This document shows, piece by piece, positions 1 through 64,000 of a stretch of 64,000 bases of DNA. Position numbers and translations under genes: made by a program. The first letter of the stretch is position 1; the number at the start of each line of letters is the position of its first letter. Origin of the DNA: Catellatospora sichuanensis (GTDB lineage Bacteria > Actinomycetota > Actinomycetes > Mycobacteriales > Micromonosporaceae); assembly GCF_007483665.1 (NCBI RefSeq), contig NZ_ML660183.1:186001-250000 (forward strand), read 5' to 3'. Below the pieces are notes generated by a model. That model was not told the DNA's origin. It saw only the letters and a list, made by a program, of their open reading frames with translations, and did no database searches.

Positions 1-25
1 GTGGCCGGAGCACCGCTCCGGCCAC
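1..25 (-). terminator. Stem-loop downstream of the acetamidase gene
   Basis: A perfect 10-bp inverted repeat (GTGGCCGGAG / CTCCGGCCAC) encloses a 5-nt loop (CACCG). It lies 22 nt past the acetamidase stop codon on the minus strand. No U-tract follows, as is usual for actinobacterial terminators. The window edge prevents checking whether it also serves a gene to the left. Confidence 0.6.
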
Positions 26-47
26 AACGCCTGATCTGATCCTGTCG

Positions 48-1052
48 TTACCGGTACGCCGCGCCCAGCGCCTTGAGCCGGTTGTGCACCCCGTCGTACG
101 CGCCGGCGCGTCCCAGGTACGCCTTGGCCACCTTGGCGACCATGGTGTAGTTGGTGTCGCAGACGTTGCCGACGGGCGCCTCACCGGCCTGGCTGACCAG
201 TTGCAGCGAGTCGAGCAGGTCGAGCCCGGTCAGCTCGGACACCCAGGTCACCAGGTCGTGCTGGCTGATCCGGAACGCGTCCTCCAGCGGCCGGGCCGAG
301 CCGGTCGCCATCAGGTGCGTGTCGGACTCCAGCCGCGGCCACGGCGTGCCGACGCCCTTGACCAGGTCGACGACGAGGACGGTCTCCATCGCGGCCTCGA
401 CCGCGACGCCGGACACCTCGCCCTGGCCCTGGCGGGCGTGGCCGTCACCGACGGCGAACAGGGCGCCCTCGACGTTGACGCCGAAGTACGCGGTCACGCC
501 GGCCCGCAGTTCCGGGGTGTCCATGTTGCCGCCGTGCGCGTCGGGCGTGATCGTCATCCGGGACTCGAACGCGCCCGGTGCGACGCCGACCGTCCCGTGC
601 ATCGGGTCCAGCGGCAGGTCCACCGTGAAGTCCGAGTTGCGGGCCGAGTAGCGGGCGACGCCCGCGGCGAGGTCGATGTCGTACACCCAGACCCGCTCTT
701 CCAGCGGCGGCTGCAGCGTCGCCGTGTGCGACGTCGACGTCAGCGCCCCGAAGTGCGGGAAGGTGCTCGACACGGCCCAGTCGCGGGCCGGGGTGATCGA
801 CACGAAGTGCAGCGCCAGGGTGTCGCCCGGCTCGGCGCCCTCCACGAAGAAGGGGCCGGTGACCGGGTTGAGGTACGGGAACCGGCAGACCTGCGAGGGC
901 AGGTCGCCGAATCCCCGCACCACGCCGCCGAAGCAGTCCTCGGTGCGGATCTTGAGCACGTCCCCGGGGCGGACCTTCGCCACGGGCGGGTTGGGCCCGA
1001 AGGTGTAGGCCAGCTGCTCCGGCGTCGGGTTGAACTCGATGTACTCGCTCAC
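48..1052 (-). CDS. Acetamidase/formamidase family protein
   Basis: Predicted cytoplasmic amide hydrolase (FmdA_AmdA family, 334 aa) that releases ammonia and a carboxylate from short-chain amides. The sequence is collinear with the family: an N-terminal PGDVLKIRTEDCFGG stretch, a PFFVEGAEPGDTLAL stretch, the DAHGGNMDTPEL segment and the GDGHARQGQGEVSG signature in the middle. The GTG start at 1052 overlaps the permease stop codon as GTGA, so the two are translationally coupled. An open frame extends upstream in this phase to 1601, but that is only the shadow of the permease. The neighbouring permease suggests uptake and deamination of an amide or amino-acid derivative as a nitrogen source. 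The substrate cannot be read from sequence. Confidence 0.88.
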   Translation of the reverse strand: MSEYIEFNPTPEQLAYTFGPNPPVAKVRPGDVLKIRTEDCFGGVVRGFGDLPSQVCRFPYLNPVTGPFFVEGAEPGDTLALHFVSITPARDWAVSSTFPHFGALTSTSHTATLQPPLEERVWVYDIDLAAGVARYSARNSDFTVDLPLDPMHGTVGVAPGAFESRMTITPDAHGGNMDTPELRAGVTAYFGVNVEGALFAVGDGHARQGQGEVSGVAVEAAMETVLVVDLVKGVGTPWPRLESDTHLMATGSARPLEDAFRISQHDLVTWVSELTGLDLLDSLQLVSQAGEAPVGNVCDTNYTMVAKVAKAYLGRAGAYDGVHNRLKALGAAYR

Positions 1053-2518
1053 GCGGCGTCCACGCCGCCTTCGGTGCCGCCGACGCCGGACAGCTTCGGG
1101 CGGCGGCCCATCGCGAACAGCACGCCGAGCACGACCAGGCCGAGGCCGATCCAGATGAAGCCGGTGATCTGGGTGTAGAGCTTCATGTTGATGAGCACCG
1201 CCACCAGCAGGCCCGCGCCTACCACCGGCACGACCAGGTGCAGCAGCCAGTTGCGGCTGCCGTTGCGCACCACGTAGTGCCAGATGACCGCGGCGTGCAG
1301 CAGCAGCCAGGCCACCATCGCGCCGAAGTTCACCATCGTGGCGATGAGCGTGATGGTGTCCTCGCCCTTCTCGGTGAGGTAGTACAGCGCGGTGCCGCTG
1401 ATGGCCAGCGAGACACCGGCGGTGAACAGGACCGCGTTGACCGGCGACGCGTGCTTGCTGGACACCTTGGCCAGGAACTTGGGCAGCTGCTTGTCGCGGG
1501 CCATCGCGAACAGCAGGCGCGACAGCGCGGTCTGGGCGACCATCGAGTCGGGCAGGCCCCACGCGATCGCGGTGGCGACCAGGCACAGCGTGGCCAGCCA
1601 CGGGGCGCCCGCGGCGACCTCGGCAGCGGCGTAGAAGGCGTTGCCGATGGTCGCGGCGTCGCCGTTGATCAGGCCGGCCGGGTCCGTGACGAACAGCGAC
1701 GCCACCCAGGTCTGGGCGATGAAGATCAGACCGGCGAGCAGCAGCACGACGGCCATGGCGCGGCCGACCTGGCGGGCGCCGCCCTTGCTCTCCTCGGCCA
1801 GCATCGAGATGCCGTCGAAGCCCAGGAAGCTGAGCGCGGCGACCGACACCGAACCGAGCACGATGCCGAAGCTGAAGTTGTCGGAGTTGAAGAAGGCGGT
1901 GGTCCAGTCGCCGTTGCCGCGGCCGTCGGCCATGCCGATGATGCCCATGACCAGGAAGATGCCGAGGACGATGAGTTCACCGGCGATCATGATGTTGATG
2001 GCCATCGCGGTGAGCCGGATCCCGAAGTAGTTGATCACGGCGTTGATGGCGACGAAGCCGACCAGCCAGATCCACGCCGACACCGACGGCACCGCCGCCT
2101 CGATGGTGACCGAGGCGACCAGGTAGAGCAGGCCCGGGACCAGGAAGTAGTCGAGCATGATGGCCCAGCCGGCGATGAAGCCGACCGGTGCGGCGATGCC
2201 GCGGCCCGCATAGTTGTAGACGGAACCGGCGATCGGGAACGCCTTGATCATCTGCGCGTACGACGAGGCGGTGAACAGCATGACGATCAGGCCGGCGATG
2301 TAGGCCAGCGCCACCATGCCCTGCGAGGCCGCGTACACCGAACCGAAGATCGCGAACGGCGCGATCGGCACCATGTAGATGAGACCGTAGAACAGCAAAT
2401 CGGTGAAGGTGAGCGAGCGGCGCAGCTGCGGGGTGTACCCGAATGTGCTGAGCTCGGGGTCACCGGCCGGCGTGGCCGCGTCCCCCGTGGCCGCCGTGGC
2501 AGGCGTTAGCACGGACAT
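1049..2518 (-). CDS. APC-superfamily amino acid permease
   Basis: Integral membrane transporter of 489 aa with about 12 hydrophobic segments, beginning near residue 35 (LLFYGLIYMVPIAPFAIFG). It carries the family hallmarks: a glycine-rich first half, FLGFDGISMLAEESKGG in the middle, and RLLFAMARDKQLP after helix 7. The ATG at 2518 is preceded by GGAGG with an 8-nt gap. It is the first gene of a coupled pair with the acetamidase, so the cargo is probably an amide, amine or amino acid that feeds that enzyme. The family is ethanolamine/putrescine/amino-acid permease-like; I cannot assign a substrate. The HTH gene upstream on the same strand is a candidate regulator. Confidence 0.9.
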   Translation of the reverse strand: MSVLTPATAATGDAATPAGDPELSTFGYTPQLRRSLTFTDLLFYGLIYMVPIAPFAIFGSVYAASQGMVALAYIAGLIVMLFTASSYAQMIKAFPIAGSVYNYAGRGIAAPVGFIAGWAIMLDYFLVPGLLYLVASVTIEAAVPSVSAWIWLVGFVAINAVINYFGIRLTAMAINIMIAGELIVLGIFLVMGIIGMADGRGNGDWTTAFFNSDNFSFGIVLGSVSVAALSFLGFDGISMLAEESKGGARQVGRAMAVVLLLAGLIFIAQTWVASLFVTDPAGLINGDAATIGNAFYAAAEVAAGAPWLATLCLVATAIAWGLPDSMVAQTALSRLLFAMARDKQLPKFLAKVSSKHASPVNAVLFTAGVSLAISGTALYYLTEKGEDTITLIATMVNFGAMVAWLLLHAAVIWHYVVRNGSRNWLLHLVVPVVGAGLLVAVLINMKLYTQITGFIWIGLGLVVLGVLFAMGRRPKLSGVGGTEGGVDAA

Positions 2519-2644
2519 AACCGGAGCCTCCAGTAGTTGTCTGATGTTCGACGTAGAGTGGCGCGACGTTCACGCCAACGTCTCATTTGCGAGCACTACC
2601 GTTGCGCCGCATAGATGTCCGATCCGGACAAGTACTCACACCGG

Positions 2645-3061
2645 CTAGTTGTCCGGGCCATCCAATGCGGCCAGCGCATCCCGGACGAACGGATGAGTCG
2701 CCGACAGGTTCGTGTCCGCCAGCACCATCGACAGCAGTCGCCGCGCATCGTCGACCGAGGCGTCCCCGGCCTCCTTGCGCCGGCGGCGCCGCCCGTCGCT
2801 GGCCTGCTGCTCGGCCCGCACCGCCGGATACATGCCCGACAGCAGGCCGCCCGTCTGCAGCACCTCGTCGCAGCGGCGCGCCAGGTCCTCGGTCGGCCAG
2901 CGCTCACCCGACTCGACCTTGGCGATCATCGCCTCGCTGTGCGGCATCCGCTGCGCCAGCCTGCCCTGCGAATACCCGCGCACGCCACGCCACCAGCGCA
3001 GCTGCGCCGCGAAATCCCGCGCCGCCGACGCCTGCGCGCGGCCCGTCAAGGGCTCGGTCAT
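2645..3061 (-). CDS. XRE-type helix-turn-helix regulator
   Basis: A 138-aa DNA-binding protein. A Cro/C1-type HTH spans roughly residues 20-75 (RGYSQGRLAQRMPHSEAMIA, then KVESGERWPTEDLARRC). The C-terminal 50 residues are charged with no recognised domain, and there is no DUF5753 extension as in the larger actinobacterial XRE proteins. The ATG at 3061 is preceded by GGAGG at 6 nt; the longer frame reaching 3214 lacks support. It lies 126 nt upstream of the permease-acetamidase pair on the same strand and divergent from the GntR gene, so it may control the amide operon. That is inferred from position only. Confidence 0.8.
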   Translation of the reverse strand: MTEPLTGRAQASAARDFAAQLRWWRGVRGYSQGRLAQRMPHSEAMIAKVESGERWPTEDLARRCDEVLQTGGLLSGMYPAVRAEQQASDGRRRRRKEAGDASVDDARRLLSMVLADTNLSATHPFVRDALAALDGPDN

Positions 3062-3194
3062 GCCCCGCCTCCGAGGGGTCAGTGTCCACAAAGGACGAAC
3101 CGTACCGCCCCACCCCCTGCGGCTGAAATCACGAGCCAGTAAACAACACCGAACCGCAGCAGTCCATGCATGAATACCCGTGAACGAACATGAC

Positions 3195-3205
3195 TGGTCA
3201 GACCA
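3195..3205. promoter_or_regulatory. FadR/GntR-type operator
   Basis: The sequence TGGTCAGACCA is a perfect palindrome (TGGTC-A-GACCA) inside GACTGGTCAGACCACTT. It matches the TGGTNNNACCA core bound by FadR-subfamily GntR regulators. It sits 37 bp upstream of the GntR gene start; further GGTCA/TGACC half-sites follow to 3220. Autoregulation of the 3242-4680 operon is the simplest reading. Confidence 0.7.
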
Positions 3206-3241
3206 CTTGACCACCTGACCGGTGTCGTCGATGGTGGACGT

Positions 3242-3967
3242 ATGACATTCGCGAAGATCGAACGACGATCACTGCCCGGCGAGGTCTACGACCGCGTGCT
3301 CGGCGAACTCGTCGCCGGCTCGCTCGCCCCCGGCCAGGCGCTGCCCAGCGAACGGGCCCTCGCCGAAGCGCTCGGCGTCAGCCGCCCCGCCGTACGCGAG
3401 GCGATCGGGCGCATGGCCCACGCCGGCCTGGTCAAGGTCCGCCAGGGCGGCGCCACCACCGTCAGCGACTTCCGCCGCACCGGCGGCCTCGACATCCTCC
3501 CCCACCTGCTGCTGCCCGGCGGCGACATCGACCTCACCGTCGCCCGCAGCATCCTCGAAGCACGCCTGGCGATCGGCCCCATCGTCGCCGGGCTGGCCGC
3601 CGAACGCCACGGCCACAACAACGCCGCCACCCTGGACGCGGCCGTCGCGGCCATCGAGACCGACACCGACCCCGTCGGCCGCCAGCGCCAGGCACTGGCC
3701 TTCTGGGAACACGTCGTCGACGCGGCCGACTCCGTCGCGTTCCGGCTGATGTTCAACAGCCTGCGCGCCGCCTACGAACCTGCCCTCGTAGCCCTGTCGA
3801 CCGTCATGGCCGACGAGGTCAACCGCGTCGGCGACTACCGCGCCCTGGCCCGCGCCATCACCACCGGCGACGCCGACGATGCCCGCCACCAGGCCCACGA
3901 ACTGCTCAGCCACGCCACCCAGGCCCTCCTGCACGCCCTCGACCTGCTGGAAGGAGACCGACCATGA
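3242..3967 (+). CDS. FadR-subfamily GntR transcriptional regulator
   Basis: A 241-aa regulator. The N-terminal winged HTH (residues 9-75) includes LAPGQALPSERALAEALGVS and RPAVREAIGRM, the typical GntR signature. The C-terminal all-helical FCD ligand-binding domain spans about residues 90-230 and retains candidate metal/ligand residues such as the His of FWEHVVDAAD and the late H in DDARHQAHELLSH. A FadR-like operator lies just upstream, so it probably represses itself. Its stop overlaps the ATG of the fatty-acid-hydroxylase-like gene (ATGA), which links the regulator to lipid metabolism. The effector is unknown (acyl-CoA or a small organic acid). Confidence 0.88.
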   Translation: MTFAKIERRSLPGEVYDRVLGELVAGSLAPGQALPSERALAEALGVSRPAVREAIGRMAHAGLVKVRQGGATTVSDFRRTGGLDILPHLLLPGGDIDLTVARSILEARLAIGPIVAGLAAERHGHNNAATLDAAVAAIETDTDPVGRQRQALAFWEHVVDAADSVAFRLMFNSLRAAYEPALVALSTVMADEVNRVGDYRALARAITTGDADDARHQAHELLSHATQALLHALDLLEGDRP

Positions 3968-4680
3968 CCCGAGCCGAAAAAGCCGCCGCCGAGCGAGCCG
4001 CCCGCGACCGGCTCGCCGCCGACGAAGCCACCGGACCGGCCCGCACGGCTGTGACCCTGCCACGGACGTTCCGCCGATTCTGGTACCACCCCAGCCCGTG
4101 GATGATCCTCGCCGTGCTGGGCTCCGCCGTCGCCTGGCGTACCACCGAAGGCGGCTGGACCCTCGCCGACCTGCGCGCACCGGCACTGCTCGTGGCCGCG
4201 TTCCCCGCCCTCGAATGGGTCGTGCACGTGTTCGTCCTGCACTGGCGACCCCACCGGATCGCCGGCCTGACCATCGACTCCGAACTGGCCCGCGACCACC
4301 GCCGCCACCACGCCGACCCCCGCGACACCCCACTGGTCTTCATCCCGTGGCGGTCGCTGACCCTCGTCATCGCCGCCTACACCACCGTCGCGCTGCTCGC
4401 GTTCCCCCGGCTCGGCGAGGCGCTCACCTTCATCGGCAGCGTCGCCGCCCTCGGCCTGCTCTACGAGTGGACGCACTACCTGATCCACAGCGACTACCGG
4501 CCGCGCGGACGGCTCTACCGCGCCGTATGGCGCAACCACCGGCTGCACCACTACAAGAACGAGCACTACTGGTTCACCGTGACCACCGCCGGCACCGCCG
4601 ACCGGCTGCTGCGCACCTACCCCGACCCGGCGACGGTGCCGACCTCGGCCACGGCCCGCAACCTGCACGCGACGCCCTGA
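3964..4680 (+). CDS. Fatty acid hydroxylase / sterol desaturase superfamily protein
   Basis: A 238-aa membrane di-iron oxygenase candidate. Hydrophobic segments surround histidine clusters typical of the superfamily: EWVVHVFVLHW (about 80), RDHRRHH (about 102), EWTHYLIH (about 166) and NHRLHHYKNEHYWF (about 188). These supply the eight or more His needed for the metal centre, so the enzyme should be active. The substrate would be a fatty acyl chain, sterol or carotenoid. It is translationally coupled to a FadR-type regulator carrying a FadR-like operator, which favours an acyl substrate. Confidence 0.85.
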   Translation: MTRAEKAAAERAARDRLAADEATGPARTAVTLPRTFRRFWYHPSPWMILAVLGSAVAWRTTEGGWTLADLRAPALLVAAFPALEWVVHVFVLHWRPHRIAGLTIDSELARDHRRHHADPRDTPLVFIPWRSLTLVIAAYTTVALLAFPRLGEALTFIGSVAALGLLYEWTHYLIHSDYRPRGRLYRAVWRNHRLHHYKNEHYWFTVTTAGTADRLLRTYPDPATVPTSATARNLHATP

Positions 4681-4698
4681 CCCGCGGCGCACACACGG

Positions 4699-4731
4699 AC
4701 GGGGGCGGTGATCGATGATCACCGCCCCCGT
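4699..4731. terminator. Bidirectional terminator hairpin
   Basis: A perfect 15-bp stem (ACGGGGGCGGTGATC / GATCACCGCCCCCGT) with a 3-nt loop (GAT). It lies between two convergent genes, 18 nt after the hydroxylase stop and 13 nt after the acetyltransferase stop, so it can end transcription from both sides. Confidence 0.9.
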
Positions 4732-4744
4732 CGCACGACCCGGC

Positions 4745-5338
4745 CTAACGCGCCTCGCGCCACATCGGGTACATCGGCGGACCGCCGCCGGGCAGGTGGT
4801 ATGCCTCGCCCAGCAGCGTGAAGCCGTGCCGCAGGTACAGGTCCCGCGACCCCTGCGTCGACGCCTCCAGGTAGGAGGGCACGCCCGCGGCGTCCAGCAA
4901 CGCCAGCCGCCGTGTCAGCAGCTGCCCGCCCAGCCCTGCGCCCTGCCGTCCCGGCCGGACGGCCAGCAGCGCGAGGTGCCAGTGCGGGCCGGCGTGCGGG
5001 TGGTGCTCCGCGAACACCTCGTCCAGCAGCGTGAACCGGTCCAGGTGCGGACCGGCCACCTCCGCCAGCCGCTCGTCGTAGCCGTCGATCCACGGCGCTT
5101 CGACCGTGTTGTCGAACCACACCGCGACCGCATCGTCACCGATCACGTCCACGGCGCCGTACGCGAGCGCGTGCTCGGCGAACCAGCCGAACTGGACGCC
5201 CATGATGCGCTCCCGCTCGGCCGCGTCGTCCATCAGCCACGCCGAAACGGCCAGCTGCTGGAACGACGCGGCGATGAGCCGGCCCGCGGCCGCGGTGTCG
5301 ACGGCCGTGGCCGCCTGCGCCGCGTCATTTCCGGTCAT
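4745..5338 (-). CDS. GNAT family N-acetyltransferase
   Basis: A 197-aa acetyltransferase. The acetyl-CoA binding motif A is seen as LLAVRPGRQGAGLGGQLL at about residues 125-142. The C-terminal YLEASTQGSRDLYLRHGF segment is the usual beta6-alpha4 region. The target is unknown. The ATG at 5338 overlaps the permease stop codon (ATGA), making this the third gene of a GPP34-permease-GNAT operon. It might modify the transported compound, but nothing in the sequence shows this. Confidence 0.88.
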   Translation of the reverse strand: MTGNDAAQAATAVDTAAAGRLIAASFQQLAVSAWLMDDAAERERIMGVQFGWFAEHALAYGAVDVIGDDAVAVWFDNTVEAPWIDGYDERLAEVAGPHLDRFTLLDEVFAEHHPHAGPHWHLALLAVRPGRQGAGLGGQLLTRRLALLDAAGVPSYLEASTQGSRDLYLRHGFTLLGEAYHLPGGGPPMYPMWREAR

Positions 5339-6846
5339 GCCGTGACCTTGTCAGCCTCCGCGGCCGGGTTCGCGGCCGTCTTCGTCTGACCGGCCTCGAC
5401 GCCCCGGCCGATGCCCTGGTAGAGGGCCGGCTTGCCGCTGCGCAGCACCAGCGCGACGATCACGCCGATGACCGCGAGCACCAGGTACAGGCCGGGCAGG
5501 ATCCAGCGGACCGGGTCCGACTCCTCGAGCATCAGCATGGTGCCGTAGTCGCGCACGGTCTGCTGGGCGGCCCAGATGAGGAACACCGCGGCGATGATCG
5601 GGGCGACCAGGCGCGTCCACACGTTCTCGCCGCGCTTGTCCCTGACGAAGTACACCACCACGGCGACGCTGGTCGCCGCGAGCAGCAGCAGGATGCCGAA
5701 GCCGCCGGTCATGCCCAGCCAGAAGAACAGGTGCAGGAACGGGTCCCAGCCGGCCAGCGCGTACACCGCGATGAACGCGAAGCCGACGACGCTCTGCAGC
5801 AGCGACGCCGCGACCGGGGCGCCCGAGCGGGCACCGGTGCGGGACAGCGGGCGCGGCAGCACGCCCTCACGCGCCAGCGCGAACGTGTACCGGGCGACGG
5901 TGTTGTGGTACGACACCATCGCCGCGAAGATGCTGGTCACCAGCAGCACGTTGCCGATGTCGGCGAAGACGGTGCCCAGGTGCTCCCCGGCCAGCGCGAA
6001 GATCAGGTCGGCCTGCGCGGCGTGCGCGATCGACTGCTCCACGATGTGGTCCGGGCCGGTGGCGACGGTCAGCGACCACGAGGTGAGCGCGTACACGAAC
6101 ACCATGACCGCGAGGCCGCCGAAGGTGGCCAGCGCGATGGTGCGCCGCGCGTCGCGGGACTCCTCGGAGAACACCGGGCCGGCCTCGAAGCCGGTGAAGC
6201 CGGTGACGGTGACGACCAGCACCGCGCCCAGCGCACCGGGCACGAACAGGTTGTCCGGGGCGAACGCGGCGAAGCTGACGCCACCGTCGCCCGGGTTGGC
6301 CAGGAACACCAGGTCGTAGATGAGCACGATGAGCAGCTCGGCGCCGAGCAGGATCAGCAGCACCTTGCTGTTGAGCTCGACCCGGGCCATGCCCAGCACG
6401 GTGACCAGGGCCCAGCTGACCAGCGCGATGATCCACCAGGCGATGTCGACGCCGAACATCACGTTCAGCAGGCCGTTGGCGGCGGCGCCGAAGATGCCGT
6501 AGAGGCCGACCTGCAGCAGGTTGTAGGCCAGCAGCGCGACGAGCGCGGCGCCGACGCCGGCCGGGCGGCCCAGGCCCTGGGAGATGTAGGAGTAGAACGC
6601 GCCGGCGTTGCGGATGTGGCGCGACATCGCCACGTAGCCGACGGTGAACAGGCCCAGCGCGGCACCGATGATCAGGATGCCCAGCGGGAAGCCGATGACC
6701 TGGACATTGGCCCAGCCGGCGACGATGACGCCGCCGATGACCATGAGGGGGGCGGCCGCGGTCAGCGCGAACGACGCCACGGACGCCGAACCGAGCCGGT
6801 CGGCGGCCAGTGCCGACGACAGCGCGGAGCTAGGGGGTGCGGACAC
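5335..6846 (-). CDS. APC-superfamily amino acid permease
   Basis: A membrane transporter of 503 aa with about 12 hydrophobic segments. Diagnostic stretches are GYVAMSRHIRNAGAFYSYIS in helix 2-3 and TGFTGFEAGPVFSEESRDAR in the middle, both typical of the family. The GTG start at 6846 has AGGAG at 7 nt. It is clearly diverged from the other permease (1049-2518), so this is not a recent duplication. It lies between the GPP34 gene (48 nt upstream) and a coupled acetyltransferase. Substrate unknown. Confidence 0.9.
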   Translation of the reverse strand: MSAPPSSALSSALAADRLGSASVASFALTAAAPLMVIGGVIVAGWANVQVIGFPLGILIIGAALGLFTVGYVAMSRHIRNAGAFYSYISQGLGRPAGVGAALVALLAYNLLQVGLYGIFGAAANGLLNVMFGVDIAWWIIALVSWALVTVLGMARVELNSKVLLILLGAELLIVLIYDLVFLANPGDGGVSFAAFAPDNLFVPGALGAVLVVTVTGFTGFEAGPVFSEESRDARRTIALATFGGLAVMVFVYALTSWSLTVATGPDHIVEQSIAHAAQADLIFALAGEHLGTVFADIGNVLLVTSIFAAMVSYHNTVARYTFALAREGVLPRPLSRTGARSGAPVAASLLQSVVGFAFIAVYALAGWDPFLHLFFWLGMTGGFGILLLLAATSVAVVVYFVRDKRGENVWTRLVAPIIAAVFLIWAAQQTVRDYGTMLMLEESDPVRWILPGLYLVLAVIGVIVALVLRSGKPALYQGIGRGVEAGQTKTAANPAAEADKVTA

Positions 6847-6864
6847 GGTGTTGCTCCTTACAGA

Positions 6865-6890
6865 GGGGTGGGGGGTGTTGGGGGGTGGGG
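6865..6890 (+). other. Four-tract G-quadruplex motif in operon spacer
   Basis: Four G-runs (G4, G6, G6, G4) separated by 1, 4 and 1 nt lie on the plus strand in the 48-nt spacer between the GPP34 and permease genes, upstream of the permease AGGAG. The mRNA from the minus strand is C-rich here, so a quadruplex would form on the transcription template strand. Confidence 0.6.
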
Positions 6891-6894
6891 TGGT

Positions 6895-7512
6895 TCAGGT
6901 GAGGGTTCCCACGGCCTTGCTGACAGCCAGCTCGGTCTCGGCGATCAGAATCCGCAGCGGCTCGTCGAGCGCCGCGATGACCAGGGACAGGGCGCGCCCT
7001 CGGACGTCGTCCCAGGCGAAGGTGTTGCTCAGGCCGGTGGCGAAGGTCAGCCCGGCGAGGATCCGGTCCTCGACGGACATCTCCTCCTGGCGGCGCAGCC
7101 TGCCGATGATCCTGGCAGTGGGCCAGGCTGCGTCGTTGACGGAAACCGGCATGTATCGGCGCTGCACGCCCAGCAGTCGGCGCGTCTCGACCAGTTGGAG
7201 CGCCCCCGTGGCGGTCATCCTGACGGCGATGTCGGCCTCGGCGGTGCGCCCGAGGAACGCGAGCCAGTCCCGTACCGGGTGCAGTTGCGGCTCTGCCAGC
7301 AACTGCCCGTGTACGCGGGCGACCAGCGCGTCGGCCGGCGGCGGCGCGTTGCGCACCGCCACCCCCTCGACGGCAGGACGCACCAGGTCCAGCATGCACA
7401 ACTCGGCCAGCAGCGCGGCTGCCAGTCCGAATCCGACGGCTTTGGCGTGCAGCCGGGAGTCGCCGCTGACATCGTCATGCGTCATCAAGTAGAACTCGTC
7501 GGCTATCGGCAC
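6895..7512 (-). CDS. GPP34 (GOLPH3-like) family protein
   Basis: A 205-aa protein of the GPP34 family, named after eukaryotic Golgi phosphoprotein 3/Vps74, which binds phosphoinositides. Actinomycetes carry many copies of unknown role. The typical start (ADEFYLMTHDDVSG) and helical repeat pattern (LAAALLAELCMLDLV) are seen. The GTG start is at 7512. It is the first gene of the operon with the permease and acetyltransferase. A membrane-associated or regulatory role is possible; nothing here proves one. Confidence 0.8.
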   Translation of the reverse strand: MPIADEFYLMTHDDVSGDSRLHAKAVGFGLAAALLAELCMLDLVRPAVEGVAVRNAPPPADALVARVHGQLLAEPQLHPVRDWLAFLGRTAEADIAVRMTATGALQLVETRRLLGVQRRYMPVSVNDAAWPTARIIGRLRRQEEMSVEDRILAGLTFATGLSNTFAWDDVRGRALSLVIAALDEPLRILIAETELAVSKAVGTLT

Positions 7513-7875
7513 GAGAACGCACCCTACAGAATGGATCTACCCGCTGTCACCGCCGAGCACTCACTGTTTACCTACGCACATCCGCAGGTAGCGTCCGGTT
7601 TGGACCCCACGGAGCAGTTGCTCCGGCAATATTCCCGGCGCGGTTCGCGCCCCGCCGGATCCACGGCACGAAAACCTGCGCACGCCATCCAGGCCCCCGC
7701 CTGCACCGCACTCCGGCCGACCGCACCACTTCATCGATATGAGCCCGGCCGGCAGAGCGGCACACCGCACAAACAGAGCGGCCCCGCCGCCGCACCGGCC
7801 CGCGAGGGACCGGCACGGGCGACGGGACCGCCCGGCAACCTGGTGGCTGCCGACCTCAGCAGGCCGGGCAGCCCG
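7513..7875. other. Intergenic region without a recognisable gene
   Basis: This 363-nt stretch lies between the carboxypeptidase stop (7876) and the GPP34 start (7512), both on the minus strand. It should hold the GPP34 promoter. Base composition stays GC-rich, with a slightly AT-richer patch near 7555-7640. I see no convincing ORF, hairpin or repeat. Confidence 0.6.
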
Positions 7876-9717
7876 TCACGACTGCGTCACCGTGAGGTTG
7901 TCCAGGCCCGCCTCGACGAGGCTGGCCGTGCTCGCGTCCGCCGCCTCGACCAGGAAGCGCACGCTCTGGCCCGCGTACGCGGTCAGGTTCGCCGTCGCAC
8001 CGCCCCAGGCCCCGTTGCGGTTGCTCGCCGCGCCGGTGATGGTGGCCAGCACCGTGGTGCCGCCGCTGTGCACGACCGAGATCCGCAGGTAGTCGGCACT
8101 CGACGAGTTGGACCCGTGCGCCAGATACCACTGCCAGTTCGCGTTCAGCGTGCCGGTGGCCGGCAGCGTGACCGCGGGCGAGCGGATCGAGCTGACGCCG
8201 CCGTCGAGGTCGAAGTCACCTGCGGCGGTGCCCGCCGACACGCCTGTCGCCAGGTCGTTGGCGCCCGCGAACGGGGTCAGCTGCTTGGCGCCGCTGGAGT
8301 TGGTCGCCTGCGCCGCGCCGCGTGCCCACTGGCCGGCGGTCGCGGTGTCGGTGCTGCTCGGGTTGACGGTCCAGCCGGTCGCGGTCTCGAACGTGTCGGA
8401 CCAGACCGTGGTGCCGCCACCGCCGGTGCCGCAGTACGTCGACTCCTTGCCGATCACCCGGTACGGGCAGTCGGCCTGCTGCAGCAGCATCAGCACCGCA
8501 GCCCGGTTGCGGGTCGTCTGCGCGGTGATGACCTCGTCGGGCGGGTAGAAGCCGCCGCCGCCCGAGCTGCCCGGGTACATCTCGAAGGTGTACGCCCAGA
8601 TCTTGTGCGTGCCCCACATCCAGTCGATGGACGTGCCGTCGGCGACGTAGAGGTCACTGGACTGCTCCGGGGTGTAGCTGTTCGTCGCGGCCATCTGCTG
8701 GCCCAGCGTGGCGAACGTGTTGTACTCGTCCGCGCTCATGCCGGAGGGGTTGTTGGCCGTCGTGTAGCCGAACGGCCACAGGATGAGCTGCGAGTACGTG
8801 TGGAAGTCGATGTTGGCCTTGATCTGCTGGACGCCGCCGACGACCCGGCTGTTGACGAAGTTGCGCAGGTTCGTCGACTCCGGCGCGGAGAACGCCGACG
8901 GGCCGCGGTACGTCTCGCTGCTGGTCGTGCCGCTGGACCCGCCGCAGCAGCCCCACTGATAGGACCAGTTGCGGTTGAGGTCGGTGCCGACGTTGCTCGA
9001 GCCGCTGTTGGGCTGGCGGTTCTTGCGCCACGACCGGTAGCTGCCGGTGGCGATGTCGTACTCGCCGCCGTCGGGGTTCATGTCCGGCACGATCCAGATC
9101 TCGCGGCTGTTCACGATGTTCGTGATCGCGGAGTCCGAGCCGTAACCACTGGTGAACAGGTTCATCAGGTAGATGGCCATCTCCACCGTCAGGTGCTCAC
9201 GCGCGTGCTGGTGGTGGTTGAACAGGACCTCGACCTCGTTCTCGTCCGTGGCGACGTTGTCCGAGATTTTGATCAGGGGCATGTTGCGGCCCTCGTAGGA
9301 GTTGCCGATCGTCGTCACCCGGAAGATCGACGGGTAGGACGAGGCCAGCGAGTTGATGACGCTCATCATCTCGCTGTAGTCGTGGTAGTTGGAGTCGGCC
9401 GGCGGGAACGCCAGCGGCATCGGGCCTTCCGGCTGGACCGGCGTGAGGACCCTGGTGACCGTGAAGCCGAGGGCCTTGATCGCGGCGGCCTCACCCGGGG
9501 TGGCGGTGACGTCCATGATGCCGTGGTCGAACCCGTCGATGGCCGCACCGGTGCCGGCGATCGCATTGCGCTGGGCCAAGGTCTTGATGCCCTGCACGGT
9601 GTAGTGGCCGGACGAACTCGTCTCGGGCGCGAGCGGAGCGCCGTCGGCCGGTCCGGTCAGGACCATGGTGCCGGCGAGCGCGAGGGTGGATACGAAGACG
9701 GTTAACCGTCGCCGCAT
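7876..9717 (-). CDS. Secreted M14 zinc carboxypeptidase
   Basis: A 613-aa secreted metallopeptidase that trims C-terminal residues from peptides. The signal peptide is [21 protein letters not shown] pro-region follows, and the M14 catalytic domain spans about residues 110-420. Zinc ligands are the HAREH motif in [14 protein letters not shown] and the His of [10 protein letters not shown]; the catalytic Glu is in YTFEMYP. Substrate-binding [13 protein letters not shown] is also present. The last ~150 residues form a beta-rich domain ([13 protein letters not shown] onwards), probably a carbohydrate- or protein-binding jelly roll. ATG at 9717 has GGAGG at 5 nt; the upstream in-frame ATG at 9750 does not. 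Confidence 0.92.
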
Positions 9718-9881
9718 GACTGCCTCCAAGCGGGGGTAAAGGAGGCACACAGCAGACCACCAGAAACATGGTCATTGCAATATGTCGATCTATGAAAATC
9801 ATGCTGACCCGCAGGTCGAAAGCTTTCGGCTACCCCAAGGACCCTGACCAGCAACGATCACAACAGGTACGCTCAGAGGCG

Positions 9882-10154
9882 ATGAAACTCGTACTCGACC
9901 TACACGACATCTTCAACAAGGGCCGCGACATCGAGCGGGCCTTGAACGACATCATGGCCGAGGCCATCGCCAAGAAGGCCCCCATGATCGAGATCATCCC
10001 CGGCAAAGGCTCCGGCGCCCTGAAGAAGACAGTCCTACGCTTCCTCGAACAAAAAGAGGTAAAAGCCCTCTACCACCGCGTAGAGAAGGACTCCAAAAAC
10101 TTCGGCCGCCTCTTCGTCCACTTCAAGCACAACACCCCCCGCGGCCGCCGCTGA
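9882..10154 (+). CDS. Small Smr-domain protein
   Basis: A 90-aa protein made up almost entirely of a Smr (small MutS-related) domain. MKLVLDLHDI gives the N-terminal LDLH signature and IIPGKGSGALKKTV replaces the usual HGxGxGxLR loop. Smr domains are nucleases or nucleic-acid binders. Start ATG 9882 has a weak AGAGG; the same frame is open back to 9768 but the extra residues look non-coding. It stands alone, 132 nt before the Pro-rich membrane protein gene. Confidence 0.8.
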   Translation: MKLVLDLHDIFNKGRDIERALNDIMAEAIAKKAPMIEIIPGKGSGALKKTVLRFLEQKEVKALYHRVEKDSKNFGRLFVHFKHNTPRGRR

Positions 10155-10286
10155 CGCACGATCTTGCGCGGGATGTGGGGACGACACACTCGTTCCGGAC
10201 AAACCAGCAACAGTTCGCGCAAGATCATCGCGATCTTCGCCGCTGCGGGTGGCGAGAGGTCCGGGGGTATGGGCAGGATGTGACCC

Positions 10287-12275
10287 GTGCCGTCACCGAC
10301 CTCGCTGTCCGACATCCGAACTGAGGCGCTTGCCCGCCGTGACCGCGGCGACCTGAACAGCGCCCGCACGCTGCTGGAGCAGTCCCTCGAAGCGGCGATC
10401 ATGGCCGCCGGCGAGGACCACCCCGAGGTGCTGGTCACCGGCCACCTGCTCGCCACGATGCACCGGCAGGCCGGCGACCTGAGCGCCGCCCGGCGGGTGC
10501 TGGAGAACGCGCTGTACAACGGCGGCTACCGCTTCGGCGAGGAGCACCCGCTGCTGCTGTCGATGTCGTTCGACCTCGCGCAGATCGCCGACGAGCTCGG
10601 CAACCGCCACGAGGCGCGCCGCCACTACACCCGGGTCGCCACGTACGGCCCGCAGGCGACCGGCTTCGACCCGCAGCCGGTCCAGGTCGCCCGCGCGTGG
10701 CTCGGCCCGGACGCCCCCGCGCCGGTCGCCCCCGCGCCCGTGACCCCCGCGCCGCCGCCCGCACCGCAGCCGCCCGAGGACAGCACCGCGCTGCTCCCGC
10801 CGCCGTCGCGGCCGACCACCTACGTGTCGCAGTCCGTCCCGGCGACGCCGGAAGCCCCGGCCCCGCGCAGCACCCCGGCGGACCAGGCCCCGCCGGTCTG
10901 GCCGCTGCCCCCGTCGACCCCGCAGACGACACCGCCGCCGGCCCCGGACGACCGCACGGCCGTGGTCATGCCACCGAGCACCCCGGCCACGGCGCACGCG
11001 CCCGCCGAGCGGACCTCGGTGCCCACCCCGCCGGCTACACCTGCACCCCAGGCACCGGACGACCGGACGTCGCTGCTCACACCACCCGCGCGGCCGGCAA
11101 CGCCGGTAGCGCCGAACCCGGCCGACGACCGCACGTCACTTCCCACGCCGCCGGCACGGCCGGTAGCACCGAATCCGGCGGACGACCGCACCTCACTGGT
11201 CACACCACCCGCGCGGCCGACCACCCCGGTAGCGCCGAATCCGGCGGACGACCGCACCTCACTGGTCACGCCGCCCGCACGGCCGACAACCCCGACCATC
11301 CCGGTCACGCCCGAGACGGCCGACCGGACCCCGCCGCGGATCCCGCCCGCACGGCCGGCGGAGGCCGCGCCCGCGCACGAGGACGACCGGATCGCGCCCT
11401 ACGGCCTGACCATTCCGCCGCGCGACCAGTCCGCGACCCGAGCCATGCCCATCGTGCCGACGCCTCCGGTCGTCCCGCTCCCGCCCGAGCGCACCCGGCC
11501 CGCGCAGCCCGACCCGGCCCGACCCGCGCCGCCCCACCAGCAGCCGCCCCACCAGCAGCCGCCGCGGCACGACACCGTGCGCCCCGAGCAGGCCCGCCAG
11601 CACCCTGCCCACCAGCAACCGCCACGGCAGGACCCGCCGCCCCACCAGGGGCAGCCGCGGCAGGAGCAGCCGCGACGCGACCTGCCGCCGGTCGACCAGG
11701 CCCGCCGCCCCGACGGGCACTCCCCCGCCATCCACGTGGCGCCGCCGCCGCAGAGCCCCGTACGCCACCTGCCGCAGCAGCCGCAGCACGTCCCCACCGT
11801 GTTCGCGCCGCCCACACCACCCGCCGCACCACCGCGTCGCAGCCGCGGCCCGGTAATCGCCGCGACCGCCGCCGCGATCATCGCCGTGATCGCGGCCGTG
11901 GCCACACTGCTGCTGGTGGTGCTGCCCGACGACGACGAGCAGACGCCCGGCCCCGGCCCGACCGTCAAAGCCCAGCCCGCCAGCGACGTCTTCGTCACCA
12001 GCGCACCCAACGGCGACATCACCGTCACCTGGTTCGACCCCTCCGACGGCTACGCCGCGCAGGTGCTGCTCGGCGCCCGCAAGGACGAGCAGGTCGCGAC
12101 GATGGGCAAGCCCGAGAACGGTGATACGCGGTACACCGTCACGGGTCTGAACCCCAACTGGGACTACTGCTTCGTCGTCATGAGCATCTACAGCCAGGAT
12201 GAGCTGCTGAAATCCACCCAGGTATGCACCGACCGCGCAGCGTCGGCCGGACCGTCGCCCACCGTGACACCATGA
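10287..12275 (+). CDS. TPR-like, proline-rich, FN3 membrane protein
   Basis: A 662-aa protein in four parts. Residues 1-130 are a TPR-like helical region (ARTLLEQSLEAAIMAAGEDH, RRVLENALYNGGYRFGEEHP). Residues 145-510 are Pro/Ala/Gln-rich with 22-aa tandem repeats. A membrane helix covers about 528-552 (VIAATAAAIIAVIAAVATLL). The C-terminal ~90 residues are FN3-like (GDITVTWFDP, RYTVTGLNPNWDYCF). The start is GTG 10287. It heads a five-gene same-strand block with an FN3 protein, MoxR, DUF58 and transglutaminase-fold genes. The single helix suggests the proline-rich arm is cytoplasmic and the FN3 domain is outside. Function unknown. Confidence 0.75.
   Translation: MPSPTSLSDIRTEALARRDRGDLNSARTLLEQSLEAAIMAAGEDHPEVLVTGHLLATMHRQAGDLSAARRVLENALYNGGYRFGEEHPLLLSMSFDLAQIADELGNRHEARRHYTRVATYGPQATGFDPQPVQVARAWLGPDAPAPVAPAPVTPAPPPAPQPPEDSTALLPPPSRPTTYVSQSVPATPEAPAPRSTPADQAPPVWPLPPSTPQTTPPPAPDDRTAVVMPPSTPATAHAPAERTSVPTPPATPAPQAPDDRTSLLTPPARPATPVAPNPADDRTSLPTPPARPVAPNPADDRTSLVTPPARPTTPVAPNPADDRTSLVTPPARPTTPTIPVTPETADRTPPRIPPARPAEAAPAHEDDRIAPYGLTIPPRDQSATRAMPIVPTPPVVPLPPERTRPAQPDPARPAPPHQQPPHQQPPRHDTVRPEQARQHPAHQQPPRQDPPPHQGQPRQEQPRRDLPPVDQARRPDGHSPAIHVAPPPQSPVRHLPQQPQHVPTVFAPPTPPAAPPRRSRGPVIAATAAAIIAVIAAVATLLLVVLPDDDEQTPGPGPTVKAQPASDVFVTSAPNGDITVTWFDPSDGYAAQVLLGARKDEQVATMGKPENGDTRYTVTGLNPNWDYCFVVMSIYSQDELLKSTQVCTDRAASAGPSPTVTP
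11106..11294 (+). repeat. 66-bp in-frame tandem repeats
   Basis: Two nearly identical 66-bp units (11163-11228 and 11229-11294) and a shortened, more diverged unit before them encode VAPNPADDRTSLVTPPARP-type repeats in the proline-rich arm. The copy number is likely to vary between strains through slippage. Confidence 0.8.
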
Positions 12276-12399
12276 GCGTCCTCACTCGACTTTCACCGTT
12301 GACCTGCAACGCCTAGGATGACGTCGGCTTCTGGGGAGAACGCCAGTCGGCGAGCGGGGTGGCTCCGAAACACCCCGCGCTCATGGGGAGGGGCGATCC

Positions 12400-15000
12400 G
12401 TGGCGGATCTGTCACCGAGCGCGATCACACGCAGGGCACGGACCAAGGGTGGCGTCGTCACCATCGTCACGGTGCTGGCGATGCTGGCCGCCGTGAGCCT
12501 GACCTGGTTCGGGATCAGCGCCAACGACCAGGTCTCGGCCGGCTACGACAGCAGCTCCTGGCTGTGGAGCCTCACCCGCGGTGAACTCGCCCGGGTCAAC
12601 GGCCTGACCGGCAAGGTGGACACCCGCACGCAGGCCCTCGCGGTCTCGCAGGGCCACTACGTGCAGGTCAGCCAGTCCGACCGCTACCTGATCGTGCGCG
12701 ACCAGCACACCGGGCGCATCAGCGCGCTCGACCCCGCGACGCTGCAGCTCACCGCGTCGCAGGAGTCGCAGGCGGGCCTGGGTGTGTCGGTGGCGCTGCA
12801 CAACCAGGCGGCATTCGTCATCGACCCGGTGCAGGGCGTGGTGCGCCAACTGGACCCGGCGACGCTGCAGCCGATCGGCGAGCCGCTGCGCTTCCCGCCG
12901 GGCATCACCGGCGGCCACTTCGACGGCACCGGCCGGCTCTGGCTGGCCATACCCAGCCAGGGCACCGTCTCGGCGATCACGCCCGCGCCACTGACGCCGC
13001 CGTCGGGCGGCACGGGCGGCAGCGGGCCGTCGCAGGTCCGCACCGAACCGGTCGCCGAGGCGTTCCACGACCTGGCGCTGTCCGCGCTGGACGACGGCGT
13101 GGCGGTGCTGGACCAGACCAACGGTTCGCTGACCCTGCTGCGCGGCGACGAACTGAAGAAGGTCGAGATCGCCGGTGCGGCCGGCGGTGAACTGCCGGAC
13201 CGTTCCACCGGCAAGGACATCGCGGTGACCGTCGTCGAGGGCCGCAAGGTGTATGTCATCGCCGGTGAGCAGGTCAACGAGTTCACCGTGCCGGGCGCCG
13301 GCGGGACCGCGCGGCCCGCGGTGGCCTGGGCGGGCCTGTTCTACATCGCCGACGACGCGGCGGGCAAGGTCTACGCGATCGACCGCGAGGGCAAGCTGGT
13401 CAACACGATCGAGGCGGGCAAGCCCGGCGGCCGGCTCGACCTGGAGGTGCGGGAGAACCAGCTGTTCATCAACGCGCCGGGCGCCTCGACCGCGCGCGTG
13501 GTCAACGACAAGCACCAGGTCAGAGTCGTCGACAAGTTCAACGACGACGTGGTGGGCGGCGACCCGCCGCCGGTGGCGCCGCCGCCCCCGCCCAAGCCGC
13601 AGATCGGCAAGCCGGGTGCGCCGCGCAACGTGACCGCCGCGTCGGGCGACTCGCAGGTGCGGCTGAGCTGGGGCAAGGCTGCCGAGAACGGCTCGAAGAT
13701 CACCAAGTACGTGGTGGAGGGCGACGGGCGGACCTGGACCGTCGGCGCACGCAACCGCTCGCTGGTGGTCGACAAGCTGACCAACGGCAAGACGTACACG
13801 TTCACGGTGTACGCGGTCAACGGCAAGGGCAGCGGCCCGAGCCGCAAGAGCAATCCGGTGATGCCGACCGGTGACGTGCCGGATCCGCCGACAGGTGTGA
13901 AGGCGGTCGAGAAGCCCGACGGCACCGTCGAGGTGAGCTGGACCGCCGCCAACGGCCAGGGCCGCAAGATCACGCGGTACGAGGTCACGGCGGTCAACGC
14001 CGGCAGCGGCGCCCTGATCGGCACCACACCCGGCGCGACGAAGCTGGTCGTCAAGGACGGCGAACTGGAGTACGGCACGCAGTACGCGTTCACCGTCGTC
14101 GCGGTCAACGACAAGGGCGCGGGTTCGGAGGTGTCGGAGCCGTCGGGCTCGGTGGTGCCGTTCAACAAACCGGAGCAGGTGCGCAGCCTGTCCGCGGCCA
14201 CGGTCGGCACCGAGAAGGGCACCATCCGGGTCGCCTGGGAGACCCCGGCCGACAACGGCCGCCAGATCACCGGCTACAAGGTGACCGCGGGCGGCAAGAC
14301 GCAGACGGTCACCGCCACCAACGCCACGCTCGACGGCTTCGGCGACGGTGAGATCGTCGGCGTTGACGTCGCCGCGGTCAACGAGGCCGGCACCGGCCCG
14401 AAGGACACCACCAGCGCGAAGACCATCGCCGACGCGACCGTGTCGAACGTGTCCGCCGGTGGTGCGACCTACAAGGGCTTCACGGTCAACTTCGCGTTCA
14501 ACGACGGCGGCGGCACCGCCACGTGCACGGTGACCATCAACGGCGCGGCCCGCGCGGTCGGCTGCAACACCGGCGCGGGCGGCTACGCGGTCAACGAGGT
14601 GGCCACCGACAGCGCGTTCACGATCACGGTCTCGGTGAAGAACGCCACCGGCCAGACCGCGACGTCGGCCCCGGTGACGGTGCGCACCAAGCGGCTCAAC
14701 GGCACCATCCGCTGTGTGGGCTGCTCCAACGGCATCGGCATCTACAGCAACTCCCGCCAGCAGTCCAATGAGGCCGTCGGCGACGCCCAGAGCGGCGACA
14801 CGTTCAAGGCGTTCTGCTGGAAGCAGGGCACGGCCGGCAACCAGAGCGGCGACGCCGAACTGTTCGCCGCCGGGGAGAACAGCAACAAGCGCAGCGACAA
14901 GTGGATCGAGATCACCTACCGCGGCAACCAGCGTTACGTCCCCTTCATCTGGCTCAACCTCGACGACGGCGACGACTACAACGACGTGCCGCAATGCTGA
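12400..15000 (+). CDS. Large FN3-repeat membrane-anchored protein
   Basis: An 866-aa protein. An N-terminal membrane helix covers about residues 20-42 (VVTIVTVLAMLAAVSLTWFG). A ~350-residue region with propeller-like strand repeats follows (IDPVQGVVRQLDPATLQPIG, FYIADDAAGKVYAIDREGK). A proline linker leads to three FN3 domains from about residue 405 (APRNVTAASGDSQVRLSW; PPTGVKAVEKPDGTVEVSW; VRSLSAATVGTEKGTIRVAW), then a Cys-containing C-terminal domain ending YNDVPQC. Start is GTG 12400. It immediately precedes MoxR-DUF58-transglutaminase genes, an arrangement common in actinobacteria. It is probably an extracytoplasmic scaffold served by the MoxR chaperone module. Confidence 0.8.
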   Translation: MADLSPSAITRRARTKGGVVTIVTVLAMLAAVSLTWFGISANDQVSAGYDSSSWLWSLTRGELARVNGLTGKVDTRTQALAVSQGHYVQVSQSDRYLIVRDQHTGRISALDPATLQLTASQESQAGLGVSVALHNQAAFVIDPVQGVVRQLDPATLQPIGEPLRFPPGITGGHFDGTGRLWLAIPSQGTVSAITPAPLTPPSGGTGGSGPSQVRTEPVAEAFHDLALSALDDGVAVLDQTNGSLTLLRGDELKKVEIAGAAGGELPDRSTGKDIAVTVVEGRKVYVIAGEQVNEFTVPGAGGTARPAVAWAGLFYIADDAAGKVYAIDREGKLVNTIEAGKPGGRLDLEVRENQLFINAPGASTARVVNDKHQVRVVDKFNDDVVGGDPPPVAPPPPPKPQIGKPGAPRNVTAASGDSQVRLSWGKAAENGSKITKYVVEGDGRTWTVGARNRSLVVDKLTNGKTYTFTVYAVNGKGSGPSRKSNPVMPTGDVPDPPTGVKAVEKPDGTVEVSWTAANGQGRKITRYEVTAVNAGSGALIGTTPGATKLVVKDGELEYGTQYAFTVVAVNDKGAGSEVSEPSGSVVPFNKPEQVRSLSAATVGTEKGTIRVAWETPADNGRQITGYKVTAGGKTQTVTATNATLDGFGDGEIVGVDVAAVNEAGTGPKDTTSAKTIADATVSNVSAGGATYKGFTVNFAFNDGGGTATCTVTINGAARAVGCNTGAGGYAVNEVATDSAFTITVSVKNATGQTATSAPVTVRTKRLNGTIRCVGCSNGIGIYSNSRQQSNEAVGDAQSGDTFKAFCWKQGTAGNQSGDAELFAAGENSNKRSDKWIEITYRGNQRYVPFIWLNLDDGDDYNDVPQC

Positions 15001-15012
15001 TCCGCTGAGCCT

Positions 15013-15047
15013 CCCCGGCACGAGCCCCCACCGAGCCCGTGCCGGGG
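15013..15047 (+). terminator. Hairpin between the FN3 gene and moxR
   Basis: A perfect 10-bp stem (CCCCGGCACG / CGTGCCGGGG) with a 15-nt loop, located 12 nt past the FN3 gene stop. It may partially terminate and so reduce expression of the downstream moxR-DUF58-transglutaminase genes. Confidence 0.6.
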
Positions 15048-15092
15048 ATGTTCCGTCTCCGCCCCTCTTCGAGCACAAAGGACACACCCGTC

Positions 15093-16121
15093 ATGAACCA
15101 GCCCCTCCCACCGCTGTCCGCCGGTCAGGTCCGCGCGTTCGCCGACCTGACCGAGAAGCTGGCTGGCGCGATCTCGACCGTGGTGCTCGGCAAGCCGGAG
15201 GTGGTCCGGCTGGCGCTGGTCGCCATGTTCGCCCAGGGCCACGTCCTGCTCGAGGACGTGCCCGGCACCGGCAAGACGACCCTGGCCCGCGCGATCGCGG
15301 CCTCGGTGCAGGGCGCGTGGCGGCGCATCCAGTTCACGCCGGACCTGCTGCCCTCCGACGTCAGCGGCGTGACCATCTTCAACCAGGCCAGCCGCGGCTT
15401 CGAGTTCCACCCGGGCCCGATCTTCGCCAACATCGTCATCGCCGACGAGATCAACCGGGCGTCGCCGAAGACGCAGTCGGCGCTGCTGGAGGTCATGGAG
15501 GAGCGCTACGTCACCGTCGACGGCGTACGCCACGCGGTGCCGCGCCCGTTCATGGTCGTCGCCACGCAGAACCCGGTCGAGATGGACGGCACCTACCGGC
15601 TGCCCGAGGCGCAGCTGGACCGGTTCCTGATGAAACTGTCGGTCGGCTACCCCGACGAGGCCGTCGAGATCGAGGTGCTGCGCGGGCACACGCTGCGCTC
15701 CCCCGACGCGATCACCCCCGTCACCGACACCAAGACGATCGGCGAGGCCGTGGCGCTGGCACACCGGGTGCACATCGCCGACCCGCTGTACGCGTACGCG
15801 GTGCGCCTGGCCGTGGCCACCCGCGAGCACAAGCACGTGCGGGTCGGCGTCAGCCCTCGCGGCGTGATCGCGCTGACCCGCGCCGCCAGCGCGTACGCGC
15901 TGACCGAGGGCCGCGGCTACGTGCTGCCCGAAGACATGAAGGTGCTGATCGAGCCCGTGTTCGCGCACCGCGTGCTGCTCACCCCCGACGCGCAGCTGCG
16001 CGGGGTCACCGCGACCGAGGTGCTGCACGACGCGGTCGAGGCCGTCCCGGTGCCGCTGCCCGGCCAGGAGTCCCCGACCGGCGAGCCGGCCCCGGCCGGA
16101 GCGGCGCGGCACGCCGGATGA
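15093..16121 (+). CDS. MoxR family AAA+ ATPase
   Basis: A 342-aa AAA+ ATPase of the MoxR branch, thought to act as a chaperone that assembles or activates partner complexes. Walker A is DVPGTGKTT (residues 55-63), Walker B is IVIADEIN (about 114-121), sensor 1 is VVATQNPVEMDGTYRLPEAQ, and the lid follows. Start ATG 15093 is chosen because AAAGGA precedes it; the frame is open from 15039. Its stop overlaps the DUF58 start (ATGA). MoxR-DUF58-transglutaminase is a standard cluster. Confidence 0.93.
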   Translation: MNQPLPPLSAGQVRAFADLTEKLAGAISTVVLGKPEVVRLALVAMFAQGHVLLEDVPGTGKTTLARAIAASVQGAWRRIQFTPDLLPSDVSGVTIFNQASRGFEFHPGPIFANIVIADEINRASPKTQSALLEVMEERYVTVDGVRHAVPRPFMVVATQNPVEMDGTYRLPEAQLDRFLMKLSVGYPDEAVEIEVLRGHTLRSPDAITPVTDTKTIGEAVALAHRVHIADPLYAYAVRLAVATREHKHVRVGVSPRGVIALTRAASAYALTEGRGYVLPEDMKVLIEPVFAHRVLLTPDAQLRGVTATEVLHDAVEAVPVPLPGQESPTGEPAPAGAARHAG

Positions 16122-17326
16122 TCGTCACGCTGCGGGGGGCGGGCCTGACCATCGGCGGCGTCGCGCTGCTGGCCACCGGTTTCACCTTCGGCTACCCGGA
16201 ACTCGCGGTGCTCGGCGCGACCGCCGTCATCGCCCAGCTGCACGCGCTCATCCACGCGGCCCTACGGCCGCAGCTGTCGGTCACCCGCTCCGTCGAACCC
16301 GACCGGGTCGCCCGCGGCGAAGGCAGCACCGTCACCCTGACCGTCCGCAACACCGGACGGTTCGGCGCGGCGACGCTGGTCGCCCACGATCAATGCTCCC
16401 GAGGGTCGCACTCCGGCCGTGGCGGCCGAGCCGGGCAGACCGGCGCGACCGTGCCGGTGCCCCTGCTGCGGCTGCGTCCCGGCACGGACACCGACGTGTC
16501 CTACCCGGTGCCCACCGACCGCCGCGGCGTCGTCGACGTCGGCCCGCTGCAGGTCACCCGGCGAGACCCGCTCGGGCTGGTGTCCGTGTCACGCAGCCAT
16601 GGCGACACCGCCCGCATCTGGGTGTACCCGAAGAGCCACCTCATCCGGGCCGTGCCCGCGGGCATCTCCCGCAGCCTCGACGGCCGCCTCGACCGCGTCC
16701 CGCACGGCGCGATCACCTTCGACACCCTGCGCGAATACGTCATCGGCGACGAACTGCGCCACGTGCACTGGCGCACCAGCGCCAAGGTCGGCGAGCTGAT
16801 GGTCCGCGAACACCTCGACACCAGCCTGCCGCAGCTGGTCGTACTGCTCGACGACCGCGCCGCCTCCTGGGCCGACCGCGACGCCGCCGGATCGGCCTCG
16901 TTCGAGAGCGCCTGCGAGGCCGCCGCGTCGATCGTCGCCGCCGCGACCCGCGAAGACCTGCCCGTGACCCTGCACCTGGTCAGCGGCCCCGCGGCGGGCG
17001 GCGGCCGGATCCGCGGCGCAGCCCGGCACCTGCTGGACCTGCTCGCCGAGGCCGAACCCGCACCCGGCGGCGACGAACTGCTGGTCGACGCGACCAGCCG
17101 GCTGCGCCAGCACCGCCCCGGCGACACCCTGATCTACCTCACCGGCACCGCCGGACTGGCCGACCTCGCACTGGTGTCCGGGCTCAAAGGCCCGTTCCCG
17201 TCGGTCGCCGTCGGCGTGCTCGGGCCGCGACTGGCAGCCGAGCCGCAACCGGCCGGGGTGCTGCTGCTGCGCGCCGAGGACGGCGAGGACTTCGCCGCGG
17301 TATGGGACGGAGTCGCCCGATGGTAG
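16118..17326 (+). CDS. DUF58 domain protein
   Basis: A 402-aa protein with two N-terminal membrane segments (LTIGGVALLATGFTFG; ELAVLGATAVIAQLHALIHA) and the DUF58 core. The diagnostic segments are RRDPLGLVSVSR (about 150) and LREYVIGDELRHVHWRTSAK (about 206-225), followed by a vWA-like fold (LVVLLDDR). DUF58 proteins pair with MoxR ATPases as substrates or adaptors. It overlaps moxR by 4 nt and the following gene by 7 nt, so all three are translated together. Confidence 0.88.
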   Translation: MIVTLRGAGLTIGGVALLATGFTFGYPELAVLGATAVIAQLHALIHAALRPQLSVTRSVEPDRVARGEGSTVTLTVRNTGRFGAATLVAHDQCSRGSHSGRGGRAGQTGATVPVPLLRLRPGTDTDVSYPVPTDRRGVVDVGPLQVTRRDPLGLVSVSRSHGDTARIWVYPKSHLIRAVPAGISRSLDGRLDRVPHGAITFDTLREYVIGDELRHVHWRTSAKVGELMVREHLDTSLPQLVVLLDDRAASWADRDAAGSASFESACEAAASIVAAATREDLPVTLHLVSGPAAGGGRIRGAARHLLDLLAEAEPAPGGDELLVDATSRLRQHRPGDTLIYLTGTAGLADLALVSGLKGPFPSVAVGVLGPRLAAEPQPAGVLLLRAEDGEDFAAVWDGVARW

Positions 17327-19533
17327 CCCGCGCGCTGCGCATCCTCCTGCCACCGGCGCTGATCACCGCGATGCTGGTGCTCAGCGGACTGGTCGCCGAC
17401 CGGATCTACAACGGCACCCTGTTCACCGTGCTCATCGCGGGCGCGGCCGCCGGGTCGGTCTCGATCAGCCTGGCCCTGACCCGGCTACGGGCCTGGATCG
17501 TCGCGCCGCTGTCGATGCTGGGCCTGGCCTGCTACCTGGCCTTCGCACTGAACCTGTCCGCGCAGCGCGCGGGCATCACCGGTGACCTCCCGACGATCGC
17601 CACCGAGGCGCTGGGCGACGGCATCCCCCGGCTACTGGCCGTGCTGGTGCCCGTCGAGCCGCAACCCGACACGGTCGCGGTGCCGGTCATCGCGACCTGG
17701 CTGGCCGGGCTCATGGCGATGGAACTGACCGTACGCACCCGGCGCACCCTGGTCGGGCTGACCCCGCCGGTGCTGCTGTTCGCCGGGGCACTGTGGCTGG
17801 TCGGCCCGGCCGCACCGCGTACCCCCTGGCTGGCCTTGGCTTTCGCGGCGCTGGCCATCGCCGCACTGGCATTCACCGGCCGGGTCCGCACCCCCGACAC
17901 CGGCATCGACCCGGCCACCCGCAAGGCACTGCGGCTGCGCGCCGCGCTCGCCGGCGGCACCGGGTTCGCGCTGATCCTGGCACTGGTCGCCGGTGCCGCG
18001 CCGCCGGTGGCGCAGCAGGTCACCGGGGCGCCGTTCGACCCGCGCAGCCTCATCGACCCGCCCGACCTGGACGCCCTCGACGAGAACCCGCTGATCAGAC
18101 TGTCCGGCTGGGCGCTGCAACCGCAGGAGAAGCTGCTCGACGCCGACGTCGCGGCCGACACCCGGATCCGGCTGGCCGTGCTGTCCGACTACGACGGCGT
18201 GACCTGGAAGGTCGGCGCGACCTACCGCCCGGCCGGGCGCAGCCTGCCCCGCCCGCCCGGCGAACTCGCCGGCAAGCCCGTGCAGCAGCGCATCACCGTC
18301 GCCGGGCTCACCGGCAAACTGCTGCCCGCCGCCGCCACCCCCAGCCGCGTCGACGGCGTACGCGTCGCCTACGACCAGTCCACCGGCACCATGCTGCACC
18401 CGGAAGGACTGAACACGGGCATCGCGTACACCGTCACGTCGCTGCACAGCGAACCCGACGTCAACCTGCTCCCGGTCGCCGACGTGCCCTCGGGCACGAC
18501 GATGTCCCGCTACGTCACGCTGGGCCCGAACGTGCCGGACAACATCAGCCGGCTCGCGCAGCAGCTCGGCGCGGACAACGGCGCCCCGTACCAGCGGGCC
18601 CTGGCGATCGAGCAGTTCCTCGCCGAGCACTACAAGCTCGACCCGCAGGCACCCAGCGGACACGCGTACCCGAACCTGAACTTCTTCCTGTTCGGACCCG
18701 CCGGCACCGGCGCGGGCAAGGGCACCTCGGAGCAGTTCGCGGCGTCGTTCGCGGTGCTCGCCCGGCTGCTGAACCTGCCCAGCCGCGTCGTCGTCGGGTT
18801 CACCGCCCGCGCCGGCAACCACCCGATCACCGCAGGCGACGCCCTCGCCTGGCCCGAGATCTACTTCACCGACCTGGGCTGGGTGCCGTTCCACCCGCTG
18901 CCCCAACCGAACGCCGAGACCAAGCCCCTGGAAGACGAGTTCAAGCCACAGCCGGAGACCTCCCAGCCGCCGCCGTCGGACGAGCCGATCCCGACCCTGG
19001 AGCCGACCGCGGACGCGTCCAGCGCCGCCCCCGGGGCCGGTGAGACGGCCGCCGGAGGCGCGAACGTGGCCCTGGTCGCCGGTGCCGGCGGCGGCGGGCT
19101 GGTCGTGCTGCTGCTGGCCGCGTTCGTGGTGTTCGTGCTGCTCGCCCGGGGCGCGCTGCGGCGTCGACGGCTCGACGAGGGCAGCCCCGACTCCCGGATC
19201 GAAGGCGCGTGGCTGGAGGTCGGCGACGCACTGCGGCTGGCCGGGCGGCGCGCGCCGGAACATCTGAGCGCCGCTGAGGTCGCCGCGCACGCCGCCGAAG
19301 CCGCCGCGCCGGTACGTGGCAAGCACGAGGTGCGCCTGGCCGCGCCGACGCTGCACGAGCTCGCCGACGCGGTCAACCAGACCGTGTTCGGGCCGGGCAC
19401 CGCCGGTGACGCCGAGGCCGAGGCGGCCCGCAGCCGGGCGGTGGCGTACATCGACGAGCTGAAGGCGCGCCGCTCGTGGTGGCGGCGGCTGCTGTGGACG
19501 CTGCACCCCGGCCCGCTGCGCTGGCGGCGCTGA
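17320..19533 (+). CDS. Transglutaminase-fold membrane protein with a degenerate catalytic triad
   Basis: A 737-aa protein. About six membrane helices fill residues 5-230 (DUF3488/TgpA-like). An extracytoplasmic region contains the transglutaminase-like domain at about 400-540, then a Pro-rich linker, another membrane helix near 590 (LVVLLLAAFVVFVLLA) and a cytoplasmic DUF4129-like tail. The nucleophile position reads GTSEQFAASF (Ser near residue 470 where active members have Cys). The His position reads ALAWPEIYF and the Asp position PFHPLP, so all three catalytic residues appear replaced. It therefore probably binds rather than cross-links or cleaves. ATG 17320 lies inside the end of the DUF58 gene. 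Confidence 0.85.
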   Translation: MVARALRILLPPALITAMLVLSGLVADRIYNGTLFTVLIAGAAAGSVSISLALTRLRAWIVAPLSMLGLACYLAFALNLSAQRAGITGDLPTIATEALGDGIPRLLAVLVPVEPQPDTVAVPVIATWLAGLMAMELTVRTRRTLVGLTPPVLLFAGALWLVGPAAPRTPWLALAFAALAIAALAFTGRVRTPDTGIDPATRKALRLRAALAGGTGFALILALVAGAAPPVAQQVTGAPFDPRSLIDPPDLDALDENPLIRLSGWALQPQEKLLDADVAADTRIRLAVLSDYDGVTWKVGATYRPAGRSLPRPPGELAGKPVQQRITVAGLTGKLLPAAATPSRVDGVRVAYDQSTGTMLHPEGLNTGIAYTVTSLHSEPDVNLLPVADVPSGTTMSRYVTLGPNVPDNISRLAQQLGADNGAPYQRALAIEQFLAEHYKLDPQAPSGHAYPNLNFFLFGPAGTGAGKGTSEQFAASFAVLARLLNLPSRVVVGFTARAGNHPITAGDALAWPEIYFTDLGWVPFHPLPQPNAETKPLEDEFKPQPETSQPPPSDEPIPTLEPTADASSAAPGAGETAAGGANVALVAGAGGGGLVVLLLAAFVVFVLLARGALRRRRLDEGSPDSRIEGAWLEVGDALRLAGRRAPEHLSAAEVAAHAAEAAAPVRGKHEVRLAAPTLHELADAVNQTVFGPGTAGDAEAEAARSRAVAYIDELKARRSWWRRLLWTLHPGPLRWRR

Positions 19534-19560
19534 CACCGACGCCTGACCGAGCCTGCCCGG

Positions 19561-19597
19561 CGGTCCACCGCCCGACGATCGGCAGGGCGGCGGACCG
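19561..19597. terminator. Terminator hairpin between convergent genes
   Basis: A 13-bp stem with one A-C mismatch (CGGTCCACCGCCC / GGGCGGCGGACCG) and an 11-nt loop. It lies between the transglutaminase-fold gene and the convergent small gene at 19612, and can serve both. Confidence 0.7.
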
Positions 19598-19611
19598 TCG
19601 ACCGGGCCGGG

Positions 19612-19890
19612 TCAGGCGAAGCGCTCCCCACGGATGACGGCCTGGGCGACCCGGCGCAGCTGCTCCGGATCGGGCTCGAAGCCTTCGGCGATGTCCGGGT
19701 GCAGGCCCTCCCGGGTCTCCCGGAGGATCCAGCCGGTGACCTCGTCCTCGCTCTGCCCGTCGTACTGCTCGGCGACGCGGTTGGCGGCCTGTTCGAGCGC
19801 GGAGGTCAGCTGCGCTTCCAGCGGTTCCTGGAGTTTGCGCTCCACCGCGTTGAGATCGTCGCCGTCGAGCGACACGTGCACCTCGGTCAT
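19612..19890 (-). CDS. Small acidic hypothetical protein
   Basis: A 92-aa acidic protein without a domain I recognise. It starts MTEVHVSLDGDDLNAVERKL and contains predicted amphipathic helices (EAQLTSALEQAANRVAEQYD) followed by a helical C-terminus ending VIRGERFA. The ATG at 19890 has a good GGAGG 7 nt upstream; the longer frame to 19953 does not. It is transcribed divergently from the HTH/Clp-N gene 200 nt away. It looks like a real gene from its ribosome binding site and codon pattern. Confidence 0.65.
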   Translation of the reverse strand: MTEVHVSLDGDDLNAVERKLQEPLEAQLTSALEQAANRVAEQYDGQSEDEVTGWILRETREGLHPDIAEGFEPDPEQLRRVAQAVIRGERFA

Positions 19891-20041
19891 GATCAATCCT
19901 CCGGTCGTCGGCCCTGTGATACCCCGGGAGAAGCTGCGCCAAGCATGGCGCACGCCATCAACCGGCGGTCCGCTTCGACGGGTCGTGGCTTGCTCTTATT
20001 CCAGAACGGATGCGCCGTGTACCGGCCCCACACCCGGGGAT

Positions 20042-20060
20042 CGTCAACCTAGGGTTGACG
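20042..20060. promoter_or_regulatory. Palindromic operator copy 1
   Basis: CGTCAACC-TAG-GGTTGACG is a perfect inverted repeat with 8-bp arms. Its right arm supplies TTGACG (20055-20060), a good -35 hexamer for the downstream gene. An identical copy starts 29 bp further on. Confidence 0.8.
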
Positions 20061-20091
20061 ATCCCAGCCGCGTCAACCTAGGGTTGACGCA
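20055..20091 (+). promoter_or_regulatory. Leaderless promoter embedded in two operators
   Basis: The -35 TTGACG (20055-20060) and -10 TAGGGT (20079-20084) are separated by 18 bp. The A of the ATG at 20091 lies 7 nt past the -10, so the predicted transcript begins at the start codon. Both promoter elements sit inside the two palindromes, so bound repressor would block RNA polymerase. Confidence 0.7.
20071..20089. promoter_or_regulatory. Palindromic operator copy 2
   Basis: An exact second copy of the 19-bp palindrome CGTCAACCTAGGGTTGACG, ending one base before the start codon. It contains the -10 hexamer TAGGGT. The absence of room for a Shine-Dalgarno site supports leaderless translation. 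Confidence 0.8.
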
Positions 20092-20786
20092 TGGCTGAGA
20101 CACCACGACTCGACGACCTCATCGACGTCATCAAAAAGCGCCACCCCGACGGCGACACGCTCCAGCAGCTCAGCGACGCCGTCGTACTGGGCCAGCACCT
20201 CGGCGAACTCGCCGACCATCTCATCGGCCACTTCGTCGACCGGGCCCGCCACTCCGGCGCGTCCTGGACCGACATCGGCCAGAGCATGGGCGTCACCAAA
20301 CAGGCCGCCCAGAAACGCTTCGTGCCCAGGGAGTCCGACGCCTCCGAGTCCGACCTGCGGACCTTCGCCCGCTACGACGACCACGCCCGGCAGGTCCTGG
20401 TGTTCGCCCAGCAGGAGGCCATCGCCGCCGGGCACGAGCACATCGGCCCGCAGCACCTGGTATCGGCGATGCTGCGCAACCCCGGCAGCCTTGGCACGCG
20501 GGCGATCGAGGCCACCGGCGCCGTCGAAGCGGTACGCACCGCACTGGCGGAGCGTTTCCCCGCCACCGACACCCCGGGCACGGCCCCTGTGCCGTTCGCG
20601 CCCCAGGGCAAGAAGGCCCTCGAACTCACTCACCGCGAGGCCCTGCGCCTCGGCGACGAGCACATCGGCACCGAACACCTGCTGCTCGGCATCCTCGACC
20701 TGGCCGAGGGCGACACCGTCGACCTGCTCACCCGTTGCGGCGTGACCAGAGAGAACGCCGAGGCCGCGCTCGCCGGCCTGCGCTGA
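20091..20786 (+). CDS. HTH plus Clp N-terminal domain protein
   Basis: A 231-aa protein. Residues 1-80 are helical and include an HTH-like segment (WTDIGQSMGVTKQAAQKRF, about 64-82). Residues 95-231 are a Clp amino-terminal domain of two repeats (EHIGPQHLVSAMLRNPGSLG; EHIGTEHLLLGILDLAEGD), the substrate/adaptor-binding module of ClpC/ClpA. It has no AAA+ domain, so it is not a Clp ATPase. With two palindromic operators over its own promoter it is probably an autoregulator sensing protein damage or binding a Clp-type adaptor. The DNA-binding role is inferred. Confidence 0.8.
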   Translation: MAETPRLDDLIDVIKKRHPDGDTLQQLSDAVVLGQHLGELADHLIGHFVDRARHSGASWTDIGQSMGVTKQAAQKRFVPRESDASESDLRTFARYDDHARQVLVFAQQEAIAAGHEHIGPQHLVSAMLRNPGSLGTRAIEATGAVEAVRTALAERFPATDTPGTAPVPFAPQGKKALELTHREALRLGDEHIGTEHLLLGILDLAEGDTVDLLTRCGVTRENAEAALAGLR

Positions 20787-20842
20787 CGACCCGCATCACG
20801 GAGGATCTGACCGCGTTCCACCGCACCTGCACCCGACCTGTG

Positions 20843-20874
20843 ACGAAGCCCGTCCACACCGAGGCGGGCTTCGT
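20843..20874 (+). terminator. Terminator of the HTH/Clp-N gene
   Basis: A perfect 10-bp stem (ACGAAGCCCG / CGGGCTTCGT) with a 12-nt loop, 56 nt downstream of the stop codon. Confidence 0.7.
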
Positions 20875-21016
20875 CCATCAGACGCGTCGTGCCCGCCCGT
20901 CCACATAGCTTGAGCGGGTCGGAGATCTCCTTCCAGGAAGAGCTTCCGACGCCGCTTGCTTGATCGACTATTGTGGCTCCTTCGGGCGCGAGCGGTCGAA
21001 GACCACGGGGGTTCAC

Positions 21017-21778
21017 ATGGCGACAAACGGCAACGCCCTGCTCAGAATCAGTCTCATCGGTACCCTCCTCGCCGCCGGCGGGTGCGGCGGCGGCGAGGCA
21101 CCCGACCCGACGGCCTGGCCGAGCACGGCCGTGCCCTCGCCGACCCCCGACCAGGCGCGGGAGGACTTCCTGCAGGCGCTGCAACGCACCCACCGCGCCG
21201 CCTACCGGTACACGGTGCGGGGCGATCTGCCCGAGGGGGCCGACGTCCAGGCCACGGGCGCACATGATCCGGCAGCACGACTGTTCGAAGTCAAGGTCAC
21301 GGTCAATGGCACGGCGAGTCCGTCGGCCACCCATCGAATCGTGACGGGCGAGCACAACTACCTGCGGGACCTGGACGACAAATTGTGGGTACACCTGGAC
21401 CTGAGCCGCATGAGCCAGGACAGCCTCGTGTACTTCGACATGAGCGACCCTGCCGGCCTGGCCAGGTTCAGCTCATCGATCGGGTCCGTGCGCAGGACGG
21501 GCCCGAACGCCTACGCGGGCCGGTTCAACCCCGAGAAGAACCACGTCAAGCACTTCATCCCGGTGGGCGCACCGACCATCTTCACGTTGGGCGTCCTGTT
21601 CGCGGACTTCACTGCCACGACCGACCGCGGCTGGATCACCTCGATCACCGTCGAAGTCGACCCCAAGGGCCCGCCGCTGCACATAACGACGGAGTTCAGC
21701 GGCCACGGCACCAAGATGCAGATCAAGGCTCCGCCGAAGGCGCAGGTCCGGGAGGCCAACATCTCCTATTACGAGTAG
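21017..21778 (+). CDS. Secreted lipoprotein (LppX/LprG-like size)
   Basis: A 253-aa lipoprotein. The signal peptide ends with lipobox LAAGGC (Cys near residue 23), so the mature protein is anchored to the outer face of the membrane. The remainder is a beta-rich domain of about 200 residues with a pattern like the LppX/LprAFG lipid-carrier or outer-membrane-lipoprotein-sorting fold (YRYTVRGDLPEGADVQ, HNYLRDLDDKLWVHLDLS). No catalytic motif is seen. ATG 21017 follows a G-run; the frame extends to 20960. It ends before a strong terminator. Confidence 0.75.
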   Translation: MATNGNALLRISLIGTLLAAGGCGGGEAPDPTAWPSTAVPSPTPDQAREDFLQALQRTHRAAYRYTVRGDLPEGADVQATGAHDPAARLFEVKVTVNGTASPSATHRIVTGEHNYLRDLDDKLWVHLDLSRMSQDSLVYFDMSDPAGLARFSSSIGSVRRTGPNAYAGRFNPEKNHVKHFIPVGAPTIFTLGVLFADFTATTDRGWITSITVEVDPKGPPLHITTEFSGHGTKMQIKAPPKAQVREANISYYE

Positions 21779-21805
21779 CGAGCGCGGCGGCACGCGCGAG
21801 ATGAC

Positions 21806-21837
21806 GTTCCGCCGGGCGGCGAACCGCCCGGCGGAAC
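21806..21837. terminator. Bidirectional terminator
   Basis: A perfect 14-bp stem (GTTCCGCCGGGCGG / CCGCCCGGCGGAAC) with a CGAA tetraloop. It lies between the lipoprotein gene and the convergent membrane protein gene, 27 and 14 nt from their stops. Confidence 0.92.
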
Positions 21838-21851
21838 AGACGCGCTCAGCG

Positions 21852-22604
21852 TCAGCAGGAGCGCAGCCGGCTCGGCTCGTGCCAGCCGTCGAAGAGGTAG
21901 AGGTCGGCGGCGCGGCCAAGCTCGGCACCGTACTGCCGCAGCGAGTCGCAGGCCCCGGTCTGCACCGCCGGGTCTGCGCTGTCCAGATAGACGCGGAAGG
22001 AACCGTGCGAGGTGTCCGCGGCGAGCAGGTGCGACACCCAGGCGCTGGCCTGAAAGCGCGTCCGCAACTCCTCATGAACCGCGCGATTGGCGGACACGTG
22101 GGGAACCAACAGCACGGACGCGGCCAATGCCAAGCCCAGGGCCGCGATGCCGAACGTCCACCACCGCCCCGCCGACGCAGAATGCGCCGGCCTCGCGTCG
22201 GCGGGAATCTGCTCGAGCCGCACCGCGCCGTACCCCAGGATCGCCGCACCCACGCTGATCCACACGCCGTTGCCTGCGAACCCGCGCTGGAAGTCCGCCT
22301 CGTCGGTCACGCCGGTGCTCGACAGGAAGTAGTTGACCACCGCCAGGACCAGCAGCAGCGCACCGCCGATCTTGACCGCCGGTGGCAGCACCCGCAGCAA
22401 CGGCCAGAACTTCGCCATCGGCAGGTGCCCGAAGTAGCTGCCGTTGACGGCTTTCATCACCCCGATAAAGCAGACGAAGGTCAGGGCGAACGGCACGATC
22501 ACCACACCCATCGGGATACGCGGCCCGCCCGGCAGCAGCGTATCCACCACCATGACCAGGAACAACCCGGCACCGGCCAGTGCACCCGCGATCAGCTTTC
22601 GCAT
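21852..22604 (-). CDS. Five-helix membrane protein of unknown function
   Basis: A 250-aa protein with about five hydrophobic helices (LIAGALAGAGLFLVMVVDTL, VVIVPFALTFVCFIGVM, IGGALLLVLAVVNYFL, VWISVGAAILGYGAV, FGIAALGLALAASVLLV). An external C-terminal domain of about 80 residues follows and ends in RLRSC. I recognise no family. The start at ATG 22604 is chosen because the hydrophobic helix begins there; the upstream frame to 22778 is Arg/Pro-rich shadow sequence. Confidence 0.65.
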   Translation of the reverse strand: MRKLIAGALAGAGLFLVMVVDTLLPGGPRIPMGVVIVPFALTFVCFIGVMKAVNGSYFGHLPMAKFWPLLRVLPPAVKIGGALLLVLAVVNYFLSSTGVTDEADFQRGFAGNGVWISVGAAILGYGAVRLEQIPADARPAHSASAGRWWTFGIAALGLALAASVLLVPHVSANRAVHEELRTRFQASAWVSHLLAADTSHGSFRVYLDSADPAVQTGACDSLRQYGAELGRAADLYLFDGWHEPSRLRSC

Positions 22605-22662
22605 GAACGCGATCGTAGGGCTCGCGGTCGATCCTGTCCGACCCGTGCGCGGCCGGATACGA

Positions 22663-22700
22663 CGTGGGGCCGGGGCGCTATACGCGCACCCGGCCCCACG
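22663..22700 (-). terminator. Terminator of the nuclease gene
   Basis: A perfect 12-bp stem (CGTGGGGCCGGG / CCCGGCCCCACG), with a further GCGC/GCGC helix inside its 14-nt loop. It begins 11 nt after the nuclease stop on the minus strand. Confidence 0.85.
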
Positions 22701-22710
22701 TGCCCCACCG

Positions 22711-25700
22711 CTAGCCTGTGATCGTGCCCTGGCCGGTGATGTCGGCCAGGTCGACGACCCGCGGATCGGCCACGACACCGAGCCACAGCTTCTCAGCCGG
22801 CTCGGTCACCTTGTCCGTCCTGGTCTCGACCGGGAACGACACCGACACCTGGCCCGCCGGGATGGTCCGGCAACCCAGGTACGGCGTGAAGTCCAGCAGG
22901 AGTCTGGCAGTGTCCGGCACGGTCGCACCGCACACGCTCAGATCCTGGGACAGCGGCCGCGACAGCGTCACCGTGAACGCCAGCGGCTGCCCCTCGACGG
23001 CGGTCGCGTCCGACACCCGCAGCGAAGCACGGGTACGGAACACGGCCACCTGCGGGTCGTGGTCGCTGGCACCGCGGGCGCCGTCACCGTCGTGGTCGGC
23101 GGGCCAGTCGGCGTTGATGTGCGCCGCCCGGATCCGCACCAGGTCACCGTAGAGCTCGTCGTTGACGAACAGGTGGTCCAGCGTCTGCGCCTGGCCCTGG
23201 AAGACGTACGAATAGGCGCTGCCGGGAACCTGCGCGGCCAGGTCGGACCACAGGTTGTGCAGGCCCAGCTCGTACAGCGGCTTGAGCTGGTCCGACGGGA
23301 TGTCGCTGTCGGACATGGCGATCGGGTCGTCCGGACGCGGGAACACGTTCAGGTCACCGCCGTACACCACGCGGGCGTGCGGGGACGCCGCCTCGATCGC
23401 GGCGACGATCGCCGCACCGTAACGGGCCTGCTCGGTACGCTGACCGACCCGCGCCTGCGGGGTCGACGAGTAGTGGTTCGAAACCGCCCACAGCTCGTAG
23501 GACTCGGTGCCGCCCGGCTGCGCCGCGACGGTGAACCGGGCCACCTGCGGGGCACGGGTGAACACGTTCGACCCGTCCACGCCGGTGGACCTGTCCACGT
23601 CGGCGGGCAGCACCGCGTTGAGCGACTTCGGGTTCTGCACGTCGGCGTTGTAGCCCAGCGCCGCCGACCGGAACTCGACGCCCGGCGTCGCCGTCAGCAC
23701 CGCCGACGGGGCGGCCAGGGTGAGCCGGTCCGTGCGGTACAGGAACCCGGCGACGATGCCGCGCACGTCCGAGCCGTCACGGTCGTACGCCGCGTCGTAG
23801 GCCGGACCGCCCGCCGCCGCGACCGCAAGAGCCAGCTCCTGCAGCGTGTCCGGCTTTCCGTCGGCGTTGTTCACCTCGCCGCAGACCAGCGCACCCGCGG
23901 TGACGGAGCAGATGTCCTGGTCCTCGGCCTCCTGCACCAGCAGCAGGTCGGGGGCGTGCAGGTCACCGGCGATCTGAGACGCCAGCGCACCCAGGTGCGC
24001 CTGGTAGTCGGCCTCGTTGAGCGGCACGTAGTCGAACGGCGGCGAAACGCCGGGGCAGCCGGAGTTGCCCAGGTAGTCGCAGCCGTCGAACGGGTCGTCG
24101 CGGAAGTCGTACAGGTTCTCCACGTTGTACGTCGCGATCGCCAGCTCACGGTCGCGGTTGATCGGCGCCGGCGCGCTGTTCGCCGACGGGTCCGCACCCG
24201 CGCCGAAGTCGGCCGACGCGACCTGGATGCCGTACTTGTCGAACGAGAAGTTCAGACCGCCGACCGCGTCCGCGGCCAGCACGTCGAACGTGTGCGCCGG
24301 CGGCAGCAGCGCCGCCATGTCCTGCGCGGCCCACTTCACACCGGTGGTGCCCAGCATGATCCGGGTGCCGTTGCCGTCGTCGAACACGTGCGTCGTGTCG
24401 TTGTCCATCGGGTGCGCGTCACGGTAGACCCGCCGGGTCAGCGGGTCGGTCCGGTCCAGCAGCGCGTCGTCGACGTCGAGGACGTACACCTCGGAGTCGG
24501 CGGTCGAGGCGAACACGTCACGGCCGCTGGCCGCGACACTGCCGGCCCGCACCCGCAACTGCTCGCCCTCGTGGCGCTCCCAGAACCGGTTCGCCGCGGC
24601 CAGGTCCTGCGGCGGCGTGGCGTTCGTGACGGCGGTGTCGGTGACCCCGGACCCGATCAGGCGGACCAGCGACGCCGAGGACAGCTGGGTCATGAAGAAG
24701 TACTCCGAGACCCGTGCCCGCAGCACCACCTCGTCGCCGACGGTCGGCACGTAGCCGCCGAGCAGCGACGTGAAGCCGCCCATGAATACGAAGACGCCGT
24801 CGGAGCTGGTCGGGTCGCCGTCCGTGGCGCCGGTGCGCGACTGCAGGAAGAAGCCGTACTGCGCGGCGCCGGCGGAGGTGCGTGCCAGGGTGCGCTGGGT
24901 GATCACGCCCTGCACGTCGACCAGGCCGCTGGTGCCCGAGGCCGGGGCCAGCGGCGAGCGGTCGGTCACGCCGTTCTCGGCGTCGGTGGTCGGGCCCTGT
25001 ACCTCGCCGACGGTCAGCACCCGGTTGACGGTGACGGTGAACCCGCACGTCGAGGTGGTGCCGTCGAGGTCGGTCGCGGTCATGGTGACCGTGTACGCCC
25101 CGGACGGCAGGCTCGCGTCGGCGGTGACCGTCGCGGTGGCGGTGCCGCCCGCGGTGGCGGCCGGGGTGAACGCGGTGCGGGTGATCGAGCCTGCGGCCGG
25201 GGCCGGGGCGATGTTCGTGACGGCGAGGTCGACGATCGTGTCGTCGGCGTCGGTGGCGGTGACCGCGCGGGTGCCCGCTTCGCCCTGGCCGACGGTGAGC
25301 GCGCCGCCGCAGGTCAGGGTTGCGGGAGCGTCGACGGGTCCGCCGCCGGAGCTGTGTGCGCCGAGGCCGTCGACGGTGTCGGTGGCGTAGCCGACCCAGC
25401 CGGTCGCCGGGTCGAACGCGTCGCCGGGCTCGGTGTCGCCGAGCGACACGGCCGCGTCGCGGCGGATCGTGTTGTCGGCGGTGCTGTTGAGGCCGGTGCC
25501 CCATTCGGTGCCGGGGTCGACCCCGGTCTGCCCGAGCGAGTCCACTACCGTCCCGGATGCGCCGCCCTTGCGCAGCACGATCGCGTCGTCGCCGTTGTAG
25601 AAGCTGGCGGCGCTGGTCTGGTCGGCCTGGGCCAGGATCGCGGCGTTGGCGCTGGCGTGGGCCAGCACGAAGACGTCACCGTCGGCGACCGTGCCGGTCA

Positions 25701-25941
25701 GCGCGATGGTGCCACCGGCGGTGGTCGCGCCGTTGAAATAGAACTGCACGACGTATTGCCCGGCGGCCAGATCCACGGCCGAGCCGGTGCCGTTGTAGAA
25801 CTCCAATGCCTTGTTGTTGGAGCTGCCCTCGACGTACTCGGAAATGAGCAGGTCGGTCGGCGCGGCCAGGGCGGCGGGTGACGCCGCGGTGATTCCGGCC
25901 AGCACGGCAAGCACAACAGCGGCGCGCAAAGTGCGACGCAT
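22711..25941 (-). CDS. ExeM/NucH-type extracellular endonuclease
   Basis: A 1076-aa secreted protein. The signal peptide ends near ASPAALAAP. A lamin-tail domain follows (LLISEYVEGSSNNKALEFYN), then Ig-like strands, an OB-like segment near residue 310-400 (EVQGPTTDAENGVTDRSPLA) and an endonuclease/exonuclease/phosphatase domain near 600-960 (ELAIATYNVENLYDF, LLLVQEAEDQDI, VVYGGDLNVFPR, WPADHDGDGARGASDHDPQV). The last ~100 residues resemble a Calx-beta domain. The catalytic Asn, Glu, Asp and His of the nuclease fold are present, so it should be active on extracellular DNA. ATG 25941 has AGGAGG at 6 nt. It stands as a single gene. Confidence 0.9.
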   Translation of the reverse strand: MRRTLRAAVVLAVLAGITAASPAALAAPTDLLISEYVEGSSNNKALEFYNGTGSAVDLAAGQYVVQFYFNGATTAGGTIALTGTVADGDVFVLAHASANAAILAQADQTSAASFYNGDDAIVLRKGGASGTVVDSLGQTGVDPGTEWGTGLNSTADNTIRRDAAVSLGDTEPGDAFDPATGWVGYATDTVDGLGAHSSGGGPVDAPATLTCGGALTVGQGEAGTRAVTATDADDTIVDLAVTNIAPAPAAGSITRTAFTPAATAGGTATATVTADASLPSGAYTVTMTATDLDGTTSTCGFTVTVNRVLTVGEVQGPTTDAENGVTDRSPLAPASGTSGLVDVQGVITQRTLARTSAGAAQYGFFLQSRTGATDGDPTSSDGVFVFMGGFTSLLGGYVPTVGDEVVLRARVSEYFFMTQLSSASLVRLIGSGVTDTAVTNATPPQDLAAANRFWERHEGEQLRVRAGSVAASGRDVFASTADSEVYVLDVDDALLDRTDPLTRRVYRDAHPMDNDTTHVFDDGNGTRIMLGTTGVKWAAQDMAALLPPAHTFDVLAADAVGGLNFSFDKYGIQVASADFGAGADPSANSAPAPINRDRELAIATYNVENLYDFRDDPFDGCDYLGNSGCPGVSPPFDYVPLNEADYQAHLGALASQIAGDLHAPDLLLVQEAEDQDICSVTAGALVCGEVNNADGKPDTLQELALAVAAAGGPAYDAAYDRDGSDVRGIVAGFLYRTDRLTLAAPSAVLTATPGVEFRSAALGYNADVQNPKSLNAVLPADVDRSTGVDGSNVFTRAPQVARFTVAAQPGGTESYELWAVSNHYSSTPQARVGQRTEQARYGAAIVAAIEAASPHARVVYGGDLNVFPRPDDPIAMSDSDIPSDQLKPLYELGLHNLWSDLAAQVPGSAYSYVFQGQAQTLDHLFVNDELYGDLVRIRAAHINADWPADHDGDGARGASDHDPQVAVFRTRASLRVSDATAVEGQPLAFTVTLSRPLSQDLSVCGATVPDTARLLLDFTPYLGCRTIPAGQVSVSFPVETRTDKVTEPAEKLWLGVVADPRVVDLADITGQGTITG

Positions 25942-26066
25942 CGGTTTCCTCCTGGGGGTTTAGGAGGATGACCCTACTGGCCGGTCACGAAGAGGTAAAC
26001 CCACCCCGATGACCCGTGGATGAATACTGTGCACGCGAATACAACCACCGACCGATCAGGACAGAA

Positions 26067-26726
26067 TCAACGTCCGGGCACCGGCGCGGGCAGCACGCAG
26101 CCGCCCTGCCGGCTGGTCACCGTGAGTGTCGGACCGTCGAAGTCGACAGCCCCTGACCTGCCGTCGCGAAGCCGGATCGTCACCTGGTCGGGAGCGGTGA
26201 ACCCGACCCAATCCACCGGATCGTCGTAGCTGTCGCCGTCGTGTTCGGCGAAGCAGCCGAGGTCGTCGGCCGATTCCCGGCTGAACAGCCCCGACCTCGA
26301 ACGCAGCCACAGCACGTCCCGGTCGGAAAAAAGGCCCTCGCGGCTGACCAGTTCGAACCGGCCGTCCACGGAGACCGCGACAACCTGCGTCGGCCTGCCC
26401 CGCGCACTGAACTCGTCCAACTGCGCGCCGATGAACCAGAGGCAGGTCGCGCCGAGCGTCACGACGGCGGCGGTCCCGTAGGCGACTCCGCGCGCTCGCC
26501 CGGAACGAAACCCGAACACCGGCCCAGCGGCGGCCAGCAGCAGGCCCGACAGCCAGATCAGCACCATCGCGATCGCCGTGCCGCGATCGAGCAGCACCAC
26601 CCACAGTCCCGGGCCCCGGATGATCGCGGCGGCCGCGACCAGCAGGATCACGGCGAGAGACCACATCACACCGCCCGCCACGGCCCGTACCCTGCTGCGG
26701 CGCGGCGGCGCCCCGTCCGGCACCAT
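26067..26726 (-). CDS. Membrane protein of unknown function
   Basis: A 219-aa protein with three membrane helices in its first half (VMWSLAVILLVAAAAIIRG, AIAMVLIWLSGLLLAAAG, YGTAAVVTLGATCLWFIG) and a soluble C-terminal domain of about 110 residues with two Cys (DDLGCFAEH, RQGGCVLPA). I recognise no family. ATG 26726 is followed by a basic region typical of a first helix start; the longer frame to 27167 overlaps the M16-like gene and is a shadow. Confidence 0.65.
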   Translation of the reverse strand: MVPDGAPPRRSRVRAVAGGVMWSLAVILLVAAAAIIRGPGLWVVLLDRGTAIAMVLIWLSGLLLAAAGPVFGFRSGRARGVAYGTAAVVTLGATCLWFIGAQLDEFSARGRPTQVVAVSVDGRFELVSREGLFSDRDVLWLRSRSGLFSRESADDLGCFAEHDGDSYDDPVDWVGFTAPDQVTIRLRDGRSGAVDFDGPTLTVTSRQGGCVLPAPVPGR

Positions 26727-26800
26727 CGCGCCAGACTGCCACGCGGCGGGCCGCCTCGCTGTCCCCGAAAGGTTCGGCTCCGGTCTGACCTGCGGCTGCG

Positions 26801-28297
26801 CTAGTCGTACGCGATCCGGTGGCGGCGCGGCGGCACCCAGGTGACCAGCTTGTCGACCCCGGTGAATCCGCTGACGTCGACCAGGCAGCCGTGGCGCAGA
26901 TTGCCGAGCAGCGTCTCGCCCCGCCGCTGGACCAGCATGACGTCGTCCATCGGGAAGGTGTGCACCGTGCCGTCGGCCGCGACGAGGTGGCAGGCGTCGT
27001 GGCCGAGCACGAGCCCGTCCTTGGCGCCGCGCAGCCGCCGGGCCAGCGACGGCCGCAGCAGCTCGCCCTGCGGGGTGAACGAGCCGACCGGGCAGCCGGT
27101 CCGGGTCATGCCGTCGAGCGCCGCGTCCACGCCGATCGGGACCACCAGCAGCGCCGACGGCAGCCATGACGCCGCCGCGGCCCGCACGTCCGCCGGAGCG
27201 AGCCGGGCCGCGGCGGCCACCTGGGCCTCACCGAACTCGTCGTACACGTCGAACAGCTCCCGGTGCCCGGCGTCGGCCAGCGGAGCCTGGGCGTGCGCTT
27301 GCTCGGCCGCGGCGAGCACGCCGAGGCGATCCAGCTGCCCGCGCAGTTGCGGGTCCTCGGCCGGTGGCCGGGTGTAGCGGGTGACGACGGCGTCCAGCTC
27401 GGCAGGCGCGGGCTCCTCGGTGGCCAGCCGCCGCAGTTCCTGCCACAGGATCCGCGCCGCGGTCGCGCTGTCGCGCTGCCTGGTCTTGCCCCGTAGGTGC
27501 AGGCTCAGGCCCAGTTCCAGGCGGTCGTCGCCGACCGGGGTGGACCACTCGGTGGACCAGGCTTTCACCGCGGCCTGTTCCAGCGCCGCGTCGACCCGCG
27601 TGCCGAGCACCCGGAGCAGCAGGAACGCGTGCGGGCCGGCGGTGGCGCCGACGGCGATGCCGGGTGCGACCACTTCGTCGGCATACCAGGCCGGTCCTGC
27701 GGTGCCGCGTACCGGGCATGTCGCGTGGGCGGCGCGCGGCCCGGCGGGCAGCGGCAGGCGCAGCCCGGCCGGGGGCGGGCCGGTGCAGGTGAGTACGGCG
27801 TTGCCGGCGGTGAACCAGCGGGCCAGGTGGGCGCGGACCTCGTCTGCGGTCAGGCGACGCGGGTCGACGACGGGCCAGCGCAGCAGGCCGGGCCCGGTCG
27901 GGCCGAGGCGGCGCGCCAGCAGCGAGCCCCACGGGTCGCGCACCGCGTCGTCGACGTCGAGGTCCAGCTCGGTCGCCCGGTCGGCGGTGTCGAGCTGCCG
28001 TGCGGTCAGCACGAGGCCGCCGAGGTCGGGGTTCGCGACGAGCGTGGCGAGGTCGTCGAGGTCCTCGGCGACCTGGTCCGGGTCTCCCGACAGGGTGAAG
28101 GACGTCTCCAGCAGGCCCGCCGTCTCGTCGGGCTCCGCGAGCAGGCTCAGCAGCAGGTGCCGGGTGGCCAGGTGGGTGATGCCGAGCTGGTCGACGTCTT
28201 CGTCGCGGGCGCCCACCGCGAACGCCAGCGTGGCCGTGAAGTCACCGGGCAATTCCTGCCAGAGCACCCGTACGGTGTCGATTTCCGCCCGTCGCAT
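26801..28297 (-). CDS. M16-like (insulinase fold) protein lacking the zinc motif
   Basis: A 498-aa protein with the layout of an M16 peptidase half: an N-terminal VGARDEDVDQLGITHLATRH, a middle region with YADEVVAPGIAVGATAGPHA, and alternating alpha/beta stretches. Active M16 enzymes have HxxEH in the GITHLLEH loop. Here it reads HLATRH, without the catalytic Glu, so hydrolysis is unlikely. The last ~80 residues (DGLVLGHDACHLVAADG onwards) look like a separate small beta domain. ATG 28297 is the first start consistent with the conserved beginning. No signal peptide, so it is cytoplasmic. Confidence 0.7.
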   Translation of the reverse strand: MRRAEIDTVRVLWQELPGDFTATLAFAVGARDEDVDQLGITHLATRHLLLSLLAEPDETAGLLETSFTLSGDPDQVAEDLDDLATLVANPDLGGLVLTARQLDTADRATELDLDVDDAVRDPWGSLLARRLGPTGPGLLRWPVVDPRRLTADEVRAHLARWFTAGNAVLTCTGPPPAGLRLPLPAGPRAAHATCPVRGTAGPAWYADEVVAPGIAVGATAGPHAFLLLRVLGTRVDAALEQAAVKAWSTEWSTPVGDDRLELGLSLHLRGKTRQRDSATAARILWQELRRLATEEPAPAELDAVVTRYTRPPAEDPQLRGQLDRLGVLAAAEQAHAQAPLADAGHRELFDVYDEFGEAQVAAAARLAPADVRAAAASWLPSALLVVPIGVDAALDGMTRTGCPVGSFTPQGELLRPSLARRLRGAKDGLVLGHDACHLVAADGTVHTFPMDDVMLVQRRGETLLGNLRHGCLVDVSGFTGVDKLVTWVPPRRHRIAYD

Positions 28298-28474
28298 GCG
28301 CGGATAGTACGAGCCCGGGTCAACCTGCGGCCGACCTGTATGGCGCTTGAGCTGCCCAAACGGCGCGACAAGGCGACCTGACGGGCCGTGAAGACGGACC
28401 GCCGACGGGATCAGAACAGGCCGCCGACCGGGCAGGATCACCATGCACGATGCTGACCGACCCTCGGAGCGAAG

Positions 28475-28876
28475 ATGAAAAAGCGCGAGCGCATCGCGAT
28501 CACCGCGGGCGCTGTGCTGGCCACCGGCATCATCGGCTTCGCCGCGGCCCCCGCGGTGGCCGCCGACAGGCAGGACGCTCCCTACCACGTCGTGCTGCAG
28601 GAGTCCCCCGCGCCGAGCCTGTCGCCTCCGCCGCAGGCCGGCACGTCGCCCTCCGCCGAGGCGGGCGCTTCACCGGCGGCGCAGGTCGACGGCTCGGCGC
28701 AGAGCAGCCCCTCGCACGGCTCGCCGTCGGTTTCGGCGACCACGTCGCCGGGTGCCGGCTCGCTGCCGCGCACCGGTGCCCCGCTGGCCGGGGTCGCGCT
28801 GGCCGGGGTCGCCATGGTCGGTCTGGGTGCGGTCCTGCTGGTGACGTCGCGTCGGCGCCGCGAGTACACCGTCTGA
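28475..28876 (+). CDS. Small LPXTG cell-wall-anchored protein
   Basis: A 133-aa exported protein. An N-terminal signal peptide (KKRERIAITAGAVLATGIIG...AVAA) is followed by a low-complexity Ser/Pro/Ala region. The C-terminal sorting signal is LPRTG (near residue 98), a hydrophobic helix (VALAGVAMVGLGAVLLV) and a TSRRRR charged tail, the three parts a sortase requires. About 65 residues would be exposed on the wall. ATG 28475 has GGAG 5 nt upstream. No sortase gene lies in the window, so it must rely on one elsewhere. Confidence 0.85.
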   Translation: MKKRERIAITAGAVLATGIIGFAAAPAVAADRQDAPYHVVLQESPAPSLSPPPQAGTSPSAEAGASPAAQVDGSAQSSPSHGSPSVSATTSPGAGSLPRTGAPLAGVALAGVAMVGLGAVLLVTSRRRREYTV

Positions 28877-28891
28877 GCCGTCGTCGCCGGC

Positions 28892-28928
28892 TGAAGGGGG
28901 CCGCCCGCACGCCGGGGAGCCTCCTTCA
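28892..28928 (+). terminator. Terminator of the LPXTG gene
   Basis: A 10-bp stem with one G-U pair (TGAAGGGGGC / GCCTCCTTCA) and a 17-nt loop, 15 nt past the stop codon. Confidence 0.65.
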
Positions 28929-29003
28929 TCGCATACCGGCTGGTCGGAGACTGCACGTCCGGCCGGGGCACGGGCCGCTGCCGCGGGCCTTACCCTCATC
29001 GCC

Positions 29004-29594
29004 ATGCGAAACCCCTTCCGCGCGATGCATCCCCGCCAGCTCCGCGGCCTTCGGCTGTTCCTCGTCATCACCGTGGCCGCGCTGGCGGCGGGGCTCGCGG
29101 GCTCCGCGCTGCTGCCCGCCGAGCACCGCGGGCTGGCGGTCGGGCTGATCCTGGCCGCAGGCTTGGCCGCGAGCTGGTTCGCGCTGTCCGGGTTTCGTCC
29201 GGTGTGGACCGCCGTGGCCGCGGTGATCGGCTTCCTGTTCGTGGTGATCGTGCTGCGCGAGACCGGGCCGAGCCTGCTGCAGCTGCGCGGCGGGCAGGTG
29301 GAGGCGCAGGTCATGTCGCTGCGGGAGAGCGGCGGGTCGGCCGACCGCTACCACTACGCGATGGCCGCGCACTCCGGGCGCGCCGTCGGCGGTGAGCTCA
29401 CCGTCGACGAGAACGCCTACCGCGTCGGCGAATCCGTGACGGTGGTGGAGGACCCGGACGGGCTGGCGCATCCGATGCTGCCCAGCCAGCTGACCGAGCA
29501 CCGGCAGAGCTGGCTTGCGGTCATCGTGCTGTACCTGGTCACCGCGGTGCTGTGCCTGCTCGCCGGGCGGCCGCGGCGGGCGAAGGCGAGCTGA
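29004..29594 (+). CDS. Four-helix membrane protein (DUF3592-like layout)
   Basis: A 196-aa membrane protein. Helices are seen at LFLVITVAALAAGLAGSALL, LAVGLILAAGLAASWFAL, VWTAVAAVIGFLFVVIVL and near the C-terminus (WLAVIVLYLVTAVLCLLAG). Between helices 3 and 4 lies a ~75-residue soluble segment (VEAQVMSLRESGGSADRYHY, GGELTVDENAYRVGESVTVV) like the DUF3592 beta domain. The start is ATG 29004 without a clear ribosome binding site. Function unknown. Confidence 0.65.
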   Translation: MRNPFRAMHPRQLRGLRLFLVITVAALAAGLAGSALLPAEHRGLAVGLILAAGLAASWFALSGFRPVWTAVAAVIGFLFVVIVLRETGPSLLQLRGGQVEAQVMSLRESGGSADRYHYAMAAHSGRAVGGELTVDENAYRVGESVTVVEDPDGLAHPMLPSQLTEHRQSWLAVIVLYLVTAVLCLLAGRPRRAKAS

Positions 29595-29640
29595 TCGGCG
29601 CCATTGCGCGGCGGACCGGTACGGTCCTGGCGGCTCGGTC

Positions 29641-30480
29641 TCAGCGGTGGGACTCCAGCCAGGGGCGCAGCACCGGCAGCACGGCCGCGGCCTGCATCGC
29701 CTGCATGTGGTCCAGTCCGTCGAGGACGGCGACGTCCCAGCCGAGGGTTTCGAGTGCGGCCCGTCCGCGTTGCACGGGTCCGGCGATGTCGACGGTGACA
29801 CCGCCCCACTGCTCGCCGTACTCGATGGTGTCGGCGGAGCCGACGATGCACAGCCGTGGGCAGGTCAGCGACGGCTGGGCGGCGCGGTCGTCGAAGTCGC
29901 GCAGCGCCTCGTAGAGCGTGACGAACTGCCTGGTCTGGTCGACGGTCGTGGTGACCGAGACGGTCGACCAGTCGCCGGGCACGGTCTCGGTGGGCGCGGG
30001 CGGGTTCTCCACGGCGGCCAGGGATGCCGCGTGGGAGGCGGTGGTCACCGCCAGCATCGCCGCGTACGGGCCGCCGACCGGCGGGTAGCCGCCCATGACC
30101 AGCGCGGACAGCCGGTCGGTGCGCAGTGCGAGCTGCTGGCCGAGCAGGCCGAGCCAGGAGTAGCCGTAGTAGGCGAACCGGCCGGCGCCGGCCGCATCGG
30201 CGACGGCCAGCAGGTCGCGGGCGGCGTTGCCGGGGGTGAGGGTGTCGGGTTTGGGGTGTGCCATCACGTGGCCCTCGTAGTCGACCGCGACGACCCGGAA
30301 CCGGTCGCTCAACCCGCTGATCAGGGACTGACCGAGTGCCGGGTCGGCGCCCCAGGCGCGCATCGCCTCGGCCTTGGCGCCCTGCGCCGGGCTGGGGTCG
30401 ACCGGCAGGAGCACGACGGGTCCGTCGCCGTGCACCTCGAATTCGATCATGCTGCCGTCGTGCAGCGCCACGCTCGCCAT
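29641..30480 (-). CDS. Alpha/beta hydrolase
   Basis: A 279-aa hydrolase. The nucleophile elbow is YYGYSWLG (GYSWLG, GxSxG) near residue 115. The acid is plausibly the Asp of VGSADTIEYG and the catalytic His the one in VLDGLDHMQAM. Three consecutive ATG codons start the frame (30486, 30483, 30480); the third is preferred because GGAG would otherwise touch the start. It is divergent from a TetR regulator with a shared operator, so it is probably induced by the regulator's ligand. Substrate unknown. Confidence 0.85.
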   Translation of the reverse strand: MASVALHDGSMIEFEVHGDGPVVLLPVDPSPAQGAKAEAMRAWGADPALGQSLISGLSDRFRVVAVDYEGHVMAHPKPDTLTPGNAARDLLAVADAAGAGRFAYYGYSWLGLLGQQLALRTDRLSALVMGGYPPVGGPYAAMLAVTTASHAASLAAVENPPAPTETVPGDWSTVSVTTTVDQTRQFVTLYEALRDFDDRAAQPSLTCPRLCIVGSADTIEYGEQWGGVTVDIAGPVQRGRAALETLGWDVAVLDGLDHMQAMQAAAVLPVLRPWLESHR

Positions 30481-30486
30481 CATCAT

Positions 30487-30539
30487 CTCCGTATGCTGTA
30501 AAGTGATCCCCGAACGACATTAGCTTACGGCGTACGGAG
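30487..30539. promoter_or_regulatory. TetR operator pair in the divergent promoter
   Basis: Two 15-bp arms form an imperfect inverted repeat: CTCCGTATGCTGTAA (30487-30501) and TTACGGCGTACGGAG (30525-30539), 13 of 15 positions complementary. Each arm also holds a TAxGCxGTA/TACGGCGTA quasi-palindrome, so two dimers could bind. The region lies between the hydrolase and TetR genes. Confidence 0.65.
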
Positions 30540-30546
30540 TTGTCAC

Positions 30547-31368
30547 ATGACGTTGTACGGCGGCCAGGGCGACCCGGCCCGGACCATGGCTCTGCTGTGG
30601 CGGGCGCACTCCCCCGAGGCCGCCGCCGAGCAGGCGACCGCAGGCCGGGCCGGGCGCACCGCACCCGGCCCGAAGCAGGGCCTGACCGTCGACACGATCA
30701 TCGAGGCCGCCATCAGGCTCGCCGACACCGTCGGGATGGAGCGGCTGTCGATGCGCGCCGTCGGCGAGCGGCTGGGCACCTCGGCGATGGCGCTCTACAC
30801 CTACGTGCCGAGCAAGCGCGAGCTGGTCGACCTGATGTACGACCAGGCTCACGCGGGCCTGCCGGACGCATACCGGGTCGACGGCGGCATCCGGCCCGCG
30901 GTGCTGGCCTGGGCCGACGACCTGTGGGACTGCTACCTGCGCCACCCGTGGCTGCTGCAGGTGTCCTACGCCCGGCCGGTGCTCGGCCCGCACGAGCAGG
31001 CGGTCCTCGAATCACTGCTGGCCGTCCTGCACGCGGCCGACCTGCCGCCACGCAAGCTGCGGCCCACCGTCAGCGCGCTGTTCCACCTCGTGCGCGGCGC
31101 CGCGCAGACCGCCGCCGAGGGCCGGGCCGCCGCGTCCGCGACCGGCACCTCCGACCAGCAGTGGTGGACCGAACGCTCCGCGCTGCTGGCCCGGCTGGCA
31201 CCCGACTTCGCGCAGCGCTTCCCGCGCTCGACGGCACTGGCCGGCTCGTCGTCCACCACGCACTACGACCCGGTCCGCCAGGCCAAGGACGCCCTCGACG
31301 GCGGCCTGCACCTGCTGCTGGACGGCCTGCTCCCCGCCGAGGACGGAGCCGGCACAGGCGCAGCCTGA
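30547..31368 (+). CDS. TetR family regulator
   Basis: A 273-aa regulator. The HTH lies at about residues 48-95 (IIEAAIRLADTVGMERLSMR, then AVGERLGTSAMALYTYVPSK). The C-terminal domain resembles the TetR class with large ligand pockets (WWTERSALLARLAPDFAQRF). The N-terminal ~45 residues are a longer than usual extension. It is divergent from the alpha/beta hydrolase gene across a 60-66-nt region with an operator-like repeat and probably controls both. Confidence 0.88.
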   Translation: MTLYGGQGDPARTMALLWRAHSPEAAAEQATAGRAGRTAPGPKQGLTVDTIIEAAIRLADTVGMERLSMRAVGERLGTSAMALYTYVPSKRELVDLMYDQAHAGLPDAYRVDGGIRPAVLAWADDLWDCYLRHPWLLQVSYARPVLGPHEQAVLESLLAVLHAADLPPRKLRPTVSALFHLVRGAAQTAAEGRAAASATGTSDQQWWTERSALLARLAPDFAQRFPRSTALAGSSSTTHYDPVRQAKDALDGGLHLLLDGLLPAEDGAGTGAA

Positions 31369-31426
31369 TGCCCGCCGCTCCCGCGCGGGGCCGCCTGCCG
31401 GCGGCGAACGGGAACCCGGAGGCAGG

Positions 31427-32035
31427 TCAGGGGGTGAGACCTCGGAGCACGAGGGCCAGGCCCTCGCCGAACTCACGCTGCGGTGACACGTTTCGCGCCG
31501 TCACCGCCGTCTCGGCCAGGTACGGGTACTGCTCGCCGAGCGCGGCGAGTGCTTCGGTGCCGGGTCCGGACAGCGGCCCCAGCCCTTCGGCCTGCAGCGC
31601 ACCGACCAGGTAGGCCAGCAGCGCCCGGAACGCGATGACGCGCCGCTCGCCGGAGAATCCCGCCCGCGCCATGATGCCCAGCAGCGCCTCCCCGCTGCGG
31701 CGTACACCCGGCGAGGCGTGCCGGTGCAGCAGCAGCAGCGGCACCACGGCCGGGTGCGCCTGCACCGCCAGCCGGATGCGTTCGCAGATCTCGGCGACGC
31801 ACTCCTGCCAGGTGGGCAGGTCGGGCACGGTGAAGTCGACGCCGCCCAGTACCAGCTCCACGACCAGCCGCTCGAGCTGCTCCCGGTCGCTGACGTAACG
31901 GTAGAGCGACATCGTGCCCATGTTCAGCTCCTGCGCCACCGTACGCATCGTCAGCGCGGCGAGGCCGTCGCGGTCGACCACCGCCAGGGCGGCGGCGGCG
32001 AGCTGGTCGGTGGTGAGGGATCGCCTGCGGGGCAC
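31427..32035 (-). CDS. TetR family regulator
   Basis: A 202-aa regulator. The HTH is near the N-terminus (LAAAALAVVDRDGLAALTMR, then TVAQELNMGTMSLYRYVSDR). The C-terminal ligand domain contains a long helix (EICERIRLAVQAHPAVVPLL). The GTG start at 32035 has no visible ribosome binding site and may be leaderless. It is divergent from the peroxiredoxin-like gene over an operator-rich 70-nt region. The tail-to-tail neighbour (30547-31368) is also TetR but not a close copy. Confidence 0.87.
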   Translation of the reverse strand: MPRRRSLTTDQLAAAALAVVDRDGLAALTMRTVAQELNMGTMSLYRYVSDREQLERLVVELVLGGVDFTVPDLPTWQECVAEICERIRLAVQAHPAVVPLLLLHRHASPGVRRSGEALLGIMARAGFSGERRVIAFRALLAYLVGALQAEGLGPLSGPGTEALAALGEQYPYLAETAVTARNVSPQREFGEGLALVLRGLTP

Positions 32036-32046
32036 GGCTTGACAGC

Positions 32047-32096
32047 GTACAAGATACGCTTATAGCTTCGTAGGCGTACGTTGTACTCTTACGAAG
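32047..32096. promoter_or_regulatory. Nested TetR operator repeats
   Basis: GTACAAGATACGC (32047-32059) and GCGTACGTTGTAC (32074-32086) are inverted with 11 of 13 positions matching. CTTCGTA (32066-32072) and TACGAAG (32090-32096) form a second perfect 7-bp inverted pair. Both fill the 70-nt gap between divergent genes, so one regulator can control both promoters. Confidence 0.65.
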
Positions 32097-32105
32097 GGCG
32101 TACTC

Positions 32106-32684
32106 ATGGCCAAGCTGACAGCAGGCGACCGGGCACCCTCCCTCAACCTCACCACCGTCACCGGCGAACCGGCGCGATCACCGGACCCGGACCGCCTCGT
32201 CCACCTGCAGTTCCGGCGCTTCGCCGGCTGCCCGATCTGCCACCTGCACCTACGGACCTTCGTCCGCGCCGCGGACCGGCTCACCGAGGCGGGTGTCCGC
32301 GAGATCGTGTTCTTCCACTCCGGAGCCGACGAGCTCCGCGAGCACGTGAGCGACCTGCCCTTCGCGGTCATCGCCGACGAGGACAAGCGGTGGTACCGCA
32401 CATTCGGCGTCGAGGCCGGGGCGCGGGCGCTGCTCGATCCGCGCGCCTGGCCCGGGATCGTGCGCTCGGTGGCGACAGCCCTCCTGCTCCTGCCGAGCCG
32501 CAAGGCCCACCTGCCCGCGGCGAACCCGGCCGGCGGCCGCCTCGGACTGCCCGCGGACCTGCTCATCGGACCGGACGGCACCGTCCTGGCCGCCAAGTAC
32601 GGCACGCACGCCGACGACCAGTGGAGCGTCGAGGAGGTGCTCACCCTGGCCCGCACGGCCGGACATGCCGCCGTCGGGGCATGA
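32106..32684 (+). CDS. Peroxiredoxin-like thioredoxin-fold protein (AhpC-TSA_2)
   Basis: A 192-aa thioredoxin-fold protein with the redox motif FRRFAGCPICHLHL (CxxC near residue 41-44), typical of the AhpC-TSA_2 peroxiredoxin-like family. RSVATALLLLPSRKAHLPA and GLPADLLIGPDGTVLAA follow the family pattern. It probably reduces peroxides or acts as a disulfide oxidoreductase in the cytoplasm. ATG 32106 has AAGGG upstream. Its promoter is shared with the divergent TetR gene, suggesting induction by an electrophile or oxidant. Confidence 0.85.
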   Translation: MAKLTAGDRAPSLNLTTVTGEPARSPDPDRLVHLQFRRFAGCPICHLHLRTFVRAADRLTEAGVREIVFFHSGADELREHVSDLPFAVIADEDKRWYRTFGVEAGARALLDPRAWPGIVRSVATALLLLPSRKAHLPAANPAGGRLGLPADLLIGPDGTVLAAKYGTHADDQWSVEEVLTLARTAGHAAVGA

Positions 32685-32807
32685 GCCCGGCCGGCGGCCA
32701 CGCGGAGCGAGCCGGGCCGGGCGCGAGGACGACCGGCTCTTGCCGCACCACGGCCGATCGGCGATGATGACCCGTCGTTGATCACCTGAGCGGGGAGGGT
32801 GTTCGTC

Positions 32808-33266
32808 ATGCTTCGGGTCCTGGGCCGTGGTGCGCTGGTCGGTGTCGCCTCCTTTCTGGTCGCCGGCCTGGTCGGCCTCCTGCTCGGCGACGCTCCGGCC
32901 GGATTCGACGCGGCGCACGACGTGCTGGTCCCGGCCGTCGCCATGGTCGCGGCGGCAGTGGCGGCCTGGCTGCTGAAGCTGCGGCAGCCGGTGCTCGTGC
33001 CCGTGCTCGCCCTGGTCGTCAACATCGCGGTGAACCTGGCGCTGAGCTGGATCGTGACCAGCGCGATGACCGACGACGAGGGCGTGCTGCACCCGGACCG
33101 GCAGCCCTTCGACCTCACCGGTTCGCCGCTGGGAGCACTGCTGTCGCTGCCCAGCCCCCTGCTGCACTGCCTCTACCTCGTCGCGCTCGCCATGGTGGGT
33201 GCGGTGATCGCCGACCGCGTCGCCAAGGCCAACGCCGAGATCGACGCCTCCTCCCGGCGCCGCTGA
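32808..33266 (+). CDS. Four-helix membrane protein of unknown function
   Basis: A 152-aa protein with four predicted helices (GVASFLVAGLVGLLLG, VLVPAVAMVAAAVAAWLL, VLVPVLALVVNIAVNLAL, LLHCLYLVALAMVGAVIA) and a basic tail ending SSRRR. I recognise no family. ATG 32808 is preceded by GGAGGG at a good distance; the in-frame GTG at 32799 lies on top of that site. Confidence 0.65.
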   Translation: MLRVLGRGALVGVASFLVAGLVGLLLGDAPAGFDAAHDVLVPAVAMVAAAVAAWLLKLRQPVLVPVLALVVNIAVNLALSWIVTSAMTDDEGVLHPDRQPFDLTGSPLGALLSLPSPLLHCLYLVALAMVGAVIADRVAKANAEIDASSRRR

Positions 33267-33332
33267 CAGCCGACGGCGCCCTGCTCGGCGCAAGCCGTTA
33301 ACACGGTTTCCTATGACGAAATATTTAGTTTC

Positions 33333-33361
33333 TTGAGATCGTCGAGGGCGCTTTCTAGGCT
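33333..33361 (+). promoter_or_regulatory. Promoter of the sulfatase operon
   Basis: TTGAGA (33333-33338) and TAGGCT (33356-33361) are separated by exactly 17 bp. The predicted start lies at about 33367-33369, where the leader-peptide ATG begins. An AT-rich patch (33297-33335) just upstream is unusual here and may act as an UP-like element. Confidence 0.65.
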
Positions 33362-33368
33362 CAGTCAC

Positions 33369-33446
33369 ATGGAGCGCAGGCCCTTGTTCACGGCCCGCCG
33401 GCACGTCGATCTGCGACGGCAGGCGAGTTCCCTCTGTCTGCGCTGA
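33369..33446 (+). CDS. Cys-containing leader peptide (sulfur attenuation type)
   Basis: A 25-codon ORF starting at the predicted transcription start, so leaderless. It has an Arg-rich N-terminus, the core ARRHVDLRRQ, and ends SSLCLR with the only Cys at residue 23. In Streptomyces and relatives, short leader peptides with an R-H-V-D-L core and a late Cys are annotated upstream of sulfur-assimilation genes and are thought to sense cysteine through ribosome stalling. It precedes the sulfatase gene by 160 nt with a hairpin immediately after its stop codon, matching such a role. Not experimentally known for this operon. Confidence 0.75.
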   Translation: MERRPLFTARRHVDLRRQASSLCLR

Positions 33447-33455
33447 CCTGCGCGC

Positions 33456-33478
33456 TCAGGCCGCCCGTCGGCGGCTGA
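33456..33478 (+). promoter_or_regulatory. Hairpin following the leader peptide
   Basis: GCCGCC (33460-33465), CGTC loop and GGCGGC (33470-33475), extended by a TCA/TGA helix with one bulged G. It begins 10 nt after the leader-peptide stop, where ribosome position could switch its formation. The remaining ~130 nt to the sulfatase start are GC-rich with further weak hairpins. Confidence 0.55.
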
Positions 33479-33606
33479 ACGCCCGCACTGCGCACCGCGG
33501 CCGCGTGGCACCGCCACCGCCGCCCGCTCCCCCACCGACCGGCTGCGCGCCGGGCACCCCATGCTGCGCGGCGTGACGCTGCCGTGCGCGTACGAAAGGA
33601 AGGCCC

Positions 33607-35021
33607 ATGTCCGAGACCACCCCCTCGCTCAAGCGGCGCACGTTCCTCGCGGCATCCGCCGCGGCGGGCGCGACCGCGGCCGCCGGCTGGCCCGCGACCG
33701 CCGCGCAGGCCGCCGACACCAGGCCGAACATCCTCGTGATCGTCACCGACGACCATCCGAAGGGGACCGGCTGGGCGCTGCCCAAGACCCGGGCCTGGCT
33801 GACCGGCAACGGCGTCGAGTTCACCCGCGGACACGCGACCACGCCGCTGTGCTCGCCGGGCCGGTCCTCGATCTTCACCGGCCAGTACGCGCACAACCAC
33901 GGCGTACGCGGCAACCAGCACAGCGCGAACCTCAACCACCACTCCACCGTGCAGCGCTACCTGCAGCAGGCCGGCTACCGCACCGGCCTGTACGGCAAGT
34001 ACCTCAACGGCTGGGACGTCGACGACAACCCGCCCCACTTCGACGAGTTCGCCGTGCTCGCCCCGCCGACCTTCAACAACGGCACCTGGAACGTCGACGG
34101 GACCGTGCAGACGATCAACAACTACACCACCACCGTGGTGAAGAACCGGGCGCTGAGCTTCCTGGACCGCAGCGCCGCCGACACCCGCCCCTGGTTCCTC
34201 TACCTCGCCCCGTACGCCTCCCACGGCCCGAACACCCCCGAAGGCAAGTACGCCGACACCGAGGTGCCCGCCTGGAGCGGCCGCCCGTCGGTGCCCGAGG
34301 CCGACCGCAGCGACAAGCCCAGCTTCGTCCAGGACGCCACCGGCACCCTGGCCGACGGCCGCAACATCCGCACCAACCAGCTGCGCACCCTGCTGTCCGT
34401 CGACGACGCCGTGCAGGCGGTGCACGACAAGCTCGAAGCCCTCGGCCAGCTCGACAACACCCTGGTGTTCTTCATCGCCGACAACGGCTTCGCCTGGGCC
34501 GACCACGGCTGGACCAAGAAGTCGGTGCCCTACACCCCCGTCATCGAGGTGCCTTTCTTCGTATCCTGGCCGGCCGGCGGCCTGGACACCGGAACCGACG
34601 ACAACCGGCTCGCGGCCAACATCGACATCGCGCCGACCATCCTCGACGCGGCCGGGATCACCCCGGACGCGCAGTACCCGCAGGACGGGCACTCGCTGCT
34701 CGGCCCGCACCGGCGCACCCGCGTGCTGACAGAGTTCTTCAAACACGGCACCGGCGCGGGCGGCCCCCTCACCTGGGCCTCCTACGTCGGCGCGAACAAG
34801 CAGTACACCGAGTACTACCAACTGCACACCGACGCCAACGGCCTGCCCACGGGCTCGGGCGCGGTCCTGTTCCGCGAGTACTACGACCTGGTCAACGACC
34901 CGCACCAGCTGGTGAACAAGCTCCACAACGCCACCCCGGCCCAGGAGCAGGCGCTGGGCATCCCCCCCTGGCGGCGCAGCTGGCCGCCGACCGCGTCAGC
35001 TCCGGCAGCACCGCACCCTGA
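33607..35021 (+). CDS. Tat-exported type I sulfatase, C-terminus frameshifted
   Basis: A sulfatase of the formylglycine-dependent (arylsulfatase/N-sulfoglucosamine) family. Tat signal SLKRRTFLAA at residues 7-16. Metal site VTDDH (about 47). Formylglycine motif LCSPGRSS with Cys82 (C-x-P-x-R). ADNGFAWADHGW marks the second metal site. The encoded frame runs past the natural end and overlaps the next gene. At the C7 run 34962-34968 one added C restores PPLAAQLAADRV and a stop at 35021, 11 nt before the next hairpin. I therefore give 35021 as the end. Either an assembly error or a true frameshift. RBS GGAAGG. Cleaves sulfate esters outside the cell. Confidence 0.88.
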
Positions 35022-35032
35022 CCGACCGGCCC

Positions 35033-35064
35033 GCCCGGCGGCGGGGCATGTCCCGCCGCCGGGC
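35033..35064 (+). terminator. Stem-loop between the sulfatase and FGE genes
   Basis: A perfect 13-bp stem (GCCCGGCGGCGGG / CCCGCCGCCGGGC) with a 6-nt loop. It begins 11 nt after the corrected sulfatase stop and ends just before the AGGAAGGAG ribosome binding site of the next gene. It may partially terminate, giving less FGE than sulfatase, or protect the mRNA. Confidence 0.7.
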
Positions 35065-35081
35065 ACCAGGAAGGAGCGCCC

Positions 35082-36161
35082 ATGGCCGCGCACCCTCCCG
35101 CCTGCTGCGCGCCCGCTGCGGGCAGCGGGGGACCTGCCCTGCTCACGCTTGCCGCGCCACCCGCGGGCGACGCGGGCACCACTGCCGTTCCGCACAGCGT
35201 GGCCGATGCCACGCCCGGCTCGGCCCCTGCGCACACCGGCGCGGCCGGTCCGCCTGCCGGGCACCGGCCCCGCCTGCGCACCGCCGACGGCATCGGCACG
35301 CTGTCACGGGCCGCATCGCGCACCGTCGCCCTGCCCGGCGGCAGGTTCCTGATGGGCACCGACGACGCCGAAGGATTCCCCGCCGACGGAGAGGGCCCGG
35401 TACGCGAGATCAAGCTCGGCCCGTTCCGCATCGACCCGACCACGGTCACCAACGCCCAGTTCGCCACGTTCGTGAAGGCCACCGGGCACGTCACCGACGC
35501 CGAGCGGTTCGGCTTCTCGTTCGTGTTCGAGGGATTCCTGCCGCCACAGCACGCCCGGCAGGCGCAGCGGGTCCAGGCCGCGCCCTGGTGGGCGGCGGTG
35601 CCCGGCGCCGACTGGCGGCACCCGCACGGACCCGGCTCCGACGTCGGCAGGCTGCAGAACCATCCCGTGGTGCACGTGTCCTGGCACGACGCATCGGCCT
35701 ACTGCGACTGGTCCGGCACCCGGCTGCCGACCGAAGCCGAATGGGAGTACGCCGCCCGCGGCGGCCTGGAGCAGGCCCGCTACCCGTGGGGCGACGAGCT
35801 GACCCCGGCCGGACGGCACCTGTGCAACATCTGGCAGGGCGAGTTCCCGACCCGCAACACCGCCGCCGACGGCCACCTCGGCACCGCCCCCGTGAAGTCC
35901 TACCGCCCCAACGGGTACGGCCTCTACAACGTCGCCGGCAACGTGTGGGAGTGGTGCGCGGACTGGTTCAGCGTCGACTTCCACGTCACCGGACCCCGCG
36001 TCGACCCCGCCGGGCCCGCCGACGGCACGGCGCGGGTCATGCGCGGCGGCTCGCACATGTGCCACGCGTCGTACTGCAACCGCTACCGCATCGCGGCCCG
36101 CTCCTCGAACACCCCCGACAGCTCCGCGGGCAACATCGGCTTCCGGGTCGCCGCGGGCTGA
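35082..36161 (+). CDS. Formylglycine-generating enzyme
   Basis: A 359-aa sulfatase-modifying factor. Residues 1-85 are variable and Ala/Pro-rich. The FGE-sulfatase domain spans about 86-359: VALPGGRFLMGTDDAEGFPA, FRIDPTTVTNAQFATFV, RLPTEAEWEYAARGG, YGLYNVAGNVWEWCADWF. The active-site pair is MCHASYCNRYR, with two Cys five residues apart as in the actinobacterial copper enzyme. It oxidises the sulfatase Cys in CxPxR to formylglycine before export. It lies 60 nt downstream of the sulfatase, presumably its client. ATG 35082 has a strong AGGAAGGAG. Confidence 0.92.
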   Translation: MAAHPPACCAPAAGSGGPALLTLAAPPAGDAGTTAVPHSVADATPGSAPAHTGAAGPPAGHRPRLRTADGIGTLSRAASRTVALPGGRFLMGTDDAEGFPADGEGPVREIKLGPFRIDPTTVTNAQFATFVKATGHVTDAERFGFSFVFEGFLPPQHARQAQRVQAAPWWAAVPGADWRHPHGPGSDVGRLQNHPVVHVSWHDASAYCDWSGTRLPTEAEWEYAARGGLEQARYPWGDELTPAGRHLCNIWQGEFPTRNTAADGHLGTAPVKSYRPNGYGLYNVAGNVWEWCADWFSVDFHVTGPRVDPAGPADGTARVMRGGSHMCHASYCNRYRIAARSSNTPDSSAGNIGFRVAAG

Positions 36162-36236
36162 CCGCCCAGTCGTGTCGTCGGCGCGCCCCGTCGCGGCGCG
36201 GCCCGGGAACGGCACGCCGTCGGCGACAATACCGAC

Positions 36237-36740
36237 ATGTCGGTCGTTCGTCTGCACCCGCTCGCGCAGGCCCTGATCAACAGTGCCTTGCTGCTGGCCG
36301 TGTACTTCGTCATACCCACCGACATCGGCCACGGCACCTGGTCGCTGCTCGCCCGGACCATCGCGACGCTCATCGGGCTGACCGTCGCGGTGGCGCTCAT
36401 CCTGCGCCAGGTCAGCCGCCAGATCGACGCGGCGGAGGCCCCGCTGACCGGACTGCTCACCGCCCTGGTCGCCGGGGTGCTGTTCTTCGCGCTCGCCGAC
36501 TACCTCGTCGCGATCAACGCACCGGGCCAGTTCGTCGACCTGAACACCCGCATAGACGCGCTCTACTTCGCGATCTCCACGCTGGCCACGGTCGGGTTCG
36601 GCGACGTGCACGCACAGGGTCAGGCGGCGCGCGGTCTGCTGTGCCTGCAGATGCTGTTCAACGCCGTCATCATCGCCACCGGGCTGTCCGTGCTGTCCAG
36701 GCAGATCGCCGCGCGGGTACGCGAGCGCCGCGGCGGCTGA
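36237..36740 (+). CDS. Two-TM-type potassium channel protein
   Basis: A 167-aa membrane protein with four hydrophobic helices. Between the last two lies the selectivity filter STLATVGFGDVHAQG (TVGFGD), a K+-selective signature. The last helix is CLQMLFNAVIIATGLSVL. The first two helices lack regularly spaced Arg, so this is not voltage-gated. There is no RCK domain. Likely a tetrameric K+ channel. Start ATG 36237. Confidence 0.85.
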   Translation: MSVVRLHPLAQALINSALLLAVYFVIPTDIGHGTWSLLARTIATLIGLTVAVALILRQVSRQIDAAEAPLTGLLTALVAGVLFFALADYLVAINAPGQFVDLNTRIDALYFAISTLATVGFGDVHAQGQAARGLLCLQMLFNAVIIATGLSVLSRQIAARVRERRGG

Positions 36741-36754
36741 CCCGCCGGCTCCTC

Positions 36755-36812
36755 CGCCTGCCCACGCTGCGGCGAATCGCCGCGCACCTGGCAGCGACCC
36801 GCATCAGGGTGG
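36755..36812 (+). pseudogene. Decayed copy of the sigma factor start region
   Basis: This 58-nt stretch matches the start of the sigma gene at 37681-37739 at about 52 positions with one single-base gap. Both share CGCCTGCCC, CGCTGCGGCG, ATCGCCGCGCA and CGACCCGCATC blocks. It translates as LRLPTLRRIAAHLAATR against ARLPALRRIAAQLAGDP. It has no start or continuation, so it is a relic of a duplicated sigma gene left between the K+ channel and lipoprotein genes. Confidence 0.7.
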
Positions 36813-36835
36813 CGTCGGCTTCGTAGGATCGCGTC

Positions 36836-37354
36836 ATGAGGCGACGATGGATGTCGATCGCGCCGATAGTGCTGGCGCTGCTGGCGGGCTGCGGTCCGGA
36901 GGTTGCCGGAACCGGCGGTGTCCGCCTCGATGATGCCGGCCGCCTGGTGGCCGTCCTCGCCTGGTGTGAGAGTTTCGGCGCGCCCACGAAGATCGCCCTG
37001 TATGCGGTGCACTCCGACGGCAGCGTCGGCGATCCCCTACTGCAGCTCACGCGGGCAGGCGATGCACCGGCCGCGAACTACGCCGAGATCCCGCTCGCCG
37101 AACCCGGCCCGGTATGGCGGGCCGACGGTCCGATGCCCGCCCTGGAAGACGAGAAGAGCTACGAAGTGCGGGCGTGGGACAGCACGGGCGAACGCCGGGT
37201 CACCAGCTTCCCGTTCACCATCGCCGAATTGCGCACGACGGATCCGGCGCGGCCCATCCTGACCAGGACTCACGTCGGCGACGGCCGCTATGACAGCTCA
37301 TTCGCGGGGGCGCAGGAGTTCCAGCAGGCAGCCGTCGCAGACTGCGGCGGCTAG
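36836..37354 (+). CDS. Putative lipoprotein
   Basis: A 172-aa protein with signal peptide MRRRWMSIAPIVLALLAGC (lipobox LLAGC, Cys19) and a ~150-residue exposed domain of alternating strands (LVAVLAWCESFGAPTKIALY, YEVRAWDSTGERRVTSFPF). I recognise no family; it may be Ig-like. It ends with VADCGG. It sits between the sigma relic and the sigma factor operon and could be part of the sigma regulon, which is inference from position. Confidence 0.7.
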   Translation: MRRRWMSIAPIVLALLAGCGPEVAGTGGVRLDDAGRLVAVLAWCESFGAPTKIALYAVHSDGSVGDPLLQLTRAGDAPAANYAEIPLAEPGPVWRADGPMPALEDEKSYEVRAWDSTGERRVTSFPFTIAELRTTDPARPILTRTHVGDGRYDSSFAGAQEFQQAAVADCGG

Positions 37355-37635
37355 CCGACGTCGCGGCACCCGGCACGGCCAGTGGTAGCCACGGGTCCGC
37401 CCGGCCGTCCCGAAGGACGGTGGCGGCGAGCCGTCCACCGGGGCGCATCCCGCGCCGGACGTCGGCGCAACCGGGGACCGGGTCGGCCGGCAGCATCAGG
37501 GCCATCCGGGGGTCGCCGCGTCGAACGGCGCACCCGGAAGGTTCTCGGCGGTCTCGACCGCTTAGTCTCGCGGTCCGCCCAACCGGAGCCGTCGCGGCAC
37601 CCGTCGACCGGGTGAGTGCGACTACCGGAGGTGTG

Positions 37636-38160
37636 ATGAACGGGGAACAGGAGCGGGAGTACGTCGCGTACGTGACCGCCCGCCTGCCCGCGCTGCGGCG
37701 GATCGCCGCGCAGCTGGCAGGCGACCCGCATCGGGGCGACGACCTGGTGCAGCAGGCCATCACCAGGCTGTTCGTGAAATGGCGGCAGGCGAGCCAGGCC
37801 CGCAACCTCGACGCGTACCTGCACACGATCCTGGTGCGGACCTTCCTGGACGACCGCCGCCTGGCCTGGAGCCGGGTCAGTCTCGCCCCGGAGGCGGGCA
37901 CGGAACGGGCGGCGACCGGCGCGGACGTCGACACCAGGCTTGACCTGCAGGTGGCACTCGGACAGATGCCGCCGCGGCAGCGTGCCGCAGTGGTGCTCCG
38001 CTTCCTCACCGACCGCTCGGTCGACGAGGTCGCAGAGATCCTCCAGGTCTCGCCGGGGACGGTGAAGAGCCAGACCTCCGACGGCCTGGCCACCCTGCGG
38101 CGGCTGCTCGGCGAGCAGCCCGTCGCCTCGGCGACCACAGCGAAGGGAGCGGTCCGATGA
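37636..38160 (+). CDS. SigE-family ECF RNA polymerase sigma factor
   Basis: A 174-aa ECF sigma factor. Sigma-2 region near residues 12-75 (RLPALRRIAAQLAGDPHRGD, DDLVQQAITRLFVKW) and sigma-4 near 105-160 (MPPRQRAAVVLRFLTDRSVD, EVAEILQVSPGTVKSQTSDG). It belongs to the SigE-type group abundant in Streptomyces and relatives. Start ATG 37636 has GGAGG; an in-frame GTG at 37633 is an alternative. Its stop overlaps the ATG of the partner membrane protein (ATGA), the typical layout of a sigma and its regulator. Confidence 0.9.
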   Translation: MNGEQEREYVAYVTARLPALRRIAAQLAGDPHRGDDLVQQAITRLFVKWRQASQARNLDAYLHTILVRTFLDDRRLAWSRVSLAPEAGTERAATGADVDTRLDLQVALGQMPPRQRAAVVLRFLTDRSVDEVAEILQVSPGTVKSQTSDGLATLRRLLGEQPVASATTAKGAVR

Positions 38161-39329
38161 TGGACGAGGATGTGCTGGGCGCGTTCCGGGAGGACCCGCT
38201 GCCGGCCTCCGGCGTGGACGTGGCGCGCGCGGTGCGCACCGGCCGCAGGCAGCGCCGGATGCGGGCCGCGGGCGCGGCCGGCGCGCTGGCACTGCTGCTC
38301 GCGGGCAGCGCGGCGGTGCCCGCCTGGTTCGCCGGAGGCAGCGGACCGGCGCAGCTGGGTGCGAGCCCCGGGGTCACCCTGGGACCTCCGCCACCACCCT
38401 GCCCGAGTCCCGAACCGACACCGTCGGCGGCGGCCTCGCCACCCGCGGCCGGGCAGGCGCCGACCGAGTTCGAGATCCTGCGACACTGGGTGGACGTCAG
38501 CAGCGTGTCCGGCATGCACGTGCTGGACGCCACCACCGCCCGGTACTGGCAGCAGGTGTTCCTCTACGACACGGCCGAACGCTTCTTCACCGAGGTGCTT
38601 GTGTTCGCGGCGGGCGGCAAGCCGTTCTTCGGCCCGCCGCTGGCCCGCGAGCTCGCCCCGGTCGACCTGACCGGTGCCGAGAGCGCGGGAGAGGTCGGCG
38701 GCAGGCCCGCCGTCTGGCTGCCGGGACGGCAGGGCCACTACCAGTCGGACGTCGCCCGCCTGGGCTGGCAGTGGGCGGACGGCGGCTGGGCGTTCGTCGC
38801 GGTCGGCGACAACACACAGGAGATCGGCGTGCAGCCGTCGGCCGAGGCCATGGCCGGGCTACGGGACAAGGCCCGGCAGGTCGCGGACGCGCTGACGATC
38901 GGCCGCGGGGCGGCGGTGACGATGCCGTTCACGGTCGCGGGCACACCGGAGTGCTCCCGGCTGACCCGCACCAACGTCTACCGGGGCACCCACGACAACG
39001 GCACCCCGTTCGTCCGGGCGGGCCTGGTGTTCGGCCGGGCCGACAACACCGACCCGCTGCGGTTCCCGCCGGACCTGTCGACCGAGGTGACAGCGGACTC
39101 GGTCGCAACCCCGCAGGACAAGCCCGGCTCGGTGAACGAGCAGGTGGACGGCCATCCGGCGGTGGTCGAGGACGGTTTCGTGACCCTGCATGGCGTGGAC
39201 GGCTTCGCGCTGGAGATCCGCTCGCCGCTGGGCCGTGACGCGCTGGTGGCGTACGCGCGCTCGGTGCGGATCGTCGAGGGCGCGCACGGCGACGAGAGCA
39301 AGTGGACGGACCGGCCCGTCCGGCCGTGA
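38157..39329 (+). CDS. Membrane-anchored partner of the sigma factor
   Basis: A 390-aa protein with a short cytoplasmic N-terminus (residues 1-35), one membrane helix (AAGAAGALALLLAGSAAVPA) and a large external domain after a Pro/Ser linker. External signatures are HWVDVSSVSGMHVLDATTAR, GQWADGGW-type repeats and a C-terminal beta region. There is no typical zinc anti-sigma motif (HxxxCxxC) in the N-terminus. Coupling to a SigE-type sigma gene suggests an anti-sigma or sensor role, but the sequence does not prove it. Confidence 0.7.
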   Translation: MMDEDVLGAFREDPLPASGVDVARAVRTGRRQRRMRAAGAAGALALLLAGSAAVPAWFAGGSGPAQLGASPGVTLGPPPPPCPSPEPTPSAAASPPAAGQAPTEFEILRHWVDVSSVSGMHVLDATTARYWQQVFLYDTAERFFTEVLVFAAGGKPFFGPPLARELAPVDLTGAESAGEVGGRPAVWLPGRQGHYQSDVARLGWQWADGGWAFVAVGDNTQEIGVQPSAEAMAGLRDKARQVADALTIGRGAAVTMPFTVAGTPECSRLTRTNVYRGTHDNGTPFVRAGLVFGRADNTDPLRFPPDLSTEVTADSVATPQDKPGSVNEQVDGHPAVVEDGFVTLHGVDGFALEIRSPLGRDALVAYARSVRIVEGAHGDESKWTDRPVRP

Positions 39330-39340
39330 CCGTCGGGTGA

Positions 39341-39383
39341 CGACACCGCCCCCGCGAGCGCCAGGCTCGCGGGGGCGGTGTCG
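39341..39383 (+). terminator. Strong terminator after the sigma operon
   Basis: A perfect 19-bp stem (arms 39341-39359 and 39365-39383, core CACCGCCCCCGCGAGC) with a 5-nt loop, starting 12 nt past the stop codon. Confidence 0.92.
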
Positions 39384-39534
39384 TTCGATCGGGCGAACCT
39401 TGTGGGGCAAATCATCCCAATGTTCACGATCCTTTTGACATGGCATGTGTGGGCCTCGATACGGTCGGTTCGGCCCCGGTCGGCCCGAACACGCGGCCGG
39501 CGCCCGACCCTGTTGCCTACGGAAGGTCAGCGCC

Positions 39535-40101
39535 TTGCCCGGCCGACATTCACTGCCCCGTAAGCCCCGTCGCAAGCTCGCCCCGTTCGCCACCGCCACC
39601 GTCGCCACGGCCGTCCTGGTCGGAGGCGGTCTGATCGCCGCCGAAGTGGCCGCCGAACCCCAGCACACCGATGCCACCGCGACCGCCGGAGAGTCCACCG
39701 CGTCGCCGCCGTCACCGAAGGTCACCGACGCCGCGGCCCGCCGAGAGGCCCCGCAGCGCCCGTCGCGCGGCAACCGCAACGCCTCCGCGCCGAGTCCGAC
39801 CGGCACCCCCGCGGTGCTCGACTCCGGCACCTGCAAGGCGTCCTTCTACGACGAACCGCAGGGCACCGCCAACGGCGAGACCTTCGACCCGGACGCGCTG
39901 ACCGCGGCGCACAAGTCGCTGAAGTTCGACACCCGGGTCCGCGTGACCAACGTCGCCAACGGCAAGTCCGTCGTGGTGCGCATCAACGACCGCGGCCCGT
40001 ACATCGCCGGGCGCTGCCTGGACCTGTCCCGGGCCGCCTTCGCCGAGATCGCCAACCTGGGCAGCGGCGTGACGACTGTCCGGTACGACATCCTCGCCTG
40101 A
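39535..40101 (+). CDS. RlpA-like double-psi beta-barrel protein
   Basis: A 188-aa exported protein. The N-terminal basic region and helix ([19 protein letters not shown]) act as signal or anchor. A ~60-residue Ser/Pro/Thr linker is followed by an RlpA-like double-psi beta-barrel: [54 protein letters not shown]. The conserved Asp in RINDRGPY, important for lytic transglycosylase activity in RlpA, is present. The start is TTG 39535 with GGAAGG 8 nt upstream; ATG-initiated readings of this frame begin with unlikely residues. Probable role in peptidoglycan remodelling. Confidence 0.85.
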
Positions 40102-40127
40102 CCGATCGGACATGCCAGGATGTCTAT

Positions 40128-40769
40128 GTGACGTCGGTATACCTCGAGCTCGGCTCAAAACGGATCTTCGCGTGCGCGCTGGAGTGGCCCGGCTGGTGCC
40201 GCTCCGGCCGCGACGCGGAGCGCGCCCTCGCCGCGCTGACCTCCTACACCGAGCGCTACGCGGTGGTCGCCGAGCACGCGAAGATCCCGTTCGAGCCCGG
40301 TGACGTGCGGGTCGTGGAACGGGTCAAGGGCGGCTCGACCACCGACTTCGGCGCGCCAGAGCAGCCCGCGAGCGCCGACTTCGCACCCCGCGACCACGAG
40401 ACCGCGCAGCGGCAGGCCGCGCTCGTGCAGGCCGCCTGGGACGTCTTCGCCGAGGTCGCCGCGGTGACCCCGGCCGAGCTGCGCAAAGGTCCACGCGGCG
40501 GCGGACGCGACCGGGACAAGATGATCGACCATGTGATCGGCGCCGAGACGTCGTACGCCCGCAGGATCGGGGTCAAGCACCCCGCGCCCGCCACCGGCGA
40601 CACCGCGGCCGTCGCAGCCCTGCGCACGGACATCCTGGACGTGCTGGCGAGCCCGTCGGACGGCACGCCGCCGCCGCGCGGCGGCTGGCCCCCCGCGTAC
40701 GCGGCGCGGCGCATCGCCTGGCACGTGCTCGACCACGCCTGGGAGATGCAGGACCGCGCCACGCCGTAA
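40128..40769 (+). CDS. Conserved hypothetical, DinB-like helical protein
   Basis: A 213-aa soluble protein. The N-terminal ~70 residues are a small alpha/beta region (VYLELGSKRIFACALEWPGW). The rest is helical with well-spaced His (MIDHVIGAETSYARRIGVKH; RRIAWHVLDHAWEMQDR) like a DinB/YfiT-type metal-binding bundle. GTG start at 40128 comes 26 nt after the RlpA stop. No promoter or hairpin separates the two genes, so they may be co-transcribed. Function unknown. Confidence 0.65.
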   Translation: MTSVYLELGSKRIFACALEWPGWCRSGRDAERALAALTSYTERYAVVAEHAKIPFEPGDVRVVERVKGGSTTDFGAPEQPASADFAPRDHETAQRQAALVQAAWDVFAEVAAVTPAELRKGPRGGGRDRDKMIDHVIGAETSYARRIGVKHPAPATGDTAAVAALRTDILDVLASPSDGTPPPRGGWPPAYAARRIAWHVLDHAWEMQDRATP

Positions 40770-40865
40770 TCCGCTCGTGCCGCATACCCGCTGCTCATAG
40801 GATCGGCGGATCGCCCGGCGGACAGGTCGCCGGTTCCGACGGCAGAGAGTGCAGGTGTACGTGTC

Positions 40866-42569
40866 ATGCGCTGGTCAGAGCTCTACGTCCCGACCCTCCG
40901 CCAGGACCCGGCAGGGGCGGATGCCGTCAGCCACCGGCTGCTCCTGCGCGCGGGCTACATCCGCCAGCTGATGGCGGGCCACTACAGCCTGCTGCCGCTG
41001 GCCGTGCGGGTCCGCACGAAGATCATCGACGTGATCCGCGAGGAGATGTCGCGCATCGGCGCGCAGGAGTTCCTGCTGCCCACCATGCAGCCGGCCGAGG
41101 TCTGGCAGAAGAGCGGCCGCTGGGACAAGATCGGCGCGGAGATGTTCCGGCTGACCGACCGCAAGGGCGCCGACCTCGCCCTGGGCATGACCCACGAGGA
41201 GATCTTCACGACCGTCGCCCAGGAGCTGCGCTCCTACCGCGACCTGCCCCAGCGCTGGTACCAGTTCCAGACGAAGTTCCGCGACGAGCCCCGCCCCAAG
41301 AGCGGCCTGATCCGGGTCCGCGAGTTCACCATGAAGGACTCCTACAGCTTCGACGTCGACGCCGCGGGGCTGGACCGCTCCTTCGACCTGCACCACGAGG
41401 CGTACACGCGGATCTTCGGCCGGCTCGGCATCCCGGCCATCCCGGTCGAGGCCTCCAGCGGCATCATGGGCGGCACCGACTCGATCGAGTTCATGTCCCC
41501 GACCGCCGCCGGTGAGGACATCGTCGTGCACTGCACCTGCGGATACGCCGCGAACGTCGAGAAGGCCACCTCGCACCTGCCCGCGGCCGCCGACGGCGAC
41601 GGCTCGTCCGCACCCGAGGCGTTCGACACCCCCGACGTCCGCACCATCGAAGACCTGGTCACCGGCTTCGGCGTCACCGCCGACCGCCAGGTCAAGACCC
41701 TGGTGTACGTCGTCGACGACCAGCTCACCCTGGTCCTCATGCGCGGCGACCACGCGCTGGTCGAGCAGAAGCTCATCGACACCCTCGCCGCGGTGAACGT
41801 GCGCCCCGCCCATCCGGAGGAGATCCGTGAGGCGCTCGGCGCGCTGCCGGGCAGCCTCGGCGGCGTCGGCGTCACCGGCCTGCCGATCGTCGCCGATCTC
41901 GCGCTGACCGGCCGCCGTGACATGACCACGGGCGCCAACCGCGACGGCGTGCACCTGCGCGGCGTCGACGTCGCCCGCGACATCGCCGTGGACCGCTGGG
42001 CCGACCTGCGCGAAGTCGGCGCCGGCGAACCCTGCCCCCGCTGCGAGCAGCCCCTGGACGTGCTGCGCACCGTCGAGATCGGGCACATCTTCAAGCTGGG
42101 CCGCCGCTACACCGAGACCCTCGGCGTCACCGTGCTCGGCGCGGACGGCGAGCGGGTCAACCCGGTCATGGGCAGCTACGGCATCGGCGTGGAGCGTGCC
42201 CTGGCCGCGATCGTCGAGACGCACCACGACGACAAGGGCATCGTGTGGCCGGTCGCGGTCGCGCCGTTCGACGTCGCGATCGCGGTGCTGGGCGACGCCG
42301 ACGAGGTCGTCGCAGCCGCGGAGTCGCTGTACTCCGGGCTGCGCGGACAGCGCATGGACGTGCTGCTCGACGACCGGGCCGAGCGGCCCGGGGTGAAGTT
42401 CAGCGACATCGAGCTGATCGGCATCCCGTACCGGATCACGGTCAGCGCCCGCGGCCTGGCCGACGGCACCGTCGAGTTCACCGACCGGGCCACCGGCCAC
42501 ACCGAACGCATCCCGCTGGCGAGCGCCACGGCCCATGTCACCGCAGCGGTGCGGGCCACCGAGCAGTGA
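40866..42569 (+). CDS. proS: Prolyl-tRNA synthetase
   Basis: A 567-aa class II aminoacyl-tRNA synthetase that attaches Pro to tRNA-Pro. Motif 1 and 2 are seen in EFLLPTMQPAEVWQKSGRW and KFRDEPRPKSGLIRVREF, motif 3 in MGSYGIGVERALAAI. The INS editing domain lies between (residues ~225-405; HLRGVDVARDIAVDRWAD). The C-terminal anticodon-binding domain includes MDVLLDDRAERPGVKFSD. Length and domain order match the bacterial-type ProS. No T-box leader is visible in the 96 nt upstream. Start ATG 40866. Confidence 0.96.
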   Translation: MRWSELYVPTLRQDPAGADAVSHRLLLRAGYIRQLMAGHYSLLPLAVRVRTKIIDVIREEMSRIGAQEFLLPTMQPAEVWQKSGRWDKIGAEMFRLTDRKGADLALGMTHEEIFTTVAQELRSYRDLPQRWYQFQTKFRDEPRPKSGLIRVREFTMKDSYSFDVDAAGLDRSFDLHHEAYTRIFGRLGIPAIPVEASSGIMGGTDSIEFMSPTAAGEDIVVHCTCGYAANVEKATSHLPAAADGDGSSAPEAFDTPDVRTIEDLVTGFGVTADRQVKTLVYVVDDQLTLVLMRGDHALVEQKLIDTLAAVNVRPAHPEEIREALGALPGSLGGVGVTGLPIVADLALTGRRDMTTGANRDGVHLRGVDVARDIAVDRWADLREVGAGEPCPRCEQPLDVLRTVEIGHIFKLGRRYTETLGVTVLGADGERVNPVMGSYGIGVERALAAIVETHHDDKGIVWPVAVAPFDVAIAVLGDADEVVAAAESLYSGLRGQRMDVLLDDRAERPGVKFSDIELIGIPYRITVSARGLADGTVEFTDRATGHTERIPLASATAHVTAAVRATEQ

Positions 42570-42657
42570 CCGCGCCCCGGTGCGCGACGTACCGTTCATG
42601 CCGCGGGTGCGGCACGGGCAGGCGGCGCGCACCGGGCCGGACGAGGAGGCGGAGCAC

Positions 42658-43650
42658 GTGCCGAGCACACTGCGGATCCAGCGGCACCACACCGGCAGCG
42701 CCGAGTCCCGCGAGCTGCGCCGCGAGTTCGTGGCCGAGCTGGCCCGGCGTTACCCGGAACAGGACTTCAGCGCCGACACGGTCACCGACGAACTGCCGGT
42801 GCTGGACGCACCGGGCGCGGCCTGGTTCGTGGTCTACGACGGCGAGCAGCCCGTCGGCTGCGGCGGCCTGCGCGGACTCGACGAGCACACCGGCGAGATC
42901 AAATGGGTGTTCCTGCGCGAGGCCGCCCGGGGCCGCCAGGTCGGCCGCTCGCTGCTGGTCGAGCTGGAGGACACCGCCCGGGAGTTCGGCTACACGCGGC
43001 TGCGGCTGAGCACCGGCGACCGCCAGCCCGAGGCATTGGGTCTGTACATCTCCGCCGGATACCGGCCCGTCGACGACGGTATGCCGGTCGCGCACCGGCT
43101 GGAGAAGGACCTGCGTCCGGGGCCCGCCGACGTGCGCGTGGACTTCCGCAAGTACGACGGCTCGCTGCGCTGGCACACCACGCTGCGCCGGCTCGGCGAC
43201 GACGGGCACGGGACCTGGCTGGGCGGAACGCGGCACACCGCGTGGCGGCGCGGCACGCTGGCCCCGTACTTCCCGAAGGCCGCCCATGTGATGCTGGTAC
43301 CGCAGATGGGCGACTGGGTCGCGAACTTCCACGCCCCGCCACATCGCACCGCGCTCTACGTCGACGTCGCCGCCCGTCCGGTGTGGACCGGCACCGGCCT
43401 GGTGACCGTCGTCGACCTCGACCTCGACGTGGTGCGCCGCCGCGACACCGGCACGGTCGAACTGCTCGACGAGGACGATTTCGCCGAGCACCAGGTCCGC
43501 TACGGGTACCCCGCCGACGTCGTCGCCGGAGCCCGGCGTACCGCCGACCACCTGCTGGACGCCGTGACCGTGGCACGCGAGCCCTTCGGCACCGCGCACG
43601 CGCCCTGGCTGGCACGTCTGACGGACTCGCCACAGGGTATGAGGATGTAG
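42658..43650 (+). CDS. GNAT-DUF402 fusion protein, copy A
   Basis: A 330-aa fusion. Residues ~1-155 are a GNAT acetyltransferase (motif A LREAARGRQVGRSLLVELED). Residues ~160-330 are a DUF402/FomD-like phosphatase-fold domain (KYDGSLRWHTTLRRLGDDGH, TWLGGTRHTAWRRGT, VDLDLDVVRRRDTG, LLDEDDFAEHQVRYGYP). DUF402 proteins hydrolyse nucleoside-phosphate substrates using acidic residues that are seen here. GTG 42658 has GGAGG at 8 nt; the frame is open from 42535. A paralogue lies at 45678. The toxin-antitoxin pair follows 9 nt downstream. Confidence 0.83.
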   Translation: MPSTLRIQRHHTGSAESRELRREFVAELARRYPEQDFSADTVTDELPVLDAPGAAWFVVYDGEQPVGCGGLRGLDEHTGEIKWVFLREAARGRQVGRSLLVELEDTAREFGYTRLRLSTGDRQPEALGLYISAGYRPVDDGMPVAHRLEKDLRPGPADVRVDFRKYDGSLRWHTTLRRLGDDGHGTWLGGTRHTAWRRGTLAPYFPKAAHVMLVPQMGDWVANFHAPPHRTALYVDVAARPVWTGTGLVTVVDLDLDVVRRRDTGTVELLDEDDFAEHQVRYGYPADVVAGARRTADHLLDAVTVAREPFGTAHAPWLARLTDSPQGMRM

Positions 43651-43659
43651 CATGAAGTT

Positions 43660-43908
43660 ATGAGCCGACGTGTCACGGTCAACGTCCCCGACGAGGTCGC
43701 CGAGCGGCTCGAACGGGAACCGAACGTCTCCCAATACGTCACCACCGCGATCCGCGACCGGATGCGCCACGAAGAACGCCTCGCCGCCACCCGGCGCCTG
43801 CTGGCCGACGCCGGCTACCAGCTCAGCAGCGACGGCATCGAGCGCATGCGTACACGTCTGGCCGAGCACGACGCCCGCCGGGCCGCCGGGCGCGAGCAGG
43901 GCGCATGA
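43660..43908 (+). CDS. Small antitoxin (ribbon-helix-helix-like)
   Basis: An 82-aa protein. It starts RRVTVNVPDEVAERLER, an RHH-type strand-helix as in CopG antitoxins, followed by a long charged C-terminal helix that may wrap the toxin (RHEERLAATRRLLADAGYQL). Its stop overlaps the PIN gene start by 4 nt (ATGA), the classic antitoxin-toxin order. ATG 43660. Confidence 0.78.
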   Translation: MSRRVTVNVPDEVAERLEREPNVSQYVTTAIRDRMRHEERLAATRRLLADAGYQLSSDGIERMRTRLAEHDARRAAGREQGA

Positions 43909-44291
43909 ACATCCACGTCGTGCTCGACAGCAGCGCGCTGGCCGCCTACGCCCGCCTGGACGCCCTCGCGGTCGGCGAGCTCATCACGGTGGTCGCCGAG
44001 AACGGCGGCACGGTCGGCATTCCCGCGCCCGTCTTCGCCGAGACCTATCGCATCGTCGACGAAGACGAGCGCAAGCGCCTGACCCGGCTGCTCACCGACG
44101 ACGTGTACACGCTGATCCTGCCCATGCTGGCAGACGACCTGCTCGACGTAGCCGAACTCGGCCGGCGCCTGCCGCTGCCGCTCGCCCACGCGGTCACCCA
44201 GACCCGCCGACACGGGGCGTCCCTGGCGACCCTGGAGCCGGGTGCGGTGCGCGCCGACCTCGACGACTACGACGTCATCAACTTGAACTGA
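43905..44291 (+). CDS. PIN-domain toxin-like ribonuclease
   Basis: A 128-aa PIN-fold protein. The first acidic residue is in HVVLDSSALAAYARLD, the second in PAPVFAETYRIVDED (Glu near 47), with further acidic residues late (ADLDDYDVINLN). These form the Mg2+ site of VapC-like RNases, although the C-terminal motif is less conserved than in VapC. Coupled to the antitoxin upstream. Its target RNA is unknown. Tail-to-tail with the LCP gene. Confidence 0.78.
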   Translation: MNIHVVLDSSALAAYARLDALAVGELITVVAENGGTVGIPAPVFAETYRIVDEDERKRLTRLLTDDVYTLILPMLADDLLDVAELGRRLPLPLAHAVTQTRRHGASLATLEPGAVRADLDDYDVINLN

Positions 44292-44318
44292 CGCGGTCCC
44301 CGACGCCACCGGCTGCCG

Positions 44319-45488
44319 CTAGGCCTTCCTGTTGACGAAGTTCGGGTAGAGCGCGATGAACTCGCCCAGCTTGTCGAGTGTGGCGGCCTTGAACATCAGC
44401 TTGGACTCTTCGTTGAGGTCCTCGAACGACTCACCGTTGATCTCGTAGCCGTTGTACCAGCCGGCGTTCGTCTTCAGCGACACCAGATCCGCTGCGGCGA
44501 GGTCCTGCAGGGCGAAGAAGAAGTCGATCACTTCCATGCCCTGGGGCAGGCTCAGCAGCATCGACTCCCCGGCGGCACGGATCAGGTTGTTCACCTTGCC
44601 GATGTCGGTGAGCACGCCGGCCGACGTCGCCTTGGCCACGATGGCCTGGATGAGCTGCTGCTGGTGGCGCTGGCGGCCGTAGTCGGTGGAGCCGTCGGGC
44701 AGGTAGCGCTGGCGGGCGAAGTCCAGCGCCTCCCAGGCTCGCATGTTCCGGCAGCCCTTCTTGTGCACGAAGCGCTGGTTGCCGGTGCGCCCGGCGTACC
44801 GGTCGGCCTCTTTGTTGTCCGCAATGCCGCCGATGTACTTCGGCTTGCCGTTGACGACGTAGTGGTGAATGGACTTCGTGTCGTCGTCGACGCACATCCG
44901 TACGCTGCCCAGGGCCGTGATGATCTTATTAAAGCCGTTGAAGTCGATGACCGCCGCGGCCTCGAAGGTGATGCCGGTGAGCTTGCCGATCGCCTGCGTG
45001 GCGGTCTTCAGGCCGCCCTTCCAGTCGCCCTGCGGCCCGAGACCGGCCTGGAAGGCGCCATTGATCTTGCGGTGGCCCTTGCCGGGAATCTCCACCCGCA
45101 CGTCGCGCGGCACCGACATCAGGTACGCCTCCTGATGCGTGCCCGACACGTGCACGATGATGATCGTGTCGGAGCGGGCATCGTCGGCTTTCTGCCCGGG
45201 GCGCGTGTCGATACCGAGCAGCAGCACGTCGAAGGCGCCCTTGAGCGCCTTCGCATCCGGAGCGGCCTGCCCCGACGGGCCGGCCAGGACGTCCGCGCCG
45301 GCCAGGTCGACGGCGTCCTCGAGCGTGCCGACGACCGAACGCAGCATGACGATGCTGGTTCCGGCGATCATCATCAGCACGGCGCCGAACGTCAGCACCA
45401 GCTTGCTCCACAGCGGCGCCTTGGGGCGCGCGGCGGCGGACCTGCCGGGGGTGGACCTGCCAGAGGCACGGGGGCGGCGCTTGGACAC
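44319..45488 (-). CDS. LytR-CpsA-Psr (LCP) family glycopolymer ligase
   Basis: A 389-aa envelope enzyme that attaches polymers such as arabinogalactan or teichoic acid to peptidoglycan. A cytoplasmic basic tail (SKRRPRASGRS), one membrane helix (LVLTFGAVLMMIAGTSIVML) and an extracytoplasmic LCP domain from about residue 85 (DVLLLGIDTRP, RSDTIIIVHV, YLMSVPRDVRVEIPGKGHRK, FARQRYLPDGSTDYGRQRHQ). Conserved Asp and Arg residues of the pyrophosphate-lipid pocket are present. GTG 45488 follows GAGAGGA; the frame is open to 45599. Lies between the two GNAT-DUF402 paralogues. Confidence 0.9.
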   Translation of the reverse strand: MSKRRPRASGRSTPGRSAAARPKAPLWSKLVLTFGAVLMMIAGTSIVMLRSVVGTLEDAVDLAGADVLAGPSGQAAPDAKALKGAFDVLLLGIDTRPGQKADDARSDTIIIVHVSGTHQEAYLMSVPRDVRVEIPGKGHRKINGAFQAGLGPQGDWKGGLKTATQAIGKLTGITFEAAAVIDFNGFNKIITALGSVRMCVDDDTKSIHHYVVNGKPKYIGGIADNKEADRYAGRTGNQRFVHKKGCRNMRAWEALDFARQRYLPDGSTDYGRQRHQQQLIQAIVAKATSAGVLTDIGKVNNLIRAAGESMLLSLPQGMEVIDFFFALQDLAAADLVSLKTNAGWYNGYEINGESFEDLNEESKLMFKAATLDKLGEFIALYPNFVNRKA

Positions 45489-45677
45489 GGGGGTGGTCCT
45501 CTCCACGGGCGACGTGGTGCGCCCGCTCCCCCCAGAGGACGCGCCCACCCACCGTAGGTGTTGCCCGCCACCGCGGCGAAGTTCGTCCGGCGTCCACATC
45601 GCGACAGGGAGCCGCCCGTCACCTCACCCGGCGTGTAGGGCATTCTCGACCTGAACCGAACCGAGGGGGGCCGTGCC

Positions 45678-46646
45678 GTGTCGCAGGTGCGCATCGTGCT
45701 GGAGGACGCCGACGACCCGGTGTCGCGGGAGCTGATCGCGGAGTTCTTCGCCGACATCGCCGCCCGGTACGCCGGCGCCGCCACCGCCCCTCCCCCGCTG
45801 GACCTCGCCGAGCTGCGCGCCCCGGACGGCACCTGGCTGGTGATGTACGACGGCGACGAGCCGGTCGGCTGCGGCGGCATGCGCCGCAGCGACGACCACA
45901 CCGCCGAGGTGCGCCGCGTCTTCCTGCGCCCGGCCGCACGGGGCCGCAACCTGGCCCGCACCCTGATGGCCGAACTGGAGGACGTCGCCCGCCGCCGCGG
46001 CTACCGGCGCATCCGGCTGGACACCGGCGACCGGCAGCCCGAGGCACTGCGGATCTACCAGACCAGCGGCTACCACGAGATCGGCGACTACAACGGCAAC
46101 CCCAACGCCAGTCACTGGCTGGAAAAGGACCTCACCCCCCGGCCCGGCGACGTTCGCGTGGTGGCCCGCAAGTACGACGGCCGGCTGCACTGGCACGCGA
46201 CCCTGCCCCGCCTCGGCGAGGACGAGCACGGGGTCTGGCTGGGCGCCACCCGGCACACGCCGTGGCGGCGCGGCGCCGAACCGGCCGTGTTCATCCCGGC
46301 CACCCACGTGGTGCTGATCCCGCACGAGGGCGACTGGGTGGCCGCGTTCAACGCCGCCCCGCACCGCACCGAGATCTACATCGACGTCTCCGACCGGCCG
46401 GTGTGGCACGGCCCCGACGAGGTCGTCTCGATCGACCTGGACCTCGACGTGGTACGCCGCCGAGAGTCCGGCGACGTGCTGCTGCTCGACGAGGACGAGT
46501 TCGACGAGCACCGGGCCGCGTTCGGCTACCCCGACGACGTGGTCGCCGCAGCCCGGCGCACGGCCGAGGACCTGCTCGCCGCGGTACGCGCCCATGCCGA
46601 GCCGTTCGGCAAGGCGAGCACGCCGTGGCTGGAGCGGATGGGCTGA
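45678..46646 (+). CDS. GNAT-DUF402 fusion protein, copy B
   Basis: A 322-aa paralogue of the gene at 42658 with the same two-domain order. GNAT motif A is LRPAARGRNLARTLMAELED. The DUF402-like domain shows KYDGRLHWHATLPRLGEDEH, WLGATRHTPWRRGAE, DLDLDVVRRRESG and DEDEFDEHRAAFGYPDD. Identity with copy A is high along the whole length, strongest in the second domain. GTG 45678 has GAGGGGG at 8 nt. Divergent from the LCP gene. Function unknown; an acylated nucleotide or nucleoside conjugate could be a substrate. Confidence 0.83.
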   Translation: MSQVRIVLEDADDPVSRELIAEFFADIAARYAGAATAPPPLDLAELRAPDGTWLVMYDGDEPVGCGGMRRSDDHTAEVRRVFLRPAARGRNLARTLMAELEDVARRRGYRRIRLDTGDRQPEALRIYQTSGYHEIGDYNGNPNASHWLEKDLTPRPGDVRVVARKYDGRLHWHATLPRLGEDEHGVWLGATRHTPWRRGAEPAVFIPATHVVLIPHEGDWVAAFNAAPHRTEIYIDVSDRPVWHGPDEVVSIDLDLDVVRRRESGDVLLLDEDEFDEHRAAFGYPDDVVAAARRTAEDLLAAVRAHAEPFGKASTPWLERMG

Positions 46647-46718
46647 CCATCGCAACACCCCAGGGAACCTGCACGGCAGCGGCAGATGGGGATATGCGCA
46701 GGTAGCCGGACGCGTAGG

Positions 46719-47240
46719 TCAGGACCGCTTCGGGGCTTGCCAGCACATCCACAGCGAACCGACGCCGATCCCGCCGAGCCCGACCGCCATGATCAGATAG
46801 GGGACGATGTTTCCCCAGTTGCCTGGGGTCACGGCCTGGTTCGCGGCCTCGCCGAAGACTTTCGCCGGAAGCTCATCGCCGGGCTGCGGCGTCGCCGCGT
46901 CGTCGACGTACAGCGAAACCTCGTCGATCGTGTAGGAACCGTCGGCGGCACGGAACTGGCCGTAGCAGTCCCACTCGTATTTGGTCCGCCCGCAATCGGA
47001 CACGACGACCACCCCCGCATCGCCGCCGATGAGCGCGCCGAGCTCCTGGAACAGCAGACAGGATCCGCCCAGCCCGACGCAGCAGAGGGCGATTCCGAGC
47101 AGCCCGAGAATCACATAGGACAGACTGAACCGGGACAGACCAGGCGGTGCGGCGGGAACGCGGCCCGCAACCGGGACAAGTCCGGCGGTCAGCTTCCGCC
47201 GCGGTTTCCGCCAGCCTCGGTGCCGCTTGTTGTCCCTCAT
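46719..47240 (-). CDS. Two-helix membrane protein of unknown function
   Basis: A 173-aa protein with a basic N-terminus, a first helix (YVILGLLGIALCCVGLGGS) and a second near the C-terminus (IVPYLIMAVGLGGIGVGSL). The ~70-residue loop between them has two Cys (SDCGRTKYEWDCYG). I recognise no family. The start is placed at ATG 47240; the TTG one codon earlier is an alternative. Confidence 0.6.
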   Translation of the reverse strand: MRDNKRHRGWRKPRRKLTAGLVPVAGRVPAAPPGLSRFSLSYVILGLLGIALCCVGLGGSCLLFQELGALIGGDAGVVVVSDCGRTKYEWDCYGQFRAADGSYTIDEVSLYVDDAATPQPGDELPAKVFGEAANQAVTPGNWGNIVPYLIMAVGLGGIGVGSLWMCWQAPKRS

Positions 47241-47308
47241 CAATGGCCGAGGGTAGCCGTCTCGTCAAGCGCGCCCCGCGGGCTGACGGGAATTGGCGGC
47301 CTGCGAGT

Positions 47309-47857
47309 TCAATCGGCAGTCAGGTAGCGCTGGATCGTCGGGCCGAGCCAGGACACCAGCTCGTCCTCGGACATGCCCACCACCGGCGGGAACTGCAGGA
47401 TGTATCGCGCCAGGCCGATGCCGAGCATCTGCGCGCTGATCATCGCGGCACGCACCGGTGCACTCGCGGGGTCCCCGGTGAGTGCGGCGATCCTCGGGGC
47501 GAGCTGCCCGGCGAAGATCTCGCGCATCCGCTCGGCCGCGCCGTCGTTGGTGATGCCGGTGCGCAGCAGCACCTGCAGCGCCTCGCCGGCCTCCCACTGG
47601 CGCAGGAAGTGCCGGACGAACGCCGCTCCCAGCTGCTCGCGCGGGACGTCGGCGAGGGCGTCGAAGCGCAGGTCGAACTCGGCCGCGGCGGCGAACAGCT
47701 TCTCCTTGCTGCCGAAGTAGCGCATCACCATGGCCGGGTCGATCTTCGCGTCGGCGGCGATGGAGCGGATGGTGGCCCGTTCGTATCCGTCGGCGGCGAA
47801 GCGCTCACGTGCCGCCGAGAGGATGATCGACTTTGTTTCCGCCGAGGTGCGCCGCAT
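47309..47857 (-). CDS. TetR family regulator of the monooxygenase
   Basis: A 182-aa regulator with a standard N-terminal HTH (AARERFAADGYERATIRSIA, then ADAKIDPAMVMRYFGSKEKL) and a C-terminal TetR domain. Start ATG 47857 is preferred to the upstream in-frame ATG at 47893, which overlaps the operators. Divergent from the FAD monooxygenase with three operator-like palindromes between them. Confidence 0.88.
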   Translation of the reverse strand: MRRTSAETKSIILSAARERFAADGYERATIRSIAADAKIDPAMVMRYFGSKEKLFAAAAEFDLRFDALADVPREQLGAAFVRHFLRQWEAGEALQVLLRTGITNDGAAERMREIFAGQLAPRIAALTGDPASAPVRAAMISAQMLGIGLARYILQFPPVVGMSEDELVSWLGPTIQRYLTAD

Positions 47858-47873
47858 GTCAACAACTGTAGGC

Positions 47874-47944
47874 CAACACGTGTTGACAATCAACTCGGGC
47901 CAGGTCTAACGTCGAAGTCAACAGATGTTGGCCAACAATCGTTG
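47874..47944. promoter_or_regulatory. Three TetR operator palindromes
   Basis: CAACACGTGTTG (47874-47885) is a perfect 12-bp palindrome. CAACAGATGTTG (47919-47930) and CAACAATCGTTG (47933-47944) repeat the same CAACA-nn-TGTTG architecture with small deviations. They fill the divergent region between the TetR and monooxygenase genes and overlap both promoters. Confidence 0.75.
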
Positions 47945-47957
47945 ACCTGGAGGTACC

Positions 47958-49106
47958 ATGTCCACCCCGACAGTCGACGTGCTCATCGTCGGCGCAGGCC
48001 CCGCAGGACTCACCGCGGCGGTCGTGCTGACCCAGCGCGGACACACCGTCACCGTCGTCGACACGCAGGCCGAGGGCGCCAACACGTCCCGCGCCGCCGT
48101 CGTCCACGCCCGCACCCTCGAGGTGCTCGAGCCCTACGGCGTCACCGCGACGCTGAACAGCCACGGGATCCCCGCATCGCGATTCACCATCCGCGACCGC
48201 GACCGGCTGCTCGTCGCCGTGCCGTTCGGCGGGCTGCCCACGCCCTTCCCGTACACCTTGATGATCTCCCAGGCGGAGACCGAGGCAACCCTGCTGGCCC
48301 GGCTCCACGAGCTGGGCGGCACCGTGCTGCGCCCCGCCACGGTCAGCACCGTCGAGCAGGACGGCACCGGGGTCACCGCGACCCTCGACGACGGGCGGCA
48401 GATCCGCGCCGCGTACCTCATCGGCGCCGACGGCATGCACAGCACGGTCCGCGAAAGCGCCCGGATCGGCTTCACCGGCAGCACGTACGCCGAGTCGTTC
48501 TCGCTGGCCGACGTCCGGCTCGGCGGATCCGCCACGGACGCCGAGGTCGTCCTCTACTTCTCCCCGGCCGGGATGGTCGTCGTCGCCCCGCTGCCCGGCG
48601 GGACGCACCGCATCGTCGCCACCGTGGACGCCGCACCCGAACACCCCGACGTCGCGTTCGTACAGCACCTGCTCGACACCCGCGGGCCGCAGTCCGCACC
48701 GGTCGTCGTCCACGAGGTGGTGTGGGGCTCGCGATTCCGGGTGCACCACCGCATCGCCGACACCTTCCGCCACGGCCGGGTGCTGCTGGCCGGCGACGCC
48801 GCCCACGTCCACTCACCGGCCGGCGGCCAGGGCATGAACCTCGGCATCGACGACGCGGCCGCCCTCGGCGACACGCTCTCCCGCGTCCTCGACGGCGCCT
48901 CACCCGACCTGCTCGACGAGTACGCCGCGACGCACCGCGCGCACGCCCGCAAGGTCGTCGCGCTGGCCGACCGGCTCACCGCCCTGGCGACCATGCGCGC
49001 CGCCTGGCGACCGGCCCGCAACCTGGCACTCGGGCTGCTCGGCCGCATCCCCGCCTTCCGCCACCGCCTGGCCTGGAACCTGGCCGGCCTGGACCGCCGC
49101 CGGTGA
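47958..49106 (+). CDS. FAD-dependent aromatic monooxygenase
   Basis: A 382-aa group A flavin monooxygenase (PheA/TfdB/UbiH-like). The FAD dinucleotide fold is DVLIVGAGPAGLTAA (residues 7-21). LIGADGMHSTVRE is the DG motif for FAD/NADPH binding and RVLLAGDAAHVHSPAGGQGM the GD motif. It hydroxylates an aromatic or polyketide-type substrate with NAD(P)H and O2. ATG 47958 has GGAGG. No ring-cleavage partner is seen nearby, so substrate and pathway are unknown. Confidence 0.88.
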   Translation: MSTPTVDVLIVGAGPAGLTAAVVLTQRGHTVTVVDTQAEGANTSRAAVVHARTLEVLEPYGVTATLNSHGIPASRFTIRDRDRLLVAVPFGGLPTPFPYTLMISQAETEATLLARLHELGGTVLRPATVSTVEQDGTGVTATLDDGRQIRAAYLIGADGMHSTVRESARIGFTGSTYAESFSLADVRLGGSATDAEVVLYFSPAGMVVVAPLPGGTHRIVATVDAAPEHPDVAFVQHLLDTRGPQSAPVVVHEVVWGSRFRVHHRIADTFRHGRVLLAGDAAHVHSPAGGQGMNLGIDDAAALGDTLSRVLDGASPDLLDEYAATHRAHARKVVALADRLTALATMRAAWRPARNLALGLLGRIPAFRHRLAWNLAGLDRRR

Positions 49107-49143
49107 CCTCCACCGCCGGGACCGGCGACGGCCGGGTCTCCAG

Positions 49144-49191
49144 ACTCGAATGCGTCCCGGGACGGGTTCGTCTCCCGAGACGCATTCGAGT
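49144..49191. terminator. Bidirectional terminator
   Basis: A perfect 13-bp stem (ACTCGAATGCGTC / GACGCATTCGAGT) continues, after one mismatch, for five more base pairs (CGGGA/TCCCG) with a 10-nt loop. It lies between the monooxygenase and the convergent methyltransferase. Confidence 0.88.
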
Positions 49192-49206
49192 GCGCCCCGA
49201 ACCGGC

Positions 49207-49820
49207 TCAGGGTTCGCCCAACACCGCCGCGATCGCGGCCTGCGGCCGCTGGGTGCCGTCACCGGGCCGATGCTGCCGATCGACTTCCGTGAAGCCGGCC
49301 CGCGCCAGGCGCGCGGAGAACTCGTCGACCGGCCAGCGATAGGCCGTCACGACCTTGTGGTCGAAGGCGGAGACGTCGTCGCCGTAGACGAAACCGACCA
49401 CCAGCGTGCCGCCCGGGGCCGTCACCCGCCGGAACTCGGCGAGCACGCCGTCGAGATCCTGGGGCGGCAGGTGGATCAGCGAGTACCAGGCCAGGATGCC
49501 GGCGATGGAACCGTCGTCGGCGCTGCGAGGCTGTTCATCGACCCGAGCCGGTACCTACCGTTCGGGTGCGCCGCCTTCGCATGGGCGATGAACTCGGCAA
49601 CCGGGTCGATCCCCGCAGCGTCGACACCGAGCGACCGGAGGTGGTCGGTGAGATGGCCGGGGCCGCAGCCCAGATCGAGCACCTGGCCGGGCCGGATCGA
49701 CAGATGCCGCCCGATGAAGGCCAGGTCCTCGGCATCCACCTGCTGGGTCGTGCCGAACATGTCGATGTAAAGGTCTGCGATGGACGCATACGCGTCCCGA
49801 ACCTGCTCCACGTTCACCAC
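49207..49820 (-). pseudogene. SAM-dependent methyltransferase broken by a frameshift
   Basis: A class I methyltransferase split over two frames. The N-terminal part (from GTG 49820) has SAM motif I VLDLGCGPGHLTDHL, an acidic residue after GVDAAGIDP, and continues to GSMNSLAA. It then reads into an unrelated tail. Adding one base near 49511-49525 restores DDGSIAGILAWYSLIHLPPQ and the downstream frame (LAEFRRVTAPGGTLVVGFVY), typical motifs of the family, to the stop at 49207. Single-base deletion or sequencing error. It would encode about 204 residues if intact. Confidence 0.85.
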
Positions 49821-49857
49821 GTGACTATACGAGTCCTCGGAGCCGGCCCACCGAGCG

Positions 49858-50559
49858 CTAGAGCTGCAGGCGAAGGCCCGGTTGCGCCAGCACCACGGGG
49901 CAGCCGGCGTGCCGGGCGGCCTCGTCCAGCAGGCGGCCGTGGTCCAACCAGGAACGCAGGTGCGTCAGCACGAGCAGGCGCGCCCCGGCCCGCGCCGCGA
50001 GCCGCCCCGCCTCGCCCGCGGTGAGGTGCCGCGGCACGCCCGTATCGTCGAAGCCCGCACCCTCGGCCAGCAGCACCTCGCAGCCCTGCGCGAGCTTGTC
50101 CAGCGCCTCGCAGGGCGCGGTGTCGCCGGTGTAGCACAGCGCGTCACCGACCCGGAAGGCGTACGCCTCCATGCCGTGCTCGACCGGTGCGACGGTGACC
50201 TCCAGCGGCCCGGAACGCAGCAGCCCCGACGGCAGATCGTGGAAGCGGAACTGCGGCGCGGGATGCCGCCAGTTCAGCTCGTCACGCAGGTTCGCCGGAC
50301 CGTGGACGTCCAGCGGCGCCGCCTCGACCCGGTGGCGCAGGTAGGCGATGGCGCTCAGGTCGGAGCAATGGTCCGCGTGCGCATGCGAGATCAGCACCGC
50401 ATCCAGGCGTGCCGGATCGCAGTGCCGCTGCAACGGCCCCGCCGCGCCCGTGCCCACGTCCAGCAACAGCCGGTGCCCGGCCTGCTCCACCAGGTAGCAG
50501 GACCCGGCGCTGTCCGGACCGGGCACCGACCCGGCGCATCCCACGACTGTCAGCAACAT
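49858..50559 (-). CDS. Metallo-beta-lactamase-fold hydrolase
   Basis: A 233-aa MBL-fold hydrolase of the RNase Z-like/ElaC-related group. Metal ligands are in LISHAHADHCSDL (HxHxDH), VEHGMEAY, CYTGDTAPCE (Asp) and LTHLRSW. VGCAGSVPGPDSAGSCYLV is the conserved beginning. Substrates in this group are phosphoesters or lactones; I cannot choose. ATG 50559 has GGGGAGG at 7 nt; the longer frame to 50664 is not supported. Confidence 0.88.
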   Translation of the reverse strand: MLLTVVGCAGSVPGPDSAGSCYLVEQAGHRLLLDVGTGAAGPLQRHCDPARLDAVLISHAHADHCSDLSAIAYLRHRVEAAPLDVHGPANLRDELNWRHPAPQFRFHDLPSGLLRSGPLEVTVAPVEHGMEAYAFRVGDALCYTGDTAPCEALDKLAQGCEVLLAEGAGFDDTGVPRHLTAGEAGRLAARAGARLLVLTHLRSWLDHGRLLDEAARHAGCPVVLAQPGLRLQL

Positions 50560-50693
50560 CGTTCGGCCTCCCCGTCGATGCCACCATGATGCCGCAGGAC
50601 GCGCTGTCACGTGACCGTCGTCATCGGGACCACGTGTGGACGATGTCCCACCAACACCGCACAATGGACCACCCAGTGAAAGGACCCTAGATC

Positions 50694-51008
50694 ATGTCCC
50701 GGTTCCCTGAGGTCGTCGAACGCATGGCGATCGACCCCGAGTTCGCCGCGCACGCCCGTGCCCACCCAGACGAGGTCAGCGCCGAGTACGGGCTGAGCCC
50801 AGAGGAGGCCGCCCAGATGCTGGCGTTGACCGACGCCGGCTCGGGTGGCCCGACCGAACTCGACCAGCGCCTGTCCAAGAGCGGCATCGGCAGCGGCGCA
50901 CTGGCCGGCCTGCTGGCGGCCGTCGAGCGGCCCAAGAAGGACGACGACGAGAACTCCACCGACCGGCCGCTGGGCCGCTGGGTCGGGCCGGGCTCGAACG
51001 ACAAGTGA
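50694..51008 (+). CDS. Small protein with Nif11/LigA-like leader-type helix
   Basis: A 104-aa protein. Residues 1-47 (RFPEVVERMAIDPEFAAHAR, ADEVSAEYGLSPEEAAQ-type spacing) form two to three helices like the leader domains of Nif11- or LigA-like RiPP precursors. The remainder is flexible, with a charged KKDDDEN stretch and a hydrophilic end (GRWVGPGSNDK). No modification enzyme or transporter lies next to it. It may be an ordinary small regulator. ATG 50694 is preceded by AAAGGA. Confidence 0.55.
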   Translation: MSRFPEVVERMAIDPEFAAHARAHPDEVSAEYGLSPEEAAQMLALTDAGSGGPTELDQRLSKSGIGSGALAGLLAAVERPKKDDDENSTDRPLGRWVGPGSNDK

Positions 51009-51017
51009 CGCCCGCGG

Positions 51018-51656
51018 TCACAGGCTCCGTTTGAGCATCGCGTCGGCCAGCGCATCGGCGCACTCGGCCAGCCGCAGCCCCACCACGTCGAGGCGGCGCA
51101 GCAGCTCGCGTTGCTTGAGCACCCGGCCGGTGACCTCGCCGCTGAGCAGCTCGGCCAGGCCCTGGGCGTAGAGGTGGCGCACCCGGCCGGAGCGCTTGTG
51201 CGCGGCCAGCGCCGCCTCCGCGGCCTCGACCGGGCGATCGACCAGGCGATCCAGCGCCCGGCGCAGGTCGCGCAGGCCGACGGCGACCTGTTCCAGCATC
51301 GCCACCGCGTTGTGGTCCAGACGCACCCCGTACAGGTCCGTCTCGCGTACGTAGTCGCGCAGGTGGTCGAGCACGTCGTCGACGGAACGGGACAGCCGGA
51401 ACAGGTCCTCGCGGTCGATCGGCGTGGTCAGCGTCGCGGCCAGCTCGGCGACCAGGCGCCCCCGGTGGGCGTCGCCGTCGTGCTCGATCTCGGCGATGCG
51501 CAGCCGGGCCAGCGGCGGCTCAACCTCCCCGATGGTCACCATGACCGCCAGCGCCACCCCTTCGAGGGCGGCGTCGATCTGCGCCAGCACGATCGCCAGC
51601 ACCCGCTTCGGGGCCCGCCCCGCGAGGTCGTCGAGCACCCGCCGCAGCCTGATCAC
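51018..51656 (-). CDS. DUF47/PhoU-like phosphate-transport accessory protein
   Basis: A 212-aa all-helical protein of the DUF47 (PhoU-like) family, typically encoded with PiT transporters and thought to control them. Acidic metal-binding segments IAEIEHDGDAHRGRLVAEL and RLSRSVDDVLDHLRDYV are seen. GTG start at 51656 lies 19 nt after the transporter stop on the same strand, so they form one operon. Confidence 0.82.
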   Translation of the reverse strand: MIRLRRVLDDLAGRAPKRVLAIVLAQIDAALEGVALAVMVTIGEVEPPLARLRIAEIEHDGDAHRGRLVAELAATLTTPIDREDLFRLSRSVDDVLDHLRDYVRETDLYGVRLDHNAVAMLEQVAVGLRDLRRALDRLVDRPVEAAEAALAAHKRSGRVRHLYAQGLAELLSGEVTGRVLKQRELLRRLDVVGLRLAECADALADAMLKRSL

Positions 51657-51675
51657 GGCCGCCTCCCGGCCGGGT

Positions 51676-52677
51676 TCACAGCGTGCTCCGCAGCGCCAGG
51701 CCCGCGGCATACCCCAGGGTGAGGCTGGCGGGCACGGTGACCAGCCAGGCGGTCAGCACCGGGGTGGCGAACTGCCAGCGGATGCGGCGCACGCCGGTGC
51801 TGGCTCCGGCGCCGACCAGGCCCGCGGTGGCGGACTGGGTCATGCTGACGGGCACGCCGATGCCCGCGCTGCCGAACACCGCGGTCGCCGAGGCGAGACC
51901 GGCCGTGACCAGGGTCCACGGGCGCTGCGGGGTGAGCCCGCCGGTCGCGCCCTGGGCCATGCGCCGCAGGCTCAGCACCGCCCCGGCCGCGAACACCGCC
52001 GCCGTCGCGCACAGCAGCAGCAGCGGTGGGGCCTGCATGCCGGGAGCCTGATGGGCGACCCCGAGCGCGACGCCGACCACGGCGAACATCTTCTGCCCGT
52101 CGTTGGCGGCATACGCCAGGCTCTGCCCGGCGAACGCGGTGACGTGCGCGTACCGCATCGCGCGGGGCAGCCGGGAGCTGGTCGGCAGGCGGCGGGCGGC
52201 CAGGCCGAGCAGGTAGCCGAGGCCGCCGCCGACCAGCGGCGCGAGCGCGGCGACCGCGAGCACGACGGCCAGTGTGGACCAGGCGGGCGGCACGCCCAGC
52301 CCGGCGCCGACCCCGGCGAGGCCGCCGAGCACGGCCAGGGTCACGCTGGTCGGCACGCCACGCCAGGCCAGGCCGAGCACCAGGGCGAGCGCGACGCCGA
52401 CACCGGCGAGCACGACCAGCGGCCCGCGGACGCCGCCCGCGTCGACGAGGCGGTCGGTGAAGGTGTGCGCGACGGCCAGGCCGAACAGCGCGGGACCGGC
52501 GATGATCGCGGCCAGCAGCACGGCCAGCACGCCGTAGAGCGGCAGTTCGCGTTGGCGCAGGGCCAGGGCGAGCAGGGCCGCGCCGTCGTTGGCGCCGCAG
52601 ACGAAGACGAATCCGGTGGCCAGCATCGCAAAGCCGATCACCACGGCCGACCACCCCCGACTCTGCCAGGAGTTCAC
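51676..52677 (-). CDS. PiT-family inorganic phosphate transporter
   Basis: A 333-aa low-affinity phosphate:H+/metal symporter with about ten helices. Both PiT signature repeats are present: FVFVCGANDGAALLALALRQ at the N-terminus and YAANDGQKMFAVVG in the middle. A third conserved piece is GIGVPVSMTQSATAGLVGAG. GTG 52677. Operon with the DUF47 gene downstream. Confidence 0.9.
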   Translation of the reverse strand: MNSWQSRGWSAVVIGFAMLATGFVFVCGANDGAALLALALRQRELPLYGVLAVLLAAIIAGPALFGLAVAHTFTDRLVDAGGVRGPLVVLAGVGVALALVLGLAWRGVPTSVTLAVLGGLAGVGAGLGVPPAWSTLAVVLAVAALAPLVGGGLGYLLGLAARRLPTSSRLPRAMRYAHVTAFAGQSLAYAANDGQKMFAVVGVALGVAHQAPGMQAPPLLLLCATAAVFAAGAVLSLRRMAQGATGGLTPQRPWTLVTAGLASATAVFGSAGIGVPVSMTQSATAGLVGAGASTGVRRIRWQFATPVLTAWLVTVPASLTLGYAAGLALRSTL

Positions 52678-52768
52678 CGTACTTGATCAACTCAGTCGGG
52701 GTGGCGGGAATCCGGATTGCCGCTCGACCGGGTGATCCCTTAGCGTCACTCCCCGGGAGGAACACTTC

Positions 52769-53500
52769 ATGGCGAAGCTGAACCAGATCATCGCGGTCGA
52801 GAAGGGCATCAAGAGCCGCTCGTTCCAGGACCTGACCGAGGCCCACCACGCCGTGCAGAAGCCTGCGCTGCTGTCGGGCATCTCGCGCACGTACCAGGCC
52901 AAGGACGAGGAGGGCGAGCAGCTGCCGCCGGAGTCCACGAAGGTGCAGACCCGCGCCGAGGACGTGCTGCGCCAGATCGGCACCACCCTGACCCGGCTGT
53001 TCGACGTGACCGCGGCCAAGGACGCGACCAACTGCGTGGCCCGCGCCGACGTGGTCGTCGACGACCGGGTGCTGGTGTCCGACGTGCCGGTGACCTACCT
53101 GCTGTTCCTCGAGAAGCAGCTCACCGACCTGCACACGTTCGTCAAGAAGCTGCCGGTGCTCGATGCCGCCGAGTCGTGGGTGTTCAGCGACTCCGCGGAC
53201 TGCTGGTCGACGGAGCCGGTGCGCACCATCCGCACCAAGAAGGTGCCCCGCAACCACGTCAAGGCCGAGGCGACCGAGAAGCACCCGGCGCAGGTCGAGG
53301 TGTACTACGAGGACATCGCGGTGGGTTACTGGACCACGGTGAAGTTCTCCGGCGCGCTGCCGGCCAAGCGGGTGTCGACGCTGCTGGAGCGGGTGGAGAA
53401 GCTGCAGCAGGCGGTCAAGTTCGCCCGCGAGGAGGCCAACAACGCGGAGGCGGTGGACAAGCACGTCGGCGACCGGGTCTTCGGTTACCTGTTCGCCTGA
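52769..53500 (+). CDS. Conserved hypothetical protein next to tRNA-like RNAs
   Basis: A 243-aa soluble protein, alpha/beta, not assigned to a family by me. It has well-conserved-looking features: a helical start (KLNQIIAVEKGIKSRSFQDL), VPVTYLLFLEKQLTDLHTFV in the middle, basic TIRTKKVPRNHVKAEATEKH, and a C-terminal helix (KRVSTLLERVEKLQQAVKFA). Some basic patches could bind RNA. ATG 52769 has CGGGAGG upstream. It lies immediately before the two permuted tRNA-like RNAs on the same strand and so is a candidate partner. That role is inference. Confidence 0.7.
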   Translation: MAKLNQIIAVEKGIKSRSFQDLTEAHHAVQKPALLSGISRTYQAKDEEGEQLPPESTKVQTRAEDVLRQIGTTLTRLFDVTAAKDATNCVARADVVVDDRVLVSDVPVTYLLFLEKQLTDLHTFVKKLPVLDAAESWVFSDSADCWSTEPVRTIRTKKVPRNHVKAEATEKHPAQVEVYYEDIAVGYWTTVKFSGALPAKRVSTLLERVEKLQQAVKFAREEANNAEAVDKHVGDRVFGYLFA

Positions 53501-53510
53501 CCCATGAACT

Positions 53511-53528
53511 CCCCGCCGGAGGGCGGGG
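53511..53528 (+). terminator. Hairpin downstream of the hypothetical gene
   Basis: CCCCGCC (53511-53517), GGAG loop and GGCGGGG (53522-53528) form a 7-bp stem, 10 nt after the stop codon and directly before the RNA genes. It can separate the mRNA from the RNA units. Confidence 0.6.
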
Positions 53529-53543
53529 GGCGCGGAAGCGCAA

Positions 53544-53677
53544 GCTGAAGTTGAAGCCGAAACTGAACAACGCGGTCACAGTGTGGGTTCGAGTCCCACC
53601 CCCTGCACCACCTGCGGGGGTAGCCCAACTGGCAGAGGCAGCCGCGATCAGACTCAGATTCTCGCTCCAGACTCAGC
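53544..53677 (+). ncRNA. Permuted tRNA-like RNA, unit 1 (YrlA-type Y RNA candidate)
   Basis: The parts of a tRNA lie in permuted order. Anticodon-type 3' strand GCGGT (53572-53576); T-arm GTGGG-TTCGAGT-CCCAC (53583-53599); acceptor 3' strand CCCCTGC (53600-53606) followed by A and CCA; loop ACCACCT (53607-53613); acceptor 5' strand GCGGGGG (53614-53620), pairing 7/7 with one G-U at the third pair; TA; D-arm GCCC...GAGGC (53623-53639) with GG in its loop; anticodon-type 5' strand GCCGC (53641-53645). The flanks 53544-53566 and 53654-53677 pair further. GCCGAAA (53556-53562) resembles the Ro60/Y-RNA motif. Confidence 0.75.
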
Positions 53678-53681
53678 ATTC

Positions 53682-53844
53682 GCCGCCGAACACCAGATCG
53701 ACCGCGTACGGGCGAAATCCCCGAGGTGCCGGTTCGAGCCCGGCCCGCACCTCTTTCCTGGTGCGGTAGTCCAAACGGTAGAGACACGGGGTCTTCACGG
53801 CTGACCCGTTCGCTTAAACGTGCTGGTGTGTGCAATTCGGCGGC
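53682..53844 (+). ncRNA. Permuted tRNA-like RNA, unit 2 (YrlA-type Y RNA candidate)
   Basis: The order is as in unit 1. Anticodon-type CCCCG (53719-53723), 4-nt variable loop, T-arm GCCGG-TTCGAGC-CCGGC (53728-53744), acceptor CCGCACC (53745-53751), loop TCTTTCCT (53752-53759), acceptor GGTGCGG (53760-53766, 7/7 Watson-Crick), TA, D-arm GTCC...GAC (53769-53785), then CGGGG (53787-53791, 5/5 with CCCCG). Outer helices: ACGGG/CCCGT (53708-53712 with 53805-53809), CACCAG/CTGGTG (53691-53696 with 53823-53828) and GCCGCCGAA/TTCGGCGGC (53682-53690 with 53836-53844). GGCGAAA at 53711-53717 is the Y-motif-like sequence. Confidence 0.78.
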
Positions 53845-53850
53845 ACTCCG

Positions 53851-53881
53851 AGGCCCGGGAGAGGGACAATCTCCCGGGCTT
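53851..53881. terminator. Terminator after the RNA pair
   Basis: A 10-bp perfect core (GCCCGGGAGA / TCTCCCGGGC), extended by a G-U and an A-T pair, with a 7-nt loop and a T-rich tail (CATTTCTTT). It ends the RNA transcript. It also follows the convergent beta-helix gene stop. Confidence 0.85.
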
Positions 53882-55089
53882 CACCATTTCTTTCGGCAGG
53901 TCGTATTGGCCAGGCCTTTCGTGGCGCCGGTGACGGTGTTGTCGCAGCCGACGATGTTCGCGGCGACGGGTGCGAGGTGGAAGCCCCAGCCCGGCCCGGC
54001 TACGTCGGCGGTGTTGCGGGTGAACACGTTGCGGTCGCCCCAGCCGTCGGCGACGCGGTGGGTCTGGAAGCCGTCGCCGCGCGAGTGGCGGCCGGTGTTG
54101 CCGCGGATCAGCCAGCCGTTGCCTTTGACGTCCACCCACGAGTCGGCGAACGAGCCGGTCATGGCCGCGCCGTCGAACGTGTTGTCCTCGACGGTCCCGC
54201 CGGTGGTGCCCTCCTTGACGTCGACGGGTTCGGCGGTCACGGCGCTGATCCGGTTGCCGCGGATGATGTTGCGGTCGCTGCGGTCGGGCTCGCAGCCGGT
54301 GACGTCGCACCAGTTGCCCGCCGCGGTGCCGACGTAGACGCCCTCGCCGAACTGCGCCTTCCGCAGGCCGGTGGCGCGGACGGTGCTGTGCTGCACCACG
54401 TTGTCGGAACTGAAGGCGCGCAGGTGGATCGCCTCGTCGCCGACGTGTTCCACGGTCAGGCCGGTGAGCACCGCGTGGCTCGTGCCGTCGAACATGACGC
54501 CCTTCTGCGCGTTGCGGACCGTGAACCCGGTCAGCCGCCAGTGGTCCGCGCCGTGCAGGTGCAGGGCGTACCCGTGGCCGGTGCCGCCGCCGTCGAGCAC
54601 CGCACCGGCACCGCCGCACAGGTGCACGGGTTTCGCGGCGGTGCCGGGGGTGGTGACGGCGAAGCGGCCCTCGTACACCCCGTCGTTGAGCCTGATGCTG
54701 TCGCCGGGCCGGGCCCGCGCCAGCGCCGCGGCCAGCGCGGATGCGTCGCCCACGGTCACCGTGGCGAGCGGGCAGGCCTCAGCGGGCCGGATAGGAGACC
54801 GGCCCGGAGCAGGCGCGGCCGTGGTGCCCGCCGGCGTGCCTGCCGTCGAGGTCGTGGTGCCGGGCGTGGACCCGCCGCCCCTGGACGGCGGGGTGGCACC
54901 GGGTCCGGTGGACGCTCCCGGCTGTGGCCGCCCGCACGCGGCCAGCGCCATGAGCAGCAGGACGAGCATCCCTGCCAGCAGCGACGTCGCGGCGAACGGC
55001 AGCACCCACGCAAGCCCGCGCGGGCGCTGCCCCGGCCGACGGGCCTCCGGCTCGCTGGTGTCCGGCACGTCGGTGGTCGGGTTGCTCAC
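53881..55089 (-). CDS. Membrane-anchored right-handed beta-helix protein
   Basis: A 402-aa protein with a short cytoplasmic start, a membrane helix near residue 30-52 (ATSLLAGMLVLLLMALAACG), a Pro/Thr-rich linker and a parallel beta-helix from about 105 (VTVGDASALAAALARARPGD, RLNDGVYEGRFAV). Later coils carry the repeated N-x-x-x-x-N pattern (GNRISAVT, VEDNTFDGA, GNGWLIRGNTG), typical of NosD/alginate-epimerase-like polysaccharide enzymes. A lyase, epimerase or binding role is possible. GTG 55089 overlaps the upstream gene stop (GTGA). Third gene of the polysaccharide operon. Confidence 0.8.
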   Translation of the reverse strand: MSNPTTDVPDTSEPEARRPGQRPRGLAWVLPFAATSLLAGMLVLLLMALAACGRPQPGASTGPGATPPSRGGGSTPGTTTSTAGTPAGTTAAPAPGRSPIRPAEACPLATVTVGDASALAAALARARPGDSIRLNDGVYEGRFAVTTPGTAAKPVHLCGGAGAVLDGGGTGHGYALHLHGADHWRLTGFTVRNAQKGVMFDGTSHAVLTGLTVEHVGDEAIHLRAFSSDNVVQHSTVRATGLRKAQFGEGVYVGTAAGNWCDVTGCEPDRSDRNIIRGNRISAVTAEPVDVKEGTTGGTVEDNTFDGAAMTGSFADSWVDVKGNGWLIRGNTGRHSRGDGFQTHRVADGWGDRNVFTRNTADVAGPGWGFHLAPVAANIVGCDNTVTGATKGLANTTCRKKW

Positions 55090-57044
55090 TCGGCCATCAC
55101 CGGCACCCGGGCCCGGCCGCGGGCCACCTCGCGCGGGCTGTGCCGGCCGGGTTCGGGCCGTGTGCCGGGCGGTGCGCCGCCGTCGCGGGGGAACAGCGGT
55201 TTCGTCGCCGCGTACGGGTGGCCGTGGTCGTCGCGGCGGCGCCGGAACGCCAGCACCACGATCAGCAGCAGGATCGCGGTCCACAGCAGCGTCATCGGGC
55301 TGGCGTAGTGGCGCACCCGCGCCCAGAGCGTGCTGGTGTCCAGCCAGGCGTCGGTCTGGTTGTCGCGCAACGTGACCTTGCCTGCGGCCCGGCCGGTGTC
55401 CAGTGCGCTGGGGCCGACGCCGGTGATCGCGTTGCCCGCGACGACCGAGCCGCCGACCGCGCCGACGAAGGTGACGCCGTGGCTGTTCGCGTCGTGGATG
55501 GTGTTGCCGCGGACCTCGGCGACGGAGTCGCGCACGTACACCCCGGTCCGGGTGTTCTCGATGAGGTTGCCGGTGATGCGGGCCTTGGCGACGCCGTCGC
55601 GGATCGCGATCGCCTGGCGGCGCTGGTCTTTGAGCCGGTTGGCGGTGACGGTCAGGTCGCGGGCCCCGAGCCGCGCCACGATGCCCATGTCGCCGCCCTC
55701 GACCTGGTTCTCCTGGATGCTGACGGCGATGCCGCCGAGGATCTCGAAGCCGTAGTGGCCGTTGCCGCGGGCGGTGCTGTGCGAGACGGTGTTGGCGCCG
55801 TACCCGGCGGTGGACTGCCCGGACGCCGAGGGGCCGTCGGCGAGCGGCCGGCCGCTGAGGGTGAACCCGTTGCCGCCATTGCGTTCGGCGGTGGTGTTGG
55901 TGATGCGCACCTGCTGGGTGGCGCGGGAGAGCAGGAAGCCGTCGCCGCCGTTGTTCTTCGACACGGTCCGTTCGATGACGGCGTTGGTGGCGAAGCGGTG
56001 CAGCATCACGCCGTGCTGCAGGCTGTCGCGCACCGTCGTGTCGGTGATCTTGATGCCGTCGGCGCTGGACACGAACAGCCCGTAGGCGTTGCCGATGAGC
56101 TCGCTGTCGCTGATGGCGCCGGAAACGTAGGACAGGCTGGGTACGGTGAAACGGCTGTCCGGGGTGGCGACGCGGCCCCCGGACAGGACGCGCACCTCGC
56201 CCGGCAGGAGCCGTCCGGGGGTCGCGGCGTCGGGGCCCTCGACCGCGCCGGTGTCGGGCCGGTCCGTGCCGGTCAGGCTCACCCCGCCCGTGCGGCCGCT
56301 CCAGAATCCCAGGTGGGACACCCGGGTATGGCTCATCGCGAAGTGACCGCCGATGGCCCGCAGGTAGGCCCGGCCGTCGCCGACCTCGGTGTCGGGTTTG
56401 CCGGTGCGCGGATCCCAGCTGGTCACCCGCACCGGGGCCTGCTTGGTGCCCGCCAGGGTCAGGCCGCCGCCGAACGACACGATGGCCACGAAGCCGCTGC
56501 TGCGGCTGGCCAGGCGCAGTTCCAGGCCGCCGGGGTGGGCCAGTTTCAGCCGGGCCCCGGAGTTGACGTAGATGTTCTCGGTGAGCAGGTACGCGCCCTG
56601 CGGCTGGCGGACGAACGTCTGCGGTGCCAGGCGCAGCAGGTCGTCGACCGTGTACGCGGCCGTGCGCGCGGTCAGCACCAGCGTGTAGCCGCCTGCGGTG
56701 TCCAGCCGGTAGGGCCGGTCCCACTTCTGCGTGGTGCTGCCCGGGGCGCGACTGAGCAGGTCGCGCAGCGGCGCGACGGCGCTGACCGCACGCACCTGGT
56801 TCAGCCACCGGTCCTCGGCGGCCACCAGCGCGGCCTGGCGCTCGGAGTCGGCCGCCGCGGTGTCGGCGGCGGCGGCGCGACGAGCCGCGGTCGGGGCCGC
56901 GGACGCGGGCGCGGCGGCTGCGGCGCCACCTGCGGTGAGCAGCAGGGCGAGCACGGCCGCGGCCCTGGCCGAGGAGCCGCGGAGCGCGGCAACGGCCTTG
57001 GTGCAGCGGGCGGGCGCGGTCGCCGCGGGGCGGGCCGGGCGCAT
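55086..57044 (-). CDS. Secreted right-handed beta-helix protein with C-terminal anchor
   Basis: A 652-aa protein. The signal peptide lies in residues 1-50 (AAAVLALLLTAGGAAAAAPA). The central region forms a parallel beta-helix of many coils (VSHLGFWSGRTGGVSLTGT, VRDSLQHGVMLHRFATNAVI, ITNTTAERNGGNGFTLSG, LIENTRTGVYVRDSVAEVRG), NosD/PbH1-like. A C-terminal helix (PMTLLWTAILLLIVVLAF) and RRRRDD tail anchor it. ATG 57044 overlaps the glycosyltransferase stop by one base. It probably modifies or binds the polysaccharide made by the upstream enzyme, as AlgG does for alginate; this is inference. Confidence 0.82.
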   Translation of the reverse strand: MRPARPAATAPARCTKAVAALRGSSARAAAVLALLLTAGGAAAAAPASAAPTAARRAAAADTAAADSERQAALVAAEDRWLNQVRAVSAVAPLRDLLSRAPGSTTQKWDRPYRLDTAGGYTLVLTARTAAYTVDDLLRLAPQTFVRQPQGAYLLTENIYVNSGARLKLAHPGGLELRLASRSSGFVAIVSFGGGLTLAGTKQAPVRVTSWDPRTGKPDTEVGDGRAYLRAIGGHFAMSHTRVSHLGFWSGRTGGVSLTGTDRPDTGAVEGPDAATPGRLLPGEVRVLSGGRVATPDSRFTVPSLSYVSGAISDSELIGNAYGLFVSSADGIKITDTTVRDSLQHGVMLHRFATNAVIERTVSKNNGGDGFLLSRATQQVRITNTTAERNGGNGFTLSGRPLADGPSASGQSTAGYGANTVSHSTARGNGHYGFEILGGIAVSIQENQVEGGDMGIVARLGARDLTVTANRLKDQRRQAIAIRDGVAKARITGNLIENTRTGVYVRDSVAEVRGNTIHDANSHGVTFVGAVGGSVVAGNAITGVGPSALDTGRAAGKVTLRDNQTDAWLDTSTLWARVRHYASPMTLLWTAILLLIVVLAFRRRRDDHGHPYAATKPLFPRDGGAPPGTRPEPGRHSPREVARGRARVPVMAE

Positions 57045-58345
57045 CACGCCGCCTCCGACGGCACGGCCACGGCCCGCCGCCCGGCGGGAGTGGGCGGGGA
57101 CGCCGACAGCGTGCTCGCGGCCTGGCCGTCGCCGCCGATGCGGTCGGCGCCGCGGGTGAGCCAGCCCTGCCGGTTCATGGTCGCGAAGGCGTACAGCTTG
57201 ATCGGCAGGGAGATCGCGATGACGACGGCCGCGACCAGCGGCAGCATGAGCAGTTCCCGCGGATGCCGGCGCAGGTGCGACCAGCCGCGGATGCCGCGGC
57301 CGGCCAGCAGCCAGAACAGCACCACCACCGCGCCGCGCGGGCTCAGCTCCAGGCGCGACAGCAGCAGGTAGCCCAGGGCCATGCCCATGGTCACCGGGGT
57401 CAGCAGGATCTGCAGCACGGTGATCTTCGTGACCAGCGGGGTACGCCACAGCCAGCCCTTCCACAACGCGGTCAGATAGCAGCGGTACGAGTTGCGGCTC
57501 CAGCGCACCCGCTGCTTGACGAAGGCCGAGAACGTCGCGGGGAACATCGACATCGCCCGGGCCGACGACTGGTGCACGGTGCGATAGCCCGAGGCCAGCA
57601 CCAGCCAGGTCAGCCTGCCGTCGTCGCCGGCCACGCAGCGCCGGCCGAGGAAGAACTCGTTCTCCAGGTGGTCCAGCACGGGCATCACCACCGAGCGCCG
57701 GTACGCGGCGGTGCGCCCGGACAGGCAGGCGACCGCCCCGGCCCGGCCCATCGCCGGGACGTAGTCGTAGTAGCGCAGGTTGACCAGCCAGTCCGCGACG
57801 CGCCGCCAGATGCTCGTGCCGCGCTGGTGCACGTTCTGCTGGGTGCCGACGCCGCCGACGGTCGGGTCGGCGAACGGCATCTGCACGGCCGCCAGCAGCC
57901 CGCGCTGCCAGCGCGTGTCGGAGTCGACCAGCACGACGAGCTCGCCGCGGGCGGCGCGGATGCCGACGCCGAGTGCCGAGCGCTTGCCGCGGTGGGTGAA
58001 CGGCAGCACGCACAGCCGCGGGTCGTCGACGGCGGCCAGCCGCCGCAGCACCTCGGTGTCGCCGACGTCGGGCACGATGACGACCTCGTCGGGGTTCTGG
58101 GCGAGCCAGCTGCGCAGGCATTCGAGCAGGATGTCGGGATCCTCGCGATAGGAGGGCACCACGACCGACACCGTGGTGCGGAAGTCGTTGAGGATCGGCC
58201 GGTCCAGGCGCGACAGCAGCACCCGGTAGAGCCACAGCCCCCATACGAACGCGCCGGCCAGGCCCAGCGGCATCAGCTCGCGCCAGGAGGTCTCGGCCGC
58301 CGCGGCGACCAGCCACGACCAGACGCCGTCGAAGAACCGGGACAA
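57044..58345 (-). CDS. Processive family 2 glycosyltransferase (hyaluronan/NodC-like)
   Basis: A 433-aa membrane glycosyltransferase. An N-terminal helix (LAGAFVWGLWLYRVLLSRL) precedes the GT-A domain: TVSVVVPSYREDPDILLECL, VLVDSDTRW (DxD), ACLSGRTAAYRRSV, AGDDGRLTWLVLASGYRTVH and the QRVRWSRNSYRC motif (QxxRW) of processive synthases. Three to four C-terminal helices follow. The TTG at 58345 has GGAGG at 6 nt, and the extension to ATG 58501 is Arg/Gly-rich with no ribosome site. Probably makes and exports a polysaccharide from UDP-sugars. First gene of the three-gene operon. Confidence 0.83.
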   Translation of the reverse strand: MSRFFDGVWSWLVAAAAETSWRELMPLGLAGAFVWGLWLYRVLLSRLDRPILNDFRTTVSVVVPSYREDPDILLECLRSWLAQNPDEVVIVPDVGDTEVLRRLAAVDDPRLCVLPFTHRGKRSALGVGIRAARGELVVLVDSDTRWQRGLLAAVQMPFADPTVGGVGTQQNVHQRGTSIWRRVADWLVNLRYYDYVPAMGRAGAVACLSGRTAAYRRSVVMPVLDHLENEFFLGRRCVAGDDGRLTWLVLASGYRTVHQSSARAMSMFPATFSAFVKQRVRWSRNSYRCYLTALWKGWLWRTPLVTKITVLQILLTPVTMGMALGYLLLSRLELSPRGAVVVLFWLLAGRGIRGWSHLRRHPRELLMLPLVAAVVIAISLPIKLYAFATMNRQGWLTRGADRIGGDGQAASTLSASPPTPAGRRAVAVPSEAA

Positions 58346-58475
58346 GTGCCGCCTCCAGCGTTGCGGCGGGCCGCCGTGGCCCGCTCCACCGCTGTAAACC
58401 TGTGTGCGCCCGGAAACGGGCCGCCCCGTCCGGGCGTTTCTGCCCGCGCCGCGCGAACGCCGGCCGCGAACACCG

Positions 58476-58491
58476 ATTACCGACGGGTAAT
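58476..58491. promoter_or_regulatory. Inverted repeat upstream of the polysaccharide operon
   Basis: ATTACC (58476-58481), GACG spacer and GGTAAT (58486-58491) form a perfect 6-bp inverted repeat in an unusually AT-rich stretch between the glycosyltransferase and the divergent gene at 58540. It is a plausible operator. Confidence 0.5.
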
Positions 58492-58539
58492 ACTTGGGCA
58501 TTCACACCGCTATGTGACGGTCTGGAGTAAATTCATGTT

Positions 58540-59271
58540 ATGACCGATCCCGCGAGGGCGCGGCATGGCGTGCCGGGCCTCGCCCTCGGCGCCGCGATGC
58601 TCGTCGCCGAACGACTCCGCCGACTCACCGGCCCGGTCGACCCTGCCGAGCAGGCCCGCATCGAGGACCTGCTCACCAGTGGCGTCGAGCCCTCCCCCAC
58701 CAGCGCACGCTCACCGGTCGCCATCGCCGTCGGCCTCACCCAGCAGAGCTTCGACCTCGCCGTACGCACCGGGACCCGGGTCGGCGAGGCCACCCGCGAC
58801 CAGGCCCGGCGGCTGGCCGGGGCGACCCGCGCCGCCCTGCCCTCGGCCTCCCCGATCGACACCGCCCGCGACGTCGTCACCGCCGCCGGGCTGCGCGGGC
58901 GCGACACGCTCGTCTCCAGCCGCGCCGCCGCGGCCGTCGCGCTGCGCGACACCGTCGACGAGAGCCTGACCTGGGTCGAGAAGTCGATCGTGCCGCGCAT
59001 GGTGGACAACCTGATGCCATACCTGATCAACAGCGTGGTGCCGCGGCTCGTCGAGGGCGCCATCCCCGAGATCAGACGCAAGGTCATCCCCGTCGTCATC
59101 GACGACATGACCCGCGACCCCCGGCTCCAGGAACTGATCACCGAGCAGAGCCGCGGCGTGCTCGCCAACGCCACCGACGAACTGCGCGAGACCTCCGCGA
59201 CCGCCGACGACCGGATCGAGTCCTCGTTCCGGCGCGTCTTCCACCGCCACAGCACGAACGGTGATCGGTGA
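58540..59271 (+). CDS. Hypothetical helical protein
   Basis: A 243-aa protein of mostly amphipathic helices with no catalytic motif. The N-terminus is Ala-rich (GLALGAAMLVAERLRRLTG). The middle contains VEKSIVPRMVDNLMPYLINS and LVEGAIPEIRRKVIPVVIDD, a conserved-looking double repeat of Pro-turn helices. I recognise no family. Start ATG 58540 has GGAG about 14 nt upstream. Its stop overlaps the RDD gene start (GTGA). Confidence 0.7.
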   Translation: MTDPARARHGVPGLALGAAMLVAERLRRLTGPVDPAEQARIEDLLTSGVEPSPTSARSPVAIAVGLTQQSFDLAVRTGTRVGEATRDQARRLAGATRAALPSASPIDTARDVVTAAGLRGRDTLVSSRAAAAVALRDTVDESLTWVEKSIVPRMVDNLMPYLINSVVPRLVEGAIPEIRRKVIPVVIDDMTRDPRLQELITEQSRGVLANATDELRETSATADDRIESSFRRVFHRHSTNGDR

Positions 59272-59714
59272 CCGCGGCTGGCCAACATCCACCCTACGCA
59301 GGCATGGTTTCCCGGATCTCAGGGCTGGCCATCGACGCCGGCCTGCTCGCGGTCGCCTCGTCCTTCGCCGTGTCCGGCGTACCGGCGGTGTGGTCCGCGC
59401 TGGCCGGCGAGCCCCCCGGCTGGCTCAAGGCCGCGTCGGCGGTGGTCGCCGCGGTGCTACCGGTCGTCTACTTCACGGCCTGCTGGTGGATGACCGGCCA
59501 GACCCTGGGCGCGCTGCTGTTCGGCACCGTCGTACGCCGCACCGACGGCCGCCACGTCGGGTTCTGCCGCGCCCTGCTGCGCGCGCTCGTCGGCCTGGCC
59601 ATCCCCGTGCTGTGGCTGATCGGCATGATCGGCGTGCTCACCGACGACAAACGCCGCGCCTGGCACGACCGCCTGTTCGGCACCGTCGTCCGCTACATCG
59701 ACCGCGGCCCCTGA
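59268..59714 (+). CDS. RDD family membrane protein
   Basis: A 148-aa protein of the RDD family with three to four helices (GLAIDAGLLAVASSFAVSG, AASAVVAAVLPVVYFTACWW, LLRALVGLAIPVLWLIGMIG). The family features are RISGLAIDAGLLA at the first helix, TGQTLGALLFGTVVRRTDG in the middle and DDKRRAWHDRLFGTVVRYI at the end. GTG 59268 overlaps the upstream stop. Function in transport or stress is known only for some relatives. Confidence 0.85.
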   Translation: MTAAGQHPPYAGMVSRISGLAIDAGLLAVASSFAVSGVPAVWSALAGEPPGWLKAASAVVAAVLPVVYFTACWWMTGQTLGALLFGTVVRRTDGRHVGFCRALLRALVGLAIPVLWLIGMIGVLTDDKRRAWHDRLFGTVVRYIDRGP

Positions 59715-59718
59715 CGAA

Positions 59719-59766
59719 GGAAGGGCACCTTCTTATCGCCATACGTAATGGAAGGGCACCTTCTTA
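59719..59766 (+). repeat. Two copies of a 17-bp interspersed repeat
   Basis: GGAAGGGCACCTTCTTA occurs at 59719-59735 and again at 59750-59766, 31 bp apart. Each copy contains a GAAGG/CCTTC mini-hairpin. I remember this sequence as common downstream of genes in Micromonospora relatives, but I have not searched. It lies just after the RDD gene. Confidence 0.75.
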
Positions 59767-59791
59767 ACCTCACCTGCCGAGTGACCTGCGG

Positions 59792-60844
59792 TCAGCCGGC
59801 CGATTGCGCGGCGTGGCCGTCGGCCCAGGCGGACCAGGCTTCGAACCAGTCCTCGTCCACGGCCGCACGGACCTGGATCGGCACATCCCGGCGGCGGACG
59901 GTCTCCTCACGGTGCAGCCAGGCACGCTGCGCGGCGACGCTGGACACGGCCTCACTGATGCCGGTGCCGAACAGCAGCGTCTCGGCGACCGCCCGTTCCC
60001 GCAGGCGGGCGTCGTCACGGAACCACTCGGCCTTGTCCTGCAGCGTCGACAGCTGCGCCAGGGTGCTGCTGACCGCCTGGTCGGCCACCGGCTCAGACTG
60101 GTCGGCCAGGTCCATCTGCCGCCGCACGGCCGCCCGCCACAGTGTGCGCCAGTAGCCCGGCAGCTGCGGCCCGGGGCCGCCGTCGGCCAGCCACGCCGCA
60201 CGCTCACGGCCCAGCCGCAGGGAGAGGTCCACCAGGGCACGATGCGGCTCGCCCGCGAGGTCTTCGGGGATCTCCCGCTCGTGGTGCCCCGTACCGGGAT
60301 CCGGCGGCGCCGTCGGCGGTCCAACGTGCACCCGTGAAAGCATCGCCGTCAGGTCGATGACGGTGTGCGCGCTGAGCACCTCGGGGTGCCAGTCACGCGC
60401 GACCACGGTGATCTCGACGTCCTCGAGGCTGCAGCGAGCCGCCCACCAGCGGCTTCCGGCCCGTACGACCCGCCCGGCCACGGGCACGCCGTCGACGACC
60501 ACCGTGGTGTCCCCCTCGGTCCACTCGACGTCGGAGATCCGGTGACCGTGCCCGCGCATGCAGTGCTCGACCTCCCCGCGCAGCGGGGCAAAGCCGATCG
60601 GCGTGCCGGCCCGGCGGGCGGTCTCCACGGCGGCCCAGGGCAGCGTCAGGCCTTCCCCGTACACGACCCGCACGGTGGTGATCCGGTCGTCGGACAGTCC
60701 CAAGCCGCCGAACCGTTCCACACCGGGCAGCGCCGGGCCCGTCAGTGCGAACACCGGCAGGCCGCTGTCGAGCAGTTCCCGGTGCAGCCGCTTCTGCTGG
60801 CGGACGAAGCGTTCCCGTGCGGCTTCGGACCGCTCGAACCTCAT
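59792..60844 (-). CDS. Hypothetical protein
   Basis: A 350-aa soluble protein. It begins MRFERSEAARERFVRQQKRL, followed by an alpha/beta region (ITTVRVVYGEGLTLPWAAVE, TTVVVDGVPVAGRVVRAG) and a helical second half rich in Arg and Leu (AVRRQMDLADQSEPVADQAV). No motif I can assign. ATG 60844 has a strong GAGGAGG at 4 nt, so the start is well supported. Single gene, convergent with the RDD gene. Confidence 0.7.
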   Translation of the reverse strand: MRFERSEAARERFVRQQKRLHRELLDSGLPVFALTGPALPGVERFGGLGLSDDRITTVRVVYGEGLTLPWAAVETARRAGTPIGFAPLRGEVEHCMRGHGHRISDVEWTEGDTTVVVDGVPVAGRVVRAGSRWWAARCSLEDVEITVVARDWHPEVLSAHTVIDLTAMLSRVHVGPPTAPPDPGTGHHEREIPEDLAGEPHRALVDLSLRLGRERAAWLADGGPGPQLPGYWRTLWRAAVRRQMDLADQSEPVADQAVSSTLAQLSTLQDKAEWFRDDARLRERAVAETLLFGTGISEAVSSVAAQRAWLHREETVRRRDVPIQVRAAVDEDWFEAWSAWADGHAAQSAG

Positions 60845-61066
60845 CCGGCCTCCTCAAGCCCATGCGCCGACCCGCATCTGCGGCGTGACGCCCGACGGAC
60901 ACGTGACGGGCCTGCGGGCGTCACCCGCATCGACGGCCGTCCCCGAAGGACGTGGACATCCTGTGTACACGAAGCCGCGCCGCCGACGTCGCGATGGCCA
61001 CTGTCGCATTCCTGCACGCCCAGCGCACACGACGCCCGACCCGACCCGCGGGAGTAGGGTCGCCGG

Positions 61067-61753
61067 GTGCGTTCCCACCTTGTACCGCTGGGCCTCGTGA
61101 CCGTCCTGGCGCTCGCCGCGTGCGGCGGGCCGGCGCAAAGGCCTGTGTTCACGCCCGCCGCGGCGGCCACGCCCGCTCCGACCGCGACACCGGACGCCAC
61201 ACCCTCGCCCTCCCCCGCCTCGTCGCCGTCCGCGGTCCACCACGTCTTCCCTGTGCTGGGCAAGACCTCTTACGGGCGCAGCCACCATGACTACCAGGCG
61301 ACGGACATCATGGCGCCGTGCGGCGCGAGCGTCGTCGCGGTCATCGACGGCGTGGTGCTGGAGATTTCGCCGGTGGACCTCTACGACCCGAAGACCGACG
61401 ACGGCGCGACCCGCGGCGGCAAGTCCGTGTCCCTGCTCGGCGACGACGGCGTGCGCTACTACGGCTCGCACTTCTCCGCGATCGACTCGAAGATCCACGC
61501 CGGGGCCCGTGTCAAGGCGGGACAGCCCTTGGGCAAGGTCGGCCGTACCGGCCTGGCGAGCGCCTGCCACCTGCACTTCGGCATGTCCCCGGTGTGCGCG
61601 CGCACCGGCGACTGGTGGATCCGCCGCGGCGTGATCTGGCCCTGGCGCTACCTCGACGCGTGGCGCAAGGGCGCTGCGAAGTCCCCCGTCACCGAGCTCC
61701 AGACCTGGGAACGCAAGAACGGCTGCTCCACCAAGCCGCCCAAGGGCGCCTGA
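61067..61753 (+). CDS. M23 (LytM)-type peptidase lipoprotein
   Basis: A 228-aa lipoprotein with lipobox LAAC (Cys20), a Pro/Thr/Ala linker, and an M23 domain from about residue 60. Metal-site pieces are RSHHDYQATDIMAPCGA (His and Asp) and ACHLHFGMSPVC (HxH). The catalytic Asp/His set appears intact, so it may cleave peptidoglycan cross-links or act as an amidase activator. Start GTG 61067. It ends before a long bidirectional terminator. Confidence 0.85.
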   Translation: MRSHLVPLGLVTVLALAACGGPAQRPVFTPAAAATPAPTATPDATPSPSPASSPSAVHHVFPVLGKTSYGRSHHDYQATDIMAPCGASVVAVIDGVVLEISPVDLYDPKTDDGATRGGKSVSLLGDDGVRYYGSHFSAIDSKIHAGARVKAGQPLGKVGRTGLASACHLHFGMSPVCARTGDWWIRRGVIWPWRYLDAWRKGAAKSPVTELQTWERKNGCSTKPPKGA

Positions 61754-61775
61754 CCGCGCCGCGCGATTTACATAA

Positions 61776-61832
61776 ACGCTGGCCTATCTCATCGAAAATT
61801 CGTCGGTCGAATTCGATGAGATAGGCCAGCGT
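61776..61832. terminator. 21-bp bidirectional terminator
   Basis: Perfect 21-bp arms at 61776-61796 and 61812-61832 (core ACGCTGGCCTATCTCATC). The inner sequence can pair alternatively (AATTCG/CGAATT). It lies between the M23 gene and the convergent MFS gene. Confidence 0.93.
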
Positions 61833-61855
61833 CTACAGCAAGCGGGACGGTGGCG

Positions 61856-63364
61856 TCAGCCGACGTGGACCGCGCCCTCCACGGGCAGGTCCGACTTGCG
61901 GACCTTGATCAGCACGGTGATCACGATCGCGGACACGACCAGCAGGCCGCCGCCCCACGCGAACGCCGTCGCGAACCCGTGCACCGCTGCCTCGGCCTGG
62001 ACGAAGCCCGCCATCTGCGGGTCCATCCCGGGCTTGAGGTTCTCGGCCGCGTAGTCCGAGGTCGCGTTGAGCGCGAACGTGCTCAGCAGCGCCGCGCCCA
62101 GCGAGCCGCCCACCTGCTGGGTGGCGTTCAGGGTGGCGCTGGCCGCACCGGCGTCGTGCTGCGGCACGCCGACCAGCGCGAGGCTGGACAGCGGCACGAA
62201 CGTGAAGCCGAGGCCCAGACCCAGCACGATCGCGCCGGGCAGCACGTGGGTGGCGTACGAGGTGGTCACGCCGATCTGGGTGAGGAACAGCATGGAGCCC
62301 GCGGCCAGCACCGCACCGGCGATCATCAGCGGCTTCGCGCCCAGCTTGGGCAGCAGCTGGCTGGCGATGCCGGCGGAGATGAACACGCCCGCCGAGATCG
62401 GCAGCGAGGCCAGACCGGCCTCGATCGGGGTGTAGCCGAGCACGCCCTGGAAGTAGAACGTCAGGAAGAAGAACGCGCCCATCAGCCCGGCACCGGTCAG
62501 GGTGCTGGACAGGTACGCGCCGCCGCGGTTGCGGTCGAGCAGGATGCGCAGCGGCAGCAGCGGGTTCTTCGAGAACTTCTGGATGATCACGAACACGATC
62601 AGGAGCAGCAGGCCGCCGCCCATGTAGGCCAGCGCCTCCGGGGAGTCCCAGCCGTGCTCCGGCTCGGCGGCCTTGGTCAGGCCGTACACCAGGGCGACCA
62701 GGCCCAGGGTGACCGCGATCGCGCCGGGGATGTCGTAGCGGGTGTTGCCTTCGGCCTTGCTCTCCGGCACGAACGGGATCGCCGCCGCGATCGCGAGGAC
62801 CGCGATCGGGATGTTGACCAGCAGGCACCAGCGCCAGTCGGCGTACTCGGTGAGCACCCCGCCCAGCAGCAGGCCGACCGCCGCGCCGCCGCCCGCGATG
62901 GCGCCGTACACGGCGAACGCCTTGGCGCGCTCCTTGGCGTCGGTGAACAGCACCGTCAGCAGCGCCAGACCGGCCGGGGCGAGCAGCGCACCGAACGCGC
63001 CCTGCAGGCCGCGCGCGGCGAACAGGCTCAGGCCGTCCCAGGCCAGGCCGCCCAGCGCGGACGCGGCCGCGAAGCCGATCGCACCGGCGATGAAGGTGCG
63101 CTTACGGCCCCAGTAGTCGGCGATGCGGCCGCCGAGCAGCAGTAGGCCGCCGAAGGTCAGCGTGTACGCGGTGAGCACCCACTGGCGCTCGGCGTCGGTG
63201 ATGCCGAGGTCCACCTGCATGGCGGGCAGGGCGATGTTCACGATGGTCGCGTCGAGCACCACCATCAGCTGCGCGATGGCGATGATCGTCAGGGCGAGCC
63301 AGCGCCGCGGATTCGGGGCGGCGGAGGGCTCCGCTGCCTGGGGTCGGGAGACCGTGGTGGTCAT
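61856..63364 (-). CDS. MFS efflux transporter (DHA2, 14 TM, EmrB/QacA type)
   Basis: A 502-aa drug:H+ antiporter with 14 predicted helices. Signatures are LDATIVNIALPAMQVDLG (motif D1), LLGGRIADYWGRKRTFIAG (motif A) and GAFGALLAPAGLALLTVLF (motif C-like). ATG 63364 has GAAAGG upstream; the frame is open to 63916 but that part is the shadow of the TetR gene. Expelled substrates are probably hydrophobic compounds or antibiotics. Downstream gene of a TetR regulator on the same strand. Confidence 0.92.
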   Translation of the reverse strand: MTTTVSRPQAAEPSAAPNPRRWLALTIIAIAQLMVVLDATIVNIALPAMQVDLGITDAERQWVLTAYTLTFGGLLLLGGRIADYWGRKRTFIAGAIGFAAASALGGLAWDGLSLFAARGLQGAFGALLAPAGLALLTVLFTDAKERAKAFAVYGAIAGGGAAVGLLLGGVLTEYADWRWCLLVNIPIAVLAIAAAIPFVPESKAEGNTRYDIPGAIAVTLGLVALVYGLTKAAEPEHGWDSPEALAYMGGGLLLLIVFVIIQKFSKNPLLPLRILLDRNRGGAYLSSTLTGAGLMGAFFFLTFYFQGVLGYTPIEAGLASLPISAGVFISAGIASQLLPKLGAKPLMIAGAVLAAGSMLFLTQIGVTTSYATHVLPGAIVLGLGLGFTFVPLSSLALVGVPQHDAGAASATLNATQQVGGSLGAALLSTFALNATSDYAAENLKPGMDPQMAGFVQAEAAVHGFATAFAWGGGLLVVSAIVITVLIKVRKSDLPVEGAVHVG

Positions 63365-63390
63365 CGTCGTGCCTTTCGGTGGAGGGTGTT

Positions 63391-63951
63391 TCAGCGAGCC
63401 AGGACGGGGAGCAGGACCTCGTCGCAGACCCGGGCCAGGTACTCGTCGTCGAGCGGCCGGCCGTGTCCGAGGTGCCTCGCCATCAGCTGCGCCGTGACGA
63501 GGTCGGGAAAGAGGCTGTCGAACGGCTGCGGCTTGATCTCGCCGCGCTGCACCGCGCGCTCCAGCAGTGCTTCGGTGTGCCGGTGGATCTCGGGGTACAC
63601 CTGGCCCCGCACGATTCCGGCGAGTTCGGGGTCGGTCTGCATCGCGAACGAGAGTGCGTGGATCAGCGGGCCCTCGTCGACGACGCAGCGCGCCGCGGCG
63701 TACAGCAGCTCGATCAGGTCGCCGCGCAGGCTGCCGGTGTCGGCGGGGACGACGTCCTCGGCCTGCTGCTGGCGCAGCACCTGGGCGACGAGCTCGGGCT
63801 TGCCCGGCCAGTGCCGGTACAGCGTCGCCTTGCTCATGTGGGCGCGCGACGCGATCGCGTCCATGGTCATCTTGTCGTAGCCGACCTCGCACAGCAGCTC
63901 GCGCACGGCGGCGCACAGGGGCGCTCCGGCGGGCACGCGGGCACGGCTCAT
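63391..63951 (-). CDS. TetR family regulator of the MFS pump
   Basis: A 186-aa regulator with N-terminal HTH (LLCEVGYDKMTMDAIASRAH, then MSKATLYRHWPGKPELVAQ) and a C-terminal domain for ligand binding. ATG 63951 has GGAG 6 nt upstream. It is 26 nt upstream of the MFS gene on the same strand, so both are one transcript with autoregulation. Confidence 0.9.
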   Translation of the reverse strand: MSRARVPAGAPLCAAVRELLCEVGYDKMTMDAIASRAHMSKATLYRHWPGKPELVAQVLRQQQAEDVVPADTGSLRGDLIELLYAAARCVVDEGPLIHALSFAMQTDPELAGIVRGQVYPEIHRHTEALLERAVQRGEIKPQPFDSLFPDLVTAQLMARHLGHGRPLDDEYLARVCDEVLLPVLAR

Positions 63952-63976
63952 GACAGGCTCCGGGGGAAGGGAGATG

Positions 63977-63994
63977 CGGAACGGTACGGTTCCG
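63977..63994. promoter_or_regulatory. TetR operator at the window edge
   Basis: CGGAAC (63977-63982), GGTACG spacer and GTTCCG (63989-63994) form a perfect inverted repeat 25 bp upstream of the TetR start codon, with a further AACGGTACGGTT symmetry. Expected position of an autoregulatory site. Confidence 0.65.
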
Positions 63995-64000
63995 TTTCCT

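What the first reader, a model, noticed from the sequence alone, without database searches (positions are those of the whole stretch)
53544..53844. Two tandem circularly permuted tRNA-like RNAs, candidate YrlA-type Y RNAs
Seen: both units contain a canonical T-arm (TTCGAGT, TTCGAGC loops) followed by an acceptor-like 3' strand, a 7-8 nt loop, its 5' partner, TA, and a D-arm with a GG loop. In unit 1, GCGGGGG pairs CCCCTGC (one G-U) and GCCGC pairs GCGGT. In unit 2, GGTGCGG pairs CCGCACC and CGGGG pairs CCCCG. All four stems pair fully only in the permuted order. Outer flanks extend the anticodon-type helix; unit 2 is closed by 9-bp and 6-bp helices. Known: bacterial YrlA Y RNAs mimic tRNA in this way, with a Ro60/Rsr-binding stem containing a GNCGAA-type sequence. 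Both units have GCCGAAA or GGCGAAA. A linear tRNA search would miss them. Unit 1 also encodes CCA and has G3-U70 with A73, the alanine identity elements.
Basis: partly seen in the sequence, partly recalled or inferred. Interest (0 to 1): 0.95.

Follow-up and report, generated by a model that had tools for sequence, protein, structure and literature searches.

The report
Protein-linked twin tRNA-mimic RNA
Next to a bacterial and phage gene of unknown function lies a conserved stretch that looks like one RNA carrying two copies of the tRNA shape written in rotated order; it resembles the tRNA-mimicking Y RNAs but has a different protein neighbour and appears to be a separate, undescribed RNA family.

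Summary
Two tandem permuted tRNA-like units lie at 53572-53645 and 53719-53791. Rotated to normal order with a generic anticodon loop, ARAGORN reads each as a tRNA; in native order none. Double changes support the T and acceptor stems and the outer stem of unit 2. The pair recurs directly downstream of the DUF7873 gene (window 52769-53500): all 61 held-out bacterial loci match the unit 2 model at full length. In 396 genomes the full-length RNA and DUF7873 were found in the same 7. Five viral contigs found by an RNA motif all encode DUF7873 just upstream. Fourteen phage records (Gordonia, Arthrobacter, Rhizobium, Vibrio, cyanobacterial, Klebsiella and others) show at least one unit, some weakly.

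The Y RNA reading is only partly supported. This genome has an rsr (TROVE) gene elsewhere with its own YrlA-like RNAs, and the window RNA lacks their conserved stem.

Best reading: a DUF7873-RNA particle that works like Ro/Y RNA without being one. The protein would hold a conserved stem, and two anticodon-less tRNA caps (the first tRNA-Leu-like) and an NCCA-ended 3' hairpin would engage tRNA enzymes. Binding, transcription and processing are untested.

The parts
52769..53500 (+). DUF7873 protein gene (243 aa), candidate protein partner
   Evidence: Pfam PF25283, 396.5 bits; the only gene found conserved around the RNA in 26 diverse loci
53511..53528 (+). 5' GC-rich hairpin after the stop codon
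   Evidence: sequence and fold; a hairpin at this place is seen by eye in the bacterial loci printed, with differing sequence
53544..53570 (+). unit 1 outer stem, 5' strand (GCTGAAGTTGAAGCC...)
   Evidence: its outer helix is 97.2% paired but nearly invariant, without double changes; the inner helix is 79.1% paired with 2 of 9 pairs doubly changed
53572..53645 (+). unit 1: permuted tRNA-like domain (anticodon-stem 3' strand, T-arm, acceptor 3' strand, ACCA loop, acceptor 5' strand, D-arm, anticodon-stem 5' strand); D-arm tRNA-Leu-like
   Evidence: 17 of 20 pairs with double changes, covariation 0.451 against 0.141 shuffled; R1 151 bits (the window is in the training set)
53607..53613 (+). unit 1 acceptor loop starting with discriminator A73 and encoded CCA
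   Evidence: A at position 73 in 55 of 58 distinct bacterial and 14 of 15 phage unit 1 sequences
53648..53677 (+). unit 1 outer stem, 3' strand (TCAGACTCAGATTCTCGCTCCAGACTCAGC), highly conserved
   Evidence: alignment A4; kept in 14 of 61 held-out loci that lost the tRNA-like insert
53682..53718 (+). unit 2 outer stem, 5' strand
   Evidence: double changes in helices 1, 2 and 4 of A5
53719..53791 (+). unit 2: permuted tRNA-like domain
   Evidence: 17 of 20 pairs with double changes, covariation 0.591 against 0.195 shuffled; R2 181.3 bits (the window is in the training set)
53800..53845 (+). unit 2 outer stem, 3' strand (GCTGACC...CTTAAACG...GGCGGCA)
53850..53886 (+). 3' hairpin of 13 bp with GGACA in its loop, followed by ACCA; minihelix-like, also terminator-like
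   Evidence: loop GG[AC][CT]A in 54 of 56 distinct bacterial hairpins; RC[CT] after the stem in 50 of those 54; terminator-like

Best explanation
The DUF7873 gene and the roughly 375 nt after it form a two-part element: a protein and one structured noncoding RNA. SHOWN by comparison: the region has two tandem domains, each an interrupted outer stem capped by a tRNA without its anticodon loop, so that the tRNA reads in rotated order, and then, in bacteria, an 11-13 bp 3' hairpin that is mostly followed by RCC or RCT. It is genetically tied to DUF7873. The tRNA cap of unit 1 is Leu-like and can be lost while its outer stem stays. INFERRED: the region is transcribed as one RNA and DUF7873 binds it, most likely at the nearly invariant outer stem of unit 1, making a particle that works like Ro/Y RNA, with the tRNA caps presenting tRNA elbow and acceptor shapes to tRNA-handling enzymes. 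INFERRED, weaker: the acceptor loop (variable in length, often beginning NCCA in phages) is cut by RNase P, leaving acceptor-like 3' ends. In phages the element often lies among tRNA genes, so the likely use is to divert, sense or compete for tRNA-acting enzymes during infection or stress.
For: Recurrence with controls. Covariation. 61 of 61 bacterial loci outside the training set match R2 at full length, and 61 of 61 match both ends of R1, 47 with the tRNA-like insert and 14 without it; many of these loci are close relatives. Full-length R2 matches in the same 7 of 396 genomes that have DUF7873. 5 of 5 viral contigs found by an RNA motif encode DUF7873 upstream. No other conserved neighbour gene found. 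Rotated units are called tRNA, native order is not. Unit 1 D-arm closest to tRNA-Leu in 66 of 66 bacterial and 18 of 19 phage units. NCCA at the loop start: phage unit 1 11 of 15, phage unit 2 18 of 24, bacterial unit 1 28 of 58, bacterial unit 2 4 of 58. 3' hairpin conservation. ARAGORN-called tRNA genes near the element in 10 of 14 phage loci, leaving out L115 whose only call lies over unit 2.
Against: No expression or binding data. Exceptions: no RNA found in L090, L091 and L105 (L105 has only the first half of the protein), nor in the Lak megaphages L156/L157, which have a DUF7873 protein. Rhizobium and Vibrio phages show one clear unit only, and the model scores in the Vibrio phages are low (L114: R1 22.3 bits, R2 22.6; L119: R2 24.2). 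In the 396-genome search only the six best first-look candidates of each genome were scored. DUF7873 has no recognised RNA-binding fold. The outer helix of the unit 1 stem is too invariant to show covariation. Units in A2-A5 were picked with a descriptor that demands T and acceptor pairing, which favours those stems. NCCA is rare in bacterial unit 2, and loops of 6-8 nt can simply be loops. The promoter scan found none, so separate transcription is not indicated.
Confidence: 0.6

Rival explanations
1. They are YrlA-type Y RNAs that act with the Rsr (Ro60-like) protein encoded elsewhere in the genome.
For: Permuted tRNA-like domain on an interrupted stem; weak YrlA match; the genome has one TROVE gene.
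Against: rsr has its own YrlA-like RNAs beside it; their conserved stem is absent from nearly all DUF7873-linked units (3 of 202 have it); the 3' Ro-stem letters of the Rfam consensus are in 0 of 40 and 0 of 32; the gene beside the RNA is DUF7873.
Confidence: 0.06
2. The RNA is a 3' UTR regulatory element of the DUF7873 mRNA: the protein binds its own transcript and controls it.
For: Found downstream on the same strand, the first unit usually beginning 40-250 nt after the stop; no promoter-like site found; 3' hairpin is terminator-like.
Against: Two full tRNA mimics, often with encoded NCCA, and a minihelix-like end are more than autoregulation needs; in Microcoleus phage L112 the model matches (R1 57.7, R2 30.3 bits, the latter to the core only; no descriptor hit) lie about 1.8-2.2 kb after the gene, beyond another annotated gene.
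Confidence: 0.15
3. They are precursors of working tRNAs: permuted tRNA genes whose loops are cut so that the product is charged (unit 1 perhaps by LeuRS, which does not read the anticodon, recalled) and used for something other than decoding.
For: A73 and encoded CCA in unit 1, Leu-like D-arm; loop length varies from 4 to 50 nt in unit 1 and 6 to 64 in unit 2 (a few of the long ones are doubtful), as for a removed spacer.
Against: No anticodon loop: the anticodon stem runs on into a long outer stem. Bacterial unit 2 rarely encodes CCA (4 of 58); tRNA-Leu has a long variable arm (recalled) and unit 1 does not.
Confidence: 0.15
4. It is a two-piece (permuted) tmRNA or a relic of tRNA insertion.
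For: Same rotated order as permuted tmRNA genes (recalled); T-arm match to tmRNA, 10.2 bits.
Against: The genome has an ordinary tmRNA at 146.2 bits; both units have an intact D-arm; conserved covarying structure over bacteria and distant phages speaks against a relic.
Confidence: 0.02

Closest known systems
YrlA Y RNA with Rsr/Ro60 (Rfam RF02553; TROVE PF05731)
   Same: Permuted tRNA-like domain capping an interrupted stem; gene beside a protein gene; sometimes several in tandem, as at the rsr locus of this genome.
   Different: Different protein neighbour; different conserved stem; two unlike domains in what looks like one RNA of about 375 nt; acceptor loops of very variable length, often starting NCCA in phages (rsr-linked loops 4-9 nt, NCCA 2 of 21); conserved 3' hairpin.
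Circularly permuted tRNA genes of algae and archaea (PMC3978253, PMC3218864; seen only as search listings with the start of the abstract)
   Same: 3' half of the tRNA precedes the 5' half with a spacer between the acceptor strands (recalled).
   Different: No anticodon loop; the anticodon stem is fused to an outer stem.
Two-piece tmRNA (recalled)
   Same: Rotated gene order, loop between the acceptor strands, CCA in that loop.
   Different: Full D-arm, two tRNA-like domains, no match to the tmRNA model beyond the T-arm; an ordinary tmRNA is present.

Membership tests
YrlA / Rsr-type Y RNA | Permuted tRNA-like domain (T-arm, acceptor, loop, acceptor, D-arm) | tested here: met
YrlA / Rsr-type Y RNA | Score at or above the Rfam RF02553 gathering cut-off (69 bits) | tested here: not met
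   27.2 and 18.3 bits; but the rsr-linked RNAs of the same genome also stay below it (48.1, 40.6, 32.7), so this alone does not decide
YrlA / Rsr-type Y RNA | Encoded beside rsr (TROVE) | tested here: not met
   The only TROVE match of the genome is on contig C2; the window RNA is on C3 beside DUF7873
YrlA / Rsr-type Y RNA | Conserved Rsr-type stem | tested here: not met
   Family-specific stem motif in 3 of 202 DUF7873-linked units against 21 of 24 rsr-linked units; Rfam-consensus 3' letters 0 of 40 and 0 of 32. GNCGAA in the 5' flank 4 of 40 (unit 1) and 17 of 32 (unit 2, not all at the same place)
YrlA / Rsr-type Y RNA | Binds Rsr | not testable with these tools
   Needs pull-down or binding assay
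Ro60/TROVE protein (for DUF7873) | TROVE domain PF05731 | tested here: not met
   Pfam lists only DUF7873 for the window protein at E<=0.01, and no TROVE for 6 distant relatives at E<=0.1
Known fold (for DUF7873) | Clear structural relative of known function | tested here: inconclusive
   Model pLDDT 89.8; no Foldseek match at E<=0.001 in PDB or BFVD; VIA-align best Z 6.5 (rmsd 12.5, 158 aligned) to TolC, a level that long helices can give by chance
Circularly permuted tRNA gene | Complete tRNA including anticodon loop after re-joining | tested here: not met
   Both anticodon-stem strands continue into outer stems that pair with each other
Circularly permuted tRNA gene | Loop between the acceptor strands is excised, leaving CCA | not testable with these tools
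   Only indirect: NCCA 11 of 15 and 18 of 24 in phages, 28 of 58 and 4 of 58 in bacteria
tmRNA | Match to the tmRNA model, reduced D-arm | tested here: not met
   Only the T-arm matches, 10.2 bits; both D-arms intact; separate tmRNA at 146.2 bits

The most novel reading that the evidence does not exclude
A new class of ribonucleoprotein, shared by actinomycetes and many unrelated phages: a protein of unknown fold holds an RNA with three acceptor-like ends (a tRNA-Leu-like cap, a second tRNA-like cap and an NCCA-ended minihelix). RNase P opens the two caps so that an RNA without any anticodon carries chargeable CCA ends, used to trap or report on aminoacyl-tRNA synthetases or other tRNA enzymes, for example against defences that attack tRNA.
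Probability: 0.2. Interest if true: 0.97.

Novelty: new variant of a known kind. Interest (0 to 1): 0.86.

Why it matters
As far as I recall, tRNA mimicry by bacterial Y RNAs has been tied to one protein family, Ro60/Rsr. Here the same trick, a tRNA grafted by its anticodon stem onto a longer RNA, appears beside a different protein, twice per RNA in most loci, in bacteria and in phages of actinobacterial, cyanobacterial and proteobacterial hosts. This turns DUF7873, a family without a function, into a testable RNA-binding protein. It may explain some odd tRNA calls in phage genomes, such as the tRNA-Sup of Klebsiella phage FBKp24. It also opens a direct test of why phages with large tRNA arrays would carry a tRNA-shaped RNA that cannot decode.

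Tried and rejected
Rsr-type Y RNA: rejected as membership (rsr and its own Y RNAs are elsewhere; stem differs). tmRNA: rejected. Alanine identity of unit 1: G3-U70 in 2 of 58 distinct bacterial sequences. Linear tRNA: ARAGORN calls a linear tRNA over a descriptor unit in 16 of the loci scanned, none in the window. Fifteen (tRNA-Phe or -Leu over unit 1 of Streptomyces-type loci, tRNA-Stop over unit 2 of L115) look like artefacts of a 3' half; the sixteenth, tRNA-Met in L100, is probably a real tRNA and the extra descriptor unit there is the false one. That unit and the third unit of L094 are doubtful and are still inside the phage counts. Function of DUF7873 by fold or family: PADLOC and NCBIfam nothing; PHROGs only weak matches for 2 of 3 proteins (E 0.13 and 0.23); PDB sequence search two matches at E 0.52; Foldseek nothing at E<=0.001. 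VIA-align lists no clear family; a family not listed is not excluded. A crAss-like phage protein (A0A7M1RW91, probability 1.00, TM 0.46/0.60, E 0.027) and a sub-threshold YicC-like_C match of the Vibrio phage protein (19.8 bits, cut-off 27) were not followed. A pairing between the GGAUA loop and an upstream UAUC was looked at by eye and does not hold in all lineages. Helix 5 of the window fold of unit 2 is not supported (38.9% paired). Conserved neighbour genes other than DUF7873: none found in 26 loci. Literature: the listings of ten searches and passages of three papers gave no description of this element; DUF7873 is in 0 papers of the library, which lacks most subscription journals. Chen 2014 and Sim 2020 on bacterial Y RNAs are not held, so a mention there cannot be excluded.

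Rows dropped: of 43 prepared references, 32 went into A2 and 29 into A3; left out were near-duplicates and loci with long acceptor loops or poor alignment (L115 from both; L107, L109 and L111 also from A3). L106 has no sequence after the gene. A4 and A5 hold non-redundant subsets (40 and 32) of the 66 bacterial loci in which the descriptor found both units, so loci that lost the unit 1 insert are not in them. Units were sorted into 1 and 2 by a simple D-stem rule. Phage loci with a single unit were treated as unit 2, and 5 of the 26 distinct phage rows there gave no hairpin.

Full report
WHERE IT IS. The window is part of a 9.45-Mb actinomycete genome, G000:C3:186001-250000. The nearest listed relatives of its DUF7873 protein are in Catellatospora (100% identity in C. 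vulcania). The DUF7873 gene ends at 53500 and the RNA region follows at once on the same strand. The next gene is a beta-helix protein on the other strand.

THE OBSERVATION. ARAGORN finds no tRNA and Rfam nothing at gathering threshold. At relaxed threshold YrlA is the best match, 27.2 bits for unit 1 and 18.3 for unit 2. When each unit is rotated to normal order with a generic anticodon loop, ARAGORN reads a complete tRNA in both; in native order it reads none. The spacing is that of a tRNA: U8-A9 between acceptor and D-stem, one base between D-stem and anticodon stem, and 6 or 4 bases before the T-stem.

IT RECURS BEHIND ONE GENE. The gene just upstream is DUF7873 (396.5 bits). In the 630 nt after the gene a permuted-tRNA descriptor finds at least one unit in 95 of 100 loci (these 99 and the window) and two in 61. 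Controls: reverse strand 0 of 100, upstream of the gene 0 of 100 (some contigs are short there), 0.05 of 100 expected from mononucleotide shuffles. The misses are L021, L090, L091, L105 and L106; L106 ends inside the gene, L105 matches only residues 1-120, and L021 is found by both covariance models. With acceptor loops of up to 74 nt allowed, 85 of 121 loci show two or three units, 30 one and 6 none; at least two of these units, in L094 and L100, are doubtful.

COVARIATION. Unit 1 (32 sequences): 89.5% of cells paired, 17 of 20 pairs with changes on both sides, covariation 0.451 against 0.141 shuffled and at most 0.142 when slid. Unit 2 (29 sequences): 90.8%, 17 of 20, 0.591 against 0.195 and at most 0.174. 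The descriptor selects for T and acceptor pairing, so the stems it ignores matter more. In bacteria-only alignments (A4, A5) the outer stem of unit 2 shows many double changes: helices 1, 2 and 4 pair in 87.7, 87.9 and 93.4% of cells. The outer stem of unit 1 is nearly invariant: its outer helix is 97.2% paired without double changes, its inner helix 79.1% with double changes at 2 of 9 pairs. The anticodon-type helix of unit 1 is poorly aligned because its position shifts by a base (58.3 and 60.9% of cells). One small helix of the window fold (helix 5 of unit 2, 38.9%) is not supported.

LINKAGE TO DUF7873. Models R1 and R2 were built from A2 and A3. Of the 80 bacterial loci, 61 were not used to build them; all 61 match R2 from end to end. 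All 61 also match both ends of R1; 47 contain the tRNA-like insert and 14 have only the outer stem, closed by a short hairpin. Many of these loci are Streptomyces close to training members. In 396 genomes of the phylum DUF7873 occurs in 7, and full-length R2 matches of at least 81 bits were found in the same 7 and no other; the other R2 matches are 52.1 bits or less and cover only the tRNA-like core. That search scored only the six best first-look candidates per genome, so a missed copy elsewhere is possible. Conversely, a DNA motif from the unit 1 outer stem, made by eye from known members, found 5 viral contigs, and 5 of 5 encode DUF7873 (49-62% identity) just upstream. Among flanking ORFs of 26 diverse loci nothing but DUF7873, and frames antisense to it, was shared in the rows printed.

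PHAGES. DUF7873 occurs in 73 of 50,697 phage records at E<=1e-5, annotated hypothetical or without annotation in the 60 rows shown. In the 14 phage records that I fetched (Arthrobacter, Gordonia, Rhodococcus, Pseudanabaena, Microcoleus, Rhizobium, Vibrio and Klebsiella phages) at least one unit follows the gene by descriptor or model, mostly in a gap without protein genes. The evidence is weak in some: Vibrio L114 and L119 score 22-24 bits with the models but fit the descriptor, and Microcoleus L112 has model matches only, 1.8-2.2 kb away. Rhizobium and Vibrio phages show one clear unit only. Ten of the 14 loci hold ARAGORN-called tRNA genes outside the units within the 5.7 kb fetched. Lak megaphages carry a more distant DUF7873 (114.3 bits) and no unit was found near it in the two loci read. 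L090 and L091 (near-identical) also lack the RNA.

WHICH tRNA. The D-arm of unit 1 is closest to tRNA-Leu among 126 tRNAs from the fetched loci in 66 of 66 bacterial and 18 of 19 phage units; the window unit is identical over 20 nt to one of them. The reference set is uneven (11 Leu, but 3 Ser, 3 Ala, 1 Phe). A73 is present in 55 of 58 and 14 of 15 distinct sequences. Unit 2 shows no single isotype. The first nucleotides of the acceptor loop are NCCA in 11 of 15 (unit 1) and 18 of 24 (unit 2) phage sequences and in 28 of 58 and 4 of 58 bacterial ones. Loop length runs from 4 to 50 nt in unit 1 and 6 to 64 in unit 2. The RNA region ends in a hairpin of 11-13 bp in bacteria with a GG[AC][CT]A loop in 54 of 56 distinct cases; right after the stem comes RC[CT] in 50 of these 54 and NCCA in 22. 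Of 26 distinct phage rows 21 gave a hairpin, 15 of them with the loop motif, and NCCA follows in 5 of these 15. Twelve base pairs, a seven-base loop (38 of 56 bacterial hairpins) and NCCA are the measures of a tRNA acceptor-T minihelix (recalled), though the loop letters are not those of a T-loop.

NOT THE RSR SYSTEM. TROVE occurs in 54 of 150 genomes of the family, including this one, at G000:C2:440868. Beside it lie YrlA-like RNAs with 48.1, 40.6 and 32.7 bits. In 31 TROVE loci from this family, 21 have a permuted unit; of 24 units, 21 share the stem GGTGC[GA].../...GATCTC or CTC[GC]GG, with loops of 4-9 nt and NCCA in 2 of 21. Only 3 of 202 DUF7873-linked units meet that stem test. The motif was read off the rsr-linked loci, so the 21 of 24 is partly circular; the contrast is not.

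THE PROTEIN. AlphaFold, with 28 aligned sequences, gives a confident model (pLDDT 89.8, pTM 0.75) of long helices and a long beta hairpin. No PDB or viral model matches at E<=0.001; the best second-look Z is 6.5, to TolC, a level that long helices can give by chance. No match in PADLOC or NCBIfam, and only weak ones in PHROGs.

HOW IT MOST LIKELY WORKS. The closest working model is Ro/Y RNA: a protein holds the stem and a tRNA-shaped cap controls access or recruits a partner (recalled). [quoted passage not shown] Here the caps have no anticodon loop, so any mimicry must concern elbow or acceptor. The nearly invariant unit 1 outer stem, kept even where the cap is lost, is the best candidate for the DUF7873 site. 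Encoded NCCA and variable loops suggest that the acceptor loop is cut open. All of this paragraph beyond the quoted passages is inference.

NOVELTY. The listings of ten literature searches show no description; a 2010 catalogue of 104 candidate RNAs does not use the words tRNA-like or permuted in its main text (passages). The jumbo-phage survey PMC7824862 (passages) mentions ROT/TROVE proteins in some phages, which in cells work with a tRNA-like partner, not this element. Key Y RNA papers are not held. I rate it a new variant of a known kind: it works like a Y RNA system but fails two membership tests that can decide (no rsr beside it, no Rsr-type stem).

Noticed in passing
L158 (G000:C2:437500-443500), about 1016-1600: Tandem rsr-linked YrlA-like RNAs upstream of the TROVE gene: three with permuted tRNA caps (two with UUCG acceptor loops) and, by eye, a further copy of the stem without a cap.
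   Followed up: partly
L115 3518-3597; L027, L034, L044, L057 and others over unit 1: Linear tRNA calls lie over these units: tRNA-Sup-TTA is annotated in Klebsiella phage FBKp24, and ARAGORN reads tRNA-Phe or -Leu in Streptomyces loci. They look like artefacts of the 3' half of a permuted unit.
   Followed up: partly
L023, L043, L047, L049, L050, L067, L068, L069, L076, L077, L079-L082, L123, L128: The tRNA-like cap of unit 1 is lost and replaced by a short hairpin, while the outer stem stays.
   Followed up: yes
L156, L157: Lak megaphages encode a distant DUF7873 protein with no permuted tRNA-like unit found nearby.
   Followed up: partly
L108 572-1100: Gordonia phage Phendrix carries a tmRNA match (89 bits) that is not in the annotation shown, beside a large tRNA array.
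   Followed up: no
window 53850-53886: The 3' hairpin has a conserved GG[AC][CT]A loop and is mostly followed by RCC or RCT in bacteria, so it is more than a plain terminator.
   Followed up: partly
DUF7873 model against BFVD A0A7M1RW91: A crAss-like phage protein of unknown function may share the DUF7873 fold (probability 1.00, TM 0.46/0.60, E 0.027).
   Followed up: no
L114 protein, residues 49-96: Sub-threshold match of the Vibrio phage DUF7873 protein to the YicC-like endoribonuclease C-terminal domain (19.8 bits, cut-off 27).
   Followed up: no
window 20920-21101: Very weak match to the unit 2 model (17.7 bits), probably chance.
   Followed up: no
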